Below are positions 1 to 58,854 of a stretch of 58,854 nucleotides of DNA, one piece after another. The first letter of the stretch is position 1; each line of letters begins with the position of its first letter. This stretch comes from Alicyclobacillus sp. SP_1 (GTDB taxonomy: Bacteria > Bacillota > Bacilli > Alicyclobacillales > Alicyclobacillaceae): assembly GCF_024706985.1 (NCBI RefSeq), contig NZ_JAMCCX010000019.1:1-58854 (forward strand). Reading direction: 5' to 3'. The notes beneath the pieces were generated by a model. It was given only the letters and a program-made list of their open reading frames with translations, was not told where the DNA came from and made no database searches. Both the position numbers and the translations under genes were made by a program.

Positions 1-107
1 TCCCTACCTCGACCGGACTCTCACCGGTTAGTTGTGCCTAGCTTGGCTAGGCGCGCTGTGCGGAGTTTGACGCTCACGCTGAAGTTTCACATGAGCCGTC
101 ACTTTTA

Positions 108-136
108 TTGACAATGACGATCATTTAATGTAAAAT
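108..136 (+). promoter_or_regulatory. Sigma-A type promoter of the histidine kinase operon
   Basis: TTGACA at 108-113 and TAAAAT at 131-136 are separated by 17 bases, an almost perfect housekeeping promoter. It lies about 50-70 bases upstream of the first kinase codons and is the only obvious promoter before this gene. Bases 1-107 hold no gene I can recognise. Confidence 0.75.
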
Positions 137-181
137 TCATACTAATTATATGAATAAACTGTCATTGCCATCCGCTAGATT

Positions 182-2245
182 TTGCGGTCGGAGGTGACCA
201 TACTGACACATCTGAAGTGGTCGGTCTTTTACGTCTCTACACTCATGGTCATCGTAACTATCCTTTATACGGAATGGAAAATTCCTGAAGGAAGTTCCCT
301 TCTGTTAAGAATTTCTATTTATGTTACTGGATTTGTATATTGGGTTGCAGGGGCGTCAGTCTACTTGTATTCGTCCAACCATCAATCCTTTGGATGTTTG
401 GCCCTCAACGTGGCTGGTCTTGTTCTTATCTTGTCTGCATTAGACTCGTCTTATGTAACCTTTTCGTGGTTGCGACTCATCGTACAATTGACGGCTATCT
501 TACTTCCAAGTCTGTTAATTCGCTCTTATTTGGCGCTGAGTTCGCTTCAAAGCACAGTTATGCAACGCATCGTGTATCTGTTCGATATCACTGCCCTACT
601 TTTATCCATCATTGCTGTCTTAGGAGTTTATTCGGGAATCACTGGTTTTTCAGTCATCATTCTCACGCTCATCAGCCTCGAATTGGCGGTTGCGCTTGTC
701 GTGCTTGGTGGTCTGTGGATGAAGGAGGACTCAGTAGAACGACGAAACCAGATTCGGACGGTCATGTTCGGTAGCCTAATACAGTTCTTAGTCCTATTCA
801 CACTTTCTATAATCGGCTATTCTGAAGGTCTAGCTTGGCTTTGGCCGATTACCTCCGTCATTCTTCCGCTTTCTGTATCTCTATCGATTCTGCGCGGTCG
901 TTTTATGGACATTGAGTTGAGTCGTCAATTCGTTTACATTTTGCTGACAGCTGCTATCTCCTCAACATACTTGATAATTTTTTATTTGATTTCCAGTGGC
1001 ATACCTCGCAGTCATCATACAGTTCTCTCGATGTTGGTCATCGCACTTTTATCCATTTGTTTGATTCCGCTTGTCCGGACCACGCATCATTTAACAGACT
1101 TTGTCATCTATCGGGACCACTATGACTTTCGAGGACTGCTGCGCCAGATGATTGTTACCATTCCACTCATGGAAGACGCTAAAGAATTGGGAAAGTATGT
1201 TTGTATTCATTTGACACAGGCTCTCAATCTCGAGTGGTGTACCGTCGCGGTCCTTGTCTCCGGAGAGATGAAGCCGATTTACGCAACTGGATTTTCGGAT
1301 ACAGGCAAGATAATGGACTGCCTGAAAGTCTCTTCATCTTCTCGACGGATTTCACTTCAAGTTAATCAGCATCAGATTGGCGAAATTGTGTTTGCTAGCA
1401 AACGTTCGCACATGAGACTTCGTCCCATTGACGAAGACTTGCTGGATACCATCGCTCATCACACGGCGGTTGTACTGGACAACTATCAGTTGGTTAAAGA
1501 CCTCAACGCCCGCGTCCAAAAACTCCAAGAGACCGAGGCGGAGCGCAGTATCCTGTATCGGCGCCTCTTAGAGAACGAAGAGGAGGCCCTTGCCAGATTC
1601 TCACGGGAGCTTCACGATGGAGCGCTGCAGTCCCTATTTCATCTCATTCGAATAAGCGAAATCGATTCAGAGACACCATCATCTCTCCTCAGCGAGATTT
1701 CTGAGCTAGGGCGGGATATTGTGTTAGAGCTTCGCGAAATTTGTGCCGACCTCAGGCCACACGTACTCGACCAATATCCGCTGCCGCTTGCCCTCGAGAG
1801 TTTGATTGAGCGCTACCAGAGTCATTCTAACCTCGAAATCGACTTCCAGACAATATCGGCTGGACCGAGCTTACCTCAACAAATCGATAAGAAAGTTGAG
1901 GTCATGCTGTACCGAGTCGTACAGAGCGCACTATCCAATGTGCTTCGGCATGCGCAAGCCACGAGCGCAGAAATCGCGCTCAAGTATGAAATCAACAGTA
2001 TTCACCTGAATATATCCGATAATGGTGTCGGATTTGCCGTCCAAGAATCCGATCTCATTCGTCTGAGTGAAGGTGGTCACATGGGTATCGTCGGTATGTT
2101 CGAACGCATCCGAGGAATCAATGGAACCTTGAGGATATCGAAGGGAGAGCAGAGAGGGACGGTTGTCGCAGTGTCTGTCCCGCGCCCGGCAGACGGGATG
2201 ACACATCAATCGCGAAGGAGTCTGGATCTATGGGAATACGTGTAA
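182..2245 (+). CDS. ComP/DegS-like membrane sensor histidine kinase
   Basis: This is a two-component sensor kinase of the NarL/DegS/ComP class. The first ~300 residues are mostly hydrophobic and form about eight to ten membrane segments. A GAF-like region follows (about 330-440), then a HisKA_3 dimerisation box with FSRELHDG (phospho-acceptor His near residue 478) and a C-terminal HATPase with DNGVGF near residue 613. The length and the many membrane segments resemble ComP of bacilli, but I see no ComX/ComQ genes nearby, so the signal is unknown. The start is uncertain: the TTG at 182 has no ribosome binding site, while a strong GGAGGTGA at 190-197 would serve a rare CTG start at 203. The gene overlaps the response regulator by 16 bases, so the two are probably translationally coupled. 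Confidence 0.9.
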   Translation: MRSEVTILTHLKWSVFYVSTLMVIVTILYTEWKIPEGSSLLLRISIYVTGFVYWVAGASVYLYSSNHQSFGCLALNVAGLVLILSALDSSYVTFSWLRLIVQLTAILLPSLLIRSYLALSSLQSTVMQRIVYLFDITALLLSIIAVLGVYSGITGFSVIILTLISLELAVALVVLGGLWMKEDSVERRNQIRTVMFGSLIQFLVLFTLSIIGYSEGLAWLWPITSVILPLSVSLSILRGRFMDIELSRQFVYILLTAAISSTYLIIFYLISSGIPRSHHTVLSMLVIALLSICLIPLVRTTHHLTDFVIYRDHYDFRGLLRQMIVTIPLMEDAKELGKYVCIHLTQALNLEWCTVAVLVSGEMKPIYATGFSDTGKIMDCLKVSSSSRRISLQVNQHQIGEIVFASKRSHMRLRPIDEDLLDTIAHHTAVVLDNYQLVKDLNARVQKLQETEAERSILYRRLLENEEEALARFSRELHDGALQSLFHLIRISEIDSETPSSLLSEISELGRDIVLELREICADLRPHVLDQYPLPLALESLIERYQSHSNLEIDFQTISAGPSLPQQIDKKVEVMLYRVVQSALSNVLRHAQATSAEIALKYEINSIHLNISDNGVGFAVQESDLIRLSEGGHMGIVGMFERIRGINGTLRISKGEQRGTVVAVSVPRPADGMTHQSRRSLDLWEYV

Positions 2246-2856
2246 TGCTCGTCGATGACCATTGCTTGTTTCGAGAAGGGACGGCGCAATTGCTCAGTGC
2301 TGAACCTGCGATGGAAGTGGTCGGATTAGCCGACACCGCAGCGCAGGCAATGGCACTCTTCAAAGAGATTCATCCAGATGTCATGATTGTAGACATCAAC
2401 CTGCCCGATCAAAATGGATTCTACCTAGTTCGAGAACTCTCCACTCAAACTCCTGTTCCTAAGTTTTTGATACTAAGTGGATACGATGACGCAAAGTACG
2501 TTCGGACCGCCTTTCAAATCGGCGCCTCCGGTTTTCTGTGCAAGACATGTAGTCACCAAGAGCTCGTTCAGGCCATTGTCAATGTTTACGCAGGACAGAT
2601 GGTCTTTTCAAACCACTTACTCAGTGGGAATAACCGTACAGCCTTCTTCTCGACTCCCGTTCAAGCAACAAAACGGGAACTGGAAGTGCTGGCGTTGGTG
2701 TCGCGGGGTCTGAGTAACAAACAAATTGCTGACCACATGTACGTCAGTGAACGAACGGTTCATTACCATGTGGGAAACATACTTTCTAAGCTGGATGCGG
2801 GGTCTCGGATGGAGGCCGTCATCAAAGCGAAAGAGGCTGGATGGCTGAGCGATTGA
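2230..2856 (+). CDS. NarL/LuxR-family response regulator
   Basis: The protein is a 208-residue receiver plus LuxR-type DNA-binding regulator, the partner of the overlapping kinase. The receiver shows the acidic pair D9-D10, phospho-acceptor D55 in IVDINLP and the conserved K105. The C-terminal helix-turn-helix contains ELEVLALVSRGLSNKQIA and a typical recognition helix (ERTVHYHVGNILSKL). It is like DegU/ComA in size and layout. Target genes cannot be read from the sequence. No clear terminator follows the stop codon. Confidence 0.92.
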   Translation: MGIRVMLVDDHCLFREGTAQLLSAEPAMEVVGLADTAAQAMALFKEIHPDVMIVDINLPDQNGFYLVRELSTQTPVPKFLILSGYDDAKYVRTAFQIGASGFLCKTCSHQELVQAIVNVYAGQMVFSNHLLSGNNRTAFFSTPVQATKRELEVLALVSRGLSNKQIADHMYVSERTVHYHVGNILSKLDAGSRMEAVIKAKEAGWLSD

Positions 2857-2859
2857 CCA

Positions 2860-3160
2860 TTATCCGGCCCAGCCAAAAATGCAATGCTTGCCGCGTGTCC
2901 GCCGAATGCGATCCATTCCGAGTCCAATCGCATTCGTTCCTGCTGGGCAAGCCGTGACAGTCGTGAGAATTGGGCCTGGAATCTTACATTTATTCGCCAA
3001 AGAGTGACCGCCGCACTCGCACATTGAACGCATGACGGCAGTCAAGTTGGGAGCCTCGCCGTGTTTCATCTATCACATGGCGTGGCTGACTCGACGGATC
3101 CCAACGTCGTCCCTAAGACCAGTGCTGTCCGCTGAAACAAGTCTTCAACGGGAATCCCAC
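2860..3160 (-). pseudogene. Remnant of a beta-ketoacyl-ACP synthase (FabF/KS) active-site region
   Basis: Reading the minus strand from about 3069 gives a peptide with TTVTACPAGTNAIGLGMDRI, which matches the nucleophile-elbow region of FabF-type ketosynthases (TACxSGTNAIG), preceded by KIPGPILTT. Only some 60-70 residues of a ~410-residue enzyme remain, there is no start, and flanking frames are closed. I infer a decayed fragment. It lies downstream of a broken fabZ on the same strand, which suggests a lost fatty-acid or polyketide cluster served by the ABC exporter next to it. Confidence 0.5.
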
Positions 3161-3169
3161 TGTTTTGTA

Positions 3170-3579
3170 GGGCTTTATTTGCGGCAGACTGCAGTCATCT
3201 TGAGGGACACGCCACCTCATGCGCGCGCATCACTTCTGTCTTTTCGATTTCTACAGCACTGTTAATCCCGCACCTTGCACCGTCAAATTTGCTTAATGAT
3301 CCGAAGACATTTCTCCCTGCACGTATCCGTCCATGAGCCGATCCGTACCCGCTCCAATCTGTTAGTGGAACGTCCGGTCTGCGCCATGGCCTCCAGCAGT
3401 ATGACACCAGGTAAAACAGGATGGTCGGGGAAATGTCCTGTAAACCATGGTTCTGTCCTAGTCACGGACTTAAGTGTGACTGCACGCCCGTCTTCGATGC
3501 ACTCCACCTTGTCAATCAACAAAAATGGGTGACGATGTGGAAAGTATGTGGATATCAGGCTGTCTAACACCGGATTCAT
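3170..3579 (-). pseudogene. fabZ-like 3-hydroxyacyl-ACP dehydratase, frameshifted
   Basis: The gene starts with a good ribosome binding site (GAGGAGGTG) and ATG at 3577-3579. The N-terminal half is a normal FabZ, with [11 protein letters not shown] (catalytic His) and [20 protein letters not shown] (catalytic Glu). After about residue 70 the reading frame leaves the family and stops at 3283. The neighbouring frame continues with a stretch ([20 protein letters not shown]) that resembles the FabZ C-terminal sheet and would end near 3170, the usual family length of ~140 residues. I conclude that a frameshift broke the gene. A sequencing error is possible. Confidence 0.6.
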
Positions 3580-3592
3580 TGAAAGCACCTCC

Positions 3593-4741
3593 TCATGTAT
3601 CAAAGCGAAACCGTGAGAGCCCTACGAGAAAGAACGCGATGGCAAATCCACAGAGGACGGCAATGTTCGGCAGAACTTGAACCACATTCGCTCCTTTGAT
3701 GATGATGTCTTGGTAAGCGGACATTGCCCATCCCTGTGGAATTGCCATCGCAACGTTCTGCATAAATCCCGGCATTAGAAACAACGGCACGTAACAGCCG
3801 GCCAGTGTAGCCAAAGTGAAGACGAATAAGGTTGCGAGGCCAGTTGCCTGTGCTTGCGTCTTGCTTAGTGCCGTAATCATCAAACCGAATCCGTTTGCAG
3901 CAGCTACTGCTGCACAAGAGACCAAGAATAGAGCGGGCAAGTTGCCCAAGTGCATGTGGAACAACAACCGTCCAACAGCGAAGATAACCGCAACCTGCCC
4001 AAATCCAATAATAATATTGGGAAGAAGTTTGCCCAAGAGAATGGAATACCGCCTGACTGGACTCGTCAACAAGCGCCGTAACGTTCCCCTTTCGCGCTCC
4101 ATGAACATATATTGTGCAATCGTGCTGGCAATGAAGAACAAAAACGCGACCGTGAATCCGGGAATGTACTGCTCGGACGCAGTCGGTTGAATCGACTTGT
4201 TGCTACGATCCGCTTGTCTTGGCACGACTTGTGTAGCGGGAGTCGCCATAATTGCGCTTAGATCTCTCTTGAACTGCACGGAGTCTGATGAAGCCGCAGC
4301 ATGCACGAGCGCGCTTTGCCGGGTACCGAGTGTTTGAGCAGCCATATAGGAGTTGATTTCACCGAGTACTAATCTTGCGTCTGTGAGCTCATCTGGATCC
4401 TCATAGAATTGAATAGTCCGTCCATTATTCGATACCAGTACTGCCCCAACAACCTTTCCTGCCTGAACGAGAGACTTTGCTCTGGATTGAGTGTCCTTCT
4501 GCCATTTTACACCAGGTATCTTTTCCAATCCCGTAACTATACTTGTGGCACTTGACGACGATGCAACGACCGGTATTTTTACGGGTGATTTGTTTGCTCC
4601 ACCGCCAAATACGCCGCCAAGCGCAAAGGTCAGTACGACGCTAAACATGATAGGTAGTACAAACAAGTTGATGTAGGTACCACGGTCTTTCATCAAAATA
4701 AGAAAGTCTTTCCAAAATACACGTATCGTCTTCAAGTTCAT
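3593..4741 (-). CDS. ABC-2 type transporter permease
   Basis: This 382-residue integral membrane protein is the permease of an exporter. There is one membrane helix near residues 20-45, a long extracytoplasmic loop of about 150 residues, and a C-terminal block of five membrane segments with the ABC-2 pattern ([19 protein letters not shown]). It starts after GGAGGAGAA and follows the ATPase gene on the same strand with a 38-base gap, so the two form one operon and one transporter. The class exports drugs, lipids or polysaccharides; the substrate is not evident. The downstream fabZ remnant hints at a former link to an acyl product. Confidence 0.88.
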
Positions 4742-4779
4742 TTCTCCTCCATTTCAATGATTAGGATCTTTTCAGATGT

Positions 4780-5772
4780 TTACTCGTCTCGCAGTCCGTT
4801 TCCTGTAAGTTGAATAAAAACGGTTTCTAGAGATGGGGGTAGAATTTGACAGGATTCCGGATTCGGCGCTATATCACTCAGAATCGTCGTCAAAATGTTC
4901 ACCGCATTTTGCAGATGTCTGGCTGAAATCGTCAAATACGCTTCGTGCTGTTGCCAGCTGACTTCCGACTTGTCTTGCAGCAGATGCACTGCGCGCGCCA
5001 ACTCTGCTTCGGTCAGTTTTAAACGAACAACCGATGAACCGTAGCGTTCTAGAATGTCGCGGAGTTTGCCTTGTTCAATAATTTTCCCATGATCGATAAT
5101 CGCTACCTCATTACAGAGCGTCTCTACCTCTTCCATGTAGTGCGTCGTATAGAGGATCGTCATGCCCTCCTCATTAAGCTCCCGTAAGGTTTCAAAGATA
5201 TGATTCCGCGACTGCGGGTCTACACCTACGGTCGGTTCATCCAAAATCAGCACTTGTGGTCTATGCAACAATGCAGCCGCAATATTCAAACGGCGTTTCT
5301 GTCCTCCACTGTACTTGCCTACAGCAAGTTTCCTCGCGCGTTCGTGCAGGCTAACCCGCACCAAAGCATCCTGTACTCGCTGCTTCAACACTCTTCCACG
5401 TAATCCATACATGGATCCAAAGAACATTAAATTATCCCAACCATTGAGTTCTGGATATAAGGCGAGGTCCTGTGGAACCACGCCAAGCATCTGCTTGACG
5501 CGTGCAGCATTGCGGCGTGTATCATAGCCGACCACTTGGCAATCCCCGCTATCGCTCTTGATAAGCCCAGAGATAAGTGAAATGAGCGTGGTTTTTCCAG
5601 CACCATTTGGGCCCAGCAGCCCCATAAACGTTCCTCGCTCCACCATTAGATTTACGCCGTCTATCGCGACAGACTGTCCGTATTTCTTGGTTACACCATT
5701 GAGCACCAATGCTCTTCCGACCGTGCTAAGACTCGCCTCCGACGACACTTCTGACGCTACTGTCACTTTCAT
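4780..5772 (-). CDS. ABC transporter ATP-binding protein (DrrA/CcmA-like)
   Basis: This 330-residue ATPase powers the permease encoded downstream. It has Walker A GPNGAGKT near residues 54-61, the signature YSGGQKRR, Walker B VLILDEPT and the switch His in TILYTTHYMEE. The C-terminal ~90 residues after the nucleotide-binding domain are a regulatory extension, as in DrrA-type exporters. The start follows GGAGGGTAGGAG. No regulator gene accompanies the pair. Confidence 0.92.
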   Translation of the reverse strand: MKVTVASEVSSEASLSTVGRALVLNGVTKKYGQSVAIDGVNLMVERGTFMGLLGPNGAGKTTLISLISGLIKSDSGDCQVVGYDTRRNAARVKQMLGVVPQDLALYPELNGWDNLMFFGSMYGLRGRVLKQRVQDALVRVSLHERARKLAVGKYSGGQKRRLNIAAALLHRPQVLILDEPTVGVDPQSRNHIFETLRELNEEGMTILYTTHYMEEVETLCNEVAIIDHGKIIEQGKLRDILERYGSSVVRLKLTEAELARAVHLLQDKSEVSWQQHEAYLTISARHLQNAVNILTTILSDIAPNPESCQILPPSLETVFIQLTGNGLRDE

Positions 5773-6587
5773 CTCCTACCCTCCATGAATGTATACATTG
5801 CCTATGATATTGACATTAAGATGAGCCCGACACGTCAGAATTACCGGGAAAAAACCTGTTATTTTTACTAGGTTCATTTTGAAAGTGACCATGTACATTT
5901 GATTTGTAATTTTCGTTCTACTCGGCATTTGGGGAAGATGACAGATATGACTGCTCGGCAAGAATGCGCCATGAACGGTATACGGAACGTCATGACCACT
6001 CGTTTGAACCTAAATCTGGACGCTGGAACCAGCTGTTGATACCGCCTCCAAACAAGTCAAAATGTCTTTTACAGTGACGACGAAGCCGCGCTACCAGCGC
6101 TATGGCAGACCATATCGCTTGTAAGCAAAGAGCGCAGCGCGTATGCCGTTCTTTAACGCGGAAGAACCTGTGGGAAACTGGCAAAGCCTTATAGGAACCC
6201 CTTCGCGAAGATTTTATATGCTATGAATAATCGGCGCGCGCTTTGGAAGTCCGTGCGGGAAATCCCCCCTGAGCCGCTGGCGTGGTATGCGTGGGCGACA
6301 TTGATGGAACAGCTACTCAAGTGGCTTTGTGGAGTAACCTCTGCAAACACCGGGCATCGAGTCGCGGCATTCATTCATCTACAGGGGCCCCGCTGTGTAA
6401 TACACCTCGCCCTTCTGCAGCACCGGCTTGGCCATTCAGCAGAGGCGAATCGCTGGTTCACATACTTGTTTCAGATGCCGTCACTTCTTCAAGACAAGAC
6501 TAGCTATGCAAGAGCGGCGCAGATATAAACTGAATAGCATGCAGAGAATCAAGAGAAATCTGCAAGTAACAGAACTGAGGATTCCAT
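5773..6587. other. Gene-poor stretch, nothing recognised
   Basis: About 800 bases without a recognisable gene. The longest open frame (6223-6528, plus strand, 101 codons) has no good ribosome binding site and no family resemblance that I can see. Given the remnants on both sides, this is probably decayed sequence. The region also holds the upstream control sequence of the ABC exporter, but I see no clear promoter. Confidence 0.5.
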
Positions 6588-6845
6588 ATGAACCAAGTTG
6601 TACTCATTACAGGTGGTATAGGGGGTGTCGGTCGTGTCATCTCGAGTCGCTTCGCTCTGATTCAAACAATACTCATCCTTACTTACTTGTAAAACACAGA
6701 AGCAGCAGAAGCGGCACAGTATGAACTGATAGCCTCTGGCGCGAGATGTCGAAGTGCACAGCACACATATGCGAAACCCTGAAGAATGCGAACATGGAAA
6801 ATATTCGTGGCCAAGTACTTGTGGTAGACGGTGGAGTTATTCACT
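6588..6845 (+). pseudogene. Remnant of a short-chain dehydrogenase (FabG/PhaB-like)
   Basis: An ATG at 6588, with GAGG seven bases upstream, opens a 34-codon frame beginning MNQVVLITGGIGGVGRVISS, the nucleotide-binding TGGxxGxG start of an SDR. It stops at 6690-6692. Shortly after, at about 6795-6845, the plus strand encodes MENIRGQVLVVDGGV, the typical SDR C-terminus. The roughly 200 residues between are gone. I infer one internally deleted SDR gene whose tail is fused in frame to the front of the next open frame. Confidence 0.65.
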
Positions 6846-6868
6846 TCGATAGCAGAAGGGGGACGTTC

Positions 6869-7555
6869 ATGAACACCTTAAGCAGCAACCAGCAATCCAT
6901 TACCGTACACTTTCGAAATCTGTTGGTGGGGACCATCGGTTCTGCGGTTGTAGTTACCGTTCAAAAAGGTGGTGTGGATCTGTTTTTGCCGATTCTTTTA
7001 GGCTGGTTTGTGCTGTCCATATTTTCTATACAAAATACACATAATGCTAAAAACTTTGTAATGTGGAATATAATTCTCATTATAGCAGACAGCATCCTGG
7101 ATGTATTCGCAATGGGCCTGCATTTTCCGCACTGGATTCATGCTCCATGGGTTCTGCCTTGGAGATCTGCCAGTCCAGGACAGTCTTGGACAATCATTTA
7201 CTGGATTTTTTTGTGGGGCATTGCGGTGCCCAATCGCACATTAGCTCTGTTGGATAGGGTCAAACTCGGTCATAGTAAAATAGTGCTTTTTGTAGCCGTC
7301 ATAGGTCTCCATGTGACCTTCGTCGAGGATGTCATTTACTTTGCTTTGCTTGGTTACCTGCCATTTGTCAGCACGCCTCCGCTCAACTATGACTATCTCC
7401 CGCATCTCTTCGGGATTCACTGGACGGCACAGTACGTCTGGCTTATGAGTGAAATCGGCTGCGCCTTCTATGTCTTAGCCGCCATAGTGGCACTCGTTGA
7501 CGAAAAGTTAATGTTGCGGAATAAACAAGAGACGATCTTGGAGCGAACTGTATGA
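6869..7555 (+). CDS. Polytopic membrane protein of unknown function
   Basis: This 228-residue protein has about six hydrophobic segments. The frame is open further upstream, but those codons belong to the dead SDR. The ATG at 6869 with GAAGGGGGA at 6855-6863 is the likely start. Conserved-looking features are HFPHWIHAPW and an acidic HVTFVEDVIYF helix. I do not recognise the family. The stop overlaps the start of a 56-codon gene by ATGA, indicating coupled translation. Confidence 0.7.
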   Translation: MNTLSSNQQSITVHFRNLLVGTIGSAVVVTVQKGGVDLFLPILLGWFVLSIFSIQNTHNAKNFVMWNIILIIADSILDVFAMGLHFPHWIHAPWVLPWRSASPGQSWTIIYWIFLWGIAVPNRTLALLDRVKLGHSKIVLFVAVIGLHVTFVEDVIYFALLGYLPFVSTPPLNYDYLPHLFGIHWTAQYVWLMSEIGCAFYVLAAIVALVDEKLMLRNKQETILERTV

Positions 7556-7722
7556 AAGGCGAGGAGAACGTCGAATCGATTTTGGATTTCGCACCATACA
7601 CAGGTCCTTGGCTGTCGTGGTCAGAATTTGCAGATGACGAAGAGCCACAAAAGTTACAGCGCAAACGACAATTGGAGCGTAGCCTTGGCCGTCATGCGGC
7701 GTTCTTGGCGCTACGTGCATGA
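7552..7722 (+). CDS. Small hydrophilic protein coupled to the membrane protein
   Basis: A 56-residue open frame begins at the ATGA overlap with the stop of the membrane protein and ends at 7720-7722. It is rich in charged residues (FADDEEPQKLQRKRQLERSL) with an aromatic N-terminal part (FAPYTGPWLSWSEF). Overlap of this type favours a real, co-translated gene, but length and lack of family resemblance leave doubt. Confidence 0.45.
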   Translation: MKGEENVESILDFAPYTGPWLSWSEFADDEEPQKLQRKRQLERSLGRHAAFLALRA

Positions 7723-8187
7723 TGCGGCGACAGTATGACACAGGTACATATCGGACAGGATGCAGACGGTTGCCCTATCTGGCCGCAGGGTATCGTTGGA
7801 AGCATCTCGCATTCTCAGTTGCGAGCGTCCGCTGGTTGATTGACAGCAGATACGATACGTGAACTGATAACCCGCCTTTCGTATCCCCGATGGGCACGTG
7901 GAGTACCTTGTGCTGACTGGACGCTTCATCCTGTAGCCGCCCAGGATCCTCTGCAAAATCGCACCCTCGTACGTGACTCGTTCGAAGATATCCCCCAGCA
8001 CACGCTTGTCCGCTCGGGTCGGCGTCGCCGTCACACCCAGCAGCGTTGGACCACCTTCGGCCAACACTCCAAGCCGTTCCAGGACTCCCACAGCGCCTTC
8101 TGTACCTCGTGAAGCAGCAAGGAGACGCCACCCGTGAACGACGGCGACCTCACGGCCCAAACGGCTGTCTCCGTGCCGCGATGTCAC
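7711..8187 (-). pseudogene. Fragment of a DEAD/DEAH-type (Res-domain) helicase
   Basis: The minus strand encodes VLERLGVLAEGG followed by LLGVTATPTRADKRVLGDIF and YEGAILQRILGGY. This is the motif III region (GVTATPxRxDxxxLGxxF) of superfamily 2 helicases of the type III restriction/Res family. The expected motif II (DEAH) just before it is not intact, the sequence after GGY drifts out of frame, and the rest of the protein is missing. It is a decayed internal fragment. Confidence 0.55.
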
Positions 8188-8266
8188 ATTTCCCGAAGCT
8201 ACTCCGTCTAAGGAGACGGAAGGATGATGGGCGGTAGTCTACAATAAGTCATGAGGAGTGGTGACG

Positions 8267-9252
8267 ATGCAAAAACGACTGCGGGGAGTTAGCGCAGCTG
8301 CGCTGGCGTTGACGTGCTTGACCGTGACGGGGTGTGGGACGTCTGAGACTTCCTCACCACTTACAACCGCTACCGGAACTTCGCGAATGGTTACGTCAAA
8401 CTCTTCACCTACCATAACCACTTATCCGCCTTCAAACGTTAACAGCGACCAATCCGACAGCAAGAACCCCCCCTCCGCTCCAGCTATGCACAAATCTATT
8501 TTGCAACGAAGCCTGCATCTCTATCCAACGCCGCTTCGCGGTGTCATCGAATGAGTAGGCAGGCATACGCAGGACATACCAGGCGCCCCAACGATGCTGC
8601 CACACACAGAATTAAAAGGATTTCCCTCTGCAATAGTACGAACCATTTCAGACGGATGGTTGGCAAAGGTGTACCTGACTACGCATCCGTTCAAGACAAA
8701 TAGCCCACAAATTCTCAAAAAGTCAACAAATGGGGTGTTGCAAAATTTGACTGATTGGGAACTAGGTCCTTCATGGTCGTTCAGTGTAAGTAAAATCACT
8801 GACACGAGACGAGAATTCCTGCGATGCATTCGAAAAGAATGAACAATTTACTGAGCGGTGTGTCTTTAAACACTGACACGGAACCCTGGAAGTCGTGGCC
8901 GCACCACAATGTTAGTTTGGGCCACGGCATTGTTGGAACAATGTATCAATTGGAGAACTACAGTCCAACCCTTGTTTGGGACGAGGGAGACTGGACTTTT
9001 ATTTTGCCAAATAGTTTATCAAGTACGGAACTTCAAGCTGCCCGTGCTATGGTGAGTTACATGAATGTACGGTTACTCCCCCCAAGCCCGGGTGTTGCAT
9101 CGGTACAAAACGGCGTCCACGGGAGCTATTCAAGTGCCTCTTTTATGCAGGGAAAATATATAATCCGCGTATCCATGGCCGGGGCTAACGAGACTAATGA
9201 GGCAGTTGGAGTTCTACGTATGGCAGTTGACTGGAAATCAGATAGAGCATGA
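8267..9252 (+). pseudogene. Secreted lipoprotein gene broken by a nonsense codon and a frameshift
   Basis: The start is ATG 8267 with AGGAG at 8254-8258. The N-terminus is a lipoprotein signal (MQKRLRGVSAAALALTCL, then TVTGC as lipobox), followed by a Ser/Thr/Pro-rich linker. The frame stops with TGA at 8552, but the same frame continues to 8842 with folded-looking sequence (HTELKGFPSAIVRTISDGWL). The protein then seems to continue in the next frame to 9252 (VGTMYQLENYSPTLVWDEGDW). I read this as one gene of about 325 residues disrupted twice. The 95-residue lipoprotein could still be made alone. Function unknown. Confidence 0.55.
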
Positions 9253-9542
9253 AATGTTGTTCGTTTTTGATCATTCCATGGAGAAAGCATTCCTACGCTT
9301 ACCGTGAATGAGTATAGGTCGGACGGGATACCGACATCTGCGTTATCTTGGCTTCCCGTCGGGACAAAGCGCTGTCGTGCCTGTCTGCAGAATGGCCGAC
9401 GTGGGATACTTGGTTCCGGATTGACGTATATTCCCGTTATGCTACACTAAGAATGAAAAGAGAGCTAGAGGCGGCCACCTCTAACTCTCGGGCACCTAAG
9501 CCTTGGGCACGAACCTGCCCGCCAAAATTTCAGTAGCAGACA
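9253..9542. other. Short gene-free stretch
   Basis: Nothing recognisable: no ribosome binding site with a convincing frame on either strand and no repeat. It separates the broken lipoprotein gene from the small toxin gene and could hold an antisense RNA acting on the toxin messenger, but I see no firm signal. Confidence 0.4.
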
Positions 9543-9582
9543 GTAGCCACCCGACAGGCGTGAACCTATGAGGGGTGGCTAC
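9543..9582 (-). terminator. Inverted repeat at the end of the toxin gene
   Basis: GTAGCCACCC at 9543-9552 pairs with GGGTGGCTAC at 9573-9582 around a 20-base loop. The 3' arm overlaps the stop codon of the holin-like toxin gene. There is no long T-run, so it may act as an mRNA-stabilising or antisense-pairing stem rather than a classical terminator. Confidence 0.5.
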
Positions 9583-9689
9583 TTGTCGCTTTTCCGAGCA
9601 AGTGCGACCACGGCGACGATGACCGCCAAAAGCGACACAATCAAGAGTCCAAATTGGACCATGAGGGTCAGCGTACGGGCGATACTCAT
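9579..9689 (-). CDS. Putative holin-like toxin, type I toxin-antitoxin family
   Basis: This 36-residue peptide starts MSIARTLTLMVQFGLLIVSL, continues as one hydrophobic helix and ends in a charged tail (ALARKSDK). The pattern (LxLMxxFG, a single membrane helix, basic end) matches the 'putative holin-like toxin' family of Firmicutes, known as membrane-acting type I toxins held down by an antisense RNA. A near-perfect AAGGAGGTG lies seven bases before the ATG, which strongly supports translation. The antisense RNA would be expected on the plus strand over the 3' half; I cannot point to its promoter. Confidence 0.7.
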   Translation of the reverse strand: MSIARTLTLMVQFGLLIVSLLAVIVAVVALARKSDK

Positions 9690-9837
9690 CGGCCCCACCT
9701 CCTTCCCGCAACACGTGCGGGCAGGAGATGTCCCAAGTTCTTCGGTGCTTATCCCCAGTCTAGCACAACTACGTCGTCCTCCAAGAGAGAGCTTGGCGGT
9801 TCCCACGAAACCAACACGATGGATATTCGCTACCGTC

Positions 9838-10400
9838 CTAGAACGCCTTTTCTATAAAATACCCCTCCCGCTTGACCAACGAGGACGGATGTTCCCCCGA
9901 AGCGATGCCGAAGTCCTGTACCCGTTTCTTTTTGCAGAACTGGAGAAGTGAGGCATCCCGGTGAAGGTCTACGTCTAAGTGCCGTGTGGTATGGTGACCA
10001 TCCAAAATAATTCGTTTTAAGTCGGGCTTGTGGTCTTGTGAATATTCCCTCGTCCTAGGAGGATGAACGCCTTCCTCGTCGTCCCGTCCGCCTAGAGCAT
10101 TCGAGTAACGGTCGTAGAACGACATGCGTGCGCTGTGTATTCGAAGCGACTGAAGGCCACAGACGCAAAATCCAACGCAGAGAGCGCAAGGCGGTGCTTA
10201 ATCGACCGTCAGGTGCTTAATCGACCGTCAACGCCAAGCTCGTAAATCACATCCACGGCGGGAGCAAGCGCGGCATCGACGAGTTCATCGACTTTATCCA
10301 CCCAACCAAGTTCAATAATCATCCAAGACCAGATGGGACCAAAGCCGAGTTTCTGAGTGCTAAGTTTAGAGAGCTTGGAGCAATCCGGAGTAAAGAATGT
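9838..10400 (-). pseudogene. Transposase remnant (IS1634/IS4-like)
   Basis: The minus strand contains REYSQDHKPDLKRIILDG, close to the YxxSKDxRPDLKQ motif of IS1634-type DDE transposases. Upstream on the same strand (about 10230-10320) lies IELGWVDKVDELVDAALAP, which resembles the N-terminal region of such enzymes. The frames do not connect and large parts are missing, so the element is dead. A 19-bp tandem duplication lies inside it. Confidence 0.5.
10193..10230. repeat. Perfect 19-bp tandem duplication
   Basis: GGTGCTTAATCGACCGTCA occurs twice head to tail at 10193-10211 and 10212-10230, inside the transposase remnant. It looks like a replication-slippage scar in unconstrained DNA. Confidence 0.9.
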
Positions 10401-10482
10401 TGGTCTGAACCTTTCGACACGAGACCCTCAATCCTGCGCCACAAACCACGCTACAGCGTCATTTGTACCCATATATCACCAT

Positions 10483-11004
10483 TCAACCCTCATTTTCGTC
10501 CATTCGCTGCTTTAATTCTTCAATTTGATGAATATGTCTCAGCTCATGAAGAGGAATGGATTCCATCCACTGCCCTGTACTCAACGGACCAAAAACCGGG
10601 TGAGGATATGGTGGAGAAGTTACCGACAACAGAGAGGTATCCGTAATCCCTGTAAGAACGGTAACCGTTCGATGACGCCTTTCATTGAGTAAAGAAATGA
10701 GGCTGTCGTAGGTCCACATCCGGTTAGCAGGCTCGAGACCACTAGGAGCCTGTACTTTTGTAGAACGGTCAGGAATTAATTGCTGTAGGGGAAGATCCCG
10801 CTGTTTAAATTCGGGAGACTGAGCCAAGCTCAAAGACAATAGTGGCAGAACCGAATCCTCCACTTTACAGATGTGTTCCACAACCTGTGCGATACTCCAA
10901 GATGAATCATCTGCTTTCCAATTCAACTGTTGTTCACTTAATCCTTGAATCTCGCGCAGTAGCTTTTCTCTAATACTTTCATATTGGCTCAATGTCTGTA
11001 GCAC
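10483..11004 (-). CDS. DinB-family metal-binding protein
   Basis: This 173-residue protein is of the DinB/YfiT four-helix fold. The start is probably the GTG at 11004, because AAGGTGG lies six bases upstream; an ATG at 11022 is the alternative. Features are WSIAQVVEHICKVEDSVLPL in the first helices and HELRHIHQIEEL near the C-terminus; the His residues form the usual metal site. Family members include bacillithiol or mycothiol S-transferases, but many have no known substrate. Confidence 0.75.
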   Translation of the reverse strand: MLQTLSQYESIREKLLREIQGLSEQQLNWKADDSSWSIAQVVEHICKVEDSVLPLLSLSLAQSPEFKQRDLPLQQLIPDRSTKVQAPSGLEPANRMWTYDSLISLLNERRHRTVTVLTGITDTSLLSVTSPPYPHPVFGPLSTGQWMESIPLHELRHIHQIEELKQRMDENEG

Positions 11005-11258
11005 ATGACATCCACCTTCCATTGCGCTCGTCAGACCCGCACTCGCACAAACATACGTACTGCAATCCATCATATCACATTCATGACATGACGTTTTTAT
11101 TTTCCACCGAGTCCTGACATCTCCCCGTTGCACCGCACCGGCGTACGCATGGAACTCGCAAAAGTGGAGATGATGACCTACAGGGAACACACCGTGAGTT
11201 CTAGTCGCCAAAATAATACACATTTCCGGCGAAGACCACAAAGATGGAGGTCATTGCT

Positions 11259-11942
11259 TTGGCATTGCCACGCTTCATCCGCTCAACACTGACAGCCATG
11301 TTCATTGCGTTCAGCACATCTTGTACAACGGCTTACGCCGAATCCGATCCCCAGGCGAGTTCTCAACAGACAGTTCCAACAGCGTTCTATCCAAACGTCC
11401 ACGCACAACCCGTGCAAACAATCTACAATACAGCCCTTCCGTCCGTCATTCGAGTAGCCATTCGAGCCTACAACAACCCATTTGGCCCTATTCTTTACGT
11501 GCAAACCGTAGGGTTCGAAGAGTACTGTGAAGACGTCTTGCCAAATGAGTGGATACCTTCATGGAACCAACAGTCGCTCGAAGCTGGCGCTGTTGCCATC
11601 AAAATGTTTGCCTGGTATTGGTCGCTGCATCCAACGACTGAAGGCGGTTGGACATATGACGTAGACAACACAACAAATTTCCAAAAATTCGTTTATCTTA
11701 GCGGCACTCCGGAGACGGACTCCGCGGTCCAATCTACATGGAATGTCACGTTTGTGCCATCTAACGGAGAAATCACGCCATTAGACTACCGGTCAGGTTA
11801 TCCCGGTGGACCAAATTGGGGCTTTGTGGGTTCTGGTATCATGTCACAATGGGGCACGCAATATTGGGCAAGTGTTGCTCAAGAGCCATTTACCAGTATT
11901 TTAAGTCTTTATTATCCAGGCTTCTCACTACAATTCATCTGA
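11259..11942 (+). CDS. Secreted SpoIID/LytB-domain protein
   Basis: A signal peptide (FIRSTLTAMFIAFST, then TAYAES) is followed by a SpoIID-like domain. Key elements are GFEEYCEDVLPNEWIPSWNQ, SLEAGAVAIKMFAWYW (the EALKAQAVAARTY motif) and near the end GSGIMSQWGTQYWA with SILSLYYPGF. SpoIID-type proteins act on peptidoglycan as lytic transglycosylases or amidase enhancers outside the membrane. A GGAGGTC at 11246-11252 favours the TTG at 11259 over the ATG at 11244, which overlaps that site. It is divergent from the DinB gene. Confidence 0.75.
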   Translation: MALPRFIRSTLTAMFIAFSTSCTTAYAESDPQASSQQTVPTAFYPNVHAQPVQTIYNTALPSVIRVAIRAYNNPFGPILYVQTVGFEEYCEDVLPNEWIPSWNQQSLEAGAVAIKMFAWYWSLHPTTEGGWTYDVDNTTNFQKFVYLSGTPETDSAVQSTWNVTFVPSNGEITPLDYRSGYPGGPNWGFVGSGIMSQWGTQYWASVAQEPFTSILSLYYPGFSLQFI

Positions 11943-12074
11943 TCCGTCGCTCGACAAACATAGGCACTGCGGCTGAGGGAACCCCATATCGACGTGAGCG
12001 TCAAATCATGTGCAGTTCGCAAAGAGGCGGTTGACCACACCGACCGCATGTTCTAAGACACACAGCGGCCCCTG

Positions 12075-12410
12075 TCACCTACAGGACTCCGAAAGTCTCT
12101 GCATGTCTTCTTCCAATTGGTCTACTAACACCTCTAAAGACTTACACAGTGCGTTTCTTTGCCGAATCCTACGAACTTGCTTTATCTCTTCAATTTGGTT
12201 GAGAAGATGTGAAATTTCCCGCAATTTTTCGGCCATTACCGATGATTGCGGGAAATTCATGCATTGGTCTCTTAAAACTTTGACGCGAATTGTGAGCTTG
12301 TCGACATTTCGAGACGACTCAACAACCAATGAAAAATAGGTGTGAATTGTCCAAAACGCGAAAAACGCAGGAACCACAACAACAGCCGTCCAGAAAATAT
12401 CCTTCTGCAT
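12075..12410 (-). CDS. Small membrane-anchored coiled-coil protein
   Basis: This 111-residue protein has one N-terminal membrane helix (FWTAVVVVPAFFAFWTIHTYF) and a long, charged, helical remainder (LREISHLLNQIEEIKQV, LEVLVDQLEEDMQRL) that looks coiled-coil. It sits 15 bases downstream of the methyltransferase gene on the same strand, so the two are probably co-transcribed. The ribosome binding site is weak and the family is unknown. Confidence 0.55.
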   Translation of the reverse strand: MQKDIFWTAVVVVPAFFAFWTIHTYFSLVVESSRNVDKLTIRVKVLRDQCMNFPQSSVMAEKLREISHLLNQIEEIKQVRRIRQRNALCKSLEVLVDQLEEDMQRLSESCR

Positions 12411-12425
12411 CTTGGTTATGTAGAC

Positions 12426-12998
12426 TCATGCCAACGAGGCAATCATGAGGTAGTGACTTGAGGTAGGAAACTCTGTTTGAAGCACCTGAAATCCATTCGA
12501 TTCTAATTGTTCTTTCATGACCTTCGAGGCAATTCTGTGATGCAATGGTGGTCCAAATTCAGAAGGCGTTTTTTCCCACTCTAACAAAAAGAGTTTTCCA
12601 TCTGCGGTCAAGACTCTACGTATTTCTTCTATTCCCTTCTCCAGTGGCTCAACCTCATGCAGTACAAGTGACGCGATGACTTTTTTCATCGACTGACCCT
12701 CAAGTGGAATATTTTCAATTTGCCCCGTTTCGTAACGAACATTGGTTAACAAATTTTCCTCAACGTTGGACTTTAGAACTTCCAACATGCGTGGTTCTAC
12801 ATCAAGTGCTACTACCTGTCCCTCGGTCCGTTTTGCGGCCGGAATAGTAAAATATCCTGTTCCCGCTCCCAAATCTAATACAGTATCCTCTGGTCCTATA
12901 CATAAATACTCGAGCAATTTTTCGGGTGGCAACATTTTGCGCCTTTCAGGACTGTCAAGATGGCTCAAATGTTCTGGATTGAATCTGCGCTCATGCAC
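12426..12998 (-). CDS. Class I SAM-dependent methyltransferase (UbiE-like)
   Basis: This 190-residue enzyme has the SAM-binding loop VLDLGAGTGYFTIPAA (about residues 40-55) and the acidic ribose-binding residue in VVALDVEPRML. A conserved LVLHEVEPLEKGIEEIRRVL segment is typical of the Methyltransf_11/UbiE group. The GTG start at 12998 follows GGGGGGATGA. The substrate is not deducible. Confidence 0.85.
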   Translation of the reverse strand: MHERRFNPEHLSHLDSPERRKMLPPEKLLEYLCIGPEDTVLDLGAGTGYFTIPAAKRTEGQVVALDVEPRMLEVLKSNVEENLLTNVRYETGQIENIPLEGQSMKKVIASLVLHEVEPLEKGIEEIRRVLTADGKLFLLEWEKTPSEFGPPLHHRIASKVMKEQLESNGFQVLQTEFPTSSHYLMIASLA

Positions 12999-13436
12999 TC
13001 GTCATCCCCCCTACAGTCTTATAATCATGACATTGAGCAAACAGTCAAATCTGCCAATTCTCATTTCGTCAAGCGCTCGTGTTGACACCAAAAGGAGCCC
13101 TTTGCTACTTTCACGCGACCACCGCTTACGCAACATGTTTATTCACTTCATACAACAAGCCCAGACATAGGCTACCGCATATAGGGAGCCTATGTCCAGT
13201 TTACCCTCTGCACAGCTTCAAAAAATTTGCTTTCCGACCATCACTAACACAACGACTGCTCCCACCAAGAGCATCAATTTTTGCGATGGTCACAGACGTT
13301 TCCAAAATCGCATGATACCGCCCCCATATCTGTAAGCTTGAAATTCCGATGCGAGGTCATTGTTGCCATCCGGCGCTCTTCAAGCGAATGTATGAGGGTG
13401 CTACCTTCTGAGCGCAAAGCAGTCAGTAAGGGTCAG
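12999..13436. other. Intergenic region with a 10-bp inverted repeat
   Basis: About 440 bases with no supported gene, between the end of a rhodanese gene and the start of the methyltransferase gene. At 13164-13196 GACATAGGCT and AGCCTATGTC form a perfect 10-bp inverted repeat with a 13-base loop. No T-run follows, so it could be an operator or the end of a lost mobile element. Confidence 0.5.
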
Positions 13437-13742
13437 CTATTCGACATCTCCATCCCAGGCCAGCATTCCCCCTGAGAGATTGTGAATTTTTTGGTATCCT
13501 GCACTGGCCAAAAATTCACACGCTTTCATACTGCGACCGCCGCTCCGACACACGATGGCAGTTTCCACATCTGGCTTGATTTCTTGGAAACGTGCGGCGA
13601 GCTCTCCCAGAGGAATCAATTTGGCACCAGGGATGTGACCTGATGAAAATTCTTCAGGTTGACGAACATCAATAATTTGAATGTTGTGTCCCTGCTTCAT
13701 TTGCACCTGCAAATCTGTCGAAACCCACTGTGGAATCTCCAT
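13437..13742 (-). CDS. Single-domain rhodanese
   Basis: This 101-residue cytoplasmic sulfurtransferase has the CH2A motif IIDVRQPEEFSSGHIPGA and the active-site loop CRSGGRS with the persulfide-carrying Cys near residue 65. It likely moves sulfane sulfur between thiols. It lies 75 bases downstream of a second, membrane-anchored rhodanese and near the CstR-type repressor, pointing to persulfide handling. Confidence 0.9.
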   Translation of the reverse strand: MEIPQWVSTDLQVQMKQGHNIQIIDVRQPEEFSSGHIPGAKLIPLGELAARFQEIKPDVETAIVCRSGGRSMKACEFLASAGYQKIHNLSGGMLAWDGDVE

Positions 13743-13817
13743 ATCAAGTTGCCCCTTTCATTCATGTGTTTCGTTATTAACCTCATTAACCGCATCGCGA
13801 GCGGTAAGTCTCGACTA

Positions 13818-14195
13818 CTATTTTCGAACGGGTCCATGCCAAGCAGACATACCACCATTCAAATTATACACGTTCAAACCTGCTTTCTTCGCTTTCTTTG
13901 CAGCCATCATGCTTCTCGTGCCGCTTCGGCAGACAAAGACTATTTCTTTATCCTTCGAAAATTCTCCGAGTTTCGATGACAAGGTCCCGAGCGGAATATT
14001 CTTGGCCTTGACAATATGTCCACCTTTAAACTCAGAAGGCTCTCGCACATCCACAATCTCCAACGCTTGACCTCCAGCCTTCATCTTTTCTTGAAGGTCC
14101 GCTCCAGTGATTTTGCGAATACCACGCCCTCCAATCTTGTTCCACACAAAGTAAACAAGCAACGCTGCAACGATGACAAGCCATAGCCACTGCAT
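13818..14195 (-). CDS. Membrane-anchored rhodanese (YqhL-like)
   Basis: This 125-residue protein has an N-terminal membrane helix (MQWLWLVIVAALLVYFVW) and a rhodanese domain with EIVDVREPSEFKGGHI and the active-site loop CRSGTRS. I chose the ATG at 14195, preceded by GGTGGAAAG; the frame is open ten codons further. It is divergent from the cstR-like gene. The domain faces the cytoplasm if the helix is a simple N-out anchor, as in YqhL-type proteins. Confidence 0.88.
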   Translation of the reverse strand: MQWLWLVIVAALLVYFVWNKIGGRGIRKITGADLQEKMKAGGQALEIVDVREPSEFKGGHIVKAKNIPLGTLSSKLGEFSKDKEIVFVCRSGTRSMMAAKKAKKAGLNVYNLNGGMSAWHGPVRK

Positions 14196-14216
14196 ACTTT
14201 CCACCACCCTTCCACA

Positions 14217-14258
14217 TTGACACATCCTCGAACAGCGCTACAATACCCTTAACGGTAT
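14217..14258 (+). promoter_or_regulatory. cstR promoter with overlapping ATACCC-N4-GGTAT operator
   Basis: TTGACA at 14217-14222 and TACAAT at 14239-14244 are spaced by 16 bases. The 16-bp element ATACCCTTAACGGTAT at 14243-14258 overlaps the -10 box. It is the same palindrome found at 15128-15143 and 23161-23176, with one mismatch. Its position would block RNA polymerase, so autorepression by the CstR-type protein encoded 30 bases downstream is the natural reading. Confidence 0.75.
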
Positions 14259-14288
14259 ATAGCGATTGACTATAAGGAGAGAGGACAT

Positions 14289-14549
14289 ATGCAATATAAT
14301 GACAAAATGATACATCGACTAAAGCGGATTGAGGGCCAGGTGCGCGGCGTGATGGCCATGATGGACAACGAACGGGACTGTAAAGATGTTGTCACCCAAT
14401 TGTCCGCCATTCGCAGCGCAGTTGACCAGACCATCGCAACGATTGTCGTCGAAAATCTCGAAATGTGCCTACGTCAAGACATACAAGGAGAGTTAGATTC
14501 CCACGAAACCGTCAAACAAGCGATGGAACTGTTGCTGAAAAGTCGTTGA
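14289..14549 (+). CDS. cstR: CstR-type persulfide-sensing repressor (CsoR/DUF156 family)
   Basis: This 86-residue all-helical repressor of the CsoR/RcnR family starts after TAAGGAGAG. Two cysteines are present: C31 in ERDCKDV and a second in ENLEMCL near residue 59. Copper-sensing CsoR carries a His in the E-H-x-x-x-C motif; here that position is Asn (ENLEMC). The Cys pair without the metal-binding His is the hallmark of CstR, which senses persulfides by forming a di- or trisulfide. Neighbouring rhodaneses and three matching operators in the window support this. Target promoters inferred: its own, the HesB-like gene and the flavoprotein operon. Confidence 0.88.
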   Translation: MQYNDKMIHRLKRIEGQVRGVMAMMDNERDCKDVVTQLSAIRSAVDQTIATIVVENLEMCLRQDIQGELDSHETVKQAMELLLKSR

Positions 14550-14588
14550 GTAAGAAAAAGTATGTCGATTTAACTCACTTGCAGTCAA

Positions 14589-14606
14589 GGGAAGCACCTG
14601 CTTCCC
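14589..14606. terminator. Short hairpin between convergent cstR and fmdB-like genes
   Basis: GGGAAGCA at 14589-14596 pairs with TGCTTCCC at 14599-14606. It sits between two convergent genes and could serve both, but the T-tracts on either side are poor. Confidence 0.5.
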
Positions 14607-14622
14607 CTTAGCATCCCCCGCC

Positions 14623-14826
14623 TCACGTAAACCGTGGACGTCCACCGACTGCATTTGCGGTCTTTCCACTCGAACCACTTCCTCCGCCATTCCAGCGTCC
14701 CAAAAAGTCCTGTTTCACGTGACTGCTCTCGCAACTTGGACATTTCACGGAGTCTCTTTCCTCAAATCGAACAAATTCAGCAAAGGATTGACCGCAAGTC
14801 GTACAGATGAAGTCAATTCTCGGCAT
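14623..14826 (-). CDS. FmdB-like zinc-ribbon protein
   Basis: This 67-residue protein has CTTCG and CPSCES knuckles (C-x2-C ... C-x2-C) in the first 35 residues and a Gly/Ser-rich tail, as in the FmdB/CxxC_CXXC_SSSS family of small regulatory zinc ribbons. Its ATG directly follows the stop codon of the HesB-like gene, so it is in the same operon. The exact role is unknown. Confidence 0.75.
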   Translation of the reverse strand: MPRIDFICTTCGQSFAEFVRFEERDSVKCPSCESSHVKQDFLGRWNGGGSGSSGKTANAVGGRPRFT

Positions 14827-15114
14827 TTAACAGCTACCTCCATGCAGAGAGCGAACTACGACACGTTCACCCATCCAAGATTTCATTGTCTCTACGCGTG
14901 CATTTTGAATGTATTTTTGGTGAATCTTCGCATAAACAAACCGAATACCCTCGACGTCTACCGTTTCATCCCCTTCGCGAATCGACTCATCCAGAGTCCA
15001 TCGAATGCTTGGTCCACCTCAACCTGCCTCTAATTTAAATCGTATAAAGCGCTTTTTACGCTTCTCAAGAGAGGTGCGCAGTTGTTCGGCGGCCGCTGAA
15101 GACACTTGAATCAC
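14827..15114 (-). CDS. HesB/IscA-like protein with an in-frame TGA, probable selenoprotein
   Basis: Starting at GTG 15114 (GGAGGTGA seven bases upstream), the minus strand reads through one TGA at 15021-15019 to TAA at 14827, giving 95 residues. The TGA falls in RFKLEAG-(TGA)-GGPSIRW, exactly where HesB/IscA-like proteins have the first metal- or cluster-binding Cys in GCGGPS or GCSGPS. The sequence after it (TLDESIREGDETVDVEGIRF, VYAKIHQKY) continues the family fold without a frame change, and a Cys lies in the C-terminal GGSC. A HesB-like selenoprotein family is known in bacteria. A SECIS-like hairpin follows the TGA. The alternative is a nonsense-mutated gene, but the rest of the frame is clean, the ribosome binding site and promoter are strong, and the downstream gene is intact. 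Confidence 0.75.
14984..15021 (-). promoter_or_regulatory. Candidate bacterial SECIS element after the TGA codon
   Basis: Twenty-five bases after the TGA, GACTC (14998-14994) and GAGTC (14988-14984) form a perfect 5-bp stem with the loop TGGAT. Three further weaker pairs can form below a G-G mismatch. Bacterial SECIS hairpins are expected inside the coding sequence with an apical loop about 16-37 bases after the TGA and a G in the first two loop positions; this one fits both. Confidence 0.6.
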
Positions 15115-15127
15115 TTGCTTCACCTCC

Positions 15128-15178
15128 ATACCCATTGGGGTATATCAGGAGTCTAACCAAACTGCGGGCCTCTGTCAA
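15128..15178 (-). promoter_or_regulatory. Promoter of the HesB-like operon with perfect CstR-type operator
   Basis: On the minus strand, TTGACA (15178-15173) and TAGACT (15155-15150) are spaced by 17 bases. ATACCCCAATGGGTAT (15143-15128) follows six bases after the -10 box. Its two 6-bp arms, ATACCC and GGGTAT, are perfect. The operator sits between promoter and ribosome binding site, suited to repression. Confidence 0.8.
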
Positions 15179-15327
15179 CCGTTCCAACTTCACGATGTTG
15201 TCCAAAGACAGATGCCCACACCACATGCCACTGACATCCTCAGCAAGATAGCTACGGAGAAAGAGAGGCGCAGGGCACAAAATGTGCACCGATTGCGCCC
15301 CTCCGTGAACATCTATCGAAAACTTCT

Positions 15328-15771
15328 TTACGAAAGCAACAGTTTTTTAATGAGCGGTATTTGCCCCCGATGATGTGCAGTGTGCGCAACCATGTAACCG
15401 AGCAACTGTCGTTTGTTGAGTTTACCAATCCCCAGAGTGACCGCTTCTTCTTCCAGTTGCACAACGGTCAATGACGAAAAGACTTGTTCTGCGTTCATCA
15501 ATGCATGGGACCAACCGTCACGAACTTCCTTTAAATCCCACGTATCAGTATGGAATGGCAGTTGTGTGTCGATAGCTTCCGGAGCACCTGACAGGATGGA
15601 GAGAAATCTTGCTTCCACGCGATTGACGTGGTCGAACACGGAAACAATATTGTTGAAATTCGGAAGAGGTTTCTTCATCCACTGCTCATCCGTTAAATCC
15701 TCCACCATGCCATCCATGGTCCTGTGAACCGCGGTTAATAATTCAAAAATATCCTGAACTTCTCGAACCAC
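15328..15771 (-). CDS. DinB-family metal-binding protein
   Basis: This 147-residue four-helix-bundle protein carries His motifs in VFDHVNRVEARFL and MVAHTAHHRGQI, the three His metal ligands of DinB/YfiT proteins. The GTG at 15771 is preferred because GGGAGG lies eight bases upstream; the GTG at 15780 overlaps that site. The family includes thiol S-transferases; no specific substrate can be given. It is unlike the DinB protein at 10483-11004 in sequence. Confidence 0.82.
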   Translation of the reverse strand: MVREVQDIFELLTAVHRTMDGMVEDLTDEQWMKKPLPNFNNIVSVFDHVNRVEARFLSILSGAPEAIDTQLPFHTDTWDLKEVRDGWSHALMNAEQVFSSLTVVQLEEEAVTLGIGKLNKRQLLGYMVAHTAHHRGQIPLIKKLLLS

Positions 15772-15901
15772 TTCATACACCTCCCGCCAGACTCAAATCG
15801 GCTGAAAATCGCAAGTATCGAGCAAAGACTGGCTTCATTATACCCGTCTCGGGAACGGAGATTCAACGCATCCAGAATGTGTGGGGCTACTTCACAAAAC
15901 G

Positions 15902-18901
15902 TTATCCCTTTTCTCCCACTTCTTTACGCATCCCTTGGGAGGCCTCAGGAACTTGATAGGCATCCGGATGAGGCTTCAGTACTCGAAGCATCCAGTAGGG
16001 TCGAAATGTGCCGTCAGGGCCAGGAGCAGGGCGAGTCAGTTTGAGCCAATTTTCAAAGGCAGCATGCGCCTTAGCGGTATCCACTTGAATTTCCCCATAG
16101 TGCCGGCCAGATTCAACGCGCTCGATATGAACGCGTTGGTGCCAACACATCATGCCGCTAATCGGATCTGGCTGAACAGGAAAAATTATGTTCTGATGCA
16201 CACCACCGTCCGACCACCAAACACGACTCGAATCCGGGTCTGAACTTTCCCAGGGCGTAGGTCCGTGAATCTGTTGCATACTCCACATCCCTTCGGATGA
16301 CCGCCCAATTTTGACCAAGGAAGAACTCCACCGGTCACTTCCCGTAGTTTCGTGTAGACGCCAACGCCCAAGATGATGAGAACACGCGATGACACCGGGC
16401 TTGATGCCTTCCGTCACCCAGACTTTATCAACAAGTGAGCCGATCTCGGTTGTAATGCGAACTTCATCCCCAGTCTTGACACCCAGGCGTTGTGCGTCTT
16501 TGGGGTGCACCCAGACAGGATTAGTGTGTGCGATCTCATGGAGCCACTTTGCTCCGTTCGTACGCGTGTGAATTAACATCGGCAGACGAAACGTTGGGAG
16601 CAGCATGTATTCGCCATCTTCTTGGTGAATCGTACTCGGATGCACCTGTGTAACAATGTGAACCATTTCTTCCCGTTCTTTTGCATTCCGCGGGTAAATT
16701 GGAATGGCATATTCTGGCCACGACCAATCTCGAAGAGTCGTCGAGAAGAATTCCAACAGTCCAGAAGGAGTAGGAAATCCCTTCACTGGCTTTCCATCGA
16801 CGACTATTCCCGCTCGAAATTGCCCTTGGGCATTCCGAAACGGTCCTGGGTACGGCGCATGATTCGCAGAATGTACTGGCTTATCCACCCAAACTCCCGA
16901 CTCTTGACCAGAAAGCGTTCGACCGTCGGACGGCTCCGGAACCAAAACTGCCTCTGCCAATACCTTGTCTTCCACCGGGCGGCGATAGACAGAGTAGACA
17001 TCTTTCGTAATTTCAAATGCAGCATACCGCTGCATATATTCCATCGGTGTCATGTTTTCTTTCGCCGCAGCCTCCGGTACACCTGGTACCGCATTTTCGA
17101 AAATCCATTGATAGTATTCATAGACCGTGATCTTCTGGCCCGGTCGGTACGGAGATTCAAAATGCTGGCGAATTCCGAGGCTACCATCGGGATCGATCCG
17201 CCAAGACAATTCAATCCAGAATTCATTTTCCTCCCACACTTCGCCTGGGTTCGCGTCCCTCGTATCGCGAATCGCCTCTCCGCGACGCTCCTTGGAAACG
17301 CGGAGTACGGGTTGCCGAAAGCCGATCCACTGCGATGCATGCGTTTCATACGAGTGCAGGTCGTGACGTTCCGTGGCCAAACCCATTGGCAGTACGTAAT
17401 CCGAGAATTGAGATGTCTCTGACCACACTGGCGAAAGTGTGACATGACAGCCGACTCGGTCCGGTTCTTGAAACATTTCGATCCACGAAAATCCATCAGG
17501 GAACGTCCAGACCGGATTCATCACTCGCGTGAAATACACTTCCAGGCGCTTATTTCGTTGCTTCAAAATGTGCGGGAGACAAAAACTCATTTCGAAAAAG
17601 GACAGTGGGAATTCCCGTGGGAAATGATTCTCGTTCCAAACCCGAATGGGGGCTGGAGTAGTGTTCCGAGTTGGAATAAATTTAACCCAAGCGTTCGGTA
17701 TCATGCTTCCCGGTTCTCCCACGGCTCCCATCAAGACATTGAGAAACATCAAACTCCGAGTGATCATCCAGCCCCCACGATGTCCAGCCGCAGCATTGCG
17801 CCAAATGTTGCTCGCAAAGGCACTACCAGCTTTCGCAATCTCGTCCGCCACCTCGTAGACCGTGGCCGCAGGAACGCCGGATTCAGCCTCCGCCCAGTCC
17901 GCCGTGTAGTGCCCGTAAATCTGCTGGAGAACGGCAACGAAATCATCGAATGTCTGAGACTCCGGTACATGATGAAGAAATCCTCGACGATGTAAGTCCG
18001 CTAGGTAAGCGCGATCGGCCAAAAATTCCTTCCAATTGACCCAATCTCGAACAAATTGGCGATTAAAGCGTTCCGTTTGAATCAGTTGATTCGCGATGGC
18101 GAGCAACAAAGCGGTTTCTGTTCCTGGCCAAGGGGATATCCAAATATCTGCTTTCGAGGCCGTATTGGACAGTCGCGTGTCAATGACGGCTACTTTCGTC
18201 CCATTTTGCTGCGCTTCGATAATGCGTTGCGCATTTGGATTAAAATAGTGTCCAGCCTCTAAATGAGCGCTCATCATCAGAATGAAACGGGCGTTAGCAT
18301 AGTCCGGAGACGGTCTGTCCATGCCCATCCAGAACGCATATCCCGTTCTGCCACCAGAAGAGCATACGTTGGTGTGACTGGACAACCCATCGATTCCCCA
18401 CGCCTTCAGAACGCGCTCGGTGTATTCGTCTTCTCCCGGCCGCCCGACGTGATAGACCACCTCGTCTCGGCGGTCTTCCATAATGCTCTTGCGAATTCTA
18501 GCCGCGATGTCGTCTAGCGCCTCGTCCCAAGAAACTCTCTGCCATTTGCCCTCGCCCCGTTCGCCAACGCGCTTTTGCGGGTAGAGGATACGCTCCGGAT
18601 TGGTCACTTGACTAACCGTAGCCGGTCCCTTCGCGCAATTGCGACCACGACTACCAGGATGAAGCGGATGGCCCTCTAGTTTTTTGATGTCGCCCGTCTC
18701 CTTGTCGATATACGCTAGGAGACCGCAAGCTGCTTCGCAATTGAAACAAACTGTCGGAATCAATTCGTAATGATGGACTTTCTTCTTCGGCCACGCTTTG
18801 GCATCCAGTTCGGTCCAATCATCCCATTTGGCTGGTTCTGGATGCGACCGAAGATGTCCATACCCTTTTGTCAATTGTAGGTGCTGTTCTTCAATGCTCA
18901 T
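15902..18901 (-). CDS. Molybdopterin oxidoreductase, SoeA/PSRLC3-like large subunit
   Basis: This 999-residue catalytic subunit of the DMSO-reductase superfamily has the N-terminal [4Fe-4S] motif CFNCEAACG ... GRNCAKG (about residues 52-90). HTNVCSSGGRTGYAFW follows near residue 180 with the likely Mo-ligand Cys, then MDRPSPDYANARFI and the bis-MGD domains. A C-terminal molybdopterin-dinucleotide-binding domain covers about the last 150 residues (HTNPVWVHPKDAQRLGVKTG). No Tat signal is present, so it acts in the cytoplasm. The closest families by motif are polysulfide-reductase-like complex 3 and SoeA, the cytoplasmic sulfite-oxidising enzyme. With a sulfide-oxidation operon next door I favour sulfite oxidation, but polysulfide or tetrathionate chemistry is not excluded. 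AGGGAGGTC precedes the ATG, and the gene follows its FeS/NrfD partner by 83 bases. Confidence 0.85.
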   Translation of the reverse strand: MSIEEQHLQLTKGYGHLRSHPEPAKWDDWTELDAKAWPKKKVHHYELIPTVCFNCEAACGLLAYIDKETGDIKKLEGHPLHPGSRGRNCAKGPATVSQVTNPERILYPQKRVGERGEGKWQRVSWDEALDDIAARIRKSIMEDRRDEVVYHVGRPGEDEYTERVLKAWGIDGLSSHTNVCSSGGRTGYAFWMGMDRPSPDYANARFILMMSAHLEAGHYFNPNAQRIIEAQQNGTKVAVIDTRLSNTASKADIWISPWPGTETALLLAIANQLIQTERFNRQFVRDWVNWKEFLADRAYLADLHRRGFLHHVPESQTFDDFVAVLQQIYGHYTADWAEAESGVPAATVYEVADEIAKAGSAFASNIWRNAAAGHRGGWMITRSLMFLNVLMGAVGEPGSMIPNAWVKFIPTRNTTPAPIRVWNENHFPREFPLSFFEMSFCLPHILKQRNKRLEVYFTRVMNPVWTFPDGFSWIEMFQEPDRVGCHVTLSPVWSETSQFSDYVLPMGLATERHDLHSYETHASQWIGFRQPVLRVSKERRGEAIRDTRDANPGEVWEENEFWIELSWRIDPDGSLGIRQHFESPYRPGQKITVYEYYQWIFENAVPGVPEAAAKENMTPMEYMQRYAAFEITKDVYSVYRRPVEDKVLAEAVLVPEPSDGRTLSGQESGVWVDKPVHSANHAPYPGPFRNAQGQFRAGIVVDGKPVKGFPTPSGLLEFFSTTLRDWSWPEYAIPIYPRNAKEREEMVHIVTQVHPSTIHQEDGEYMLLPTFRLPMLIHTRTNGAKWLHEIAHTNPVWVHPKDAQRLGVKTGDEVRITTEIGSLVDKVWVTEGIKPGVIACSHHLGRWRLHETTGSDRWSSSLVKIGRSSEGMWSMQQIHGPTPWESSDPDSSRVWWSDGGVHQNIIFPVQPDPISGMMCWHQRVHIERVESGRHYGEIQVDTAKAHAAFENWLKLTRPAPGPDGTFRPYWMLRVLKPHPDAYQVPEASQGMRKEVGEKG

Positions 18902-18984
18902 CTTTTGACCTCCCTATGGTCTTCATCGCACGGCCGCACACATGTTCTAAGTACACCGCGCACGCTGCTCAATTGGATGCCCTA

Positions 18985-20541
18985 TCAACTCAAGGGCACA
19001 GACTGCCCCGCTTGTACGAAGGCATGTTCGTAAGCGAGCAGCCCAAGCAAAGCAAACGCCGACGCAACGGCAACCGTATCTGTCGAACCAACGAAGAAGG
19101 CAAGTACAAAGGGAATTAACGCTCCAGCGAGCAGTCCAGTCCAAAAATAGCCGCGATACTTACCGTAGATCATCTGGTGAGCGGCTCTCTTTGCGTCCGC
19201 AATCGTATGTGGAATAGCCATCTCACTGAGTATCAATGCAAGGTGCACAGCGACCGCAAGCAACAAGGTCACGTGAACCCAGACAATTGCCACGGTTGGC
19301 AGAGGTAGAACCAGCGCGATGAGCGTGAAAGCCGCAGCACCGGCGACGGTCGCTTGCGACAGCAAGTGAAGCGGAAGCGAGGGATTTTGCCAGAGGTCGC
19401 GACCTTTCGCCTGAGCAAATAGAAACGCCGTATACATCGCTGTGAATCCACCGAGCAACGCACCAGCGACGGCCAGCGGGACATTCCATGCAGTGGTTCC
19501 CATCAGACCTTCAATCAACAGCAGGAGGAGGACAATGCCATATCCGGCAATGATGAACGAGCCACGCACCAGCCAAGAACGCCACTGCGGTCTCGTGAAA
19601 ATGCGAATAAAGCGCATTGGGTGGTCCAAATCGTAAATCAACAAAATTCCGGTTATGCCGAGGAAGATGAGGCCGACAAGAGAGGCCGTAATTTCCCACG
19701 CAGGAGTAAGCGACAGTCCGGCCAAAATGAGGATAGCGAACATTAAAAACGAACCCGCAGCGATGGATTTCGTCCATGTGTACAGGGAAACCTCCCAATG
19801 CCACGGACTGTGATGAGGTACATCGTAAGCCAATCGCGCTGCGGCAACACTGTGTTTCGGATGCGCAGCTTTTTCCGAGTGGACTGGGTACCCTGTTTTC
19901 TCATCTGCGTACATGTGGGAATTTTCATAGACAGCTTTGGACGGATTTAGGGTATAGTCGCTGGCCCCGACATAAAAGACCTTCGGATTTGTTCCTTTTT
20001 CCGGCTTGCGAACGTCTGCTTTGTGGCGAGAGATGAGTTGCAGGACCTCGCTCTCCGGGTCATTTAAATTGCCAACCACAATGGCTTCTACCGGACAAAC
20101 AATGACGCACGCAGGCTCCAGTCCTTGATCGATCCGGTGGGCACAAAAGTTGCACTTTTCGGCACTGTGCACGTTTGGATTAATGTAGATAGCATCGTAA
20201 GGGCAAGCTGCCATGCACGCTTTACAACCAATACATACATCACGGTCAAAATCCACAATACCATCTGGCCGTTTGAACATAGCGGTTACCGGACAGATGG
20301 GAACACACGGTGCGTCATCACATTGATTACAACGAGTAATTTGAAATTGCCGACTGACTTCTGGATAAACGCCTACTTCAACCTGCTTGACATATGTCCG
20401 ATTGACGCTGAGGGGCACATCGTGCTCCATTTTGCAGGCAACCGAACACGCGTGACATCCGATGCAAGTCTCCTGATTGATGACCTTTCCCCAGCGGATG
20501 GGCGTATCCGTCGAACGGGGTACGGACTCTACATCCAGCAT
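18985..20541 (-). CDS. Fusion of four-cluster ferredoxin subunit and NrfD-like membrane anchor
   Basis: This 518-residue protein combines two usual subunits of the complex. Residues 1-~190 contain four Cys motifs for four [4Fe-4S] clusters (CIGCHACSVAC, CNQCDDAPCVPIC, CIGCKACMAACP, CNFCAHRID...CVIVCP). Residues ~245-518 form eight or so membrane helices of the NrfD/DmsC/PsrC type, the quinone-reacting anchor. In most SoeABC, Psr and Dms complexes these are separate genes. The start is the ATG at 20541, seven bases after AGGAGG; the ATG at 20547 is too close. It passes electrons between the molybdenum subunit encoded downstream and the quinone pool. Confidence 0.9.
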   Translation of the reverse strand: MLDVESVPRSTDTPIRWGKVINQETCIGCHACSVACKMEHDVPLSVNRTYVKQVEVGVYPEVSRQFQITRCNQCDDAPCVPICPVTAMFKRPDGIVDFDRDVCIGCKACMAACPYDAIYINPNVHSAEKCNFCAHRIDQGLEPACVIVCPVEAIVVGNLNDPESEVLQLISRHKADVRKPEKGTNPKVFYVGASDYTLNPSKAVYENSHMYADEKTGYPVHSEKAAHPKHSVAAARLAYDVPHHSPWHWEVSLYTWTKSIAAGSFLMFAILILAGLSLTPAWEITASLVGLIFLGITGILLIYDLDHPMRFIRIFTRPQWRSWLVRGSFIIAGYGIVLLLLLIEGLMGTTAWNVPLAVAGALLGGFTAMYTAFLFAQAKGRDLWQNPSLPLHLLSQATVAGAAAFTLIALVLPLPTVAIVWVHVTLLLAVAVHLALILSEMAIPHTIADAKRAAHQMIYGKYRGYFWTGLLAGALIPFVLAFFVGSTDTVAVASAFALLGLLAYEHAFVQAGQSVPLS

Positions 20542-20554
20542 CGTCATTCCTCCT

Positions 20555-20582
20555 TTACGCTTTGCGACTAATCAAAGCGTAA
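20555..20582 (-). promoter_or_regulatory. Perfect 10-bp inverted repeat abutting the ribosome binding site
   Basis: TTACGCTTTG and CAAAGCGTAA flank an 8-base spacer, ending at the base before the AGGAGG of the FeS/NrfD gene. It may be a protein operator, or an RNA hairpin that controls access to the ribosome binding site or ends the upstream lysR transcript. There is no T-run, which speaks against a simple terminator. Confidence 0.6.
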
Positions 20583-20628
20583 CACCGGAGGAAGCCGTGG
20601 CGGTAATGCAAAGAATGCATGGAGGTAT

Positions 20629-21519
20629 TCACACTTTTGTCGAAAACAATACTTGCAGGAGGGACTTGACCAAATATTTCGGATAACGTTCTGGACGCTC
20701 TACAATTGACAGCTTTCGATGTATCTGAAAACCTTGAACAGGAATATGGACTAACTGCCCCTGACGACATTCCTCCGCAACAGTCAGACGCGATAAAAAT
20801 GCGAGACCAAGCCCAGCCGCAATCGCCGATTTGATGGCTTGATTGCTACCAAGTTCCATCGTGATGGTGACATGCGAGAGAAGGTCGTGCTCTTCCAATG
20901 CATGCTGAGTCACTTGACGGGTCCCTGACCCTTCCTCACGAATGAGCAAAGGTTGACCGAGCAACTCAGATAATGTGATAAAGGGATGACCAGCAAGTTC
21001 ATGTTGTGGAGAGGCTACCAAAATGAGTTCGTCATCTCGCCATGGCGTCACCTGAAAGTCCACGGTGGCGTCGACCATTCCTTCAATAAGGGCGACGTCA
21101 ATGCGATGCCGAGCTAAATCTTCCAGTATATCGCTAGTATTGGAAATTCGCATCCGAATTTCCGCCTGTGGATACTGCTGCCGAACCGCACCTAAAATTT
21201 TCGGCAAAACGGTTTCGCCAATGGAGAGGGTTGCCCCAACCGCCATTCCCCCGCCCTCCTGACGAATCCTTAGCAATTCTTGCTTGGCCTGTGCTGCACA
21301 CGACAAAATATCGCACGAGAACGGGTAGAGCGCCTGTCCAAGCGCAGTCAATCGAAGTCCGGAGGCACTTCTCTCAAACAGTAGTCCCCCGTACTCATCT
21401 TCGAGCGATTGCAAATGACGACTGGCGGTAGACTGTGTCATATGTAGGACTTGCGATGCTTTGGTCACACTACCATACTCCACCGCCGTCCGAAACACTT
21501 CAAAACTCTCTATGTGCAT
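20629..21519 (-). CDS. LysR-family transcriptional regulator
   Basis: This 296-residue regulator has an N-terminal winged helix-turn-helix (FEVFRTAVEYGSVTKASQVL, then QSTASRHLQSLE) and a substrate-binding domain from about residue 90 (GATLSIGETVLPKILGAVRQ). The ATG at 21519 is preceded by AAAAGGGGC. It lies between the flavoprotein operon and the FeS/NrfD-molybdoenzyme genes on the same strand, so a role in controlling the latter, like CysB/CbbR-type sensors of sulfur or carbon status, is a reasonable inference. Confidence 0.88.
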   Translation of the reverse strand: MHIESFEVFRTAVEYGSVTKASQVLHMTQSTASRHLQSLEDEYGGLLFERSASGLRLTALGQALYPFSCDILSCAAQAKQELLRIRQEGGGMAVGATLSIGETVLPKILGAVRQQYPQAEIRMRISNTSDILEDLARHRIDVALIEGMVDATVDFQVTPWRDDELILVASPQHELAGHPFITLSELLGQPLLIREEGSGTRQVTQHALEEHDLLSHVTITMELGSNQAIKSAIAAGLGLAFLSRLTVAEECRQGQLVHIPVQGFQIHRKLSIVERPERYPKYLVKSLLQVLFSTKV

Positions 21520-21561
21520 GAAGGCGCCCCTTTTACAACGCAAGCTCTTTGTACAGAAAAA

Positions 21562-22032
21562 TCAATCTTGTACCAATGCCGTGATCTTCGACATCACACT
21601 TTTCCACAATTCTCCGCCATCCACACTGTTGTCCCACGATTCCGACTTTTTCACCATATCTCTCAATTTTTCATGAACGGTCTCCCCCGGAAGCGTGGGT
21701 AGCAAAAAAGTGATTTCCGACGAACGGTCCGCAGGAGTCTCTCCATAGCGCACTTTCAACACTTCGGGTTTCCACTCCAACAGAACTTCCCAGACCGGAA
21801 CACTGCTCGCTTCATCCGTTTGCAGGTTCTCTGGTAAATAAATTTCTAAGTCGGTGTCTCCCACAAACAAGAACATCGTCAGGCAAGGCTCCGTATTGGC
21901 ACTGCCGAGGCCAAAGGTGACTTCTGACACAGACTGCACTGGCCGAGGACACACCACGCCAATCTCCGGATGGGGGTCCCAGAAAACCAAGACATTGTCC
22001 GATTGACCCATCGCTTCAGGAATAATTTCCAC
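21562..22032 (-). CDS. Unknown protein in the CstR-box operon (second unknown)
   Basis: This 156-residue soluble acidic protein has no family I recognise. It is rich in beta-prone segments (DNVLVFWDPHPEIGVVCPRP, CLTMFLFVGDTDLEIYLPE) and ends with a helical tail (KLRDMVKKSESWDNSVDGGE). Two Cys residues are present. The gene follows the other unknown gene by 11 bases and so belongs to the three-gene operon starting with the flavoprotein and headed by a CstR-type operator. That context suggests a part in sulfane-sulfur metabolism. Confidence 0.65.
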   Translation of the reverse strand: MEIIPEAMGQSDNVLVFWDPHPEIGVVCPRPVQSVSEVTFGLGSANTEPCLTMFLFVGDTDLEIYLPENLQTDEASSVPVWEVLLEWKPEVLKVRYGETPADRSSEITFLLPTLPGETVHEKLRDMVKKSESWDNSVDGGELWKSVMSKITALVQD

Positions 22033-22043
22033 GATAATCCTCC

Positions 22044-22532
22044 TCAGACCGTAAACCGAGAAATTTGGTATGTTCCCCGGCTTGTTTCAATAGACGCCTC
22101 ATAGACCAGCGAATATATTTCGTGTGACCCATCCGCCTGCGACAACCAAATGTCCACAAGAGACAGTTCTTCGCGCTTCGGCTTATATCCTTTCATGAGA
22201 CTCGCGGGAATGTGTTCGGGAAACGCAAAATAAACTTTACCCAGCAGGAGTCGAGACCTTGTCATCTCCACGTAAAACTGCTCGCTTTCAAAGGGAGGAG
22301 ACAAGTACATAGCGTGATTGAACAAGTGAAGCTGGACGGGCGTTTGAGAAACGCGTACAGAGTCATCTTTCTGGATACAGTAAGCGTTAAACAAGCATGC
22401 TTTAACGCCTAATTCTGCAAACATGCCTCGCCACTCTTGATACCCAAGTTCGTTCGCCAAGTCAAATTCCATGTAGCCCGACGAAGGGTCAAGCGAACGC
22501 TCCAATTGCGATGCCATCAAACCCTCACTCAT
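22044..22532 (-). CDS. Unknown protein in the CstR-box operon (first unknown)
   Basis: This 162-residue soluble protein starts at ATG 22532 after GGAGGGGGAC. It has ELGYQEWRGMFAELGVKACL, an aromatic SPPFESEQFYVEMTRSRLLL and a C-terminal beta-rich part. Cys residues occur in VKACLFNAYC. I do not recognise the family. It begins 22 bases after the stop of the flavoprotein gene, in the same operon. Confidence 0.65.
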   Translation of the reverse strand: MSEGLMASQLERSLDPSSGYMEFDLANELGYQEWRGMFAELGVKACLFNAYCIQKDDSVRVSQTPVQLHLFNHAMYLSPPFESEQFYVEMTRSRLLLGKVYFAFPEHIPASLMKGYKPKREELSLVDIWLSQADGSHEIYSLVYEASIETSRGTYQISRFTV

Positions 22533-22554
22533 TATAGTCCCCCTCCATCCCCGT

Positions 22555-23139
22555 TCAATCATGCCACATAAACGGCTTTCCGAGAACTTCACTCGCAATT
22601 TGAATGCCGACAAAAGCACCTTGGCCTGCAGACACCACCGATTGACTCGGAACATTGGCCAACAGCCCAGCCACATAGAGTCTGTCGACCTCTGTGCGAC
22701 CGTCATATTGAACGCCATCGAGAAAGCGTATCTTCCCGCTTGGCACGTGCTCATTGACGCGCACCTCAAAACCTAACTCCGCTAACAAAGCATACCCCAG
22801 ATTGACCGCGATCACCAAATACTTGCACCGCCACTCGAGTGCCTCTCCGCCAACTGAAACCCCGTGCACAGAAAAATACTCGCCATGGACATTTTCGAAT
22901 CTCGTCACTTTGGCAAACGCCAATTCGGCTCCTTCAGACTGTGCTTGCCGACGTGCGGACGCAATCCACTCTTCCCCAGATATGCCGCCTAAAACTCCAG
23001 GAAAATTACGGATTTCTTTAACTTTCACGAGCTGTGATTCGCTTTCATCCACCACTACAGTTCTTAAATTTGCTTTACCAGTAAACATCGCAACACTTAG
23101 ACCAGCCACGCCGCCACCAACAACCAATACATCATACAT
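22555..23139 (-). CDS. Thioredoxin-reductase-like FAD flavoprotein lacking the CxxC
   Basis: This 194-residue protein begins MYDVLVVGGGVAGLSVAMFT, the FAD-binding Rossmann motif. It ends with LYVAGLLANVPSQSVVSAGQGAFVGIQIAS, the second FAD-binding segment of TrxB-like enzymes. The NADPH domain and its CxxC redox pair are absent, so it is a minimal FAD-only form, about 110 residues shorter than TrxB. The ATG at 23139 has AGGTGGAG upstream; the frame is open 24 codons further, but that part overlaps the operator. As first gene of a CstR-controlled operon it may act on persulfides or related thiols. Confidence 0.78.
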   Translation of the reverse strand: MYDVLVVGGGVAGLSVAMFTGKANLRTVVVDESESQLVKVKEIRNFPGVLGGISGEEWIASARRQAQSEGAELAFAKVTRFENVHGEYFSVHGVSVGGEALEWRCKYLVIAVNLGYALLAELGFEVRVNEHVPSGKIRFLDGVQYDGRTEVDRLYVAGLLANVPSQSVVSAGQGAFVGIQIASEVLGKPFMWHD

Positions 23140-23160
23140 CGCCAAACTCCACCTTCCTAA

Positions 23161-23212
23161 ATACCCTATTGGGTATATTGCAGTTATACTATACGCGACT
23201 ATTGAAGGCAAC
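23161..23212 (-). promoter_or_regulatory. Promoter of the flavoprotein operon with perfect CstR-type operator
   Basis: On the minus strand TTGCCT (23212-23207) and TATAAC (23188-23183) form a promoter with an 18-base spacer. The 16-bp palindrome ATACCCAATAGGGTAT (23176-23161) starts six bases after the -10 box, the same geometry as at the HesB-like gene. Confidence 0.78.
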
Positions 23213-23244
23213 CGCCCCGCAATCGGTTCCCGACATGAGAAAAA

Positions 23245-23268
23245 GGGGCCCTTTCCACAAAGGGCCCC
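23245..23268 (-). terminator. Rho-independent terminator of the SQR-dioxygenase operon
   Basis: GGGGCCCTTT and AAAGGGCCCC form a 10-bp stem with a 4-base loop. On the minus strand it is followed by TTTTT. It closes the transcript of the persulfide dioxygenase gene, 35 bases after its stop, and separates it from the next promoter. Confidence 0.88.
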
Positions 23269-23302
23269 GCAAAGCGATTACTGGACAGTCATCTGCTTTA
23301 AA

Positions 23303-24715
23303 TCAGACCGTCGTGGCATGACCAAGCTTCAACCACTCTTCGTATCCGCCAAGGAGATTCTGAACATTAGAGACCCCATGCGCTTGGAGAACACTTGCAG
23401 CTATGGCTGACCGTCCACCAGTTCGGCATTGTACGACAATCGGTTTGTCCGTAGGTATCTCCCTGACTCGGTCCGGCAATTGACCGAGCATGACGTGCGT
23501 CGCCTGCGGAATGTGCCCTTCCTCCCACTCGGAGTGATTTCGCACATCGAGCAGAAAGACTTCGCCACGCTCGATAGGGCCAGCAATGTCTTCGGCACGA
23601 ACTTCCCCATAGCTTTCAACAGACACATCCGGATGATTCAACACGGACACATCCATCGTCTCGACCAAGCCATCCAACCCAATCGACTGCAAGTCTTTGC
23701 GAACCGCACCCGCTTGCTGTTCATCACACAGAACGTAAATGGGGCGATCATAATCGAGCAACCAACCCGCCCAATTGACAAACGACTTATTGAGCGTAAT
23801 ATTGAGCGTTCCAACGGCATGTTTTTCAGCGAATTGATGGGCGCTGCGAACGTCGACCACTTGGCCCTCCTTCAACCAGGCCGCCAGTGTCTCGGAAGAG
23901 GCCGACACATGCTTGGAGGCTGCCACTTCATCAAGCAAGGTTGGCCCCTCGTTGTTCAACTTCTTCATCATAGCAAAATACCGAGGAGGTTCCGGCTGTC
24001 CTGCCAGCAGCGCCGCGACAAACGCATCTTCATCCGGCTCATTGAGCGCCCAATTGACCATCTTCTCATATCCAACCGTAGACGACGGAATCGCTCCAAG
24101 CGCTTTGCCGCAAGCACTTCCCGCCCCGTGGGCTGGCCACACTTGAAGGAAATCCGGCAGTTCTCGAAACCGCTTCAAAGAGTGATACATTTTTCTCGCC
24201 AGTTCATCCGAAGTTCCTTTTTGTCCGGCAGCTTTTTCCAACAAATCGGGTCGGCCAATGTCTCCTACGAATACAAAGTCGCCCGAAAAAATGCCCATGG
24301 GTTTCGGTGCCTTTGCACCACCATCCGTGACAAGAAAGGAAATACTCTCCGGCGTATGCCCAGGTGTATGCAACACTTGAATATGGATGTTTCCAATCGA
24401 AAAAGTATCTCCATCATGCAGCGGTTGATGGGCATAGGATGCAGCATATGGGTAGCTCCATTCACTACCACCTTCCGCAGACAAGTAAAGTGTGGCACCC
24501 GTTCGACTGGCTAACTCTCTTGATCCGCTCAAAAAATCGGCGTGAATGTGTGTCTCCGTGACGCCGACGATACGCAGTCCTTCGGCTTTCGCTACCGAAA
24601 TGTACTTTTCTACATCTCGAGAAGGATCGACCACCAGTGCTACGTTGCATGCTTGACAACCAACGAGATAGGAAGCGTGTGCCAACTTGTCATCGTAGAA
24701 ATATTTTAGCAGCAT
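23303..24715 (-). CDS. Persulfide dioxygenase-rhodanese fusion (CstB-like)
   Basis: This 470-residue enzyme oxidises persulfide to sulfite and transfers sulfur. Residues 1-~250 are a metallo-beta-lactamase domain of the ETHE1 type (THIHADFLSG, HTPGHTPES, GDFVFVGDIGRPDL provide the Fe ligands). Residues ~255-360 are a rhodanese-like domain without a standard active loop, and ~370-470 a second rhodanese with CRTGGRS. This MBL-rhodanese architecture is that of staphylococcal CstB. The ATG at 24715 is placed by GGAGGTTCTAGT; the frame runs 12 codons further. It is the last gene of the operon with DUF1641 and SQR. Confidence 0.9.
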   Translation of the reverse strand: MLLKYFYDDKLAHASYLVGCQACNVALVVDPSRDVEKYISVAKAEGLRIVGVTETHIHADFLSGSRELASRTGATLYLSAEGGSEWSYPYAASYAHQPLHDGDTFSIGNIHIQVLHTPGHTPESISFLVTDGGAKAPKPMGIFSGDFVFVGDIGRPDLLEKAAGQKGTSDELARKMYHSLKRFRELPDFLQVWPAHGAGSACGKALGAIPSSTVGYEKMVNWALNEPDEDAFVAALLAGQPEPPRYFAMMKKLNNEGPTLLDEVAASKHVSASSETLAAWLKEGQVVDVRSAHQFAEKHAVGTLNITLNKSFVNWAGWLLDYDRPIYVLCDEQQAGAVRKDLQSIGLDGLVETMDVSVLNHPDVSVESYGEVRAEDIAGPIERGEVFLLDVRNHSEWEEGHIPQATHVMLGQLPDRVREIPTDKPIVVQCRTGGRSAIAASVLQAHGVSNVQNLLGGYEEWLKLGHATTV

Positions 24716-24773
24716 ACTAGAACCTCCATTTCGGTGCATTCGATTCGACACTATGGGGCTATCATTCAGGCCA

Positions 24774-25355
24774 TCAAGAGCTCTCTCCGGCCACTTCTAA
24801 GAAAGCTTTCAAGAAATGAACCCCGCGTTGGGCGGCTGGCTCTTTGAGCAGTTTCATCAACGAGAAGACGCTGACTGGTGTGTTGTCGGATTCCGCTCTC
24901 TTGCGGGCTGTCTCGACGTGAGACAATGTCTGGCGCACCTTGGACTCCCATGGTTCCACCCATTCCTTGGCGTTGTCCAACAAATACTTCACGGACTCTT
25001 TGTCCGTCAAGACTGATTCGACGAAATCGGCGCCTGTTTCCAAAAGCTCCAAATAACGCACCAACTTAGGGAGTTTATCCAACAAAGTCAACAAAGCGAC
25101 GAGCGTCTCGTGGTCCAACGTCACAGGAGGCAATTCTTGTTTCAGCCCACCCATCAGGTTGGTCAAGGATTCCTTATCCTTCAAGACAGCTGTCACAAAC
25201 CCAAGTGTCCGTTCGATAGAAGCATATTGTTCCATCACCATTGGAAGCTTTTCGAGGGCCAGAACCAAACTGGCTTGGACGTCTGGATTATTCAACACGG
25301 CGTTCAAGGCATCATCGACACTCTTGCCAGAATCGGTAGCTTTTACGGTCACCAT
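24774..25355 (-). CDS. DUF1641 family protein
   Basis: This 193-residue helical protein contains two related Leu-rich helical repeats with KDKESLTNLMGGL and TDKESVKYLLDNA, typical of DUF1641 (YrhD-like). In bacteria this family occurs next to sulfide:quinone oxidoreductases and formate dehydrogenases; its biochemical role is not known to me. It lies between SQR and the dioxygenase. A small inverted repeat (AGGTGC at 25388-25393, GCACCT at 25371-25376) precedes it and might modulate its expression. Confidence 0.85.
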   Translation of the reverse strand: MVTVKATDSGKSVDDALNAVLNNPDVQASLVLALEKLPMVMEQYASIERTLGFVTAVLKDKESLTNLMGGLKQELPPVTLDHETLVALLTLLDKLPKLVRYLELLETGADFVESVLTDKESVKYLLDNAKEWVEPWESKVRQTLSHVETARKRAESDNTPVSVFSLMKLLKEPAAQRGVHFLKAFLEVAGESS

Positions 25356-25426
25356 CGGTCACTCCTTTCCGCACCTTCTTGCATCTAAGGTGCAAAAGCC
25401 TATCTCATCGGGTAGGCAGGACTGCC

Positions 25427-26617
25427 TTACATCAAGCCCTTGAGCATTCCATCCCAGTAAATGATGGGTAACATTTCTTTTTTGAGGAGGTACATACTAA
25501 AGCGCTCCTGCCCTTGGTCAAAAGGAAACGTTTCATCCGGCTCCAAGTTATAGTCAAACTCCGCCAGTATAAGACTTCCGTATCCCGTCACAAGTGGGCA
25601 GGACGTATAGCCGTCATACTCATTGACCATCGGTTCAGACCGCATTAAGCTGAGCAAATTGTGAACTAAGGCAGGCGCCTGTTTCCGAATGGCCGCTCCA
25701 GTTTTCGAGGTGGGTAGGCTGCTCGAATCGCCGATGCCAAACACATTAGAAAACGCAGTGTGTTGAAGCGTGAACTTATCGACAGACACCCACCCGTCTG
25801 CGTTGGCCAACGGACTCTTTTTGATAAAGTCCGGGGCACTCATTGGGGGCGTGACGTGGATCATGTCATATTGGACCGTGTGCTGCTCTTTTGTATTCAG
25901 GTCTTCAAAGGTTGCTTGCTTCTTCTCTCCGTCGACAGCGACTAAATTATGCTTATAGTGAGTTTCAATCCCTTTACGTTCCACGACTTTGTTGAGCGCA
26001 TCCGCATATTTCTTGACGGAGAAAATAGACGGACCGCCGTTATAAAACATCACCTTCGACTTGCTTCGCACTCCCGACTTGCGAAAATAGTCATCGGCGA
26101 GATACATAATCTTTTGCGGTGCTCCACCGCACTTAATCGGGGTGCTCGGCTGTGTGAAAATTGCAGTTCCCCCAGTAAAGTTGCGAATGTTTTCCCAAGT
26201 GGAGTTGACGTAGTCATACGAATAATTACTACAGACGCCATTTTTACCGATGGTCTCTTTCAAACCTTTCACTTTGTCCCAATCGATTTGAATCCCTGCA
26301 GCGACTACCAAAAAATCGTAGGAAATGGTCGATCCCCCTGCCGTGACCACGAGATTTTCCTTTGGGTTGAACTCTAGCACAGCATCCTTAATCCACACCG
26401 CACCCTCAGGGATAACGCTTGCTTCTTCGCGTTCGGTTACCTCTCGCTTTGCGGCGCCACCACCGACCAACGTCCAAAGTGGCTGATAGTAATGCTTTGT
26501 GGCCGGTTCAACAATCGCCACCTGCCCAGAAAGATGCCGAGCTTCGCGCAACAATCTTGAAGCAACCGTGATTCCGCCACTACCTCCGCCAACAACGACG
26601 ACTCGATAATGCATCAT
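25427..26617 (-). CDS. sqr: Sulfide:quinone oxidoreductase
   Basis: This 396-residue FAD enzyme oxidises sulfide at the membrane surface and reduces quinone. It has the N-terminal Rossmann motif VVVVGGGSGGITVASRL, the catalytic region STPIKCGGAPQKIMYLADDY, and GIGDSSSLPTSKTGAA for FAD. Cys residues in GVCSNY, IKCGGAP and TSCPLVTGYG are candidates for the redox-active Cys set; the pattern matches the mitochondrial-like (type II) SQR group. It heads the SQR-DUF1641-dioxygenase operon, with a 23-codon small gene and an NreC-type box upstream. Confidence 0.9.
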   Translation of the reverse strand: MMHYRVVVVGGGSGGITVASRLLREARHLSGQVAIVEPATKHYYQPLWTLVGGGAAKREVTEREEASVIPEGAVWIKDAVLEFNPKENLVVTAGGSTISYDFLVVAAGIQIDWDKVKGLKETIGKNGVCSNYSYDYVNSTWENIRNFTGGTAIFTQPSTPIKCGGAPQKIMYLADDYFRKSGVRSKSKVMFYNGGPSIFSVKKYADALNKVVERKGIETHYKHNLVAVDGEKKQATFEDLNTKEQHTVQYDMIHVTPPMSAPDFIKKSPLANADGWVSVDKFTLQHTAFSNVFGIGDSSSLPTSKTGAAIRKQAPALVHNLLSLMRSEPMVNEYDGYTSCPLVTGYGSLILAEFDYNLEPDETFPFDQGQERFSMYLLKKEMLPIIYWDGMLKGLM

Positions 26618-26626
26618 TCATCAACC

Positions 26627-26698
26627 TCACTTTTCCCTAGAGTTTCGAGATTTGAAATCGCTTTCCTGAAAATATTCCAAACCATCTTCTTCGTTCAT
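26627..26698 (-). CDS. Small 23-residue protein or leader peptide before sqr
   Basis: An ATG at 26698 preceded by TAGGAGTACC opens a 23-codon frame (MNEEDGLEYFQESDFKSRNS plus REK) ending at 26627, nine bases before sqr. The peptide is acidic, then basic. Its location between the regulatory palindrome and sqr and its good ribosome binding site make translation likely. It may be a coupling leader. Confidence 0.5.
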   Translation of the reverse strand: MNEEDGLEYFQESDFKSRNSREK

Positions 26699-26724
26699 GG
26701 TACTCCTAAGCAGCGAGTAGCCCC

Positions 26725-26742
26725 ATCAGGGAAAACCCTGAT
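26725..26742 (-). promoter_or_regulatory. 18-bp NreC-type palindrome upstream of the sqr operon
   Basis: ATCAGGGAAAACCCTGAT is a perfect palindrome with 7-bp arms. A near copy lies at 27627-27644. The AGGG-N4-CCCT core is the type described for staphylococcal NreC sites (recalled, not checked here). It is 27 bases upstream of the small leader gene, fitting an activator site. Confidence 0.65.
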
Positions 26743-26793
26743 TATTCACAAGTAACTCGATACTCATATTCTTCACTTCTCGCCATAGAGTAG

Positions 26794-27573
26794 TTACAGA
26801 TGCAGAGCCTCGGCGTTGAGAACCAACATGTAAATGGCCACCACAAAGACCATCCCAGAAAAAATGTAGTTGAGCATCTTTCGCTTTGTACTCAGACGAG
26901 TTGCCAGAATGGTGCCGAGCACTCCACCGACGATTCCGCCGGCAACGTATTCTAAGACAATCCACCAGTTGACAAGGCCGGACAGACTGTAGTTTACTGC
27001 CGTTGTCAGACCGAACGCTCCTACGGAAAACAAAGACGTACCGACGGCTTCAATCATGGGCATTCCTGTCGCAAGAATGAGTCCAGGGACGATGAGAAAT
27101 CCGCCGCCGATTCCAAAAAAGCCAGACGTGAAGCCCACCAAGAATCCAATGAGCAGGACCAACCAGAGTCGCAACTTCGCCGGAGCCATTAGGTCTTCTG
27201 ACTTCTTCTTTGGGAAAGCCATCCGAACGGCAATGACAATCATTAAAATCGCAAAGAGGAACAAAATCTCTTTGTCCGGAACGAGTTTTCCTAAATCGGA
27301 ACCCAAATAGGCACCTAACACGCCCGGAAGAGCAAAGAGTACAGAAATTTTCCACTTGACATGCTTCTGCCGAGCATGCGGGATAAGATTGAGAAAAGCA
27401 TTCGCTGCCACTGCGGCGGCTGTGCTACCGATGACCACATGAGGGTCATGGATGCCCACCACGTACAACAAGAGCGGCACTGCTAAAATAGAGCCTCCTC
27501 CGCCCAGCAACCCGAGTGCAAATCCAACGGCCCCACCTGATGCAATCGCTAAAACAACTTGTAGTGACGTCAT
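26794..27573 (-). CDS. TauE/SafE-family sulfite/organosulfonate exporter
   Basis: This 259-residue protein has about eight membrane helices and the two glycine-rich family repeats (GFALGLLGGGGSILAVPLL and GFTSGFFGIGGGFLIVPGL). The family exports sulfite, sulfonates or related anions. AAAGGAGGAG precedes the ATG at 27573; the upstream continuation of the frame crosses the regulatory region and is not likely coding. It probably removes sulfite produced by the persulfide dioxygenase. The gene is divergent from the NreB-like kinase gene. Confidence 0.88.
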   Translation of the reverse strand: MTSLQVVLAIASGGAVGFALGLLGGGGSILAVPLLLYVVGIHDPHVVIGSTAAAVAANAFLNLIPHARQKHVKWKISVLFALPGVLGAYLGSDLGKLVPDKEILFLFAILMIVIAVRMAFPKKKSEDLMAPAKLRLWLVLLIGFLVGFTSGFFGIGGGFLIVPGLILATGMPMIEAVGTSLFSVGAFGLTTAVNYSLSGLVNWWIVLEYVAGGIVGGVLGTILATRLSTKRKMLNYIFSGMVFVVAIYMLVLNAEALHL

Positions 27574-27626
27574 ATCGTCTCCTCCTTTCACAGGAAACAG
27601 TGTAAGATGGATAAGGAATCGGTGAT

Positions 27627-27644
27627 ATCGGGGAAACCCCTGAT
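27627..27644. promoter_or_regulatory. 18-bp NreC-type box between tauE and nreB
   Basis: ATCGGGGAAACCCCTGAT differs at two positions from the perfect palindrome at 26725-26742. It lies 53 bases upstream of the tauE start and 43 bases upstream of the nreB start, so one regulator could act on both genes. Confidence 0.65.
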
Positions 27645-27687
27645 TCTTGCGCAAAAATCCAACTTTCTTCGACATGGAGGCGAGTCA

Positions 27688-28743
27688 GTGATAGAACACG
27701 CTTCGGACATGGAAACTCAACGTCTGAAAGAACTTTTCAATGTTCTGAACGATGGAATCGTGGTGATGGACAAGCATCGCGTCATCGTGTTTGTCAATCC
27801 GGCTGCAACACAAATGACAGGATGGTCTCTTGGTGACGTCATCCCTTATTGCCTATATTGCCAACAGAGAACCGTTGCGGAAGGAGAGGAGCGTTGCTTT
27901 CTGGCCAGCCAACCGACACAAAGCTATTTTGAGTCGGAGATGCCTACAAAGCGAGGAGCTCCCATCCCCGTAGGGATGAGCCGCACGTTCTTATCGAGTG
28001 GTACCCATTCATCCTCTCGCGACATGGTCATCATTATTCGCGATGTGACTGTGGAAAGACAGGCAAAAGAATTGGAATTGCGGTCTCAAATCAATCATCA
28101 TACCCTCGTTGTCCAAGAAGAGGAACGAAAACGTCTATCGCAAGAACTGCATGACGGCATTTCGCAGACATTGTATGGCATCAATCTTCGTCTCGAACAT
28201 TGGATGAACCAACACCCTGCCGAAGGCGAAGAGCTTCACGAGGTATACCGACAAGTCCAACGATGCGCGACGGAAGTTCGACAAATGTCGAGAACACTGT
28301 ACCCAGCGGTTTTGTATGACCTCGGACTCACGGCGGCCATCCGCACCCTTGCAGAGCAAATGTCTGCCCCGACTCGAAAAGTTTCTGTTAATATACAACA
28401 AAATTGGGTGCAGGACGAATTGAACCCCAGTGTGGTGCACGTCTACCGGATCGTCCAAGAAGCCTTACACAATGCGGTTCATCATGGAAAGGCAACGTCT
28501 ATTGAAGTGTCCTTTGTCTGCGGCCAAGACTGCACGCTCCGCATCACGGATAACGGCCTAGGCTTCGATCTGAACAGCCTAGCGTCCACTCCGGGATATG
28601 GGCTTCGCAACATGCGCGAGCGAGCGAGTGCGTTGCAAGGCCGCTTAAACATATGGTCCGCTCCGCTCCAAGGCACGACGATTGAAGTCGCATTCTCGGC
28701 AGAGGCCAGTTTGCTTCAAAAGCGAGGGGAACAACATGTCTAA
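27688..28743 (+). CDS. NreB-like cytoplasmic PAS histidine kinase
   Basis: This 351-residue soluble kinase has an N-terminal PAS domain (residues ~10-110) with a Cys cluster CLYCQQRTVAEGEERC, followed by LHDGISQTLYG (phospho-acceptor His near 155), HisKA_3, and a HATPase with DNGLGFDL. NreB of staphylococci carries four Cys that bind an oxygen-labile [4Fe-4S] cluster; here I count three in the corresponding stretch. The GTG at 27688 is chosen because GGAGG lies seven bases upstream and because an upstream start would put the regulatory palindrome in the coding sequence. It overlaps the regulator gene by 8 bases. Confidence 0.85.
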   Translation: MIEHASDMETQRLKELFNVLNDGIVVMDKHRVIVFVNPAATQMTGWSLGDVIPYCLYCQQRTVAEGEERCFLASQPTQSYFESEMPTKRGAPIPVGMSRTFLSSGTHSSSRDMVIIIRDVTVERQAKELELRSQINHHTLVVQEEERKRLSQELHDGISQTLYGINLRLEHWMNQHPAEGEELHEVYRQVQRCATEVRQMSRTLYPAVLYDLGLTAAIRTLAEQMSAPTRKVSVNIQQNWVQDELNPSVVHVYRIVQEALHNAVHHGKATSIEVSFVCGQDCTLRITDNGLGFDLNSLASTPGYGLRNMRERASALQGRLNIWSAPLQGTTIEVAFSAEASLLQKRGEQHV

Positions 28744-29413
28744 AGTGAAAGTCGTCATAGTCGATGACCACGCGTTGGTTCGCCACGGACTTCAACTCAT
28801 ACTCAACAGTGCACCGAATACTGTCGTCGTAGGGGAAGGCTCTAGTGGGGATGAAGCTATTGCACTTGCGGAGCAATTGCATCCGGATGTCATGCTACTC
28901 GATGTTCACATGCCGAAAGGTATTGATGGCATCACCGCCGCTCGTCACATTCATGAGTCCAATCCAAGCATTCGCGTGCTCATGTTAACCATGTTTGACG
29001 ACGAAGTTCATGTGGAAAAAATGCTCGCCGCAAGTGTCAGTGGAATTCTCTTTAAACACGATGAGAGCTCCGAAATTTTAGAAGCGATACAGTATGGCTC
29101 CCCCCGCTCTCCGTATCTGCCAAAACGAATATCCGGCGAAGTTCGAGAACGACTGATGCACAACAAAGTTCACTCTGAATCGGTTCACTCAGCCTTATCC
29201 ACTCGAGAAACAGAAATTTTAGTGTACATTTCTAACGGATTTACGAACAAAGAAATTGCGACGCGCCTTCACATCAGTGTCAAGACCGTCGAAACGCACA
29301 GAGCCAACATCATGCGCCGGCTGGCACTCAAAACGCGCGCGGAACTTGTCGAATACGCCCTTAAAAACGGTTACATTCAATCGGTTTCCTCTGCGCCGAA
29401 CACTATTTTATAA
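28736..29413 (+). CDS. NreC-like NarL-family response regulator
   Basis: This 225-residue regulator pairs with the PAS kinase. It has the acidic pocket D10-D11, phospho-acceptor D56 in VMLLDVHMP, the conserved Lys in GILFKHD, and a LuxR-type helix-turn-helix (STRETEILVYISNGFTNKEI, KTVETHRANIMRRL). The ATG at 28736 follows GAGGGGA. It is the likely protein that binds the two 18-bp palindromes near sqr and tauE. Confidence 0.9.
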   Translation: MSKVKVVIVDDHALVRHGLQLILNSAPNTVVVGEGSSGDEAIALAEQLHPDVMLLDVHMPKGIDGITAARHIHESNPSIRVLMLTMFDDEVHVEKMLAASVSGILFKHDESSEILEAIQYGSPRSPYLPKRISGEVRERLMHNKVHSESVHSALSTRETEILVYISNGFTNKEIATRLHISVKTVETHRANIMRRLALKTRAELVEYALKNGYIQSVSSAPNTIL

Positions 29414-29540
29414 TTTGTGCATTTTTCGAAGGGCCGCACTCTCATGACGTCCTCTGGTGTAAATCCTTCATCGCTGCATAAAGACATTCGATACAAGACA
29501 CAATGCGGTGAAGACGCCATTTGTAAGGGAGAGAGCGCGA

Positions 29541-30722
29541 GTGACTTTGATGCCTATACGGTTGACGAAAACGAGAAAGGTCGTTCATCTGACGTTACTT
29601 GCAACCATCGCGCTACTCCCCACCGCATGTACCTTAGTTCCAGTAGATAGCAATGAGGTCGACGATTCTGCATCTTCAGTAACCAACCTTGGTAAGTCCA
29701 ACGATCGAGACTACGCGTCTGCCGTGCAGCCCGTTTTACCTGCTCGTCACGGCAGCAATACAGGCATCGACATTTCGACAATCTATCAGCGCAGCGTACC
29801 GAGCGTGTGCACGATCACCAGTGTACATGACGCAACCTCTTCCACGAACGAGCCTGTAGAGGACTTAGGCACTGGCTTTTTCATCGATAGTCACGGAGAT
29901 ATTGCGACCAATGACCACGTGGTCGATGGTAGTCGCTCGGTCGTCGTTGCAATAGGGCAGGACACATTCCACGGCGAGGTGCTGGGTACAGACCGATTGG
30001 ATGATTTGGCGGTCGTCCACATTAGCGGAATCCGAACACAAGCTCTCACGCTCGGTACAGCCACGACGCTCGTGCCCGGGCAGCCCGTCGTTGCCATCGG
30101 CAATCCCTTTCAATTAACCGATACGGTTACCAGCGGCATCGTCAGCGGATTACACCGCACCATGCCATCTCTCGGCGACCGGGAAATGAGCGACTTGATT
30201 CAAACGGACGCTCCGATTAACCCAGGAAACTCAGGCGGCCCGCTGTTTGATGACAAAGGCCGCGTTGTTGGAATCAATACCATGATTGTTTCCCCTGTTA
30301 AGGGATCTATAGGGATTGGGTTCGCCATTCCCATCGACCGTTTCAAACGAGTCATGCCTACCCTCATCGCCGGAGAAGAAGTACGTTACCCATGGATTGG
30401 TATTACAGGATTCAGCATTACCCCCCTATTAGCCACGAGCTATCATCTACCTGTTCCGCGCGGCGTATTCGTCGTAAGCGTAGTTCCTGGCGGTCCAGCC
30501 AGCCAAGCGAAGATTCGTGGTGCGAGCGAGTCTGCCAGACAGTCCTTCGCAGATGGTGACATCATTACCGCAATCAATGGGCAGTCGGTCACCTCCGTTG
30601 GCCAATTGACTTCACGCATTGCAGCGTACGCCATCGGTCAACGCATTCAAGTGACCATTTACCGCCATGCAACTGCGGAAAACGTGATGATTACACTCGG
30701 AACTTTTCCAAACAGCCGCTAA
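29541..30722 (+). CDS. HtrA/DegP-like serine protease with PDZ domain, exported
   Basis: This 393-residue trypsin-like protease has a hydrophobic N-terminal segment ending LLPTAC, which may be a lipobox or a membrane anchor. Catalytic residues are His in NDHVVDG, Asp in DRLDDLAVV and Ser in PGNSGGPLF. A PDZ domain covers about the last 100 residues (GVFVVSVVPGGPASQA, GDIITAINGQSV). GTG 29541 follows AAGGGAGAG. It degrades or refolds damaged proteins outside the membrane. Its stop overlaps the stop of the convergent ligase gene by 4 bases. Confidence 0.88.
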   Translation: MTLMPIRLTKTRKVVHLTLLATIALLPTACTLVPVDSNEVDDSASSVTNLGKSNDRDYASAVQPVLPARHGSNTGIDISTIYQRSVPSVCTITSVHDATSSTNEPVEDLGTGFFIDSHGDIATNDHVVDGSRSVVVAIGQDTFHGEVLGTDRLDDLAVVHISGIRTQALTLGTATTLVPGQPVVAIGNPFQLTDTVTSGIVSGLHRTMPSLGDREMSDLIQTDAPINPGNSGGPLFDDKGRVVGINTMIVSPVKGSIGIGFAIPIDRFKRVMPTLIAGEEVRYPWIGITGFSITPLLATSYHLPVPRGVFVVSVVPGGPASQAKIRGASESARQSFADGDIITAINGQSVTSVGQLTSRIAAYAIGQRIQVTIYRHATAENVMITLGTFPNSR

Positions 30723-32086
30723 TCTGCATGTTTTGAGGGAAGCGGAAATTGGCGCATAGCCACCCGGACTTTCCCGGATGCGGCAGCTGGGATATCCGTA
30801 ACCCGTTCCACTTCGATGGAGACGTTGCCCATTTTGTCTCTTATCTGGGTGCAAAACGATTGTACATCCTGTTCTGTCAGTCCGACGTCCTTGAGCCGTA
30901 GCAAAATCTGAGAAGGGCTTTGTTGAACGATTTGAAATTTCGTGACGCTGGGAAGAAGTCTCGCGATGTTCGTAAAATACTGCCCATTGACCAAAATACC
31001 CTGGTCGGTAATGAACGTATCGTCGGACCGCCCGTCGATTGCCTCTAAAATGGGTAATGTACGCCCGCAACGACATGTACGGGACGATAGAGACACTAAA
31101 TCCCCCAGTTCATAGCGCAAGCGTGGCATGACAAAATTGTTTAAGTCAGTCACGACCAACAGCCCGGACTCGCCCTCTGGAACTGGTTGATATGTTTGCG
31201 GATGAACCACTTCCAACCAAGAATTTTCGGCCGTTGCATGCAGATTCCCAGCAGGACACTCGTAGGCAAGAATACCACCTTCGCGGGCCCCATATTCATT
31301 GATGACTGGCGCACCAAAAGCCTCTTTGAGCAAATCCCTGTGTGCATCCGATAAGGTCTCTGCAGTCGAAACGACGCCTTTCAGTTGAACTCGGAGCGGC
31401 CCCCCAGACGACAGCAACAGTTGTGCAAGAATGGACATCGATGAAGGCCATCCATAGATGTAAGCCGGCTGAAAACGTTCAATACGTCGGCGATACTCCG
31501 AAATTTTCTGTTGGTCAAGCGCAAATGCAGGAATTAAAACGCGATTTTTCAGCCATCGCTCCCGCAGCCGAAACGACAGCATTTGATGTTGGGCCAACTC
31601 TATGGGTGAGCCCCATATCATCAGGCAAGGATCCCAAGGTTGAATGCCCGACCACGACAACCCACGCCACCGCGCAGCCTCCGAAAATTCCACGGCGTAC
31701 CGATTCATGTAAAACGTGACCGGTTCACCTGTGGACCCTCCAGAGCGATTCAAAAACATCTCCTTCTCATTGGCTTCATCCGACAAATAGCGGTCGCGAT
31801 TGTCCCGAAAAGCTGCTTTGCGAAGTATCGGAATCTCCGCAAAAACAGACCTCGGATTCCTCTCCACGTCTTCCAGACGATGACGGAAATCTTGATACGC
31901 AGGAACGTGGAGAAAAGAATGTCTCAAAAGTTTTTTCAGTTTTTCCAGTTGCAAAGCTTCCAGCCTGTCCAGAGAAAAACGTTCGGACGCCTTTAGCGTC
32001 CGGACGTTTTCGAGCACGCGGTTCCCTCTCCAACGGGACATGCTGGGGTACACGATGTGCTTGATAAAACGACTCGTATAATTCAT
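30719..32086 (-). CDS. PaaK/CapK-like adenylate-forming ligase
   Basis: This 455-residue enzyme resembles phenylacetate-CoA ligase and CapK. It has the ATP-binding RSGGSTGEPVTFYMNR, YGWPSSMSILAQ, the adenylate-binding NEYGAREGG, and a C-terminal domain with CRCGRTLPILEAIDGRSDD. The start follows AGGAGGCTTC. Related proteins activate aromatic acids or act in exopolysaccharide synthesis. No paa or cap genes are near, so the substrate is open. Confidence 0.82.
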   Translation of the reverse strand: MNYTSRFIKHIVYPSMSRWRGNRVLENVRTLKASERFSLDRLEALQLEKLKKLLRHSFLHVPAYQDFRHRLEDVERNPRSVFAEIPILRKAAFRDNRDRYLSDEANEKEMFLNRSGGSTGEPVTFYMNRYAVEFSEAARWRGLSWSGIQPWDPCLMIWGSPIELAQHQMLSFRLRERWLKNRVLIPAFALDQQKISEYRRRIERFQPAYIYGWPSSMSILAQLLLSSGGPLRVQLKGVVSTAETLSDAHRDLLKEAFGAPVINEYGAREGGILAYECPAGNLHATAENSWLEVVHPQTYQPVPEGESGLLVVTDLNNFVMPRLRYELGDLVSLSSRTCRCGRTLPILEAIDGRSDDTFITDQGILVNGQYFTNIARLLPSVTKFQIVQQSPSQILLRLKDVGLTEQDVQSFCTQIRDKMGNVSIEVERVTDIPAAASGKVRVAMRQFPLPSKHAD

Positions 32087-32182
32087 GAAGCCTCCTGAAC
32101 TTATGCATTGTTGACCTTTAAGACAAAGTTACGCTTTGAACTGACGATTCACCCGCTACAAATTCGCCTCTCCGCTACGCAT

Positions 32183-33358
32183 TTATAGCTGTTGTACTGC
32201 TTCCGATAATCTCACTAAAGCGTCGGCCAGAATCGGACGAGGACAACCTAAATTCATGCGCTGAAAGCCGCTTCCGCCAACGCCAAACGTCTCACCGGTA
32301 TTGAGTCCCAGTCGTGCTTTCGAAATCATCCAGTCCTTCAAGGATTCATCCGTCATTCCCAACTTTCGAAAATCTAACCAAGCCAGATAAGTTCCCTCGA
32401 GTGGAGACACGCTAATGTCAGGAAGTTCTGTGCGTAAGAATTCACGCAAAAAATCATAGTTCCCTTCGAGATAGACGAGAAGGGCATCCAGCCATTCCCC
32501 GCCGCCCCGATACGCTGCCTCCAGTGCAACTGGCCCAAATACATCGGGATCGCCCATAAATGCTTCTTGAAGCGTGTCCCGATACTGCTGACGGTACTGC
32601 TCGTTTGGAATAATGACAACCGCCGTATGGAGTCCGGCAATGTTAAAAGTCTTGCTCGGTGCAACAAACGTCACGGTGCGATCCGTCATTTCCGGCAACA
32701 AAGTCGCAAATGGGTGGTGCTGATGAGGGCGATAGACGAAATCGCAGTGAATTTCGTCCGACAAAACCGAGACGTCGTAAGCAGTGCACAGTTTCGCCAA
32801 TGCAGTCAGTTCTTCTTTCGACCAAACGCGTCCAATCGGATTGTGAGGGCTACAAAGAATCATCCACTTTGGCTTCTCATTTTGAAACAGTCGCTCGAGA
32901 TGTTCTAAGTCCATTTGATAACGTCCCGCTTCTTCGAGCAACGGATTGACAAGTAGTCGGCGTCCCTGACGTTCAACGACCGTTTTAAACGGAAAATACA
33001 CGGGTTGCTGAATGACAATTGCGTCTCCTGGCTGGGTGACGGCTCGAATCATCATCGCCAGTCCGTGCACGACTCCATGAGAATACTCCAACCACTCGGG
33101 CTCCAGAGCATACTGATGGCGTACCATAAACCAATTGCGAATCGCCTCTTGGTAGGCAGAAGTACGGATGGTGTAGCCAAAGACACCGTGTTCCACGCGT
33201 TCCCGGAGTGCATCGATGACCACTTTCGGAGCCTCAAAATCCATGTCCGCCACCCACAGCGGCAAAACGTCGTCGCGTCCAAAGCGAGCTTGCAAGTTGT
33301 CCCATTTGGAACTCGCTGTGTTGCGGCGCTCAATGATGGTATCGAACGAATAATCCAA
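32183..33358 (-). CDS. PLP-dependent C-S lyase (MalY/PatB, cystathionine beta-lyase-like)
   Basis: This 391-residue class I/II aminotransferase-fold enzyme cleaves C-S bonds in cystathionine or cysteine. VLPLWVADMDF, SPHNPIGRVW, SDEIHCDFVY and the PLP-lysine motif SKTFNIAG are family hallmarks, and NLGCPR holds the carboxylate-binding Arg. GAGGAGGGAC places the start at the TTG 33358; the open frame ten codons upstream has no ribosome binding site. It fits with the methionine synthesis genes that lie upstream on the same strand. Confidence 0.9.
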   Translation of the reverse strand: MDYSFDTIIERRNTASSKWDNLQARFGRDDVLPLWVADMDFEAPKVVIDALRERVEHGVFGYTIRTSAYQEAIRNWFMVRHQYALEPEWLEYSHGVVHGLAMMIRAVTQPGDAIVIQQPVYFPFKTVVERQGRRLLVNPLLEEAGRYQMDLEHLERLFQNEKPKWMILCSPHNPIGRVWSKEELTALAKLCTAYDVSVLSDEIHCDFVYRPHQHHPFATLLPEMTDRTVTFVAPSKTFNIAGLHTAVVIIPNEQYRQQYRDTLQEAFMGDPDVFGPVALEAAYRGGGEWLDALLVYLEGNYDFLREFLRTELPDISVSPLEGTYLAWLDFRKLGMTDESLKDWMISKARLGLNTGETFGVGGSGFQRMNLGCPRPILADALVRLSEAVQQL

Positions 33359-33432
33359 TGATGTCCCTCCTCGAACGAGTTCAAACAAAATCCATCAGGC
33401 ACTGCCCCTGCCGCTACAACGACAAGAACGGC

Positions 33433-34194
33433 TTAGTAAAAGCCACCCCCGTGAACGTAGATGACTTGTCCGGACACGTAGCTCGCATCGTCGCTTGCGA
33501 GAAATGCGGACACGTTCGCGACGTCCTCTGGGCGGCCAACGCGTCGCAAAGGAATTCGCTCCGCCGCCCGTCGTTGATTTTCATCAAAGTCTACACCAAT
33601 TCGGCGCGATGTCTCTTTCGTCATATCCGTTACAATAAATCCCGGTGCAACTGCATTGACACAAATACCAAACGGACCCAATTCAATGGCCAATGTCTTC
33701 GTGAATCCTTGCAATCCTGCTTTCGCCGTCGAATAATTGGCTTGACCGCGATTGCCAAGCGCCGAAGTACTACTGGTATTCACAATTTTCCCGTATTTTT
33801 GAGCAACCATATACTGCTGAGCGGCTCGGCTACAGAGGAATGCCCCGCGTAAATGCACATTCATCACGGAATCCCAGTCGTCTTCCGTCATTTTGAAGAG
33901 CAAATTGTCACGAATAATGCCCGCGTTGTTCACAAGGATATGAACGGCACTAAAACGATTGGCTACTTGTTCAAAGACCTTGCTTACATCGGCAGAGTCG
34001 GTCACGTTGCAGGAAAATGCCTCAGCAGTGCCTCCAGACTCTCGAATGGCAGATACGACATCGTGACACGACGACTCGTCCATGTCGAGAACCGCCACCG
34101 CTGCGCCGTCCCTTGCCAACAATTTTGCCGTAGCCGCCCCAATACCACGGGCTGCCCCTGTCACAACGGCCACTTTCCCAGTAAATCTCGCCAT
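33433..34194 (-). CDS. FabG/PhaB-like 3-oxoacyl reductase (SDR)
   Basis: This 253-residue NADPH-dependent SDR has TGAARGIGAATA for cofactor binding, NNAGI, and the catalytic Ser and YSTAK (Tyr and Lys). It ends PVIYVHGGG-like (SYVSGQVIYVHGGGFY). GAGGGATATTCTT places the ATG at 34194. It reduces 3-oxoacyl-ACP or acetoacetyl-CoA. It lies between malY and the methionine genes; no fatty acid genes are adjacent. Confidence 0.88.
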   Translation of the reverse strand: MARFTGKVAVVTGAARGIGAATAKLLARDGAAVAVLDMDESSCHDVVSAIRESGGTAEAFSCNVTDSADVSKVFEQVANRFSAVHILVNNAGIIRDNLLFKMTEDDWDSVMNVHLRGAFLCSRAAQQYMVAQKYGKIVNTSSTSALGNRGQANYSTAKAGLQGFTKTLAIELGPFGICVNAVAPGFIVTDMTKETSRRIGVDFDENQRRAAERIPLRRVGRPEDVANVSAFLASDDASYVSGQVIYVHGGGFY

Positions 34195-34299
34195 AAGAAT
34201 ATCCCTCTTTCTGTATACGAGTTCCAACAACGGACTCTATCCGAATCACAGCCTTATTTTAGACCTGCGGACTTGCGATTGCCACGTCCTGCACCACAT

Positions 34300-36198
34300 C
34301 TACGCTTGTTGTCCTTTGATGTAAGTGGTCAACTCCACCGTCAACGAATAACGGAGGAAGGGCGTCACTAGGTAGACCCCTCGAAAATGGTCGCGGATTT
34401 CATCGATGGTGGCTTTGGCAATCGCCATCCCTTCGTCGGTTGCGCGGTCCGGGGAACAATTGGCCATGCGATTCAACACATGTTCTGGAATTTGAATACC
34501 TGGGACTTCGTGGTGCAAAAATGACGCATTGCGCCAACTGACAAGAGGCATGACACCGACAAACACAGGAACCCCGTATTCTTTTGTGGCGAGGGCCAAG
34601 CGTTCGACCAGACGTTCCTCAAAGACAGGTTGCGTCATCACGAAGTCAGCCCCTGCCTCGATTTTCCGCCGCAATCTTTCCAAAGCTTTATCCAAATGGC
34701 GAACGTGCGGATTAAAAGACGTGCCAACCACGAAGTTGGCTGGCGGATCCATCGCAACTCCGGAGAACCCAATCCCCGCATTCAGTCGCTTCACCATTTT
34801 CGTCAATTCAATGGACGAAACGTCGTAGACAGACGTGGCTCCCGGCAAGTCGCCGAACCGAGAAGGATCGCCCGTTACCAAGAGCACATGATGAACACCC
34901 AGAGCGTGTAAGCCCATGAGATGGGACTGCTGACCAATCAAATTTCGGTCTCGACAGGTGACATGAACGAGAGGCTCCACTCCACTCTGCTTTAACAAAG
35001 CAGCCATCGCCATATTGGAAATCCGAATGGAGCCTAAAGAGTTGTCCGCCAATGTAATGTAGTCGGCCCCCGCTGCAGACAGTGCTTTTGCACCCTGCAG
35101 AAAACGATGGACTTGAAGTGTCTTTGGAGGGTCGAGTTCGACAATCACGGTGGTTTCACGCTGAACGCGCTGCAGCAAACCTGATGGCGTCTCCGTTCGA
35201 TCCGCGGCATTTTTGACGGTAACAAGGGAATTCGTCTCATGGGCCGGAGAAACAGCGCCAACGGATGGTAAGGCGGGGCCACCATCTCTGCACTCAGTCT
35301 TCAACACATCTCGCAAAGCAGCAATGTGCTGAGGCGTGGTGCCGCAGCAGCCACCGAGAAGTTGGACTCCGAGCCGATGCATCTGTGCCAGCGTCGCTGC
35401 GAAATAAGACGCGTTCCCTTTATAGCTGTACTCGCTTTCTTCCAACTGTAAAATACCGGCGTTGGGTACTGCGGTATAGAGAATGTCGGGCAATCTCTGC
35501 ATTTGTTCATAGGAACGCAGAATGCCGTTTGGTCCCAATTTACAGTTCAATCCTACGGCCGCCGCTCCTGCTGTATGCAAATGACCCAATGCTTCTGCCA
35601 ACGGATAACCGTCTCGAGTCACGCCTACTTCATCCGGAGACAGGTTAGCAATGACTGGTTTGTCCGTCAGTGACCTAGCCACGTCAAGCGCTACCAACAT
35701 CGTCTCCAACTCTGCGAAGGTCTCCAAGATGAGCCCAAACACCGGCTCTCCGAGAAGCGCTTCCATCTGCTCGCGAAAAACCGCCCGCAACTGGTTCTCG
35801 GAGAGAGTCTCAATGTGTGGTGATGCGAACGATAGCGCAGGACCGACCGTCCCCAGCACTTTCGCATCCTCTCCCGCAGCTTCGAGTGCCAGTTTTGCAC
35901 CGGATCGATTGAATTCAACAACGCTGGCCACGTCAAGACCTGACCGGGCCAACACGCTGCGATTTGCCCCAAATGTATTGGTCTGAATGAGGGTCGACCC
36001 CGCCTGAATATACGCTCGGTGCACATGTCGAACCTGCTCTGGTCGCTCCACGTTGAGACGTTCTACGACCGTGCCGACTGGTACACCCACTTGGTGAAGG
36101 AAAGTCGCCATCGCACCATCGAGGAGAATCGTTCGATGCCCGGATGAATCAACCAGAGCGGACGGCACTTCATCAAACGCAGTCCGTTGAACGGTCAC
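34300..36198 (-). CDS. Bifunctional homocysteine S-methyltransferase / methylenetetrahydrofolate reductase (YitJ-like)
   Basis: This 632-residue fusion has residues ~20-300 as a homocysteine methyltransferase domain (LLDGAMATFL, TNTFGAN, zinc ligands in LLGGCCGTTPQHI) and residues ~345-630 as a MetF-like TIM barrel (VIVELDPPKT, LLVTGDPSRFGDLPGAT, GADFVMTQPVFE). It makes 5-methyl-THF and can methylate homocysteine. The GTG start immediately follows the metH stop; its ribosome binding site GGAGGAATTTAA lies inside the metH end. It is co-transcribed with metH under the SAM riboswitch. Confidence 0.92.
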   Translation of the reverse strand: MTVQRTAFDEVPSALVDSSGHRTILLDGAMATFLHQVGVPVGTVVERLNVERPEQVRHVHRAYIQAGSTLIQTNTFGANRSVLARSGLDVASVVEFNRSGAKLALEAAGEDAKVLGTVGPALSFASPHIETLSENQLRAVFREQMEALLGEPVFGLILETFAELETMLVALDVARSLTDKPVIANLSPDEVGVTRDGYPLAEALGHLHTAGAAAVGLNCKLGPNGILRSYEQMQRLPDILYTAVPNAGILQLEESEYSYKGNASYFAATLAQMHRLGVQLLGGCCGTTPQHIAALRDVLKTECRDGGPALPSVGAVSPAHETNSLVTVKNAADRTETPSGLLQRVQRETTVIVELDPPKTLQVHRFLQGAKALSAAGADYITLADNSLGSIRISNMAMAALLKQSGVEPLVHVTCRDRNLIGQQSHLMGLHALGVHHVLLVTGDPSRFGDLPGATSVYDVSSIELTKMVKRLNAGIGFSGVAMDPPANFVVGTSFNPHVRHLDKALERLRRKIEAGADFVMTQPVFEERLVERLALATKEYGVPVFVGVMPLVSWRNASFLHHEVPGIQIPEHVLNRMANCSPDRATDEGMAIAKATIDEIRDHFRGVYLVTPFLRYSLTVELTTYIKGQQA

Positions 36199-39100
36199 TT
36201 AAATTCCTCCCCCACTGTCTGCATTGAAGTAGCGCGCTTCCGGATGCGAAAACACCAGAGCAGAAACACTCGCTTCTGGGTCCATCATGTATCCATCGGT
36301 CAACTGCACCCCGATATCTTCGGGCCGCAAAATGTCAAAGAGCGGGCGTTGTTGCTCAAGGTCCGGGCAGGCCGGATATCCGAATGAGACACGAATTCCC
36401 TGGTAGCGCGCAATAAATCGCTCACGCATGGTCATTTCGGCACTATCGGGAAATCCCCACATATCCCGCAACATGTGATGCAGGCGTTCGGCAAACGCTT
36501 CGGCCAACTCTAACCCAGTCGCAGACAGCGCGTGTGAGCGCAAGTAGTCGCCTTTTTCTTTCCATTCATCTGCCATCTGCCGAATGCCCGATCCCGCCGT
36601 GACCACAAACATCGCCACGTAATCGTGCTCGGGCGATCCCGTTGGCCGAACGAAATCGGCCAAACATAGATGCGACCCACTAGACTGGCGAGGGAACAGA
36701 AAGGCGTGTAAGGGCTCGGTTGGATTTTCAGGCCTCAGCAATTGAAGTTGCCCTTTTTCGCGGTCACCGATGGCAGGAAAAAATTGATACACGGCTTTGG
36801 GCGCTAAGTACCCGCCTCTCTCCCCTTCCTGCAATAACTCCATCACGAGCTCCCGCAAGGCCAAGGCTTTTTCATCGCCCTCCATCAACTTCTTTTCCAC
36901 ATTACCGGTTAACCCGAGATGTTTTCCCAGCAGCATTTGCCAGTTGATATACGGGATGATGTGCGCAAGTGGAACATGGCGTAACACATGCCGCTCAAGA
37001 TTGGGCGGGACAAAGACTGGTGCATGGGTGGAAATATCTGACGTCTTGCCCGATGCCTCCGGAACCGACGGGCTGGCGCCCGAATTTTCCGCTTGAAAGC
37101 GCATCATGTCTTGTTCCTGACGGGTCAACAATGCAGGCCGAGTCACATCACTCGACCATTGATTGGCGAGTTCCAGTCCCTCCATAGCATCTCGAGCATA
37201 GAAAACGAAGCCTCGGTACTGAGGCGCGATTTTGGTCAGCGTAAATTTTTTCGTCAAAGCGGCGCCTCCAACCAAAAGTGGGCAGTCGATACCCGCCTTG
37301 GCCAAATCGTCAGCAGTGACGACCATTTGCTGAGCCGATTTCACAAGCAAGCCAGACAGTCCAATGAAATCCGGTTTGTGCTCACGATACGCCGCAATCA
37401 ACACTTCAGGAGCCACTTTGATACCTAAATTAATGACTTCATATCCGTTATTGGAGAGAATAATTTCGACCAAATTTTTGCCGATGTCGTGTACGTCTCC
37501 TTTGACGGTGGCGAGTAAGACTTTCCCCTTAGTGCTCGTTTCCGACTTCTCCATAAACGTTTCCAAGTAGGACACCGCGGCCTTCATGACCTCTGCGCTT
37601 TGAAGGACTTCGGCTACGATTAACTCGTTGTCGTTAAAAAGCCGGCCAACCTCCGTCATCCCTTCCATCAACGGTCCGTTGATGACCTCGAGTGGTGCCA
37701 TTTCGGAGAGCATGGCATCCAAATCGGGTACAAGCCCATCTCGCGTGCCCTCGACGACATAGCGCGCAAGCCTCTCAGGAAGTGGCAATTCAGCTTTGGC
37801 AACTGGTTGAACTGCTTTTTTCTGCCTATAGACCGAGGTGAATTCGGCCACCAATTCGTCGGAGGTCTGAAATAACAAGCGCTCTGCCAAGTCCCGTTCT
37901 TCCGATGATAGGGTAGAGAATCGACGCAAGTTTTGAGTATTGACGATGGCATAGTCCAGTCCAGCTTTGGTGCAGTGATAGAGAAATACCGAGTTCAAAA
38001 TCTCTCTTCCCGGCAGCGGCAACCCGAAGGAAACATTGCTAATGCCGAGAATTTGGGAACATTCAGGAAGTGCCTCGCGGATGAGGCGAATGCCTTCCAC
38101 GGTCTCCAAAGCGGACCCAATATACTTTTGATCACCAGTTCCAACCGGAAAAGTCAGCGGATCGATAATAATATCTTCCCTGGGAATTCCGTACTTCTCG
38201 GTAAGAAGGCCGACTACCCGTACTGCGACTTCCAGTTTCTTCTCACGTGTGACCGCCATGCCTGTTTCGTCGATGGTTCCAACGACGAGGGCTGCGCCGT
38301 AGCGGTGAGCCAGATTGGCGAACCGGGCCAAGCGGGTCTCCCCATCTTCTAAATTGGTGGAATTGATGATGGGTTTTCCTTGAACCTGACGGAGAGCAAG
38401 TTCGACGACTTCGGGATCCGTTGAATCAATCATGAGCGGCACTTTGACCTTGCGCACGACTTTGGGGAGGAACCGAGACATGTCCGCCTGCTCGTCTCGG
38501 TCGGGGTCTGCCAAGCAAATGTCCACCACCTGTGCACCAGCTCGGACTTGGGCACGAGCGAGATCGGACGCAATGTCCATGTCTCCGGCCGCAATCAGTT
38601 CTCGGAATTTTCTCGATCCGATGACGTTCGTCCGCTCTCCCACCAAGATGGGACGATTCTCAGGCTCTACCTGGACCGTTTCCAGTCCTGAAACGGCAAT
38701 CTGGCGTCTCGTCCCAAGCGCTCGCGGCGGAAGGTCGTTCATGCGCTCTGCCAGTCGCTGTATGTGACTGGGTGTGGTTCCACAGCAACCACCCACGACG
38801 TTTAACCAACCAGCCTCAGCGAAGTCTAAAAGTTTCCGAGAGAAACTCTCAGGTGTCTCGTGGTAATTTCCGTTTTCGTCGGGCAATCCTGCATTGGGAT
38901 AGCACGAGACGCGGCAGGTGGCGAGAGACGCCAAAGTGCGAATATGGTCGCGCATAAACTCGGGACCAGTCGCACAGTTGAGCCCCACTGCCAAAGGCTG
39001 CAAATGCTCGATGGAATGGTAAAATGCATCGACGGTTTGTCCACCGAGCGTCGTACCCATGGCTTCAATGGTGCCACTCACAATGATTGGCACCCGACGT

Positions 39101-39651
39101 CCACAATCTGCGAAGGCGCGTTCCATCGCAAGCCCCGCCGCTTTGACGTTCAGCATGTCCTGAGACGTTTCCAATAACAGAAGATCGACGCCACCGTCCA
39201 TCAAGCCAAGCACTTGCTGAAAGTAAGACTGCGACACTTCCTCAAACGTCGCTCCGCCAGTTAGGGACAGACTTTTTGTCGTCGGGCCAAGAGAACCCGC
39301 CACAAAACGAGGCTTTGCCTCTGAATCATAGCGGGCAGCAGCCATACGCGCCAGCTTGGCTGAGAGTTCATTCAACTCCCTCGCCATTTCAGGAATTCCA
39401 TACTCACTGAGAACGAGTGGTGTTGCACCAAAGGTGTTCGTGGAAATGATGTCTGCTCCTGCCTCCAAATAAGCCGCGTGAATGTTTTCAACCACATCTG
39501 GCCGTGTTTTCGACAGCAACTCATTGCAACCATCCAAAGCTGCACCGCCAAAATCTTGCTCAGTGAGTTTAGCATTTTGGAGCATGGTTCCCATGGCTCC
39601 GTCCAGAATGAGAATTTTCGACTGTAAGGCACGTATGAGCCGTTCTGACAT
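36199..39651 (-). CDS. metH: Cobalamin-dependent methionine synthase
   Basis: This full-length 1150-residue MetH has a homocysteine-binding domain (LILDGAMGTML ... VVGGCCGTTPSHI), a pterin-binding domain from ~340 (RTNVIGSRKF, MIDSTDPEV), and a cobalamin cap and Rossmann domain (~640-860) with the DVHDIGKN motif carrying the cobalt-ligand His. A SAM-binding reactivation domain forms the C-terminus. Translation starts at ATG 39651. Expression is expected to be SAM-repressed through the S-box upstream. Confidence 0.95.
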   Translation of the reverse strand: MSERLIRALQSKILILDGAMGTMLQNAKLTEQDFGGAALDGCNELLSKTRPDVVENIHAAYLEAGADIISTNTFGATPLVLSEYGIPEMARELNELSAKLARMAAARYDSEAKPRFVAGSLGPTTKSLSLTGGATFEEVSQSYFQQVLGLMDGGVDLLLLETSQDMLNVKAAGLAMERAFADCGRRVPIIVSGTIEAMGTTLGGQTVDAFYHSIEHLQPLAVGLNCATGPEFMRDHIRTLASLATCRVSCYPNAGLPDENGNYHETPESFSRKLLDFAEAGWLNVVGGCCGTTPSHIQRLAERMNDLPPRALGTRRQIAVSGLETVQVEPENRPILVGERTNVIGSRKFRELIAAGDMDIASDLARAQVRAGAQVVDICLADPDRDEQADMSRFLPKVVRKVKVPLMIDSTDPEVVELALRQVQGKPIINSTNLEDGETRLARFANLAHRYGAALVVGTIDETGMAVTREKKLEVAVRVVGLLTEKYGIPREDIIIDPLTFPVGTGDQKYIGSALETVEGIRLIREALPECSQILGISNVSFGLPLPGREILNSVFLYHCTKAGLDYAIVNTQNLRRFSTLSSEERDLAERLLFQTSDELVAEFTSVYRQKKAVQPVAKAELPLPERLARYVVEGTRDGLVPDLDAMLSEMAPLEVINGPLMEGMTEVGRLFNDNELIVAEVLQSAEVMKAAVSYLETFMEKSETSTKGKVLLATVKGDVHDIGKNLVEIILSNNGYEVINLGIKVAPEVLIAAYREHKPDFIGLSGLLVKSAQQMVVTADDLAKAGIDCPLLVGGAALTKKFTLTKIAPQYRGFVFYARDAMEGLELANQWSSDVTRPALLTRQEQDMMRFQAENSGASPSVPEASGKTSDISTHAPVFVPPNLERHVLRHVPLAHIIPYINWQMLLGKHLGLTGNVEKKLMEGDEKALALRELVMELLQEGERGGYLAPKAVYQFFPAIGDREKGQLQLLRPENPTEPLHAFLFPRQSSGSHLCLADFVRPTGSPEHDYVAMFVVTAGSGIRQMADEWKEKGDYLRSHALSATGLELAEAFAERLHHMLRDMWGFPDSAEMTMRERFIARYQGIRVSFGYPACPDLEQQRPLFDILRPEDIGVQLTDGYMMDPEASVSALVFSHPEARYFNADSGGGI

Positions 39652-39683
39652 GTTTTTCTCTCCACTCCTGTTTCTATAGAAAG

Positions 39684-39705
39684 GGCGCCCTCACGGGAGG
39701 GCGCC
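39684..39705 (-). terminator. Terminator of the SAM riboswitch expression platform
   Basis: GGCGCCCTC and GAGGGCGCC form a perfect 9-bp stem with a 4-base loop, followed on the minus strand by CTTTCT. It lies between the aptamer and metH, as expected for an OFF switch by premature termination. Confidence 0.85.
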
Positions 39706-39723
39706 GCACTCGACTGGCATTCC

Positions 39724-39834
39724 CCTCATCTTTCGAAATCGAGTCGATTTCGCTGGAATTAGCACCGCGCACGTCGAAAATGCGGTTGCCGGGCTTCATA
39801 GGGCCAGTCCCTCTGCCTCTCTCGATAAGAGTGT
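39724..39834 (-). promoter_or_regulatory. SAM-I (S-box) riboswitch aptamer controlling metH
   Basis: The minus strand carries the S-box consensus in order: CTCTTATCGAGAGAGGCAGA, GGGACTGGCCC, ATGAAGCCCGGCAACC, GGTGCTAATTCC, and the P1 return strand GATGAGG. P1 pairs CTTATC (39830-39825) with GATGAG. Binding of SAM would favour the terminator and shut off methionine synthesis. Confidence 0.95.
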
Positions 39835-40055
39835 CTTTCATCTTTTAAATTGTCAGATGGCGCTTCTCCGACTGATGAGAACTTCAAGTGGTCGGATGGT
39901 TTCAACAAACCGTGTTATCGCAAAAAAGTCATAGAACCATAAGATGCATCATGTAATAGAATGTAAGGAACGACGAATATGCCAGTAATTTCGAACAGCA
40001 TAGCATAATCCGGCCAACCATGTCACGCAAAAATGGAGAACGGACCTACTTCCCA
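39835..40055. other. Intergenic region upstream of the SAM riboswitch
   Basis: This must hold the metH promoter, on the minus strand, but no strong consensus pair stands out. No gene is seen. Confidence 0.4.
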
Positions 40056-40850
40056 TTACATGGAGGAAACCAAGCCGCCATCCACTAAAAGAGACTGTCC
40101 AGTCACATATCCATTTGCTCCAGATGCCAAAAAGGCCACCACTTTTGCAAACTCTTGTGGAGTGCCGTAACGTCCAACCGGAATGCGACTGGCGGACTGT
40201 GCAGAAACCTCCTCTAACGACAATCCCGTCTCGTTCGCTGTAACCAAGTCTAGAGAGGCCACTCTCTCCGTCGCAATACGACCTGGTCCGACAGCATTGA
40301 CGAGGATTCCGGAAGCTCCGACTTCCAACGCGATACTCTTCGTGAGTGATGCCACAGCCGCTCGAAAGACATTCGATAACACTAAGTTAGGGATAGGTTG
40401 CTTCATGGACGAGGATGTGATGTTGACAATTCGTCCCCAACCTTTTTTCTGCATAGCGGGGAGAGCATGGCGAATGGACCGAACCGCACTCATCAATGTT
40501 AAATCGTAAGCCTGTTCCCAAACTTCATCGTCTGTCAACTCCAAGAAAGTTCCGGGACTCGGGCCTCCACAGTTATTTACAAGAATGTCCACACCTTCAC
40601 ATTCCGATTGAATGCACCGATAGACTCGGGCTAAATCTTCCGCCGACGAAACATCTCCCGCGAGAGGAACGACTTGCGCCTGTGGAACTTGAAGAATCAG
40701 CTCTTTCGCAGCGCGCTGAATGGCCTCCTCACTTCGGCTGACGATGACCACGCGAGCTCCGTGAAGCGCTAGTTCTGTAGCCGTTGCGAATCCGAGCCCT
40801 CGACTCCCTGCCAGAACTAAAGCAGTTTTCCCATTCATCATCAGATCCAT
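40056..40850 (-). CDS. Atypical short-chain dehydrogenase
   Basis: This 264-residue SDR has the cofactor motif AGSRGLGFATA, VNNCGGPSPG and a standard C-terminus (NGYVTGQSLLVDGG). In the catalytic segment (LVLSNVFRAAVASLTKSIA) the usual Tyr of YxxxK is Phe or Val and the Lys is replaced, as in a subgroup annotated as 3-oxoacyl reductases of unclear activity. ATG 40850 follows GGGGGAAG. Function uncertain. Confidence 0.82.
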   Translation of the reverse strand: MDLMMNGKTALVLAGSRGLGFATATELALHGARVVIVSRSEEAIQRAAKELILQVPQAQVVPLAGDVSSAEDLARVYRCIQSECEGVDILVNNCGGPSPGTFLELTDDEVWEQAYDLTLMSAVRSIRHALPAMQKKGWGRIVNITSSSMKQPIPNLVLSNVFRAAVASLTKSIALEVGASGILVNAVGPGRIATERVASLDLVTANETGLSLEEVSAQSASRIPVGRYGTPQEFAKVVAFLASGANGYVTGQSLLVDGGLVSSM

Positions 40851-40946
40851 GACTGCTTCCCCCACTGTTCACGATTCGATCTCGTACAAACAAAACATTT
40901 TGCTAAAAATTCAAGGAACAAAGCCGGAGGTTGTGTTTTTGCGTGA

Positions 40947-40964
40947 CAGGGGCTTCTGCCCCTG
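40947..40964. terminator. GC-rich hairpin
   Basis: CAGGGGC-TTCT-GCCCCTG, a 7-bp stem with a 4-base loop, lies 20 bases after the end of the small open frame at 40985-41173. Neither side has a strong T-run. Confidence 0.5.
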
Positions 40965-40984
40965 CACACGTCAGGTATGTCCCG

Positions 40985-41173
40985 TTATGAAGAGTGGCGG
41001 GTAGTATGCCGCAAATTCACCCGGTGATACGCTTTCCAAGGAATTGGCGTCCACTCCGCATTGTCCATCTCCTCATTGCGCTGGCTTACAACAGACTCGA
41101 ACCGACGATTCGCTTTCAAAGCTCCCGGCATGGAAAACGCTTCATTATGGTTCTCGGTGTGCTGATTTGCCAT
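40985..41173 (-). CDS. Possible small hydrophilic protein
   Basis: This is a 62-residue frame with AGGGGGTG seven bases before its ATG. The product (MANQHTENHNEAFSMPGALK ...) is rich in Asn, His, Arg and Glu, with no membrane segment and no family I recognise. The good ribosome binding site and a hairpin just after it are the only support. Confidence 0.4.
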   Translation of the reverse strand: MANQHTENHNEAFSMPGALKANRRFESVVSQRNEEMDNAEWTPIPWKAYHRVNLRHTTRHSS

Positions 41174-41288
41174 ATGGAACACCCCCTGCCTAATGTGTTC
41201 CCTGACCGTCTTCGCATTATCCACACAGACCTGTGCCATGGTCACATGAGGGGCGATGGAATTGTCCTAACCGCGCCGTCACTTGACC

Positions 41289-42665
41289 TTACTCAATATG
41301 ACTTCGCAACCAAGCAGACAATTGCGTCATAGAGACGCGCTCTTGTAGCATCGTGTCTCTGTCTCGAACGGTAACCATCCCATCGTCTTCCGATTGAAAA
41401 TCGTACGTTACGCAATAGGGTGTGCCAACTTCGTCGTGACGGCGATAACGCTTGCCAATTGACCCGGAGTCATCAAAGTCGCAGGAAAATGACTTCCGAA
41501 TGTCCGACCACAACCGCTCTGCACCATCCGACAACTTTTTCGACAATGGTAAAATAGCGCATTTATACGGTGCCAGTTGCGGGTGTAAATGAAGGACTGT
41601 CCTCATGTCTCCTTCACTCACTTCCTCTTCGGAATAACTGTCCGCAAAGAGTGCCAAGAACAATCGGTCAACACCCATAGAAGGTTCGATGCAATATGGT
41701 ATAAACGACGAACCATTCTCTTCTTTAACCAAAAAATCCTCTGATGAAAATTTCGCGTGTTGATTTAAATCAAAATCCGTGCGGTCCGCAATGCCGAGTA
41801 GTTCTCCCCAGCCAAAAGGAAAGTGATACTCCACATCTGTCGTCGCGGAGCTGTAATGGGACAACTGCTCCTTCTCATGGTCTCGTAAGCGCAAATTCCC
41901 CTGTGACAATCCCAACTGCAGCAACCAGTCATAAACAAACTGCCGCCAATACGAAAACCATTCCTTGTCCTCTCCGGGTTTGCAAAAAAATTCAATTTCC
42001 ATCTGCTCAAACTCGCGAGTGCGGAACGTAAAGTTTCCTGGCGTGATTTCATTCCGAAAACTCTTACCGATTTGAGCAATCCCAAATGGAAGTTTCTTAC
42101 GCATCGTCCGCTGGACGTTGACAAAATTCACAAAGATACCTTGAGCAGTTTCTGGTCGTAAATAAATCTCGTTCGTCGCCTCTTCCGTAACGCCTTGATG
42201 GGTTTTGAACATCATGTTGAACTGACGAACTGGTGTGAAGTCGCGACTTTTGCAGTCTGGACAAACAACGTTTAAGGTTGCCAATAATTGGTCCATCTCC
42301 GCAAAGTCAAGTCCATCCGCAAAAATTTCCTTACCGAGTGCAGTCGCAGTGTCTTCGATCAGTTTGTCCGCCCGATACCGCGATTTGCAGCTACGGCAAT
42401 CCACCATTGGGTCATTGAAGTTACCAACATGCCCAGATGCAACCCACACCTGTCGATTCATCAAGATGGCTGAGTCCAGCCCCACCATATTGGGCGACTC
42501 TTGAACAAAATGTTTCCACCACAATCGCTTTAAATTGTTTTTCATCTCCACTCCAAGAGGTCCATAGTCCCAGGTATTCGCCAGACCTCCATATATTTCT
42601 GAGCCAGGGAAAATAAATCCCCGCCGCTTTGCCAGTGAGACCAATTGTTCCATTGCACTCGCCAT
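41289..42665 (-). CDS. glyS: Glycyl-tRNA synthetase, homodimeric (alpha2) type
   Basis: This 458-residue class II synthetase charges tRNA-Gly. It has the N-terminal [20 protein letters not shown], motif 2 region [26 protein letters not shown], and motif 3 [11 protein letters not shown]. It belongs to the single-chain alpha2 family also found in Eukarya, Archaea and some Firmicutes, rather than the alpha2beta2 GlyQS. GGAGGACAATCGAC precedes the ATG. No T-box leader is visible upstream. Confidence 0.95.
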
Positions 42666-42927
42666 GTCGATTGTCCTCCGTTCCCAGCCATATTGTTGCT
42701 ATCATACTGGAGCATCTATGCGAACGCAACGACACAGGAACATTCGGTAAGACCTTCGTGAGAAAGATAATCCCTTCCCGTTGCTGATATAATGTGTACG
42801 GTGCAGCAGGGGCCGTCCCTCGGCACAGCGGCGGACGTCAACTTCAACATGCTTGCATAATCAATGGTCACGTCAATAGTCCATCTCATCGTCTATCCGT
42901 TGTAACAAATCCGAAGGGAATGGAATT
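42666..42927. other. Divergent intergenic region of glyS and the HAD gene
   Basis: About 260 bases with a TATAAT-like -10 on the plus strand (GATATAATG near 42785-42793). The following ~130 bases before the HAD start are long for a simple leader and contain a GC-rich section (GCAGCAGGGGCCGTCCCTC). I see no known RNA element. Confidence 0.4.
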
Positions 42928-43707
42928 ATGCCCATTCAGTTTGTGTTCCTAGACATTGATGGCACCATCTATTCTCATGGACGTCTAGTGCCAAGTGCTG
43001 TCAAGGCAATTCAACGACTCCAGCACAATCACATTCCAGTTGCACTATGCACGGGAAGGTCTTTGTTACATACACGGACGCTCCAATGTCGCTTGGGAAT
43101 TCGCCATGGCGTCTACTTCAACGGAAGTCTGGCGCTCACGGACAACACCATTGTTCACTCTTCTCCTTTCGAACCCCATGTGGTAGAGCTTTTGATGTCA
43201 TATTTAGAATCAGAGGAGCGAAGTTACCTGTTGCACAGTCAAGAGAGGATCTTCACAGTGCATCCCGTGCCAGACCATTTCACATCCATCTTACGAAGCT
43301 TTGACTTTCCGCCAGTCTATGTGTTGAGCGACACGGATGTAAATATCTCGAAGACGCCCATTTTTCAAATGAACGCGTTCATTCCACAAGAAATGGACCA
43401 CGCCCTCCAATCTCTTACGAATGAATGCTTTGTGTATCGATGGGACGCGTATGCAGTGGACTTACAACGCGCGAAAAGTGACAAATCCCATGGAGCACTG
43501 GCACTTCTGCGGCAGTTCGACATTGCGCCGGAAAGTGCGCTGCACATTGGTGACGGAGGAAATGACATAGGCATGTTTCAACGTTTGGGGCATTCCGTGG
43601 CCATGGGTAACGCACCGAGAGAAGTGCAGGAGCAAGCGGATTGGACAACCACCGAAGCCAGAGAGAATGGCGTCTATAATGCATTGCACAAGCTCAACTT
43701 AATCTGA
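42928..43707 (+). CDS. HAD-superfamily Cof-like phosphatase
   Basis: This 259-residue hydrolase of the HAD IIB (Cof/YkrA) type has motif I FLDIDGTIYSHG (nucleophile Asp9), motif II LCTGRS, the Lys of motif III in RAKSDKSHGAL, and motif IV HIGDGGNDIGMF. It dephosphorylates small sugar or nucleotide phosphates. GAAGGGAATGG precedes the ATG. Confidence 0.88.
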   Translation: MPIQFVFLDIDGTIYSHGRLVPSAVKAIQRLQHNHIPVALCTGRSLLHTRTLQCRLGIRHGVYFNGSLALTDNTIVHSSPFEPHVVELLMSYLESEERSYLLHSQERIFTVHPVPDHFTSILRSFDFPPVYVLSDTDVNISKTPIFQMNAFIPQEMDHALQSLTNECFVYRWDAYAVDLQRAKSDKSHGALALLRQFDIAPESALHIGDGGNDIGMFQRLGHSVAMGNAPREVQEQADWTTTEARENGVYNALHKLNLI

Positions 43708-43867
43708 ACAAACGCAGCAACTCATCTCCGTGACCGTATTGACACCATCGAGAATTCGCTTTTTGGAAGATGGATACTTTCAATCTCTGCGAAGTCGAGG
43801 ACGGCAGACCGAGGGGGTGGTAGTTGCACTCTTCAATCCACGCGATCAGCGCCTCCTGGGACACGTG

Positions 43868-44230
43868 TTAATGCGCTCGATTGGCCGCCATCGGCAACAA
43901 TAATCTTTCTCCTACCACCAGAGCATGACCGCTCTTCATTCCATTCGCTTCTTCAACACTGTCTATCCAGTCCCATGGAGATACCCCCTCCCCAAAACGG
44001 TTAGCCAAACTCCACAGAGTGTCTCCTTGCCTTACGACATAAACTCGCATGGGTTGATCTGCCTGCGCTGTTGCCATGATTTGATTCGGATTGTGCCCAA
44101 TCAAGAAAGCCACAAACCACAGGACACACATGAAGACGACTGCGGTTTTGCTTGCGCGAAAGAAAACCCTTTCCTCTTTTGACTTCGCGGTCGTTCTTCT
44201 CATAGACATCTCTCTAAAGTCCTTTGCCAT
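43868..44230 (-). CDS. yneA: YneA-like LysM cell-division inhibitor of the SOS response
   Basis: This 120-residue protein has one membrane helix (SKTAVVFMCVLWFVAFLIG) and a C-terminal LysM domain (VYVVRQGDTLWSLANRFGEG ... ALVVGERLLLP). Divergent position to lexA with shared SOS boxes identifies it as YneA, which delays division after DNA damage. ATG 44230 follows GGGGTGGGCGC. The ~160 bases after its stop contain no gene I can support. Confidence 0.85.
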   Translation of the reverse strand: MAKDFREMSMRRTTAKSKEERVFFRASKTAVVFMCVLWFVAFLIGHNPNQIMATAQADQPMRVYVVRQGDTLWSLANRFGEGVSPWDWIDSVEEANGMKSGHALVVGERLLLPMAANRAH

Positions 44231-44246
44231 GCGCCCACCCCTGTTC

Positions 44247-44317
44247 GGAACGTATGTTCTACTGTAATCAAACCATAAGAACTTATGTTCTGTCAAGCGA
44301 CCGCGAACACATGTTTG
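44247..44317. promoter_or_regulatory. Three LexA (SOS) boxes between yneA and lexA
   Basis: GGAACGTATGTTCT (44247-44260), AGAACTTATGTTCT (44278-44291) and CGAACACATGTTTG (44304-44317) match the Gram-positive SOS box GAAC-N4-GTTC, the last with one change. The third overlaps the probable lexA -35 region (TTGCAA at about 44315). They allow joint repression of both genes by LexA. Confidence 0.9.
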
Positions 44318-44397
44318 CAAAATGTAAAAAGTGTGTTAGTATTTTAACGACGGTAGGTTCGCGCGTATGGTAATGGTCAAAAAAGGAGAGAACTACG

Positions 44398-45039
44398 ATG
44401 GCCGGATTAACTCGCAGGCAACAAGCCATTCTCGATTGTATTCAGAAAAACATAGATGAAAAGGGATACCCGCCCTCTGTTCGAGAAATTGGCGAATCCG
44501 TAGGCCTAGCTTCCAGTTCGACTGTGCATGGACATCTTGCTCGATTAGAACAGCGTGGGTATTTGCGCAGAGACCCGACAAAGCCTCGAGCTATGGAACT
44601 GTTGATACGCTCCAGTTCGACTCAGACAAGTCGGATGCGAGAAACTGACCGGTCCGTCGATGTGACCATGGTACCGGTGGTAGGGAGAGTCACAGCGGGA
44701 ATTCCGATTACGGCAGTAGAGCAAATTGAAGAGTTTTTTCCAGTTCCGAGCCAACACACGGGTGATGGAAAATTGTTTGCTCTACAGGTCATCGGTGAAA
44801 GTATGGTCGATGCAGGAATTATCGATGGCGACCATGTCCTCGTGCGTCAGCAGCCCACGGCACAAAATGGCGATATTGTCGTCGCTATGACTCAAGAAGG
44901 CGAAGCGACAGTCAAAAGATTTTTCAGGGAACAGCACCGAATTCGATTGCAGCCGGAGAACAGTTCGATGGAGCCACTCTATTTTGATACGGTAACGATT
45001 CTGGGAAAAGTTGTAGGGGTCTATCGATTCTTTCATTGA
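44398..45039 (+). CDS. lexA: LexA repressor
   Basis: This 213-residue SOS repressor has an N-terminal winged helix ([33 protein letters not shown]), the Ala-Gly self-cleavage site in GRVTAGIP, and the Ser-Lys catalytic dyad in GESMVDAGI and EATVKRF. AAAAGGAGAGAACTACG precedes the ATG. Confidence 0.97.
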
Positions 45040-45149
45040 AACCGGTACAAAGAGAGTCGTGCCGTACATCCTGTATGCCACTCGGTTTTCTCTAATGACG
45101 ACTTTTCCGTTTACAATCAGGGACCGTTGTTGAGCGACCGAGACACAAA

Positions 45150-45183
45150 GTCAACCCGCGTCTGTCGACAGACGCGGGTTGAC
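45150..45183. terminator. Bidirectional terminator between lexA and glnA
   Basis: Two 17-base arms, GTCAACCCGCGTCTGTC and GACAGACGCGGGTTGAC, form a perfect palindrome with no spacer. It lies between the convergent lexA and glnA genes. Confidence 0.85.
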
Positions 45184-45215
45184 TGACAAAGAGGAACTCT
45201 GGAGTTCTACCGATT

Positions 45216-46553
45216 TCAATAATTGGCCAGATATTGCTCTTTTTCCCATTCTGTGACTTGCATTCTGTACATTCCCCACTCAATTCTCTTGGCTTCAATG
45301 AAGTGCGTAAAGACATGCTCTCCCAGAGCATCCCTCAACACTCCGTCTTGGGCAAACAATTCGATGGCTTCGAAGAGAGAGCCAGGCAAACTTTGAATAC
45401 CAGCAGTCGCCTTCTCCTCTTCAGTCATGATATAGATGTTTCGATTAACAGGAGGTGCCAATTCCAATTTGCGGTCAATGCCATCCAGACCCGCAGCGAG
45501 CATTGCTGCAAGAGCCAGATACGGATTGCAGGATGGGTCCGGACTCCGTACCTCAATACGCGTACTCGCGCCGCGCGCCGCTGGTACGCGCACTAAGGGA
45601 GAACGGTTCTTCGCTGACCACGCTACGTAGCTGGGAGCTTCAAAACCTGGGACGAGTCGCTTATAGGAGTTAACTGTAGGATTACAGATAGCCGTAAACG
45701 CCTCTGCGTGGGCCAGAATACCGGCTAAGTAGTGACGAGCAATCTGACTGAGACCAAGTTCATCCGACTCATCGTAGAATGAATTTCTGCCATCAGCAAA
45801 CAGGGACTGATGACAATGCATGCCGGACCCGTTGATACCAAACACCGGCTTTGGCATAAACGTCGCATGCAAACCATATTGGCGCGCAACTGTCTTGACA
45901 ACTAAGCGGAAAGTGGCGATGTTATCCGCCGCCTCAATGGCATCCGCATACTTGAAATCGATCTCGTGTTGACCTGGTGCCACCTCATGATGGGACGCTT
46001 CGATTTCAAAACCCATGGCTTCCAGCGTCAAGACAATTTCCCGGCGGCAGTTTTCGCCCAAGTCCAATGGGGCCCAGTCAAAATATCCGCCTTCGTCGTT
46101 CACTTCTTGTGTTGGTTTGCCGTGCTCGTCCAATTTGAACAAAAAGAATTCCGGCTCTGGTCCGACGTTGAACGCCGAGAAACCACGTTTGTTGGCTTCA
46201 GCAAGTACGTTCTTCAAAATCATTCGTGGATCTCCAGCAAACGGCTTTCCGCCAGGCAAGTGAATGTCACAAATGAGTCGGGCGACCCGTCCTTGGTTAG
46301 AATCCCACGGAAACACCAACCATGTTGCGCGGTCTGGGACCAAATACATGTCTGACTCTTCAATACGAACAAAGCCTTCAATAGAAGAACCGTCAAACAT
46401 GATTTTATTGTCTAATGCTTTTGTCAATTGGTCTACTGGAATTTCGACGTTTTTAATGACACCCAGTAAGTCCGTAAACTGCAGCCGCACATAGCGGACA
46501 TCCATTTCCTCTGCCAAACGCAAAATTTCTTCTTTTGTGTGCTCTCGCCTCAT
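45216..46553 (-). CDS. glnA: Glutamine synthetase, type I-alpha
   Basis: This 445-residue enzyme makes glutamine from glutamate, ammonia and ATP. It has the N-terminal [20 protein letters not shown], the [16 protein letters not shown] loop, metal ligands in [13 protein letters not shown] and [30 protein letters not shown], and NRSPLVRVP. The length and the absence of an adenylylation loop fit the GS I-alpha class of Bacillus. It lies downstream of glnR on the same strand, the usual glnRA operon. Confidence 0.97.
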
Positions 46554-46668
46554 TCACGACACCATCCTCTTGTTTGCTACGTTTCCTGTCTCTCTTTACA
46601 ATTCGCCACGACTCTGTGGCACTTTCAGCAAGCACTTACTGCTCCGGACCCCCAAACCCATGGGAATC

Positions 46669-47055
46669 TCACGACTTACGTCGATAAAAGCGGGATAAAT
46701 CCCCTTGAAACAGCGCCTGCAGACCAGCCGAAGACCCTTTTAAAAGTTCTCTCTGCAGTTGTTCATAAACTTGCTCATCGGACAGGTCTGAAGACACAAC
46801 AGCCTTTCCGAACCTAGGGTCCAACAGACGCCGCTTTACTCCGCTCAAGCTCTCGCCATCTTCCATCCACTCGCGAATGCGCATCAGTCGCTCGACGTCA
46901 ACAAAAGAAAATTGACGTTGCTTCCCCTCAGACCGTATCGGAGAAATGAGCCCCTGCTCCTCGTAGTAACGGATTTGTCGCGCACTGAGACCAGTGAGTT
47001 TCTGGACAGTACCGATGGAAAAGAGAGGCAACTGCCGACGTTCGTTGAGATCCAT
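46669..47055 (-). CDS. glnR: GlnR, MerR-family nitrogen repressor
   Basis: This 128-residue regulator has an N-terminal MerR helix-turn-helix (FSIGTVQKLTGLSARQIRYY, EEQGLISP) and the C-terminal region that senses feedback-inhibited glutamine synthetase. TGTGAGGTTTTCTTACT at 47129-47145 matches the GlnR box (TGTNA-N7-TNACA) with one mismatch and lies 74 bases upstream, a possible autoregulatory site. It precedes glnA by 115 bases. Confidence 0.93.
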   Translation of the reverse strand: MDLNERRQLPLFSIGTVQKLTGLSARQIRYYEEQGLISPIRSEGKQRQFSFVDVERLMRIREWMEDGESLSGVKRRLLDPRFGKAVVSSDLSDEQVYEQLQRELLKGSSAGLQALFQGDLSRFYRRKS

Positions 47056-47139
47056 AGCAATGCCCCTCCCCCTAGTCAGCTTTAGCTCCTATCTTACTAC
47101 GCCAGATGAACTCACGTAAACAACTTTTGTGAGGTTTTC

Positions 47140-48393
47140 TTACTCACTCGTGACAATGTTTTGGTCCAGTGTGCGTGCCACTTGAAAGAGCGTCCAAAAG
47201 CCATGTTCGTAGGTCAATCCCCCTTGAAGATATGCTCGGAAGGGGGGACGGAGCGGCGCATCGGCGGTCAATTCGAGGGACGCCCCTTGAATGAAGGTAC
47301 CAGCAGCCATTAGAACCTCGTCCGAATATCCAGCCATGGAGGCGAATTCAGGAACCGCAAAACTATCGACTGCGGCAGTCGCTTGCACTTCTCGAGCAAA
47401 TGTTTGAAGAGCCTGACGGTCCTCAAAATCGATGGACAAAATTAAATCCGCACGAGGCTCATCATACCTTGGAGAGACGGTATAGCCGAGTTGTTCAAAA
47501 ACTCGACTTGCCAGAATGGATACTTTCAGTGCTTGAGAGACAACGTGTGGGGCCATGAACAGGCCTTGAAACATCTCTCGCAAATGGCCATGCGTCGGTC
47601 CTAACTCTGACGAAATACCGGGAGCGTAAACTTCCGCCCCAACTCGCTCGATGAAGTCCACCGGCCCAACGATATAAGCCCCCGTTGGCACAATCCCACC
47701 GCCCGGATTTTTGATGAGAGAACCCGCGGCGATATGGGCGCCATGAACTGTAACCTCCTCCGCTTCTACAAATTCTGCATAACAGTTGTCGACTGCGATC
47801 CACACGTCAGGATGGTGGAGCCGAATCTCGTCGAACAAAGGAGCCAACTCTGCGTTCGTCAGAGCTCTTCTCGCCCCATATCCCCGAGACTTTTGACACA
47901 TGACGAGTCGTGTCGACGGCAGAATACGGCTAAGTGTTGCTACAATATCTGGCGCCCCATTCTCCTGCAGAGGAACGACATCGACTTGAATACCCCACTC
48001 TTTCGCGCTGCCGAGTGTATCCGATATTCCCGCCACCGATTGCAAGGTGTCGTAAGGCATACCCGTCGCGAACAGTACGTGGTCGCCTGGCCGACACGCC
48101 GCAAAAAGGACCGCCGCCAACGCATGCGTGCCAGACACCAATTGGGTTCGAACCAGGGCTCCCTCGGTCCCGAATAGACGTGCATAAATCCGTTCCAGTT
48201 TATCTCGCCCCGCATCGCCAATGCCGTATCCATTAGACCCGGCAAAGTCACTCGCAGAGACGCGCTCGGCCGAAAATGCTTCGAGCACTCGGCGCTGATT
48301 GTGCAATGCGACCTTCTCAACCCGATGCATCGCTCCTCGAACTGCCGATTCTTGTTGTTCTACCCATTTCAATAGGTCGATCTCGTTCAACAT
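47140..48393 (-). CDS. ynbB: YnbB-like PLP enzyme (methionine gamma-lyase / aluminium resistance family)
   Basis: This 417-residue PLP-dependent enzyme of the Cys/Met metabolism fold belongs to the group annotated as aluminium resistance protein. Features are GYGIGDAGRDKLERIYA, the cofactor region LVSGTHALAAVLFA, VDNCYAEFVE, and PLP-Lys in GSLIKNPGGGI. Its position between hflX and glnR is conserved in bacilli. The real substrate is not established. Confidence 0.9.
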   Translation of the reverse strand: MLNEIDLLKWVEQQESAVRGAMHRVEKVALHNQRRVLEAFSAERVSASDFAGSNGYGIGDAGRDKLERIYARLFGTEGALVRTQLVSGTHALAAVLFAACRPGDHVLFATGMPYDTLQSVAGISDTLGSAKEWGIQVDVVPLQENGAPDIVATLSRILPSTRLVMCQKSRGYGARRALTNAELAPLFDEIRLHHPDVWIAVDNCYAEFVEAEEVTVHGAHIAAGSLIKNPGGGIVPTGAYIVGPVDFIERVGAEVYAPGISSELGPTHGHLREMFQGLFMAPHVVSQALKVSILASRVFEQLGYTVSPRYDEPRADLILSIDFEDRQALQTFAREVQATAAVDSFAVPEFASMAGYSDEVLMAAGTFIQGASLELTADAPLRPPFRAYLQGGLTYEHGFWTLFQVARTLDQNIVTSE

Positions 48394-48401
48394 ACATTCT
48401 C

Positions 48402-49688
48402 CTATTCGTGCATGTTCGTGACATACGGCTGTAGCCGCTCTGCATAGCGTTCGTCGGTTTCGACAACGAGCTGAACCTCGCCGTTTTCATCACAGACAGT
48501 ATTCATGACCCGTCCATGAGACAGGACATCACGCCAAAACGGAAGTTTCTGAACAGAAGGGGACAGCGTGAGTCGCACCGGAGTCAAGCGCAAAACTCGT
48601 TCCACGGCCCGGTAGAGGTCGTCCAATCCGATACCTGATAAAGCGCTCCCAGAAACAGTTGCGGTCGCTGCGACATCCGGAGCTGGTGGTGAACTAACTA
48701 GGTCCAATTTGTTATAGAAGGTGATGAACGGCACATCCGCGACACCCACCTCCCTTAGCACCTGAGACGTTGTGCGCAGTTGCAAATCCAACTCATACGA
48801 GGCATCCACGACCTGAACGATGACATCCGCAGAGGCAACTTCTTCTAGTGTGGAATGAAACGCTTCTACCAACAAATGCGGCAAATTGCGAATAAAACCA
48901 ACCGTGTCGAGCAACACCAATTCCGACGCAACGCCAGCTTTGACCCGACGCGCGAGCGGATCGAGCGTATCAAAGAGACGATTCCGTCCCTCGGGGACCG
49001 GTACTCCCGCACCTCGTTCGGCACTCCAACGCCGTAACAGAGTGGTCTTCCCTGCATTTGTATATCCTACCAAAGCAACGGTCGGAATGGACGAGGTCCG
49101 GCGCGCCCGCTGCAACTCACGTGTCTTTGTAGCCACCCGCAACTCTGCATCCAAGGTCTGAATTTTTTCCCGGATACGACGTCTGTCTGTCTCCAGTTTG
49201 GTTTCTCCGGGTCCACGCGTGCCAATTCCACCGCCTAGCCGAGACATCTCCACTCCCCGCCCAGTCAATCGCGGCAACTGATACTCGAGGAGCGCCCGTT
49301 CGACTTGAAGACGCCCTACACGCGACTTGGCGCGCAGAGCGAAGATATCTAAAATGAGTTGCGTTCTGTCCAGGACTCGGCACGACAGCGCCGACTCCAT
49401 ATTCCGAATTTGAGAGGGTGCTAGGTCCGCATCGACCACCACCAACGACACACCACTGGGCAAGGACATGCGAAGTTCTTCTAATTTTCCTTTCCCCAAA
49501 TAACTGGCCGATTTGACGTCGGATTGTTGTTGGATAGTTTGCCCGACCACCACGCCCCCGGCTGCTTCCACCAAACTCTCCAGTTCACTCAAACGGCGCT
49601 GCCACGCATCTGTCGTCTCACGTGACCTGACTTTTCCGGCTAACCATACAGAAACAGGTTCCTGCTGCTGGCTGTCATTCATAGACAT
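48402..49688 (-). CDS. hflX: Ribosome-associated GTPase HflX
   Basis: This 428-residue GTPase splits stalled ribosomes. It has an N-terminal HflX domain (SASYLGKGKLEELR, VVVDADLAPSQIRNME), the LPRLTGRGVEMSRLGGGIGT linker and the G domain with VGYTNAGKTTLL (G1), LLDTVGFIRNLPH (G3) and TFYNKLDLV (G4). AAAGGGGTGA precedes the ATG at 49688; the frame is open 49 codons further, but that extension is not family-like. Confidence 0.93.
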   Translation of the reverse strand: MSMNDSQQQEPVSVWLAGKVRSRETTDAWQRRLSELESLVEAAGGVVVGQTIQQQSDVKSASYLGKGKLEELRMSLPSGVSLVVVDADLAPSQIRNMESALSCRVLDRTQLILDIFALRAKSRVGRLQVERALLEYQLPRLTGRGVEMSRLGGGIGTRGPGETKLETDRRRIREKIQTLDAELRVATKTRELQRARRTSSIPTVALVGYTNAGKTTLLRRWSAERGAGVPVPEGRNRLFDTLDPLARRVKAGVASELVLLDTVGFIRNLPHLLVEAFHSTLEEVASADVIVQVVDASYELDLQLRTTSQVLREVGVADVPFITFYNKLDLVSSPPAPDVAATATVSGSALSGIGLDDLYRAVERVLRLTPVRLTLSPSVQKLPFWRDVLSHGRVMNTVCDENGEVQLVVETDERYAERLQPYVTNMHE

Positions 49689-49838
49689 GCGATGCGAGTC
49701 ACCCCTTTGTCCATATTGTATCACGGACAATGACAAAATCAGGTTACTCGGCGAATCGTCCGAGTAACCCGATGGAGACTGGATGGGGCGATAGAGAGTG
49801 TCGGGCCATGCGACAAGCAGACTGTTCGTGCACACTCA

Positions 49839-50432
49839 TCAAGACGGAGGCTCAATGTAATCCGTCGACCACTCCGTGAATAACGTCAAAAGAGGTAACA
49901 CGGTCAGCACCGCAACCGTCCATTCAACAGAGACACAAAAACTGGCCGATAACGCGACTAATGCAAGCAGCATCGAGAGTGGAACGCCGAGATGCACGGC
50001 GATGTTGGGGGCGCCTAACCGTTCGTCGTGTCTGAGGTCGATGACGTCGTCAAAAACATCGAGAAAGATGACAATAGACAAAGCCCATCCCGTGAGCAAC
50101 CAGCCTACCCCGTAGACTGAGACAGACACTGCCCCAACAAGCTCTAACCAAAGGAGAATGCCAGACGGAGTTCCTTTCCACCAACCGAACATGCCGACGG
50201 AAAATGCCCCGAGAAAGATGGCGACCGCGAGGCGCCAGTCGAACGCCGCAGCAGACAGGGCCAAGATAACGGAATACGGCAAGATATGTCGTCCTAGGCG
50301 GACCGCGAATCTCCGCTCCCCGGCACCGACGTCTCGCTCCACATCAAAGATGTCATCCATCCACTGAATGACTATTCCGATGCACGCGACGGAGAGAAGA
50401 ACCCGAATAAATTCAGGCCATCCGCCAGACAT
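49839..50432 (-). CDS. Short UbiA-like membrane protein
   Basis: This 197-residue polytopic protein has about six membrane helices and two Asp-rich motifs, DDIFDVERD (D-D-x2-D-x3-D) and DDVIDLRHDERLG. These correspond to the two prenyl-diphosphate-binding motifs of UbiA prenyltransferases; the segment DERLGAPNIAVHLG also matches. It is about 90 residues shorter than usual and lacks the first helix. It overlaps the upstream P-loop gene by 20 bases. The substrate is unknown, and activity is uncertain given the short form. Confidence 0.7.
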   Translation of the reverse strand: MSGGWPEFIRVLLSVACIGIVIQWMDDIFDVERDVGAGERRFAVRLGRHILPYSVILALSAAAFDWRLAVAIFLGAFSVGMFGWWKGTPSGILLWLELVGAVSVSVYGVGWLLTGWALSIVIFLDVFDDVIDLRHDERLGAPNIAVHLGVPLSMLLALVALSASFCVSVEWTVAVLTVLPLLTLFTEWSTDYIEPPS

Positions 50433-51015
50433 GCTGTTTGACCTCCAGAAGCCCCCGGCCGTCCGACGAAGATACTAACGCCACTGGAATGTTGCCGACC
50501 ACACGGCGTACATCTCTTTTGCAAAAACGCTTACGGATAGTGTCTGACTTCGTGATAAGCATCATGTAGCGAGGCCTAGACCTTCCGTAAGCCCAGAGGT
50601 CCAAATCAATCCCGTGCAGTTTCATGGACTTGACCTGCAAGGAAGTAGGCGAAGAAACATCCAAGAGTGCGGATGCTTCGACTAAATGTAAGACAATGTC
50701 TGCAGCGAGCAACGTGCGCAACGTGTCGCTCAACTGCTGGCGGTGCTGATTTTCGCGTTCTGGATCGTCATCAAGCGCAAATGTGTCGTGCAAAATGAAA
50801 CGCTTTTGCACAAAGCCTCGTTTGCTAATGACCAAAACTGGTGCTGTTACTGGACCAGAGGCTTCCGCAAGCCACCTTGATGGATAGGGCTGGTTGAGAT
50901 CGGCATACGGCACTTTTGCCTCCACCCTCCCCGCAACTTTAAGAAACTCCCGTAAAAAAGACGTTTTTCCACAACCTGGTCGGCCGACGATAACAATTTG
51001 TGCGTATCGATTCAC
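50413..51015 (-). CDS. P-loop GTPase-like protein next to spoVK
   Basis: This 200-residue protein has Walker A VGRPGCGKTS at the N-terminus, DTFALDDDPE as a possible G3-like region, and LITKSD as a NKxD-like G4 motif. It looks like a small Ras-like GTPase. The GTG start overlaps the spoVK stop by 4 bases (GTGA), so it is translationally coupled to spoVK and may be a sporulation partner. The element inserted in spoVK would also cut it from the spoVK promoter. Confidence 0.7.
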   Translation of the reverse strand: MNRYAQIVIVGRPGCGKTSFLREFLKVAGRVEAKVPYADLNQPYPSRWLAEASGPVTAPVLVISKRGFVQKRFILHDTFALDDDPERENQHRQQLSDTLRTLLAADIVLHLVEASALLDVSSPTSLQVKSMKLHGIDLDLWAYGRSRPRYMMLITKSDTIRKRFCKRDVRRVVGNIPVALVSSSDGRGLLEVKQHVWRMA

Positions 51016-51440
51016 AGAAAACTCCCCTCTCTAAAGTCTTCCGGACGAAGCGTCATCAATTCTTCTCGCGACGGATTGAGTTGTTCAAAGAGTCGACTCG
51101 ACTGAGCACGAATGGCCTTTTCCATCAAATTCCGCACAAACCGCGCATTGCTGAAGTGCTCGCGACGACTCGGATTGGCGAGTGCTCGCTGAAGAACACG
51201 GCGCAGCACAAACTCCGCATCTGCGGACAATTTATACTGATGCAAGGCTGCAGTGCGTTTCGCAATCGCCATCAACGACGAGAGCGTATAGTCAGGAAAG
51301 GTCAATTGCAGTGGGAAGCGACTAGGAAGTCCCGGATTGGTCGCAAGAAACGCCTGCATTTCCGCTTCATATCCCGCGATGATGGCCACAAACTGATTGC
51401 GGTGGTCCTCCATGCCTTTGACCAGCGTTTGAATTATTAG
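51012..51440 (-). pseudogene. spoVK: 3' part of spoVK, split by the mobile element
   Basis: From about 51440 to 51012 the minus strand encodes the C-terminal ~140 residues of the SpoVK AAA ATPase: IQTLVKGMEDHRNQFVAIIA, NPGLPSRFPLQLTFPDYT, SNARFVRNLMEKAIRAQSSR. The N-terminal ~180 residues with Walker A and B are not in the window and must lie beyond the other end of the element. SpoVK acts in the mother cell during sporulation. The gene could be restored if the recombinase excises the element. Confidence 0.85.
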
Positions 51441-53142
51441 AGTCATGATCACACGAATGCCCGGTCTTCGTACCGCCGTTATCGGGGTCGGGGTTATCGG
51501 GCTTTCCCGTAATGTCCCAAGATGTGAAAATCTCGATTTCATCGTCATGTAGGACAACGCGCTTTATCAGCTTCATTGCGTACTTGCGTTTTTCCTCATC
51601 AGGCATTTTTTCTTTTATATAGCCACGAAGGGCATCAATAGTTGCTTTTATCTCGTCTAATTGTCGTTTATCCAGTTCCTGCGAAGCTAAAGCATCAATA
51701 GCGAGTTCGATGGACGAACGAAGCTGTTCGATTTCTCGTTCAAGAGGTTCTAACGCCTCGTCGAGCTCTTCGTCACTAATTCGCCCCTTGACGTTGAGAT
51801 TGATCCATCGCTTGCGTTCAGTCTGCTTTTCTTCCAGAGCGGATTCAAGCATTCGTTTTTTGGTATTCAACTCTTGTAACTTTGAAGGATCACCTTGGCG
51901 TTCGAGAATTGCTCGAAACACATCGTCTGGTTTGGTCAGAACCTGAACCAAGTACCGCCATACATAATCGTCGATCACATCTTGCCGCCAATTACGGCCT
52001 TTACACTGATGCACTTCCCTCCCAGTACCAACTTCAAAGACTTTACGACCTTTGCCTGAACAAATGTAATAATGGTGCATGATTTCCCCGGTCTTTTTGT
52101 TTCGAGAGGGAGGACCTGCTACAACTGCACTTCCGCAACGACCACAACGTACCATTCCTTTGAGTAAGTACGTCTTTTGTGGTTTTGCACCACGGTTTGC
52201 ACGTGCAAAAGTGGATATTTTGAGTTGTAGTCTCTCGTAAGTTTCCTCATCTATATAAGCAGGGACTTGAACCAGTTGCCACTCAGACTCCGGCTTTTTC
52301 AAGATGTCTTTTTGACCTTTTTTCTGCTTGTATTCTGTCTTGCCGTAGTAAAAACGGCCTGCATAAACCGTATTTTTGAGGATACGACTAACGGTCGCTT
52401 GATACCATTTGTCACCATTCGGGGCTGGAATTCCAAGCAGGGATAATTCGCGGGCTACAGAGGTTAGGTTCATTGGCTGACCATCTTTACCATTCAGTAT
52501 CCAATCGACCATTAATAAATAGACGTCTCTCTCTTCCGAGTTCACAGCCAAAGTGTCATTTTGTTTGTCGAATGTGTAACCATATATTCGTCGCACACCG
52601 GGTATTTTCCCATTCTTGACCTTCTGCCTACGACCACGCTTTGAATTTGCAAGAATTTTTGCCTTATTGTACTGAGCTATCGCCGCTTGCATGTTGAAAA
52701 ACAGGACAGATTCCGCGTTGTCTGGATCATAAGGAACTTCTACGCTTACCAACTGAATCCCATTTTCTAAGAGTTCATCTTCGATGAATTCAACCTGTTG
52801 CCGAAAGTTACGTGCAAGTCTGTCAGGATGTAAAACCGCGAACTTTTGCCCCACCCCGTGTCGGATTAACCACTTGCCAAAATTAAGTGCAGGACGATTA
52901 GGGTCATCCCCCATCTCTCCCATTTCAACCAATGCAATGATCTCGTCAGTTTTAACAGACTCATCTCTAATCAATTTTTCAGCACATCGTTCCACCTGAG
53001 ATTCCAAAGAATATCCGTGCCTTGCTTGATCGTCAGTTGATACACGAGCGTATATCAATGCTTTTATGGTCGCTGCCAAGTTGTCCAATTCACGGGCACT
53101 GTAGGGATTTAAATATCCCTTTGTTATGGACAAAGTAATCAT
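51367..53142 (-). CDS. Large serine recombinase (site-specific integrase)
   Basis: This 591-residue enzyme has an N-terminal resolvase domain (ALIYARVSTDDQARHGYSLE with catalytic Ser near residue 36, and HPDRLARNFRQQVEF with the active Arg), a Recombinase domain (~190-310), and a zinc ribbon (CGRCGS ... YYICSGKGR ... QCKGRNW). A coiled coil at ~420-500 follows (KKRMLESALEEKQTERKRW). It inserts and excises the element at spoVK. Its last ~22 codons lie in spoVK DNA, so the present C-terminus is partly host-encoded. It starts at the stop of the preceding small gene (TGAATGA). Confidence 0.93.
   Translation of the reverse strand: MITLSITKGYLNPYSARELDNLAATIKALIYARVSTDDQARHGYSLESQVERCAEKLIRDESVKTDEIIALVEMGEMGDDPNRPALNFGKWLIRHGVGQKFAVLHPDRLARNFRQQVEFIEDELLENGIQLVSVEVPYDPDNAESVLFFNMQAAIAQYNKAKILANSKRGRRQKVKNGKIPGVRRIYGYTFDKQNDTLAVNSEERDVYLLMVDWILNGKDGQPMNLTSVARELSLLGIPAPNGDKWYQATVSRILKNTVYAGRFYYGKTEYKQKKGQKDILKKPESEWQLVQVPAYIDEETYERLQLKISTFARANRGAKPQKTYLLKGMVRCGRCGSAVVAGPPSRNKKTGEIMHHYYICSGKGRKVFEVGTGREVHQCKGRNWRQDVIDDYVWRYLVQVLTKPDDVFRAILERQGDPSKLQELNTKKRMLESALEEKQTERKRWINLNVKGRISDEELDEALEPLEREIEQLRSSIELAIDALASQELDKRQLDEIKATIDALRGYIKEKMPDEEKRKYAMKLIKRVVLHDDEIEIFTSWDITGKPDNPDPDNGGTKTGHSCDHDSNNSNAGQRHGGPPQSVCGHHRGI
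51425..51445. other. Attachment-site junction of the element in spoVK
   Basis: SpoVK homology begins abruptly with ATTCAAACGCTGGTC on the minus strand, and the DNA before it belongs to the recombinase C-terminal coding region. Serine recombinases use a short core of 2 bp or slightly more, so the exact crossover cannot be fixed without the other end. Confidence 0.65.
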
Positions 53143-53414
53143 TCAAACACCGCCGCATCTCTCTGATTGTTTACTATGTCCACTAGATTATCATTATTTT
53201 CTTTCACAACATATCTCTTAGAGGCTTTTGTCATTGTTTCAGCAATGAGGTCTGACATTTCAAGCAACAACTGATCCAACGTTTTGCCATCACCAGAACC
53301 ATGAACCGTGACTCGAAAGTGATTTCTGTCGCTTCTTAAACTTTGTCCCACTTCGCTCACGCCCTTCATTCGAGCGTATGCGACACTGCTTTTCCCTCTT
53401 GCCTGACAACCCAT
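53139..53414 (-). CDS. Small protein overlapping the recombinase gene
   Basis: This 91-residue soluble protein has MSDLIAETMTKASKRYVVKE near the C-terminus and a basic N-terminal part. It ends within 4 bases of the recombinase start, so both are made from one messenger. I do not recognise the family. Location next to the recombinase makes a helper role, such as a directionality factor, possible but unproven. ATG 53414 follows AGCAGGTGG; other upstream starts exist. Confidence 0.6.
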   Translation of the reverse strand: MGCQARGKSSVAYARMKGVSEVGQSLRSDRNHFRVTVHGSGDGKTLDQLLLEMSDLIAETMTKASKRYVVKENNDNLVDIVNNQRDAAVFE

Positions 53415-53435
53415 ATAACCACCTGCTCTCTGCAA

Positions 53436-54210
53436 AGTGGCTGAGTTTACTCGTTTCGATCATTTTCACGACATGATTCGACGTATCTAAAGGGAAATCT
53501 TCAAAGTTTCTTTGGGTAATTGCTTCGCTTCTTCCCAAGAGTTATGGTCTTGCCGAGTTTGAACGGTGCGATGGCCACGTAGCCTTTTGGTGGTTTGTTC
53601 GCACTGTGGGAATGGGCCAGTTTGGGAAGATGAGAAGAAAACCGTGAAATATATATGTGGCGGTTGAATCAACAAGCATCAGTCGATGCGAACGCGACAT
53701 TAGGCAACTAAGGGACAATTGGGAAGTTTCAGGTGCCGGACGTTGACCCTCTCGACCCCCGCAACTAAAACAAAGGGAGGCCATCCGGCCTCCCTTTGTC
53801 ACCGTACTCTTCTGCTTACACACCGACGCGCATCCTTCGCGGGTTTTACGATAGCTCCAACACCACCTCTTCATCGAGTAGTGTTGCATACACTGCTAGT
53901 TCTGCTACCTCATCCTCAAAAATCCCAATGCTAAGTCCCCTTCTCAGTCCTCAATTTATATTGTTATCGCCTTCCGCCAGCCCCATGTGATTTGCATGTC
54001 CAACGAACGATGGAATTACGGTCACGCCGACCGATTTTGTCCACGGACGCCTGAGCACGCGCCGCCATGTGCCGCTACTCTCATTCGCCATCGTCAACCT
54101 TCCGCCGCCTCTTACGTTGCACACAGACGCCGATGAACTTCAGGCTTGCAACATGGCTATTGCTAAAACATCTTGGTTACTACCCTACTGAGTTAGTTCG
54201 CATAGCGAAG
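53436..54210. other. Gene-poor stretch of the element, with one strong hairpin
   Basis: No convincing gene is seen on either strand over ~770 bases. Overlapping open frames near 53540-53930 lack ribosome binding sites and compositional support. The main landmark is the hairpin at 53771-53798. Confidence 0.5.
53771..53798. terminator. Strong hairpin, likely terminator
   Basis: CAAAGGGAGGCC and GGCCTCCCTTTG, two 12-base arms with a 4-base loop. On the minus strand it is followed by TTTTAG, consistent with ending the transcript of the unknown gene at 54211-54735 before the recombinase operon. Confidence 0.75.
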
Positions 54211-54735
54211 TCATTCTATCGTCACCGCATAACGGAGAAACCGAATGAACGCCAACCCGACCTCCTTCAGAATCGCGAGGTCAGAAGTGTCCAGCAAATA
54301 TTCTATGAACTGTGACTTTTGTTCGCTCGGCACATGCTTTACGTAAACCTTCAACATATTCTGGACATCGGTCTTATTTTCATTGGTTAAATCTTCAATG
54401 CAAGCCTTGTCCTTGTTCAACTGATCGTGCCATTCCAGCGCAACTTGCTGGCGATAATCATGCGATTGGAGTGCCGTGCCGTAGCCGTTGTACAATCGGC
54501 AATGACCAATTTGGCACGGAGCAATGTATTCCATTCCAATGACTCGGTACGAGGTTTTCATTCGGCTTTCGGAAACAAAGTTTATGAAGTAAATTTTTTT
54601 GATGTCAGACTTAACGCACCGATTAAGGATTTCTACCGCATATTCGGAATAATATGTGTCTCGGTGTTGTTCATTGGCGACGTTCACATTGATTTCGTAG
54701 GGCAGAACTTGAATGCCATCGATCACTGTGTTCAA
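54211..54735 (-). CDS. Unknown protein of the mobile element
   Basis: This protein of about 174 residues starts at TTG 54735 if GGAGGTTACA is its ribosome binding site; starts at 54753-54756 are alternatives. It has a beta-rich first half (VLPYEINVNV, RVIGMEYIAPCQIGHCRLYN) and a helical second half (EKSQFIEYLLDTSDLAILKE). No family recognised. It follows the PD-(D/E)XK-like gene on the same strand. Confidence 0.6.
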   Translation of the reverse strand: MNTVIDGIQVLPYEINVNVANEQHRDTYYSEYAVEILNRCVKSDIKKIYFINFVSESRMKTSYRVIGMEYIAPCQIGHCRLYNGYGTALQSHDYRQQVALEWHDQLNKDKACIEDLTNENKTDVQNMLKVYVKHVPSEQKSQFIEYLLDTSDLAILKEVGLAFIRFLRYAVTIE

Positions 54736-54866
54736 GTTACCTGTAACCTCCATCAAAACAGTTGTGGTTTGCGAAACGCTCCCTCGGCTTTCGTGATTAG
54801 TTCACCCGCCTACTGTCCTTCCCACTTCCCTAGTAAATTTATGTATGATTGGACTAAATATCTCGG

Positions 54867-55451
54867 CTACACTTCAAGCACCAAGTATCGGAACTCGACC
54901 CCGCCGATACGGGAATACGGATGCCATTTACATTCGTAAACACCTTGAAGATGAATCGGTTCATAAGATGAATTTGCGTACTGTAGTGTTCCTTTCCGAA
55001 TTGATCCATCTTCCATACGAAATTCCTCGTCCGCAGTTGGTTTTCCCCATCGAGACGGCCTCCATAGTCGATGATAGTTTGTGAGCATAATCGCCAATCC
55101 GCGAATGTTCATGTGTTCCTTGAGCCTCTCCAAACGCTCTACGTCTTTCCAGAACTGATACCTCATCGGATTCGCCGAACAGTCGCGCAAGTGGTATGTC
55201 TCATCACGATGATTCAAAACGGACGTCATGGTAGGATACTTGACTTCGATGTATGTACTGCCCACAGTTCCGTCCACATAGCCTCGTTTATCCCCAAGGT
55301 CAAACGGAACCTCAAGCCTGACAGGCAAGTTGTCATAAATACTATGGATTTCCCATGCAAGTGAATGCTTAAAATCGTCCTCAGAGTGGTAACAGGGCCG
55401 TTTCCGCACAAGAGAAGTCATAATATTATGAATTTGTATCCCGTCTTTCAA
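54867..55451 (-). CDS. PD-(D/E)XK nuclease-like protein
   Basis: This 194-residue protein contains SEDDFKHSLAWEIHSI, then RLEVPFDLGDKRGYVDGTVG and STYIEVKYPT. The order E (helix) - D - ExK within ~60 residues is the pattern of PD-(D/E)XK nucleases. The TTG start at 55451 follows GTGAGGTGA. With the unknown gene downstream it may be a two-gene defence or maintenance cassette of the element; that is inference. Confidence 0.65.
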   Translation of the reverse strand: MKDGIQIHNIMTSLVRKRPCYHSEDDFKHSLAWEIHSIYDNLPVRLEVPFDLGDKRGYVDGTVGSTYIEVKYPTMTSVLNHRDETYHLRDCSANPMRYQFWKDVERLERLKEHMNIRGLAIMLTNYHRLWRPSRWGKPTADEEFRMEDGSIRKGTLQYANSSYEPIHLQGVYECKWHPYSRIGGVEFRYLVLEV

Positions 55452-55599
55452 AACTAGTCACCTCACCATTTTCTTGACGCGCGTTCCAGAACGAATTTTA
55501 TTCATACGCTTCAGTAGACATACGTAGTCTGTTCTACCTGACACCTGTGGTCATAGAACGTTGAGCCACCCTCTTTCGCGAACTCATACTGTAACTTAC

Positions 55600-56178
55600 T
55601 CAACCAATCATCTCTGGAACTGCGGCTACGAACTTCAGGGCCCAACGTAGCGCAAATACCTCGTGGTTCGGCGATGCGTTGGTTTTGAAGGCAAAATAGC
55701 GTCCAATTTCTTCAGCCAGAACCTCGACGTGCTCCATTGGCCTTGCTTTGAGTCCTTCGTCGAGTATGATGTATGGCACGCCGTCACAGTGAAAGAATCC
55801 CCCGAGTACCGTTCCCGTGGATGCAAGGTCTAGATAACTTAATCGTATCCCTTCTGTGGCAGCGATCTGTAACAGGTCGTTTAGCGCGCTCAACTTGTTA
55901 GAACTCATTGCGTAATCAGCTATCGACTTGGTTATATGTAGTACGCTGTCCAACCTCTCTGCTCGTGTCATGCCGGGGACTGCCATACTGAGGTCTTGTC
56001 GCCCATCAGAATGCTCCATGTTGCTACAGACCCACGTGATTTGCAGTGGCCGCTCAGAATCGAGATTGACGAAGATAGACATTTCCATTTTCCGGCCACA
56101 ACATGGGCATTTGGACTTGGACAAGATGCTCTCCACAATGCACTCACGATCATCTGCGCGTTCTACTGTCAACGTCAT
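55600..56178 (-). CDS. Zinc-ribbon protein with a degenerate ImmA/IrrE-like peptidase domain
   Basis: Residues ~24-55 form a zinc ribbon (CPCCGRKMEM ... VCSNMEHS). The C-terminal ~90 residues resemble ImmA/IrrE (YLDLASTGTVLGGFFHCDGV, PYIILDEGL, VEVLAEEIGRYFAF, then EVFALRWALKFVAAVPEMI). The usual HExxH zinc-protease motif is EEIGR here, so catalysis is doubtful. It is divergent from an XRE repressor, the arrangement of ImmA/ImmR in integrative elements. GGAGGAGAACAT precedes the ATG. Confidence 0.65.
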   Translation of the reverse strand: MTLTVERADDRECIVESILSKSKCPCCGRKMEMSIFVNLDSERPLQITWVCSNMEHSDGRQDLSMAVPGMTRAERLDSVLHITKSIADYAMSSNKLSALNDLLQIAATEGIRLSYLDLASTGTVLGGFFHCDGVPYIILDEGLKARPMEHVEVLAEEIGRYFAFKTNASPNHEVFALRWALKFVAAVPEMIG

Positions 56179-56237
56179 ATGTTCTCCTCCATCTCTGATG
56201 GCTACGGAATGTCATGTATCTTCAACACTCAAAGAAA

Positions 56238-56297
56238 ATATCTATTAGTAGATATAGTATATCGCTTATTAGATATAATATATACGATATTAGATAC
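56238..56297. promoter_or_regulatory. Cluster of TTAGATA/TAGATAT operator-like repeats
   Basis: ATATCTA-TTAG-TAGATAT (56238-56255) is a perfect palindrome. Related half-sites TTAGATATAATATA and ATATTAGATAC follow within 45 bases. The AT-rich block sits between the divergent ImmA-like and XRE genes, so it is the likely operator region of the element's repressor. Confidence 0.7.
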
Positions 56298-56369
56298 CGT
56301 CAAGGTGTTATTGCTCTGAGATCAGACGTATGTACATGTGATAAACTATGAAAGGAGGAGTGTTGGCAA

Positions 56370-56654
56370 ATGATCAAGATTCATCTAGCCCGAATTCTAG
56401 CTGAACGACACCTTAAGCAACTCCAGTTGGCAGAAATGGCAGGGGTCAGACACAATACCGTCAATGCCTTGTGCAACACGCATAATCCCGCTGTGAAGAG
56501 TAGCGCACGGCGTATTGATCTCGACACTTTGAATCGCATCTGTGATGCGCTAAACATCCAACCCGGCGACCTACTTGAGTACATACCCGATGAAAAGTCT
56601 AGCTTCGTTGAAAAACCACCGACCGATGCTGATCCTTTTAATAAAAAAGATTGA
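56370..56654 (+). CDS. XRE/Cro-family repressor
   Basis: This 94-residue regulator has a helix-turn-helix ILAERHLKQLQLAEMAGVRH NTVNALC and the typical tail LDTLNRICDALNIQPGDLLE YIP. AAAGGAGGAG lies upstream. It is probably the control repressor of the element, acting on the AT-rich operators upstream. Confidence 0.88.
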   Translation: MIKIHLARILAERHLKQLQLAEMAGVRHNTVNALCNTHNPAVKSSARRIDLDTLNRICDALNIQPGDLLEYIPDEKSSFVEKPPTDADPFNKKD

Positions 56655-56779
56655 GCCGTTAGCATTAGCCAACGACTCAATCTTTCCCGTTTTTACTTAA
56701 CAAGCCGCAACCCAGTGTGGGTGCCACCTTCTCAGCCGTATTGTGGTCGAACACGGTATGGCTGCCCTTATTTCACCTC
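56646..56779 (-). repeat. Structured RNA-like repeat, copy A
   Basis: This copy is related to 57291-57423. Read on the minus strand, it begins GAGGTGAAATAAGGGCAGCC, forms a hairpin (CAGCCATACCG with CAATACGGCTG), passes GGTGGCACCC and GCGGCTTGTT, and ends with a terminator stem (AAAGATTGAG pairing with CTCAATCTTT, 56646-56685) followed by T-rich DNA. The stem also lies just after the XRE gene stop on the plus strand and can end that transcript. Confidence 0.6.
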
Positions 56780-56819
56780 ATCGTTCATCCTTCTGTAGGA
56801 ATAGAGGAACATGACTAAT

Positions 56820-57188
56820 CTAATCGACCCTTAACATGATCCTCATGCAGGACAGTGCAGTTTCAGCATACCGTTCTGCTACAGATGGCATTTGCTCACG
56901 CCGAGCCAGTTCGGCAAATAGCCTCCCTGCGGTATTGTAATCTCCCATCTTACACGCATGGCTTAGGTCCTTCATGATTTTCCTATGCACAGCTACAACC
57001 AACGCCATGTAGGCTCTTTCGATCCCTAATCTTGGGCACAATAGGTCCAGCATCTTATCTGTCGGAGTTAGATGTCCAAGTTCATATTGAGCGATTGTTG
57101 ACGCTGCACAAATTCCCTCAGCTACTTCACGTCGTGATAGGTTTTGACTTTTCCTCGTCGTGTAGAGTAAGTGTCTCGGTGTTACCAC
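56820..57188 (-). CDS. XRE-family HTH protein with helical tail
   Basis: This 122-residue protein has a helix-turn-helix (RKSQNLSRREVAEGICAAST IAQYELGHLTP) in residues ~10-50 and a helical C-terminal half (HRKIMKDLSHACKMGDYNTA, GRLFAELARRE) that resembles TPR-like tails of quorum- or peptide-sensing XRE proteins, though shorter. GTG 57188 follows AGGTGA. Copy A of the RNA-like repeat follows its stop. Confidence 0.75.
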   Translation of the reverse strand: MVTPRHLLYTTRKSQNLSRREVAEGICAASTIAQYELGHLTPTDKMLDLLCPRLGIERAYMALVVAVHRKIMKDLSHACKMGDYNTAGRLFAELARREQMPSVAERYAETALSCMRIMLRVD

Positions 57189-57290
57189 TTTTATCACCTG
57201 CCGCTTTTAATCTGAGAAGCATTCTAGATCGCAGCAGATACTCCGTCGATAATGTTTAGGAGAATTAACGTGAGCGGAGTTAATTGTGAC

Positions 57291-57423
57291 AAAAAGATTG
57301 AGCCGTCAGCATAAGCCGACGGCTCAATCACCCCGTATTATCAACAAGCCGCGCCCCGTAGGGTGCACTTGTCACCTGCCGTATCGTATTAGCAATACTC
57401 TACGGCTGTCCTTATTTTACCTC
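57291..57423 (-). repeat. Structured RNA-like repeat, copy B
   Basis: Minus-strand reading: GAGGTAAAATAAGGACAGCC, a hairpin with GCCGTAGAGTATTG and AATACGATACGGC, GTGCACCC, GCGGCTTGTTGATAATAC, then GATTGAGCCGTC-N10-GACGGCTCAATC followed by TTTTT (57329-57291). It keeps the order of elements of copy A, with base changes that preserve pairing in the stems. Confidence 0.6.
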
Positions 57424-57440
57424 TTCGCATTGATTCAAAA

Positions 57441-57515
57441 CTAGTCCTCTTCTTTCGGAAATTTGATTATTTCATACATTCCGGCCGCATCGGAGATTTG
57501 ATACAGTTCCTCCAT
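57441..57515 (-). CDS. Possible 24-residue peptide gene
   Basis: ATG 57515 has AAGGGAAG upstream and opens a 24-codon frame (MEELYQISDAAGMYEIIKFP plus KEED) ending 17 bases before copy B of the RNA-like repeat. It directly follows the excisionase-like gene. Real translation is plausible, not proven. Confidence 0.4.
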   Translation of the reverse strand: MEELYQISDAAGMYEIIKFPKEED

Positions 57516-57527
57516 TGCTTCCCTTCG

Positions 57528-57698
57528 CTAAGCGTCTCTTTTGTTCTTGTATTCATTCAGGTCACTTAAAAGCATGCTACGGTGGGAACCAGCCATGTGA
57601 AAGGGGAGCTCCCCGTTTTCAAGAATTTTGACCACAGTCTGTTCCGACGCGCGCAAAAGCTCAGTAGCTTGTTCGATCGTAATGTTCTGCTCATCCAA
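57528..57698 (-). CDS. Excisionase-family small DNA-binding protein
   Basis: This 56-residue protein (LDEQNITIEQATELLRASEQ, TVVKILENGELPFHMAGSHR, then SMLLSDLNEYKNKRDA) has the MerR-like helix-turn-helix of 'excisionase family' proteins: ITIEQAAELLxxS ... VxKxLExGELPF.xxGxHRR. It starts at TTG 57698 after AGGGGAATGAG. In this element it may be a directionality factor or an antitoxin-like regulator. Confidence 0.75.
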   Translation of the reverse strand: MDEQNITIEQATELLRASEQTVVKILENGELPFHMAGSHRSMLLSDLNEYKNKRDA

Positions 57699-57737
57699 TT
57701 CTCATTCCCCTTTCTCAGTCAACTCGCCCCTTTTGGT

Positions 57738-58854
57738 TCAATGAGTTGCCACCCCAAACGTGCCTGCAGACGGTTCCAAAGTCACTGACGGAGGCAACTT
57801 CAGATCAGCTTGGAGCTTGTCGTTCGCATTGTATATCTTACTCCCACGAATCACCCAATCATCAAAACCGTTGTTTTGCGACATCACACCCGACGAGTCC
57901 ACTGGGGTACGCTGACCTGTGACTTCGTTATAAACGAAAGCGGCGGCCTGCGTCTGCCCGTTCGGAGTTAAATCCGTGGCTGAACCAGTGAACACCATTC
58001 CTGAGACTACGCGCATGCCAAAAAATAGTCCCCCGCCATTCGTCAAACTTGCCAGACCTACGATTTTGTGACTAGCAAGGTCAAGATAATACAGGTTGAT
58101 TGCACCACCCTGATTTGCTTGTAACACCTGTGTTTGCACACCTAATATGACGCCGTTGTACGCTGGATTCAGTCCGTAGGGTTCGGCCACCGTTGGTTCT
58201 ACAGGAGGTTTTGGTGCCCCAAGTGTATAAGGATGCGCAACCTTACCCCATTGAAACCATCCGGTCCATGCACTACTTGCCAGTGATTGAGGGCTTGTAT
58301 CTTTCGGATTCGCCGGAAAAACGTATTGGCCGGTTGTACTGAACACGGGAGGAATGTCATCCGTAATCAGTGTTGCGCCGTTACTCAATGAACCGCCCTT
58401 TGTGCTCCAAGGTGTCATCCACATTTGTGATGGGCCAGTAGGTTCAACCTGATTCGGGCCGTATCCCGCACTCCCGTTTTCAGGCTTACCAAGCTTCTTC
58501 TGAGGTGCAAGATGACACCAGACAAGATACGGTTTTCCCTGAACCGTGGTCGGGACTATCACATAGTCCTTTGGATTTGTATCAGAAGAGGGCCAAGTCC
58601 AATGGACGCCGCCAATCATTGGGCCAGATGAAGTGTAATCAGCCTCAAACATGCCGGTTCCAACGTTAGTAGGATTCGTACCCTTTAAGGGCCATTGCGT
58701 TGATAGCATTGCTCCCGGAATTGCATCGATCTCCATCGGGGCCTCCTTGGTTGTCGTGGGTGGTGCCGTCGTGTTCATCGTGTTCATCGTGTTCATCGTG
58801 TTCATCGTGTTCATCGTGTTCATCGTGTTCATCGTGTTCATCGTGTTCATCGTG
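57738..58854 (-). CDS. Unknown protein, N-terminus runs off the window in a tandem repeat
   Basis: At least 370 residues end at 57738. The visible N-terminus is MNT repeated nine times, encoded by a 9-bp tandem repeat, then TTAPPTTTKEAPMEIDAIPG and a beta-rich, Trp/Gly/Pro-rich body (GGVHWTWPSSDTNPKDYVIV, SSAWTGWFQWGKVAHPYTL, NGGGLFFGMRVVSGMVFTG) that looks like a secreted or surface beta-propeller. No catalytic motif or family recognised. The start cannot be set, because every repeat unit contains an ATG. Confidence 0.65.
   Translation of the reverse strand, partial: TMNTMNTMNTMNTMNTMNTMNTMNTMNTTAPPTTTKEAPMEIDAIPGAMLSTQWPLKGTNPTNVGTGMFEADYTSSGPMIGGVHWTWPSSDTNPKDYVIVPTTVQGKPYLVWCHLAPQKKLGKPENGSAGYGPNQVEPTGPSQMWMTPWSTKGGSLSNGATLITDDIPPVFSTTGQYVFPANPKDTSPQSLASSAWTGWFQWGKVAHPYTLGAPKPPVEPTVAEPYGLNPAYNGVILGVQTQVLQANQGGAINLYYLDLASHKIVGLASLTNGGGLFFGMRVVSGMVFTGSATDLTPNGQTQAAAFVYNEVTGQRTPVDSSGVMSQNNGFDDWVIRGSKIYNANDKLQADLKLPPSVTLEPSAGTFGVATH
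58770..58854. repeat. 9-bp tandem repeat at the window edge
   Basis: CGTGTTCAT is repeated more than nine times without change from 58770 to the last base. On the minus strand each unit reads ATGAACACG (Met-Asn-Thr). Since the unit is a multiple of three, copy number changes would alter length, not frame. Confidence 0.95.

Follow-up and report, generated by a model that had tools for sequence, protein, structure and literature searches.

A divergent HesB-like selenoprotein gene of Alicyclobacillus sp. SP_1 appears to have joined a CstR-type, persulfide-responsive regulon

Is a short reading frame that is broken by one stop codon the gene of a selenoprotein or the remnant of an ordinary one, and what would such a protein do among genes of sulfide oxidation? 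Both questions are raised by a stretch of 58,854 nucleotides from Alicyclobacillus sp. SP_1 (contig NZ_JAMCCX010000019.1; hereafter the window), in which a minus-strand frame runs from a GTG at 15114 to a TAA at 14829–14827, with a TGA at 15021–15019 as its sole interruption. An earlier note on this DNA had read the frame as a HesB/IscA-like selenoprotein gene equipped with a ribosome binding site, a promoter and an operator, and followed directly by an intact gene. All these landmarks were recovered. Nothing else interrupts the frame (14827–15114, minus strand), which encodes 95 amino acids with selenocysteine (Sec) at residue 32 and a sole cysteine as final residue 95. A perfect ribosome binding site, GGAGGTG, lies at 15127–15121, 6 nt before the GTG, and a sigma-70-type promoter, TTGACA-17-TAGACT, at 15150–15178 (10 of 12 matches), both on the minus strand; the same 900-bp stretch holds two further, weaker promoter-like sites (0.6 expected). 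The operator is the palindrome ATACC-N6-GGTAT at 15128–15143. The neighbour, whose ATG at 14826 abuts the hesB stop, encodes an FmdB-type zinc-ribbon protein (14623–14826, minus strand; TIGR02605, 42.5 bits, cut-off 31.3).

The protein is a distant relative of the A-type carriers. The Fe-S_biosyn model PF01521 matched it with 22.3 bits (E 1.6e-4), under the Pfam cut-off of 26.3, and this match together with an IscA fold points to an IscA/HesB domain. Among NCBIfam models the best was NF038090 (IscA_HesB_Se), at 36 bits against a cut-off of 85, so that the protein is not filed under that family. When models were run on the members of our alignment A1, 13 of 13 matched NF038090 (E 0.001 or better) and five of 13 matched TIGR01911, the window protein not being among the latter; it is 27–41% identical to the 12 other rows. 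The predicted structure (pLDDT 86.8, with the last three residues under 50) has an A-type carrier fold: IscA (1r94) was the top solved match (Z 14.2, rmsd 2.0, 94 residues), SufA (2d2a) and DsrR (2k4z) followed with Z 12.7 and 12.5, and from rank 11 downward Z was 3.4 or less. The fold is shared with IscA, SufA and ErpA, but Sec replaces the first cysteine and the C-terminal CxC is missing; where a canonical A-type carrier has three ligand cysteines, one followed by a CxC near the end, only Sec32 and Cys95 are present. DsrR of Allochromatium vinosum, which is IscA-like and has a role in sulfur oxidation, is not known to have the ligand cysteines; unlike the window protein it has no Sec, and its operon differs from that of the window hesB.

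As the earlier note had stated, HesB-like selenoproteins exist in bacteria: 11 are listed in PMC1794560, and PMC13188914 assigns them to TIGR01911 with the motif UxGP. The one of Methanococcus maripaludis was recognized through mutagenesis and 75Se labelling, and its function is described as ‘not clear’ (PMC11097638). The window gene has the same make-up: its product has the IscA/HesB domain and carries Sec in place of the first conserved cysteine, within U-x-G-P, a hairpin lies just downstream, and selA, selB, selC and selD are present in the genome. It differs in its low score with NF038090, its single terminal cysteine and its CstR-type operator. In its sequence it is thus of the HesB-like selenoprotein kind, but a divergent member.

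A rival reading is a decaying pseudogene, in which TGA has arisen by mutation from a cysteine codon. The divergence of the window gene might speak for that: the end branch (0.87) is one of the two longest in our tree, identity to the other A1 rows is low, and a protein search found no match to it in G001, a genome of the same genus. The relatives speak against it. When 61 genomes were searched with the protein, 18 had matches, and 11 of these (the host included, twice) have one in-frame TGA, and every TGA-type row aligns its TGA to query column 32, the column of the first conserved cysteine. The order is represented by 55 genomes, and TGA-type HesB is found in 11 of them, the host and ten relatives. 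The context of the window Sec, G-U-G-G-P, contains the UxGP motif, and its column is invariant in homologues. In the relatives the frame is open but for this one UGA, which is conserved, and random stops or frameshifts are not seen. In the window gene itself the frame is open on both sides of the UGA, and promoter, ribosome binding site and operator are in place.

The machinery for Sec insertion, which the earlier note had proposed to look for in the same genome, is complete. In the host assembly (99.98% complete), selA (544 bits), selB (375 bits), selD (392 bits) and tRNA-Sec (64 bits; anticodon tca = UCA) all scored above curated cut-offs, and the host selD carries an in-frame UGA of its own, in G-U-GCK. 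Within the order, 29 of 55 genomes have a selA above cut-off, including 11 of the 11 with TGA-type HesB (Fisher p 3.5e-4). The nearest relative with cysteine at the Sec column, G028, has no selA match in its genome, and G023, which has a more distant Cys homologue, has no selA above cut-off; in this sample, therefore, Sec goes with the machinery.

The hairpin behind the UGA gives further evidence. A stem of 5 bp with the loop TGGAT had been described as starting 25 bases after the TGA; stem and loop are as described, and the distance holds for the loop (25 nt) but not for the stem, which starts after 20 nt. This SECIS core (14984–14998, minus strand) has the stem GACUC/GAGUC and the loop UGGAU. 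Its case rests on comparative evidence; the fold of the single sequence does not differ significantly from shuffles (z 0.33; an equally good fold in 126 of 200). An Rfam scan of 14700–15300 returned four sub-threshold chance hits (E up to 10), none of them a SECIS. Genes for the comparison were collected with a DNA pattern fixed at the amino-acid level (GUGGP ... L, GAN, Glu), which gave at least 115 named loci; against the A1 profile, 112 places in 110 of these loci exceeded 25 bits, and the other 5 loci are chance hits. The named loci, the window and 17 further genes from our genome set (including the second copy of the host) make up 129 Sec genes; L056, a duplicate of G050, was dropped from this codon comparison.

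With the codon frequencies of long frames from each gene's own locus as a rough yardstick, the hairpin codons of the 129 genes are locked: the Ala codon is GCT in 89 of 89 (20.3 expected), the Leu codon CTG in 126 of 126 (28.4 expected) and the Glu codon GAG in 111 of 124 (42.3 expected). Control columns near the UGA are closer to expectation (GGT 22/125, expected 29.9; GGT 42/126, expected 30.1; CCT 29/123, expected 34.2). Pair 8.2–11.3 is C-G in 115 genes and U-A in 14, with no mismatch, and all five stem pairs form in 117 of the 129. In the 87 sequences of alignment A3, which leaves about one third of the named loci outside, 93.7% of the cells of a six-pair helix are paired (shuffled, 87.0 ± 0.6), double changes number 33 (8.7 ± 2.4) and covariation reaches 0.298 (0.175 ± 0.011, and at most 0.151 in slid versions); two of the five shuffle measures, pairs changed on both sides and further pair types, did not exceed the shuffles in A3. 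RNAalifold predicted the inner five pairs of A3 unaided, and L205 and L207, which lie outside A3, have odd loop codons and are counted within the 129, both form them. The sixth, outermost pair is unformed in 23 of the 87 sequences, the window among them. Fifteen motif-picked Cys homologues lack the locked codons (none of their 8 Ala codons is GCT, and the Leu column has CTG in 3 of 15); the Cys gene of G028 retains part of them (GTT-CTG-GAG-GAG, compared with GCT-CTG-GAT-GAG).

Judged by these comparisons, the hairpin downstream of the window UGA is a real SECIS. It bears on the pseudogene as well: the element has been kept, with an A-U pair where most near kin have G.U. A chance stop or a pseudogene was rejected on the basis of the TGA-type relatives, the shared column and the codon locking, and with the full Sec machinery in the host we regard a decaying gene as very improbable. 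The selenoprotein reading of the earlier note is upheld by the machinery, the UGA column and the locked and covarying SECIS, and the window gene very probably encodes a real selenium-containing protein, its UGA (15019–15021, minus strand) being decoded as Sec. In a crude read-through scan of the window, 26 TGA candidates were listed, of which by eye only that at 15021 resembles a family protein. Ordinary annotation would probably call this gene a pseudogene or omit it; lying far below the curated selenoprotein cut-off, it illustrates how such genes can escape annotation.

In the free tree the window HesB stands away from its order, without firm support. A tree constrained to group it with the order is not rejected (AU p 0.55) and is slightly higher in likelihood than the freely searched one; the divergence of the window gene could mean relaxed constraint. 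The Cys form of G028 and the Sec form of G011 share a well-supported fork (100/85). The host has a second HesB-like selenoprotein, G000:C10:25707–25961 (L208:7987–8292, L035), with the context G-U-SGP and a canonical SECIS, GGCTCTGGATGAGTCC; this copy has no operator and groups with other Sec genes of the order.

How is the window gene controlled? The site at 15128–15143, ATACCCCAATGGGTAT, is a perfect candidate CstR-type operator between the −10 element and the ribosome binding site. Two more perfect palindromes are present in the window, at 14243–14258 between divergent cstR-like and rhodanese genes, and at 23161–23176 just upstream of a thioredoxin-reductase-like gene. The 3.4-Mb genome has five perfect ATACC-N6-GGTAT sites, these three included; the fourth (contig C94) lies 63 nt upstream of a second pair of rhodanese and CstB-like genes, and the fifth (C61), inside a sensor-kinase-like frame, is probably due to chance. 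As the pattern was derived from the sites at 15128 and 14243, only the other three sites test it. The reversed pattern, used as a control, has no site in the host genome, and the palindrome with N5 spacing has one.

The candidate repressor, encoded at 14289–14549 on the plus strand, is a CstR-like protein (PF02583) with two cysteines. Its best solved match is 7mq1/7mq2, with which both cysteines and the ENLxxC stretch are conserved; these records are named CsoR, and we take 7mq1 to be CstR of Streptococcus pneumoniae. We found no open-access paper tying 7MQ1 to CstR. The two conserved cysteines are those of a CstR-type protein, and the place of the His ligand of CsoR is presumably occupied by an Asn, so that the copper-ligand His would be absent.

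On the minus strand, the window encodes two rhodaneses (PF00581), at 13437–13742 and 13818–14225, the latter with a hydrophobic N-terminus that by eye looks membrane-anchoring; a short thioredoxin-reductase-like FAD protein (22555–23154; TIGR01292, 67.7 bits, below cut-off); a CstB-like persulfide dioxygenase-rhodanese fusion (23303–24751) with an MBL fold and two rhodanese stretches, which matches 3tp9 with 579 bits and 3r2u, presumably Staphylococcus aureus CstB, with 403; a type III sulfide:quinone oxidoreductase (SQR)-like protein, identified by sequence match and free of in-frame UGA (25427–26617); and a TauE/SafE-type exporter (26794–27675; PF01925, 181 bits).

Other genes of the neighbourhood were noted in passing. 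Upstream of the hesB region lie a molybdopterin oxidoreductase nearest to thiosulfate reductase PhsA (15902–18901) and an Fe-S protein that by eye is fused to a membrane part (18985–20547). A LysR-type regulator (20629–21543) matches the ‘selenium metabolism-associated LysR’ model with 188 bits (cut-off 250) and YeiE with 198 (cut-off 480), and two proteins of the DinB superfamily (thiol-S-transferase-like) are encoded at 15328–15780 and 10483–11241. The SQR-like protein matches ‘type III sulfide quinone reductase, selenoprotein subtype’ (252 bits, cut-off 525) and, without a UGA of its own, is another possible link between Sec and sulfide. A 44% homologue of the thioredoxin-reductase-like protein occurs near HesB in G131.

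The gene set recalls characterized systems. The CstR regulon of S. aureus comprises tauE, cstA, cstB and sqr (PMC5480029), and together with the YrkD cluster of Bacillus licheniformis (PMC9918477) it provides a model for the release of the repressor by persulfide. A CstR-type repressor, rhodanese, a CstB-type dioxygenase, SQR and a TauE exporter are common to these systems and the window. The accessible text of PMC5480029 and PMC9918477 names no selenoprotein, whereas in the window the Sec hesB carries its own operator. Titles and abstract beginnings in the open-access literature yielded no paper joining HesB-like selenoproteins to CstR or sulfane sulfur. HesB-like selenoproteins as such are already established; it is their placement in a CstR regulon that is new.

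It might be objected that the selenoprotein is real and its link to CstR a neighbourhood accident of this strain. Operators were counted in 19 HesB upstreams, those of the window, of 17 relatives (the Cys form included) and of the second host copy; this count came after the promoters of the relatives found first had been viewed. Eight upstreams have a perfect operator and three a one-mismatch operator, where mononucleotide shuffles expect 0 and 0.2, and the 18 Sec genes alone give the same eight and three (expected 0 and 0.1); the remaining 8 of 19 have no operator or a weak one with at least 3 mismatches. Of six previously unviewed loci of families f12, f14 and f36, three had a perfect operator and one, that of G221, had a one-mismatch operator at a distance of 130 nt; the motif is not enriched in the G221 genome. 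A perfect operator stands directly at the HesB upstream in four families of the class (f1, f2, f14, f36), also where the gene order differs, which argues against an accident.

The neighbourhoods agree with this. Of the 17 relative loci, 12 have a gene of cst type (CstR, rhodanese, CstB, SQR or TauE) within about 8 kb, and 8 have a CstR-like gene; among 20 control regions, which come from 14 of these 17 genomes, the numbers are 1 and 0 (p 5.7e-5 for the cst-type genes). Perfect operators number 25 in 244 kb of relative loci versus none in 322 kb of control sequence; five of the 25 are in G003 and G024, where the motif is common and hence not specific. The genomes G001 and G221 have no more copies of the motif than of its reversed control. 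TauE, SQR, DUF1641, CstB and HesB are co-directional in this order in G041, as are HesB, rhodanese and CstR in G050. Five of the 17 loci, including those of the Cys-form genome and its two genus-mates, have neither cst-type neighbours nor perfect operators, and no FmdB-type gene was detected in the 17. Weaker TGA-type matches were kept outside these context counts (G193, G182, G211, G321, G250, G192, G203, G083, G222, G242, G073, G173, G100, G122 and the second one in G066). In genus g3, the palindrome ATACC-N6-GGTAT occurs 114 times in G003 and 41 times in G024, and among the places listed it is often paired 53 bp apart, which suggests a repeat element made up of operator-like palindromes.

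Further afield the link thins out. The named genomes are mostly Bacillota and Thermodesulfobacteriota by their tree labels. Among 109 named upstreams, two have a perfect and two a one-mismatch operator (expected 0.06 and 0.6), and all four loci (L087, L129, L051, L130) are from Bacillota. CstR-like genes were found in six of the at least 115 named loci and rhodanese in six, one of each being L056, which equals the relative G050; three of the six CstR-like hits are only 34–36% identical. The commonest neighbour of the Sec genes is rhodanese (16 loci, 6 named), followed by ABC ATPases and macrodomains, named by eye, with 13 loci each. By these counts the sulfur link is not general across Sec genes. 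The rarity of operator and CstR-like genes among named loci is what an accident would lead one to expect; it also places the CstR link mainly in the host's part of Bacillota. Given the perfect operators in four families, we consider a mere accident unlikely. The control by a persulfide-type repressor that the earlier note had suggested is supported by the CstR-like sequence, the operator set and the conserved neighbourhoods, and a HesB-like selenoprotein appears, from this genomic evidence, to have joined a CstR-type regulon responding to per- or polysulfide.

By analogy with characterized CstR and YrkD, rising sulfane sulfur would modify the two cysteines of the CstR-like repressor. The repressor would then leave its operators at hesB, at the cstR/rhodanese and thioredoxin-reductase-like promoters and at the second rhodanese-CstB pair. 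The UGA would be read by SelB and tRNA-Sec, guided by the SECIS 21–35 nt downstream, and the IscA-fold product, with Sec32 at the first ligand position and Cys95 as its sole cysteine, would act in the response to sulfide or persulfide. We hold it highly probable that the protein contains Sec, is under control of CstR type and takes part in that response, no single chemistry being implied. The UGA, the SECIS, the machinery, the operator, the repressor type and the sulfide-oxidation cluster are legible in the DNA itself; the chemistry is a matter of more tentative readings.

The likeliest of these, which we put at slightly under an even chance, is that persulfide sulfur is taken up or reduced by the selenol, which would have Cys95 or a rhodanese for a partner. 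Second comes a real selenoprotein that carries Fe-S clusters, Sec replacing one cluster ligand, be it in housekeeping or in guarding or carrying clusters under sulfide stress; we give this perhaps one chance in three. It draws on the close fit to IscA, the Sec at the first ligand position and a cysteine within the last 12 residues in 116 of 128 Sec members, as well as on ties of cst to Fe-S chemistry: in S. aureus, CstA, encoded in the cst operon, is able to remove the persulfide from SufS, and cst is also induced by nitroxyl, which may disturb Fe-S clusters (PMC5480029). Against it stand the single cysteine of the window protein and a separate ordinary Cys carrier in the host genome (C28:89845), owing to which the window HesB is not the only A-type carrier. 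Moreover, 11 of the 128 Sec members have no cysteine after Sec or in the preceding 30 residues, so that a three-thiolate cluster site cannot be general; in these, Sec may, as far as their sequences tell, be the only chalcogenol. A reactive selenol is therefore favoured as the common denominator, and persulfide chemistry is ranked above Fe-S carriage. The Cys-less genes are those of L047, L063, L071, L085, L089, L102 (two), L121, L123, L130 and L131.

The persulfide reading can be carried one step further: in this class of Bacillota the HesB-like selenoprotein might be a dedicated selenol handler of sulfane sulfur in CstR-controlled sulfide detoxification, accepting or reducing persulfide sulfur between rhodanese, SQR and the CstB dioxygenase, which we advance as a possibility somewhat short of even odds. 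If true, a selenoprotein family that has been on record since at least 2006 would gain a physiological role, and members that have Sec and no cysteine would be accounted for. The operator evidence from several families puts one HesB lineage in a persulfide-responsive regulon and makes its function directly testable, with a single operator, repressor and gene in one bacterium as the test system.
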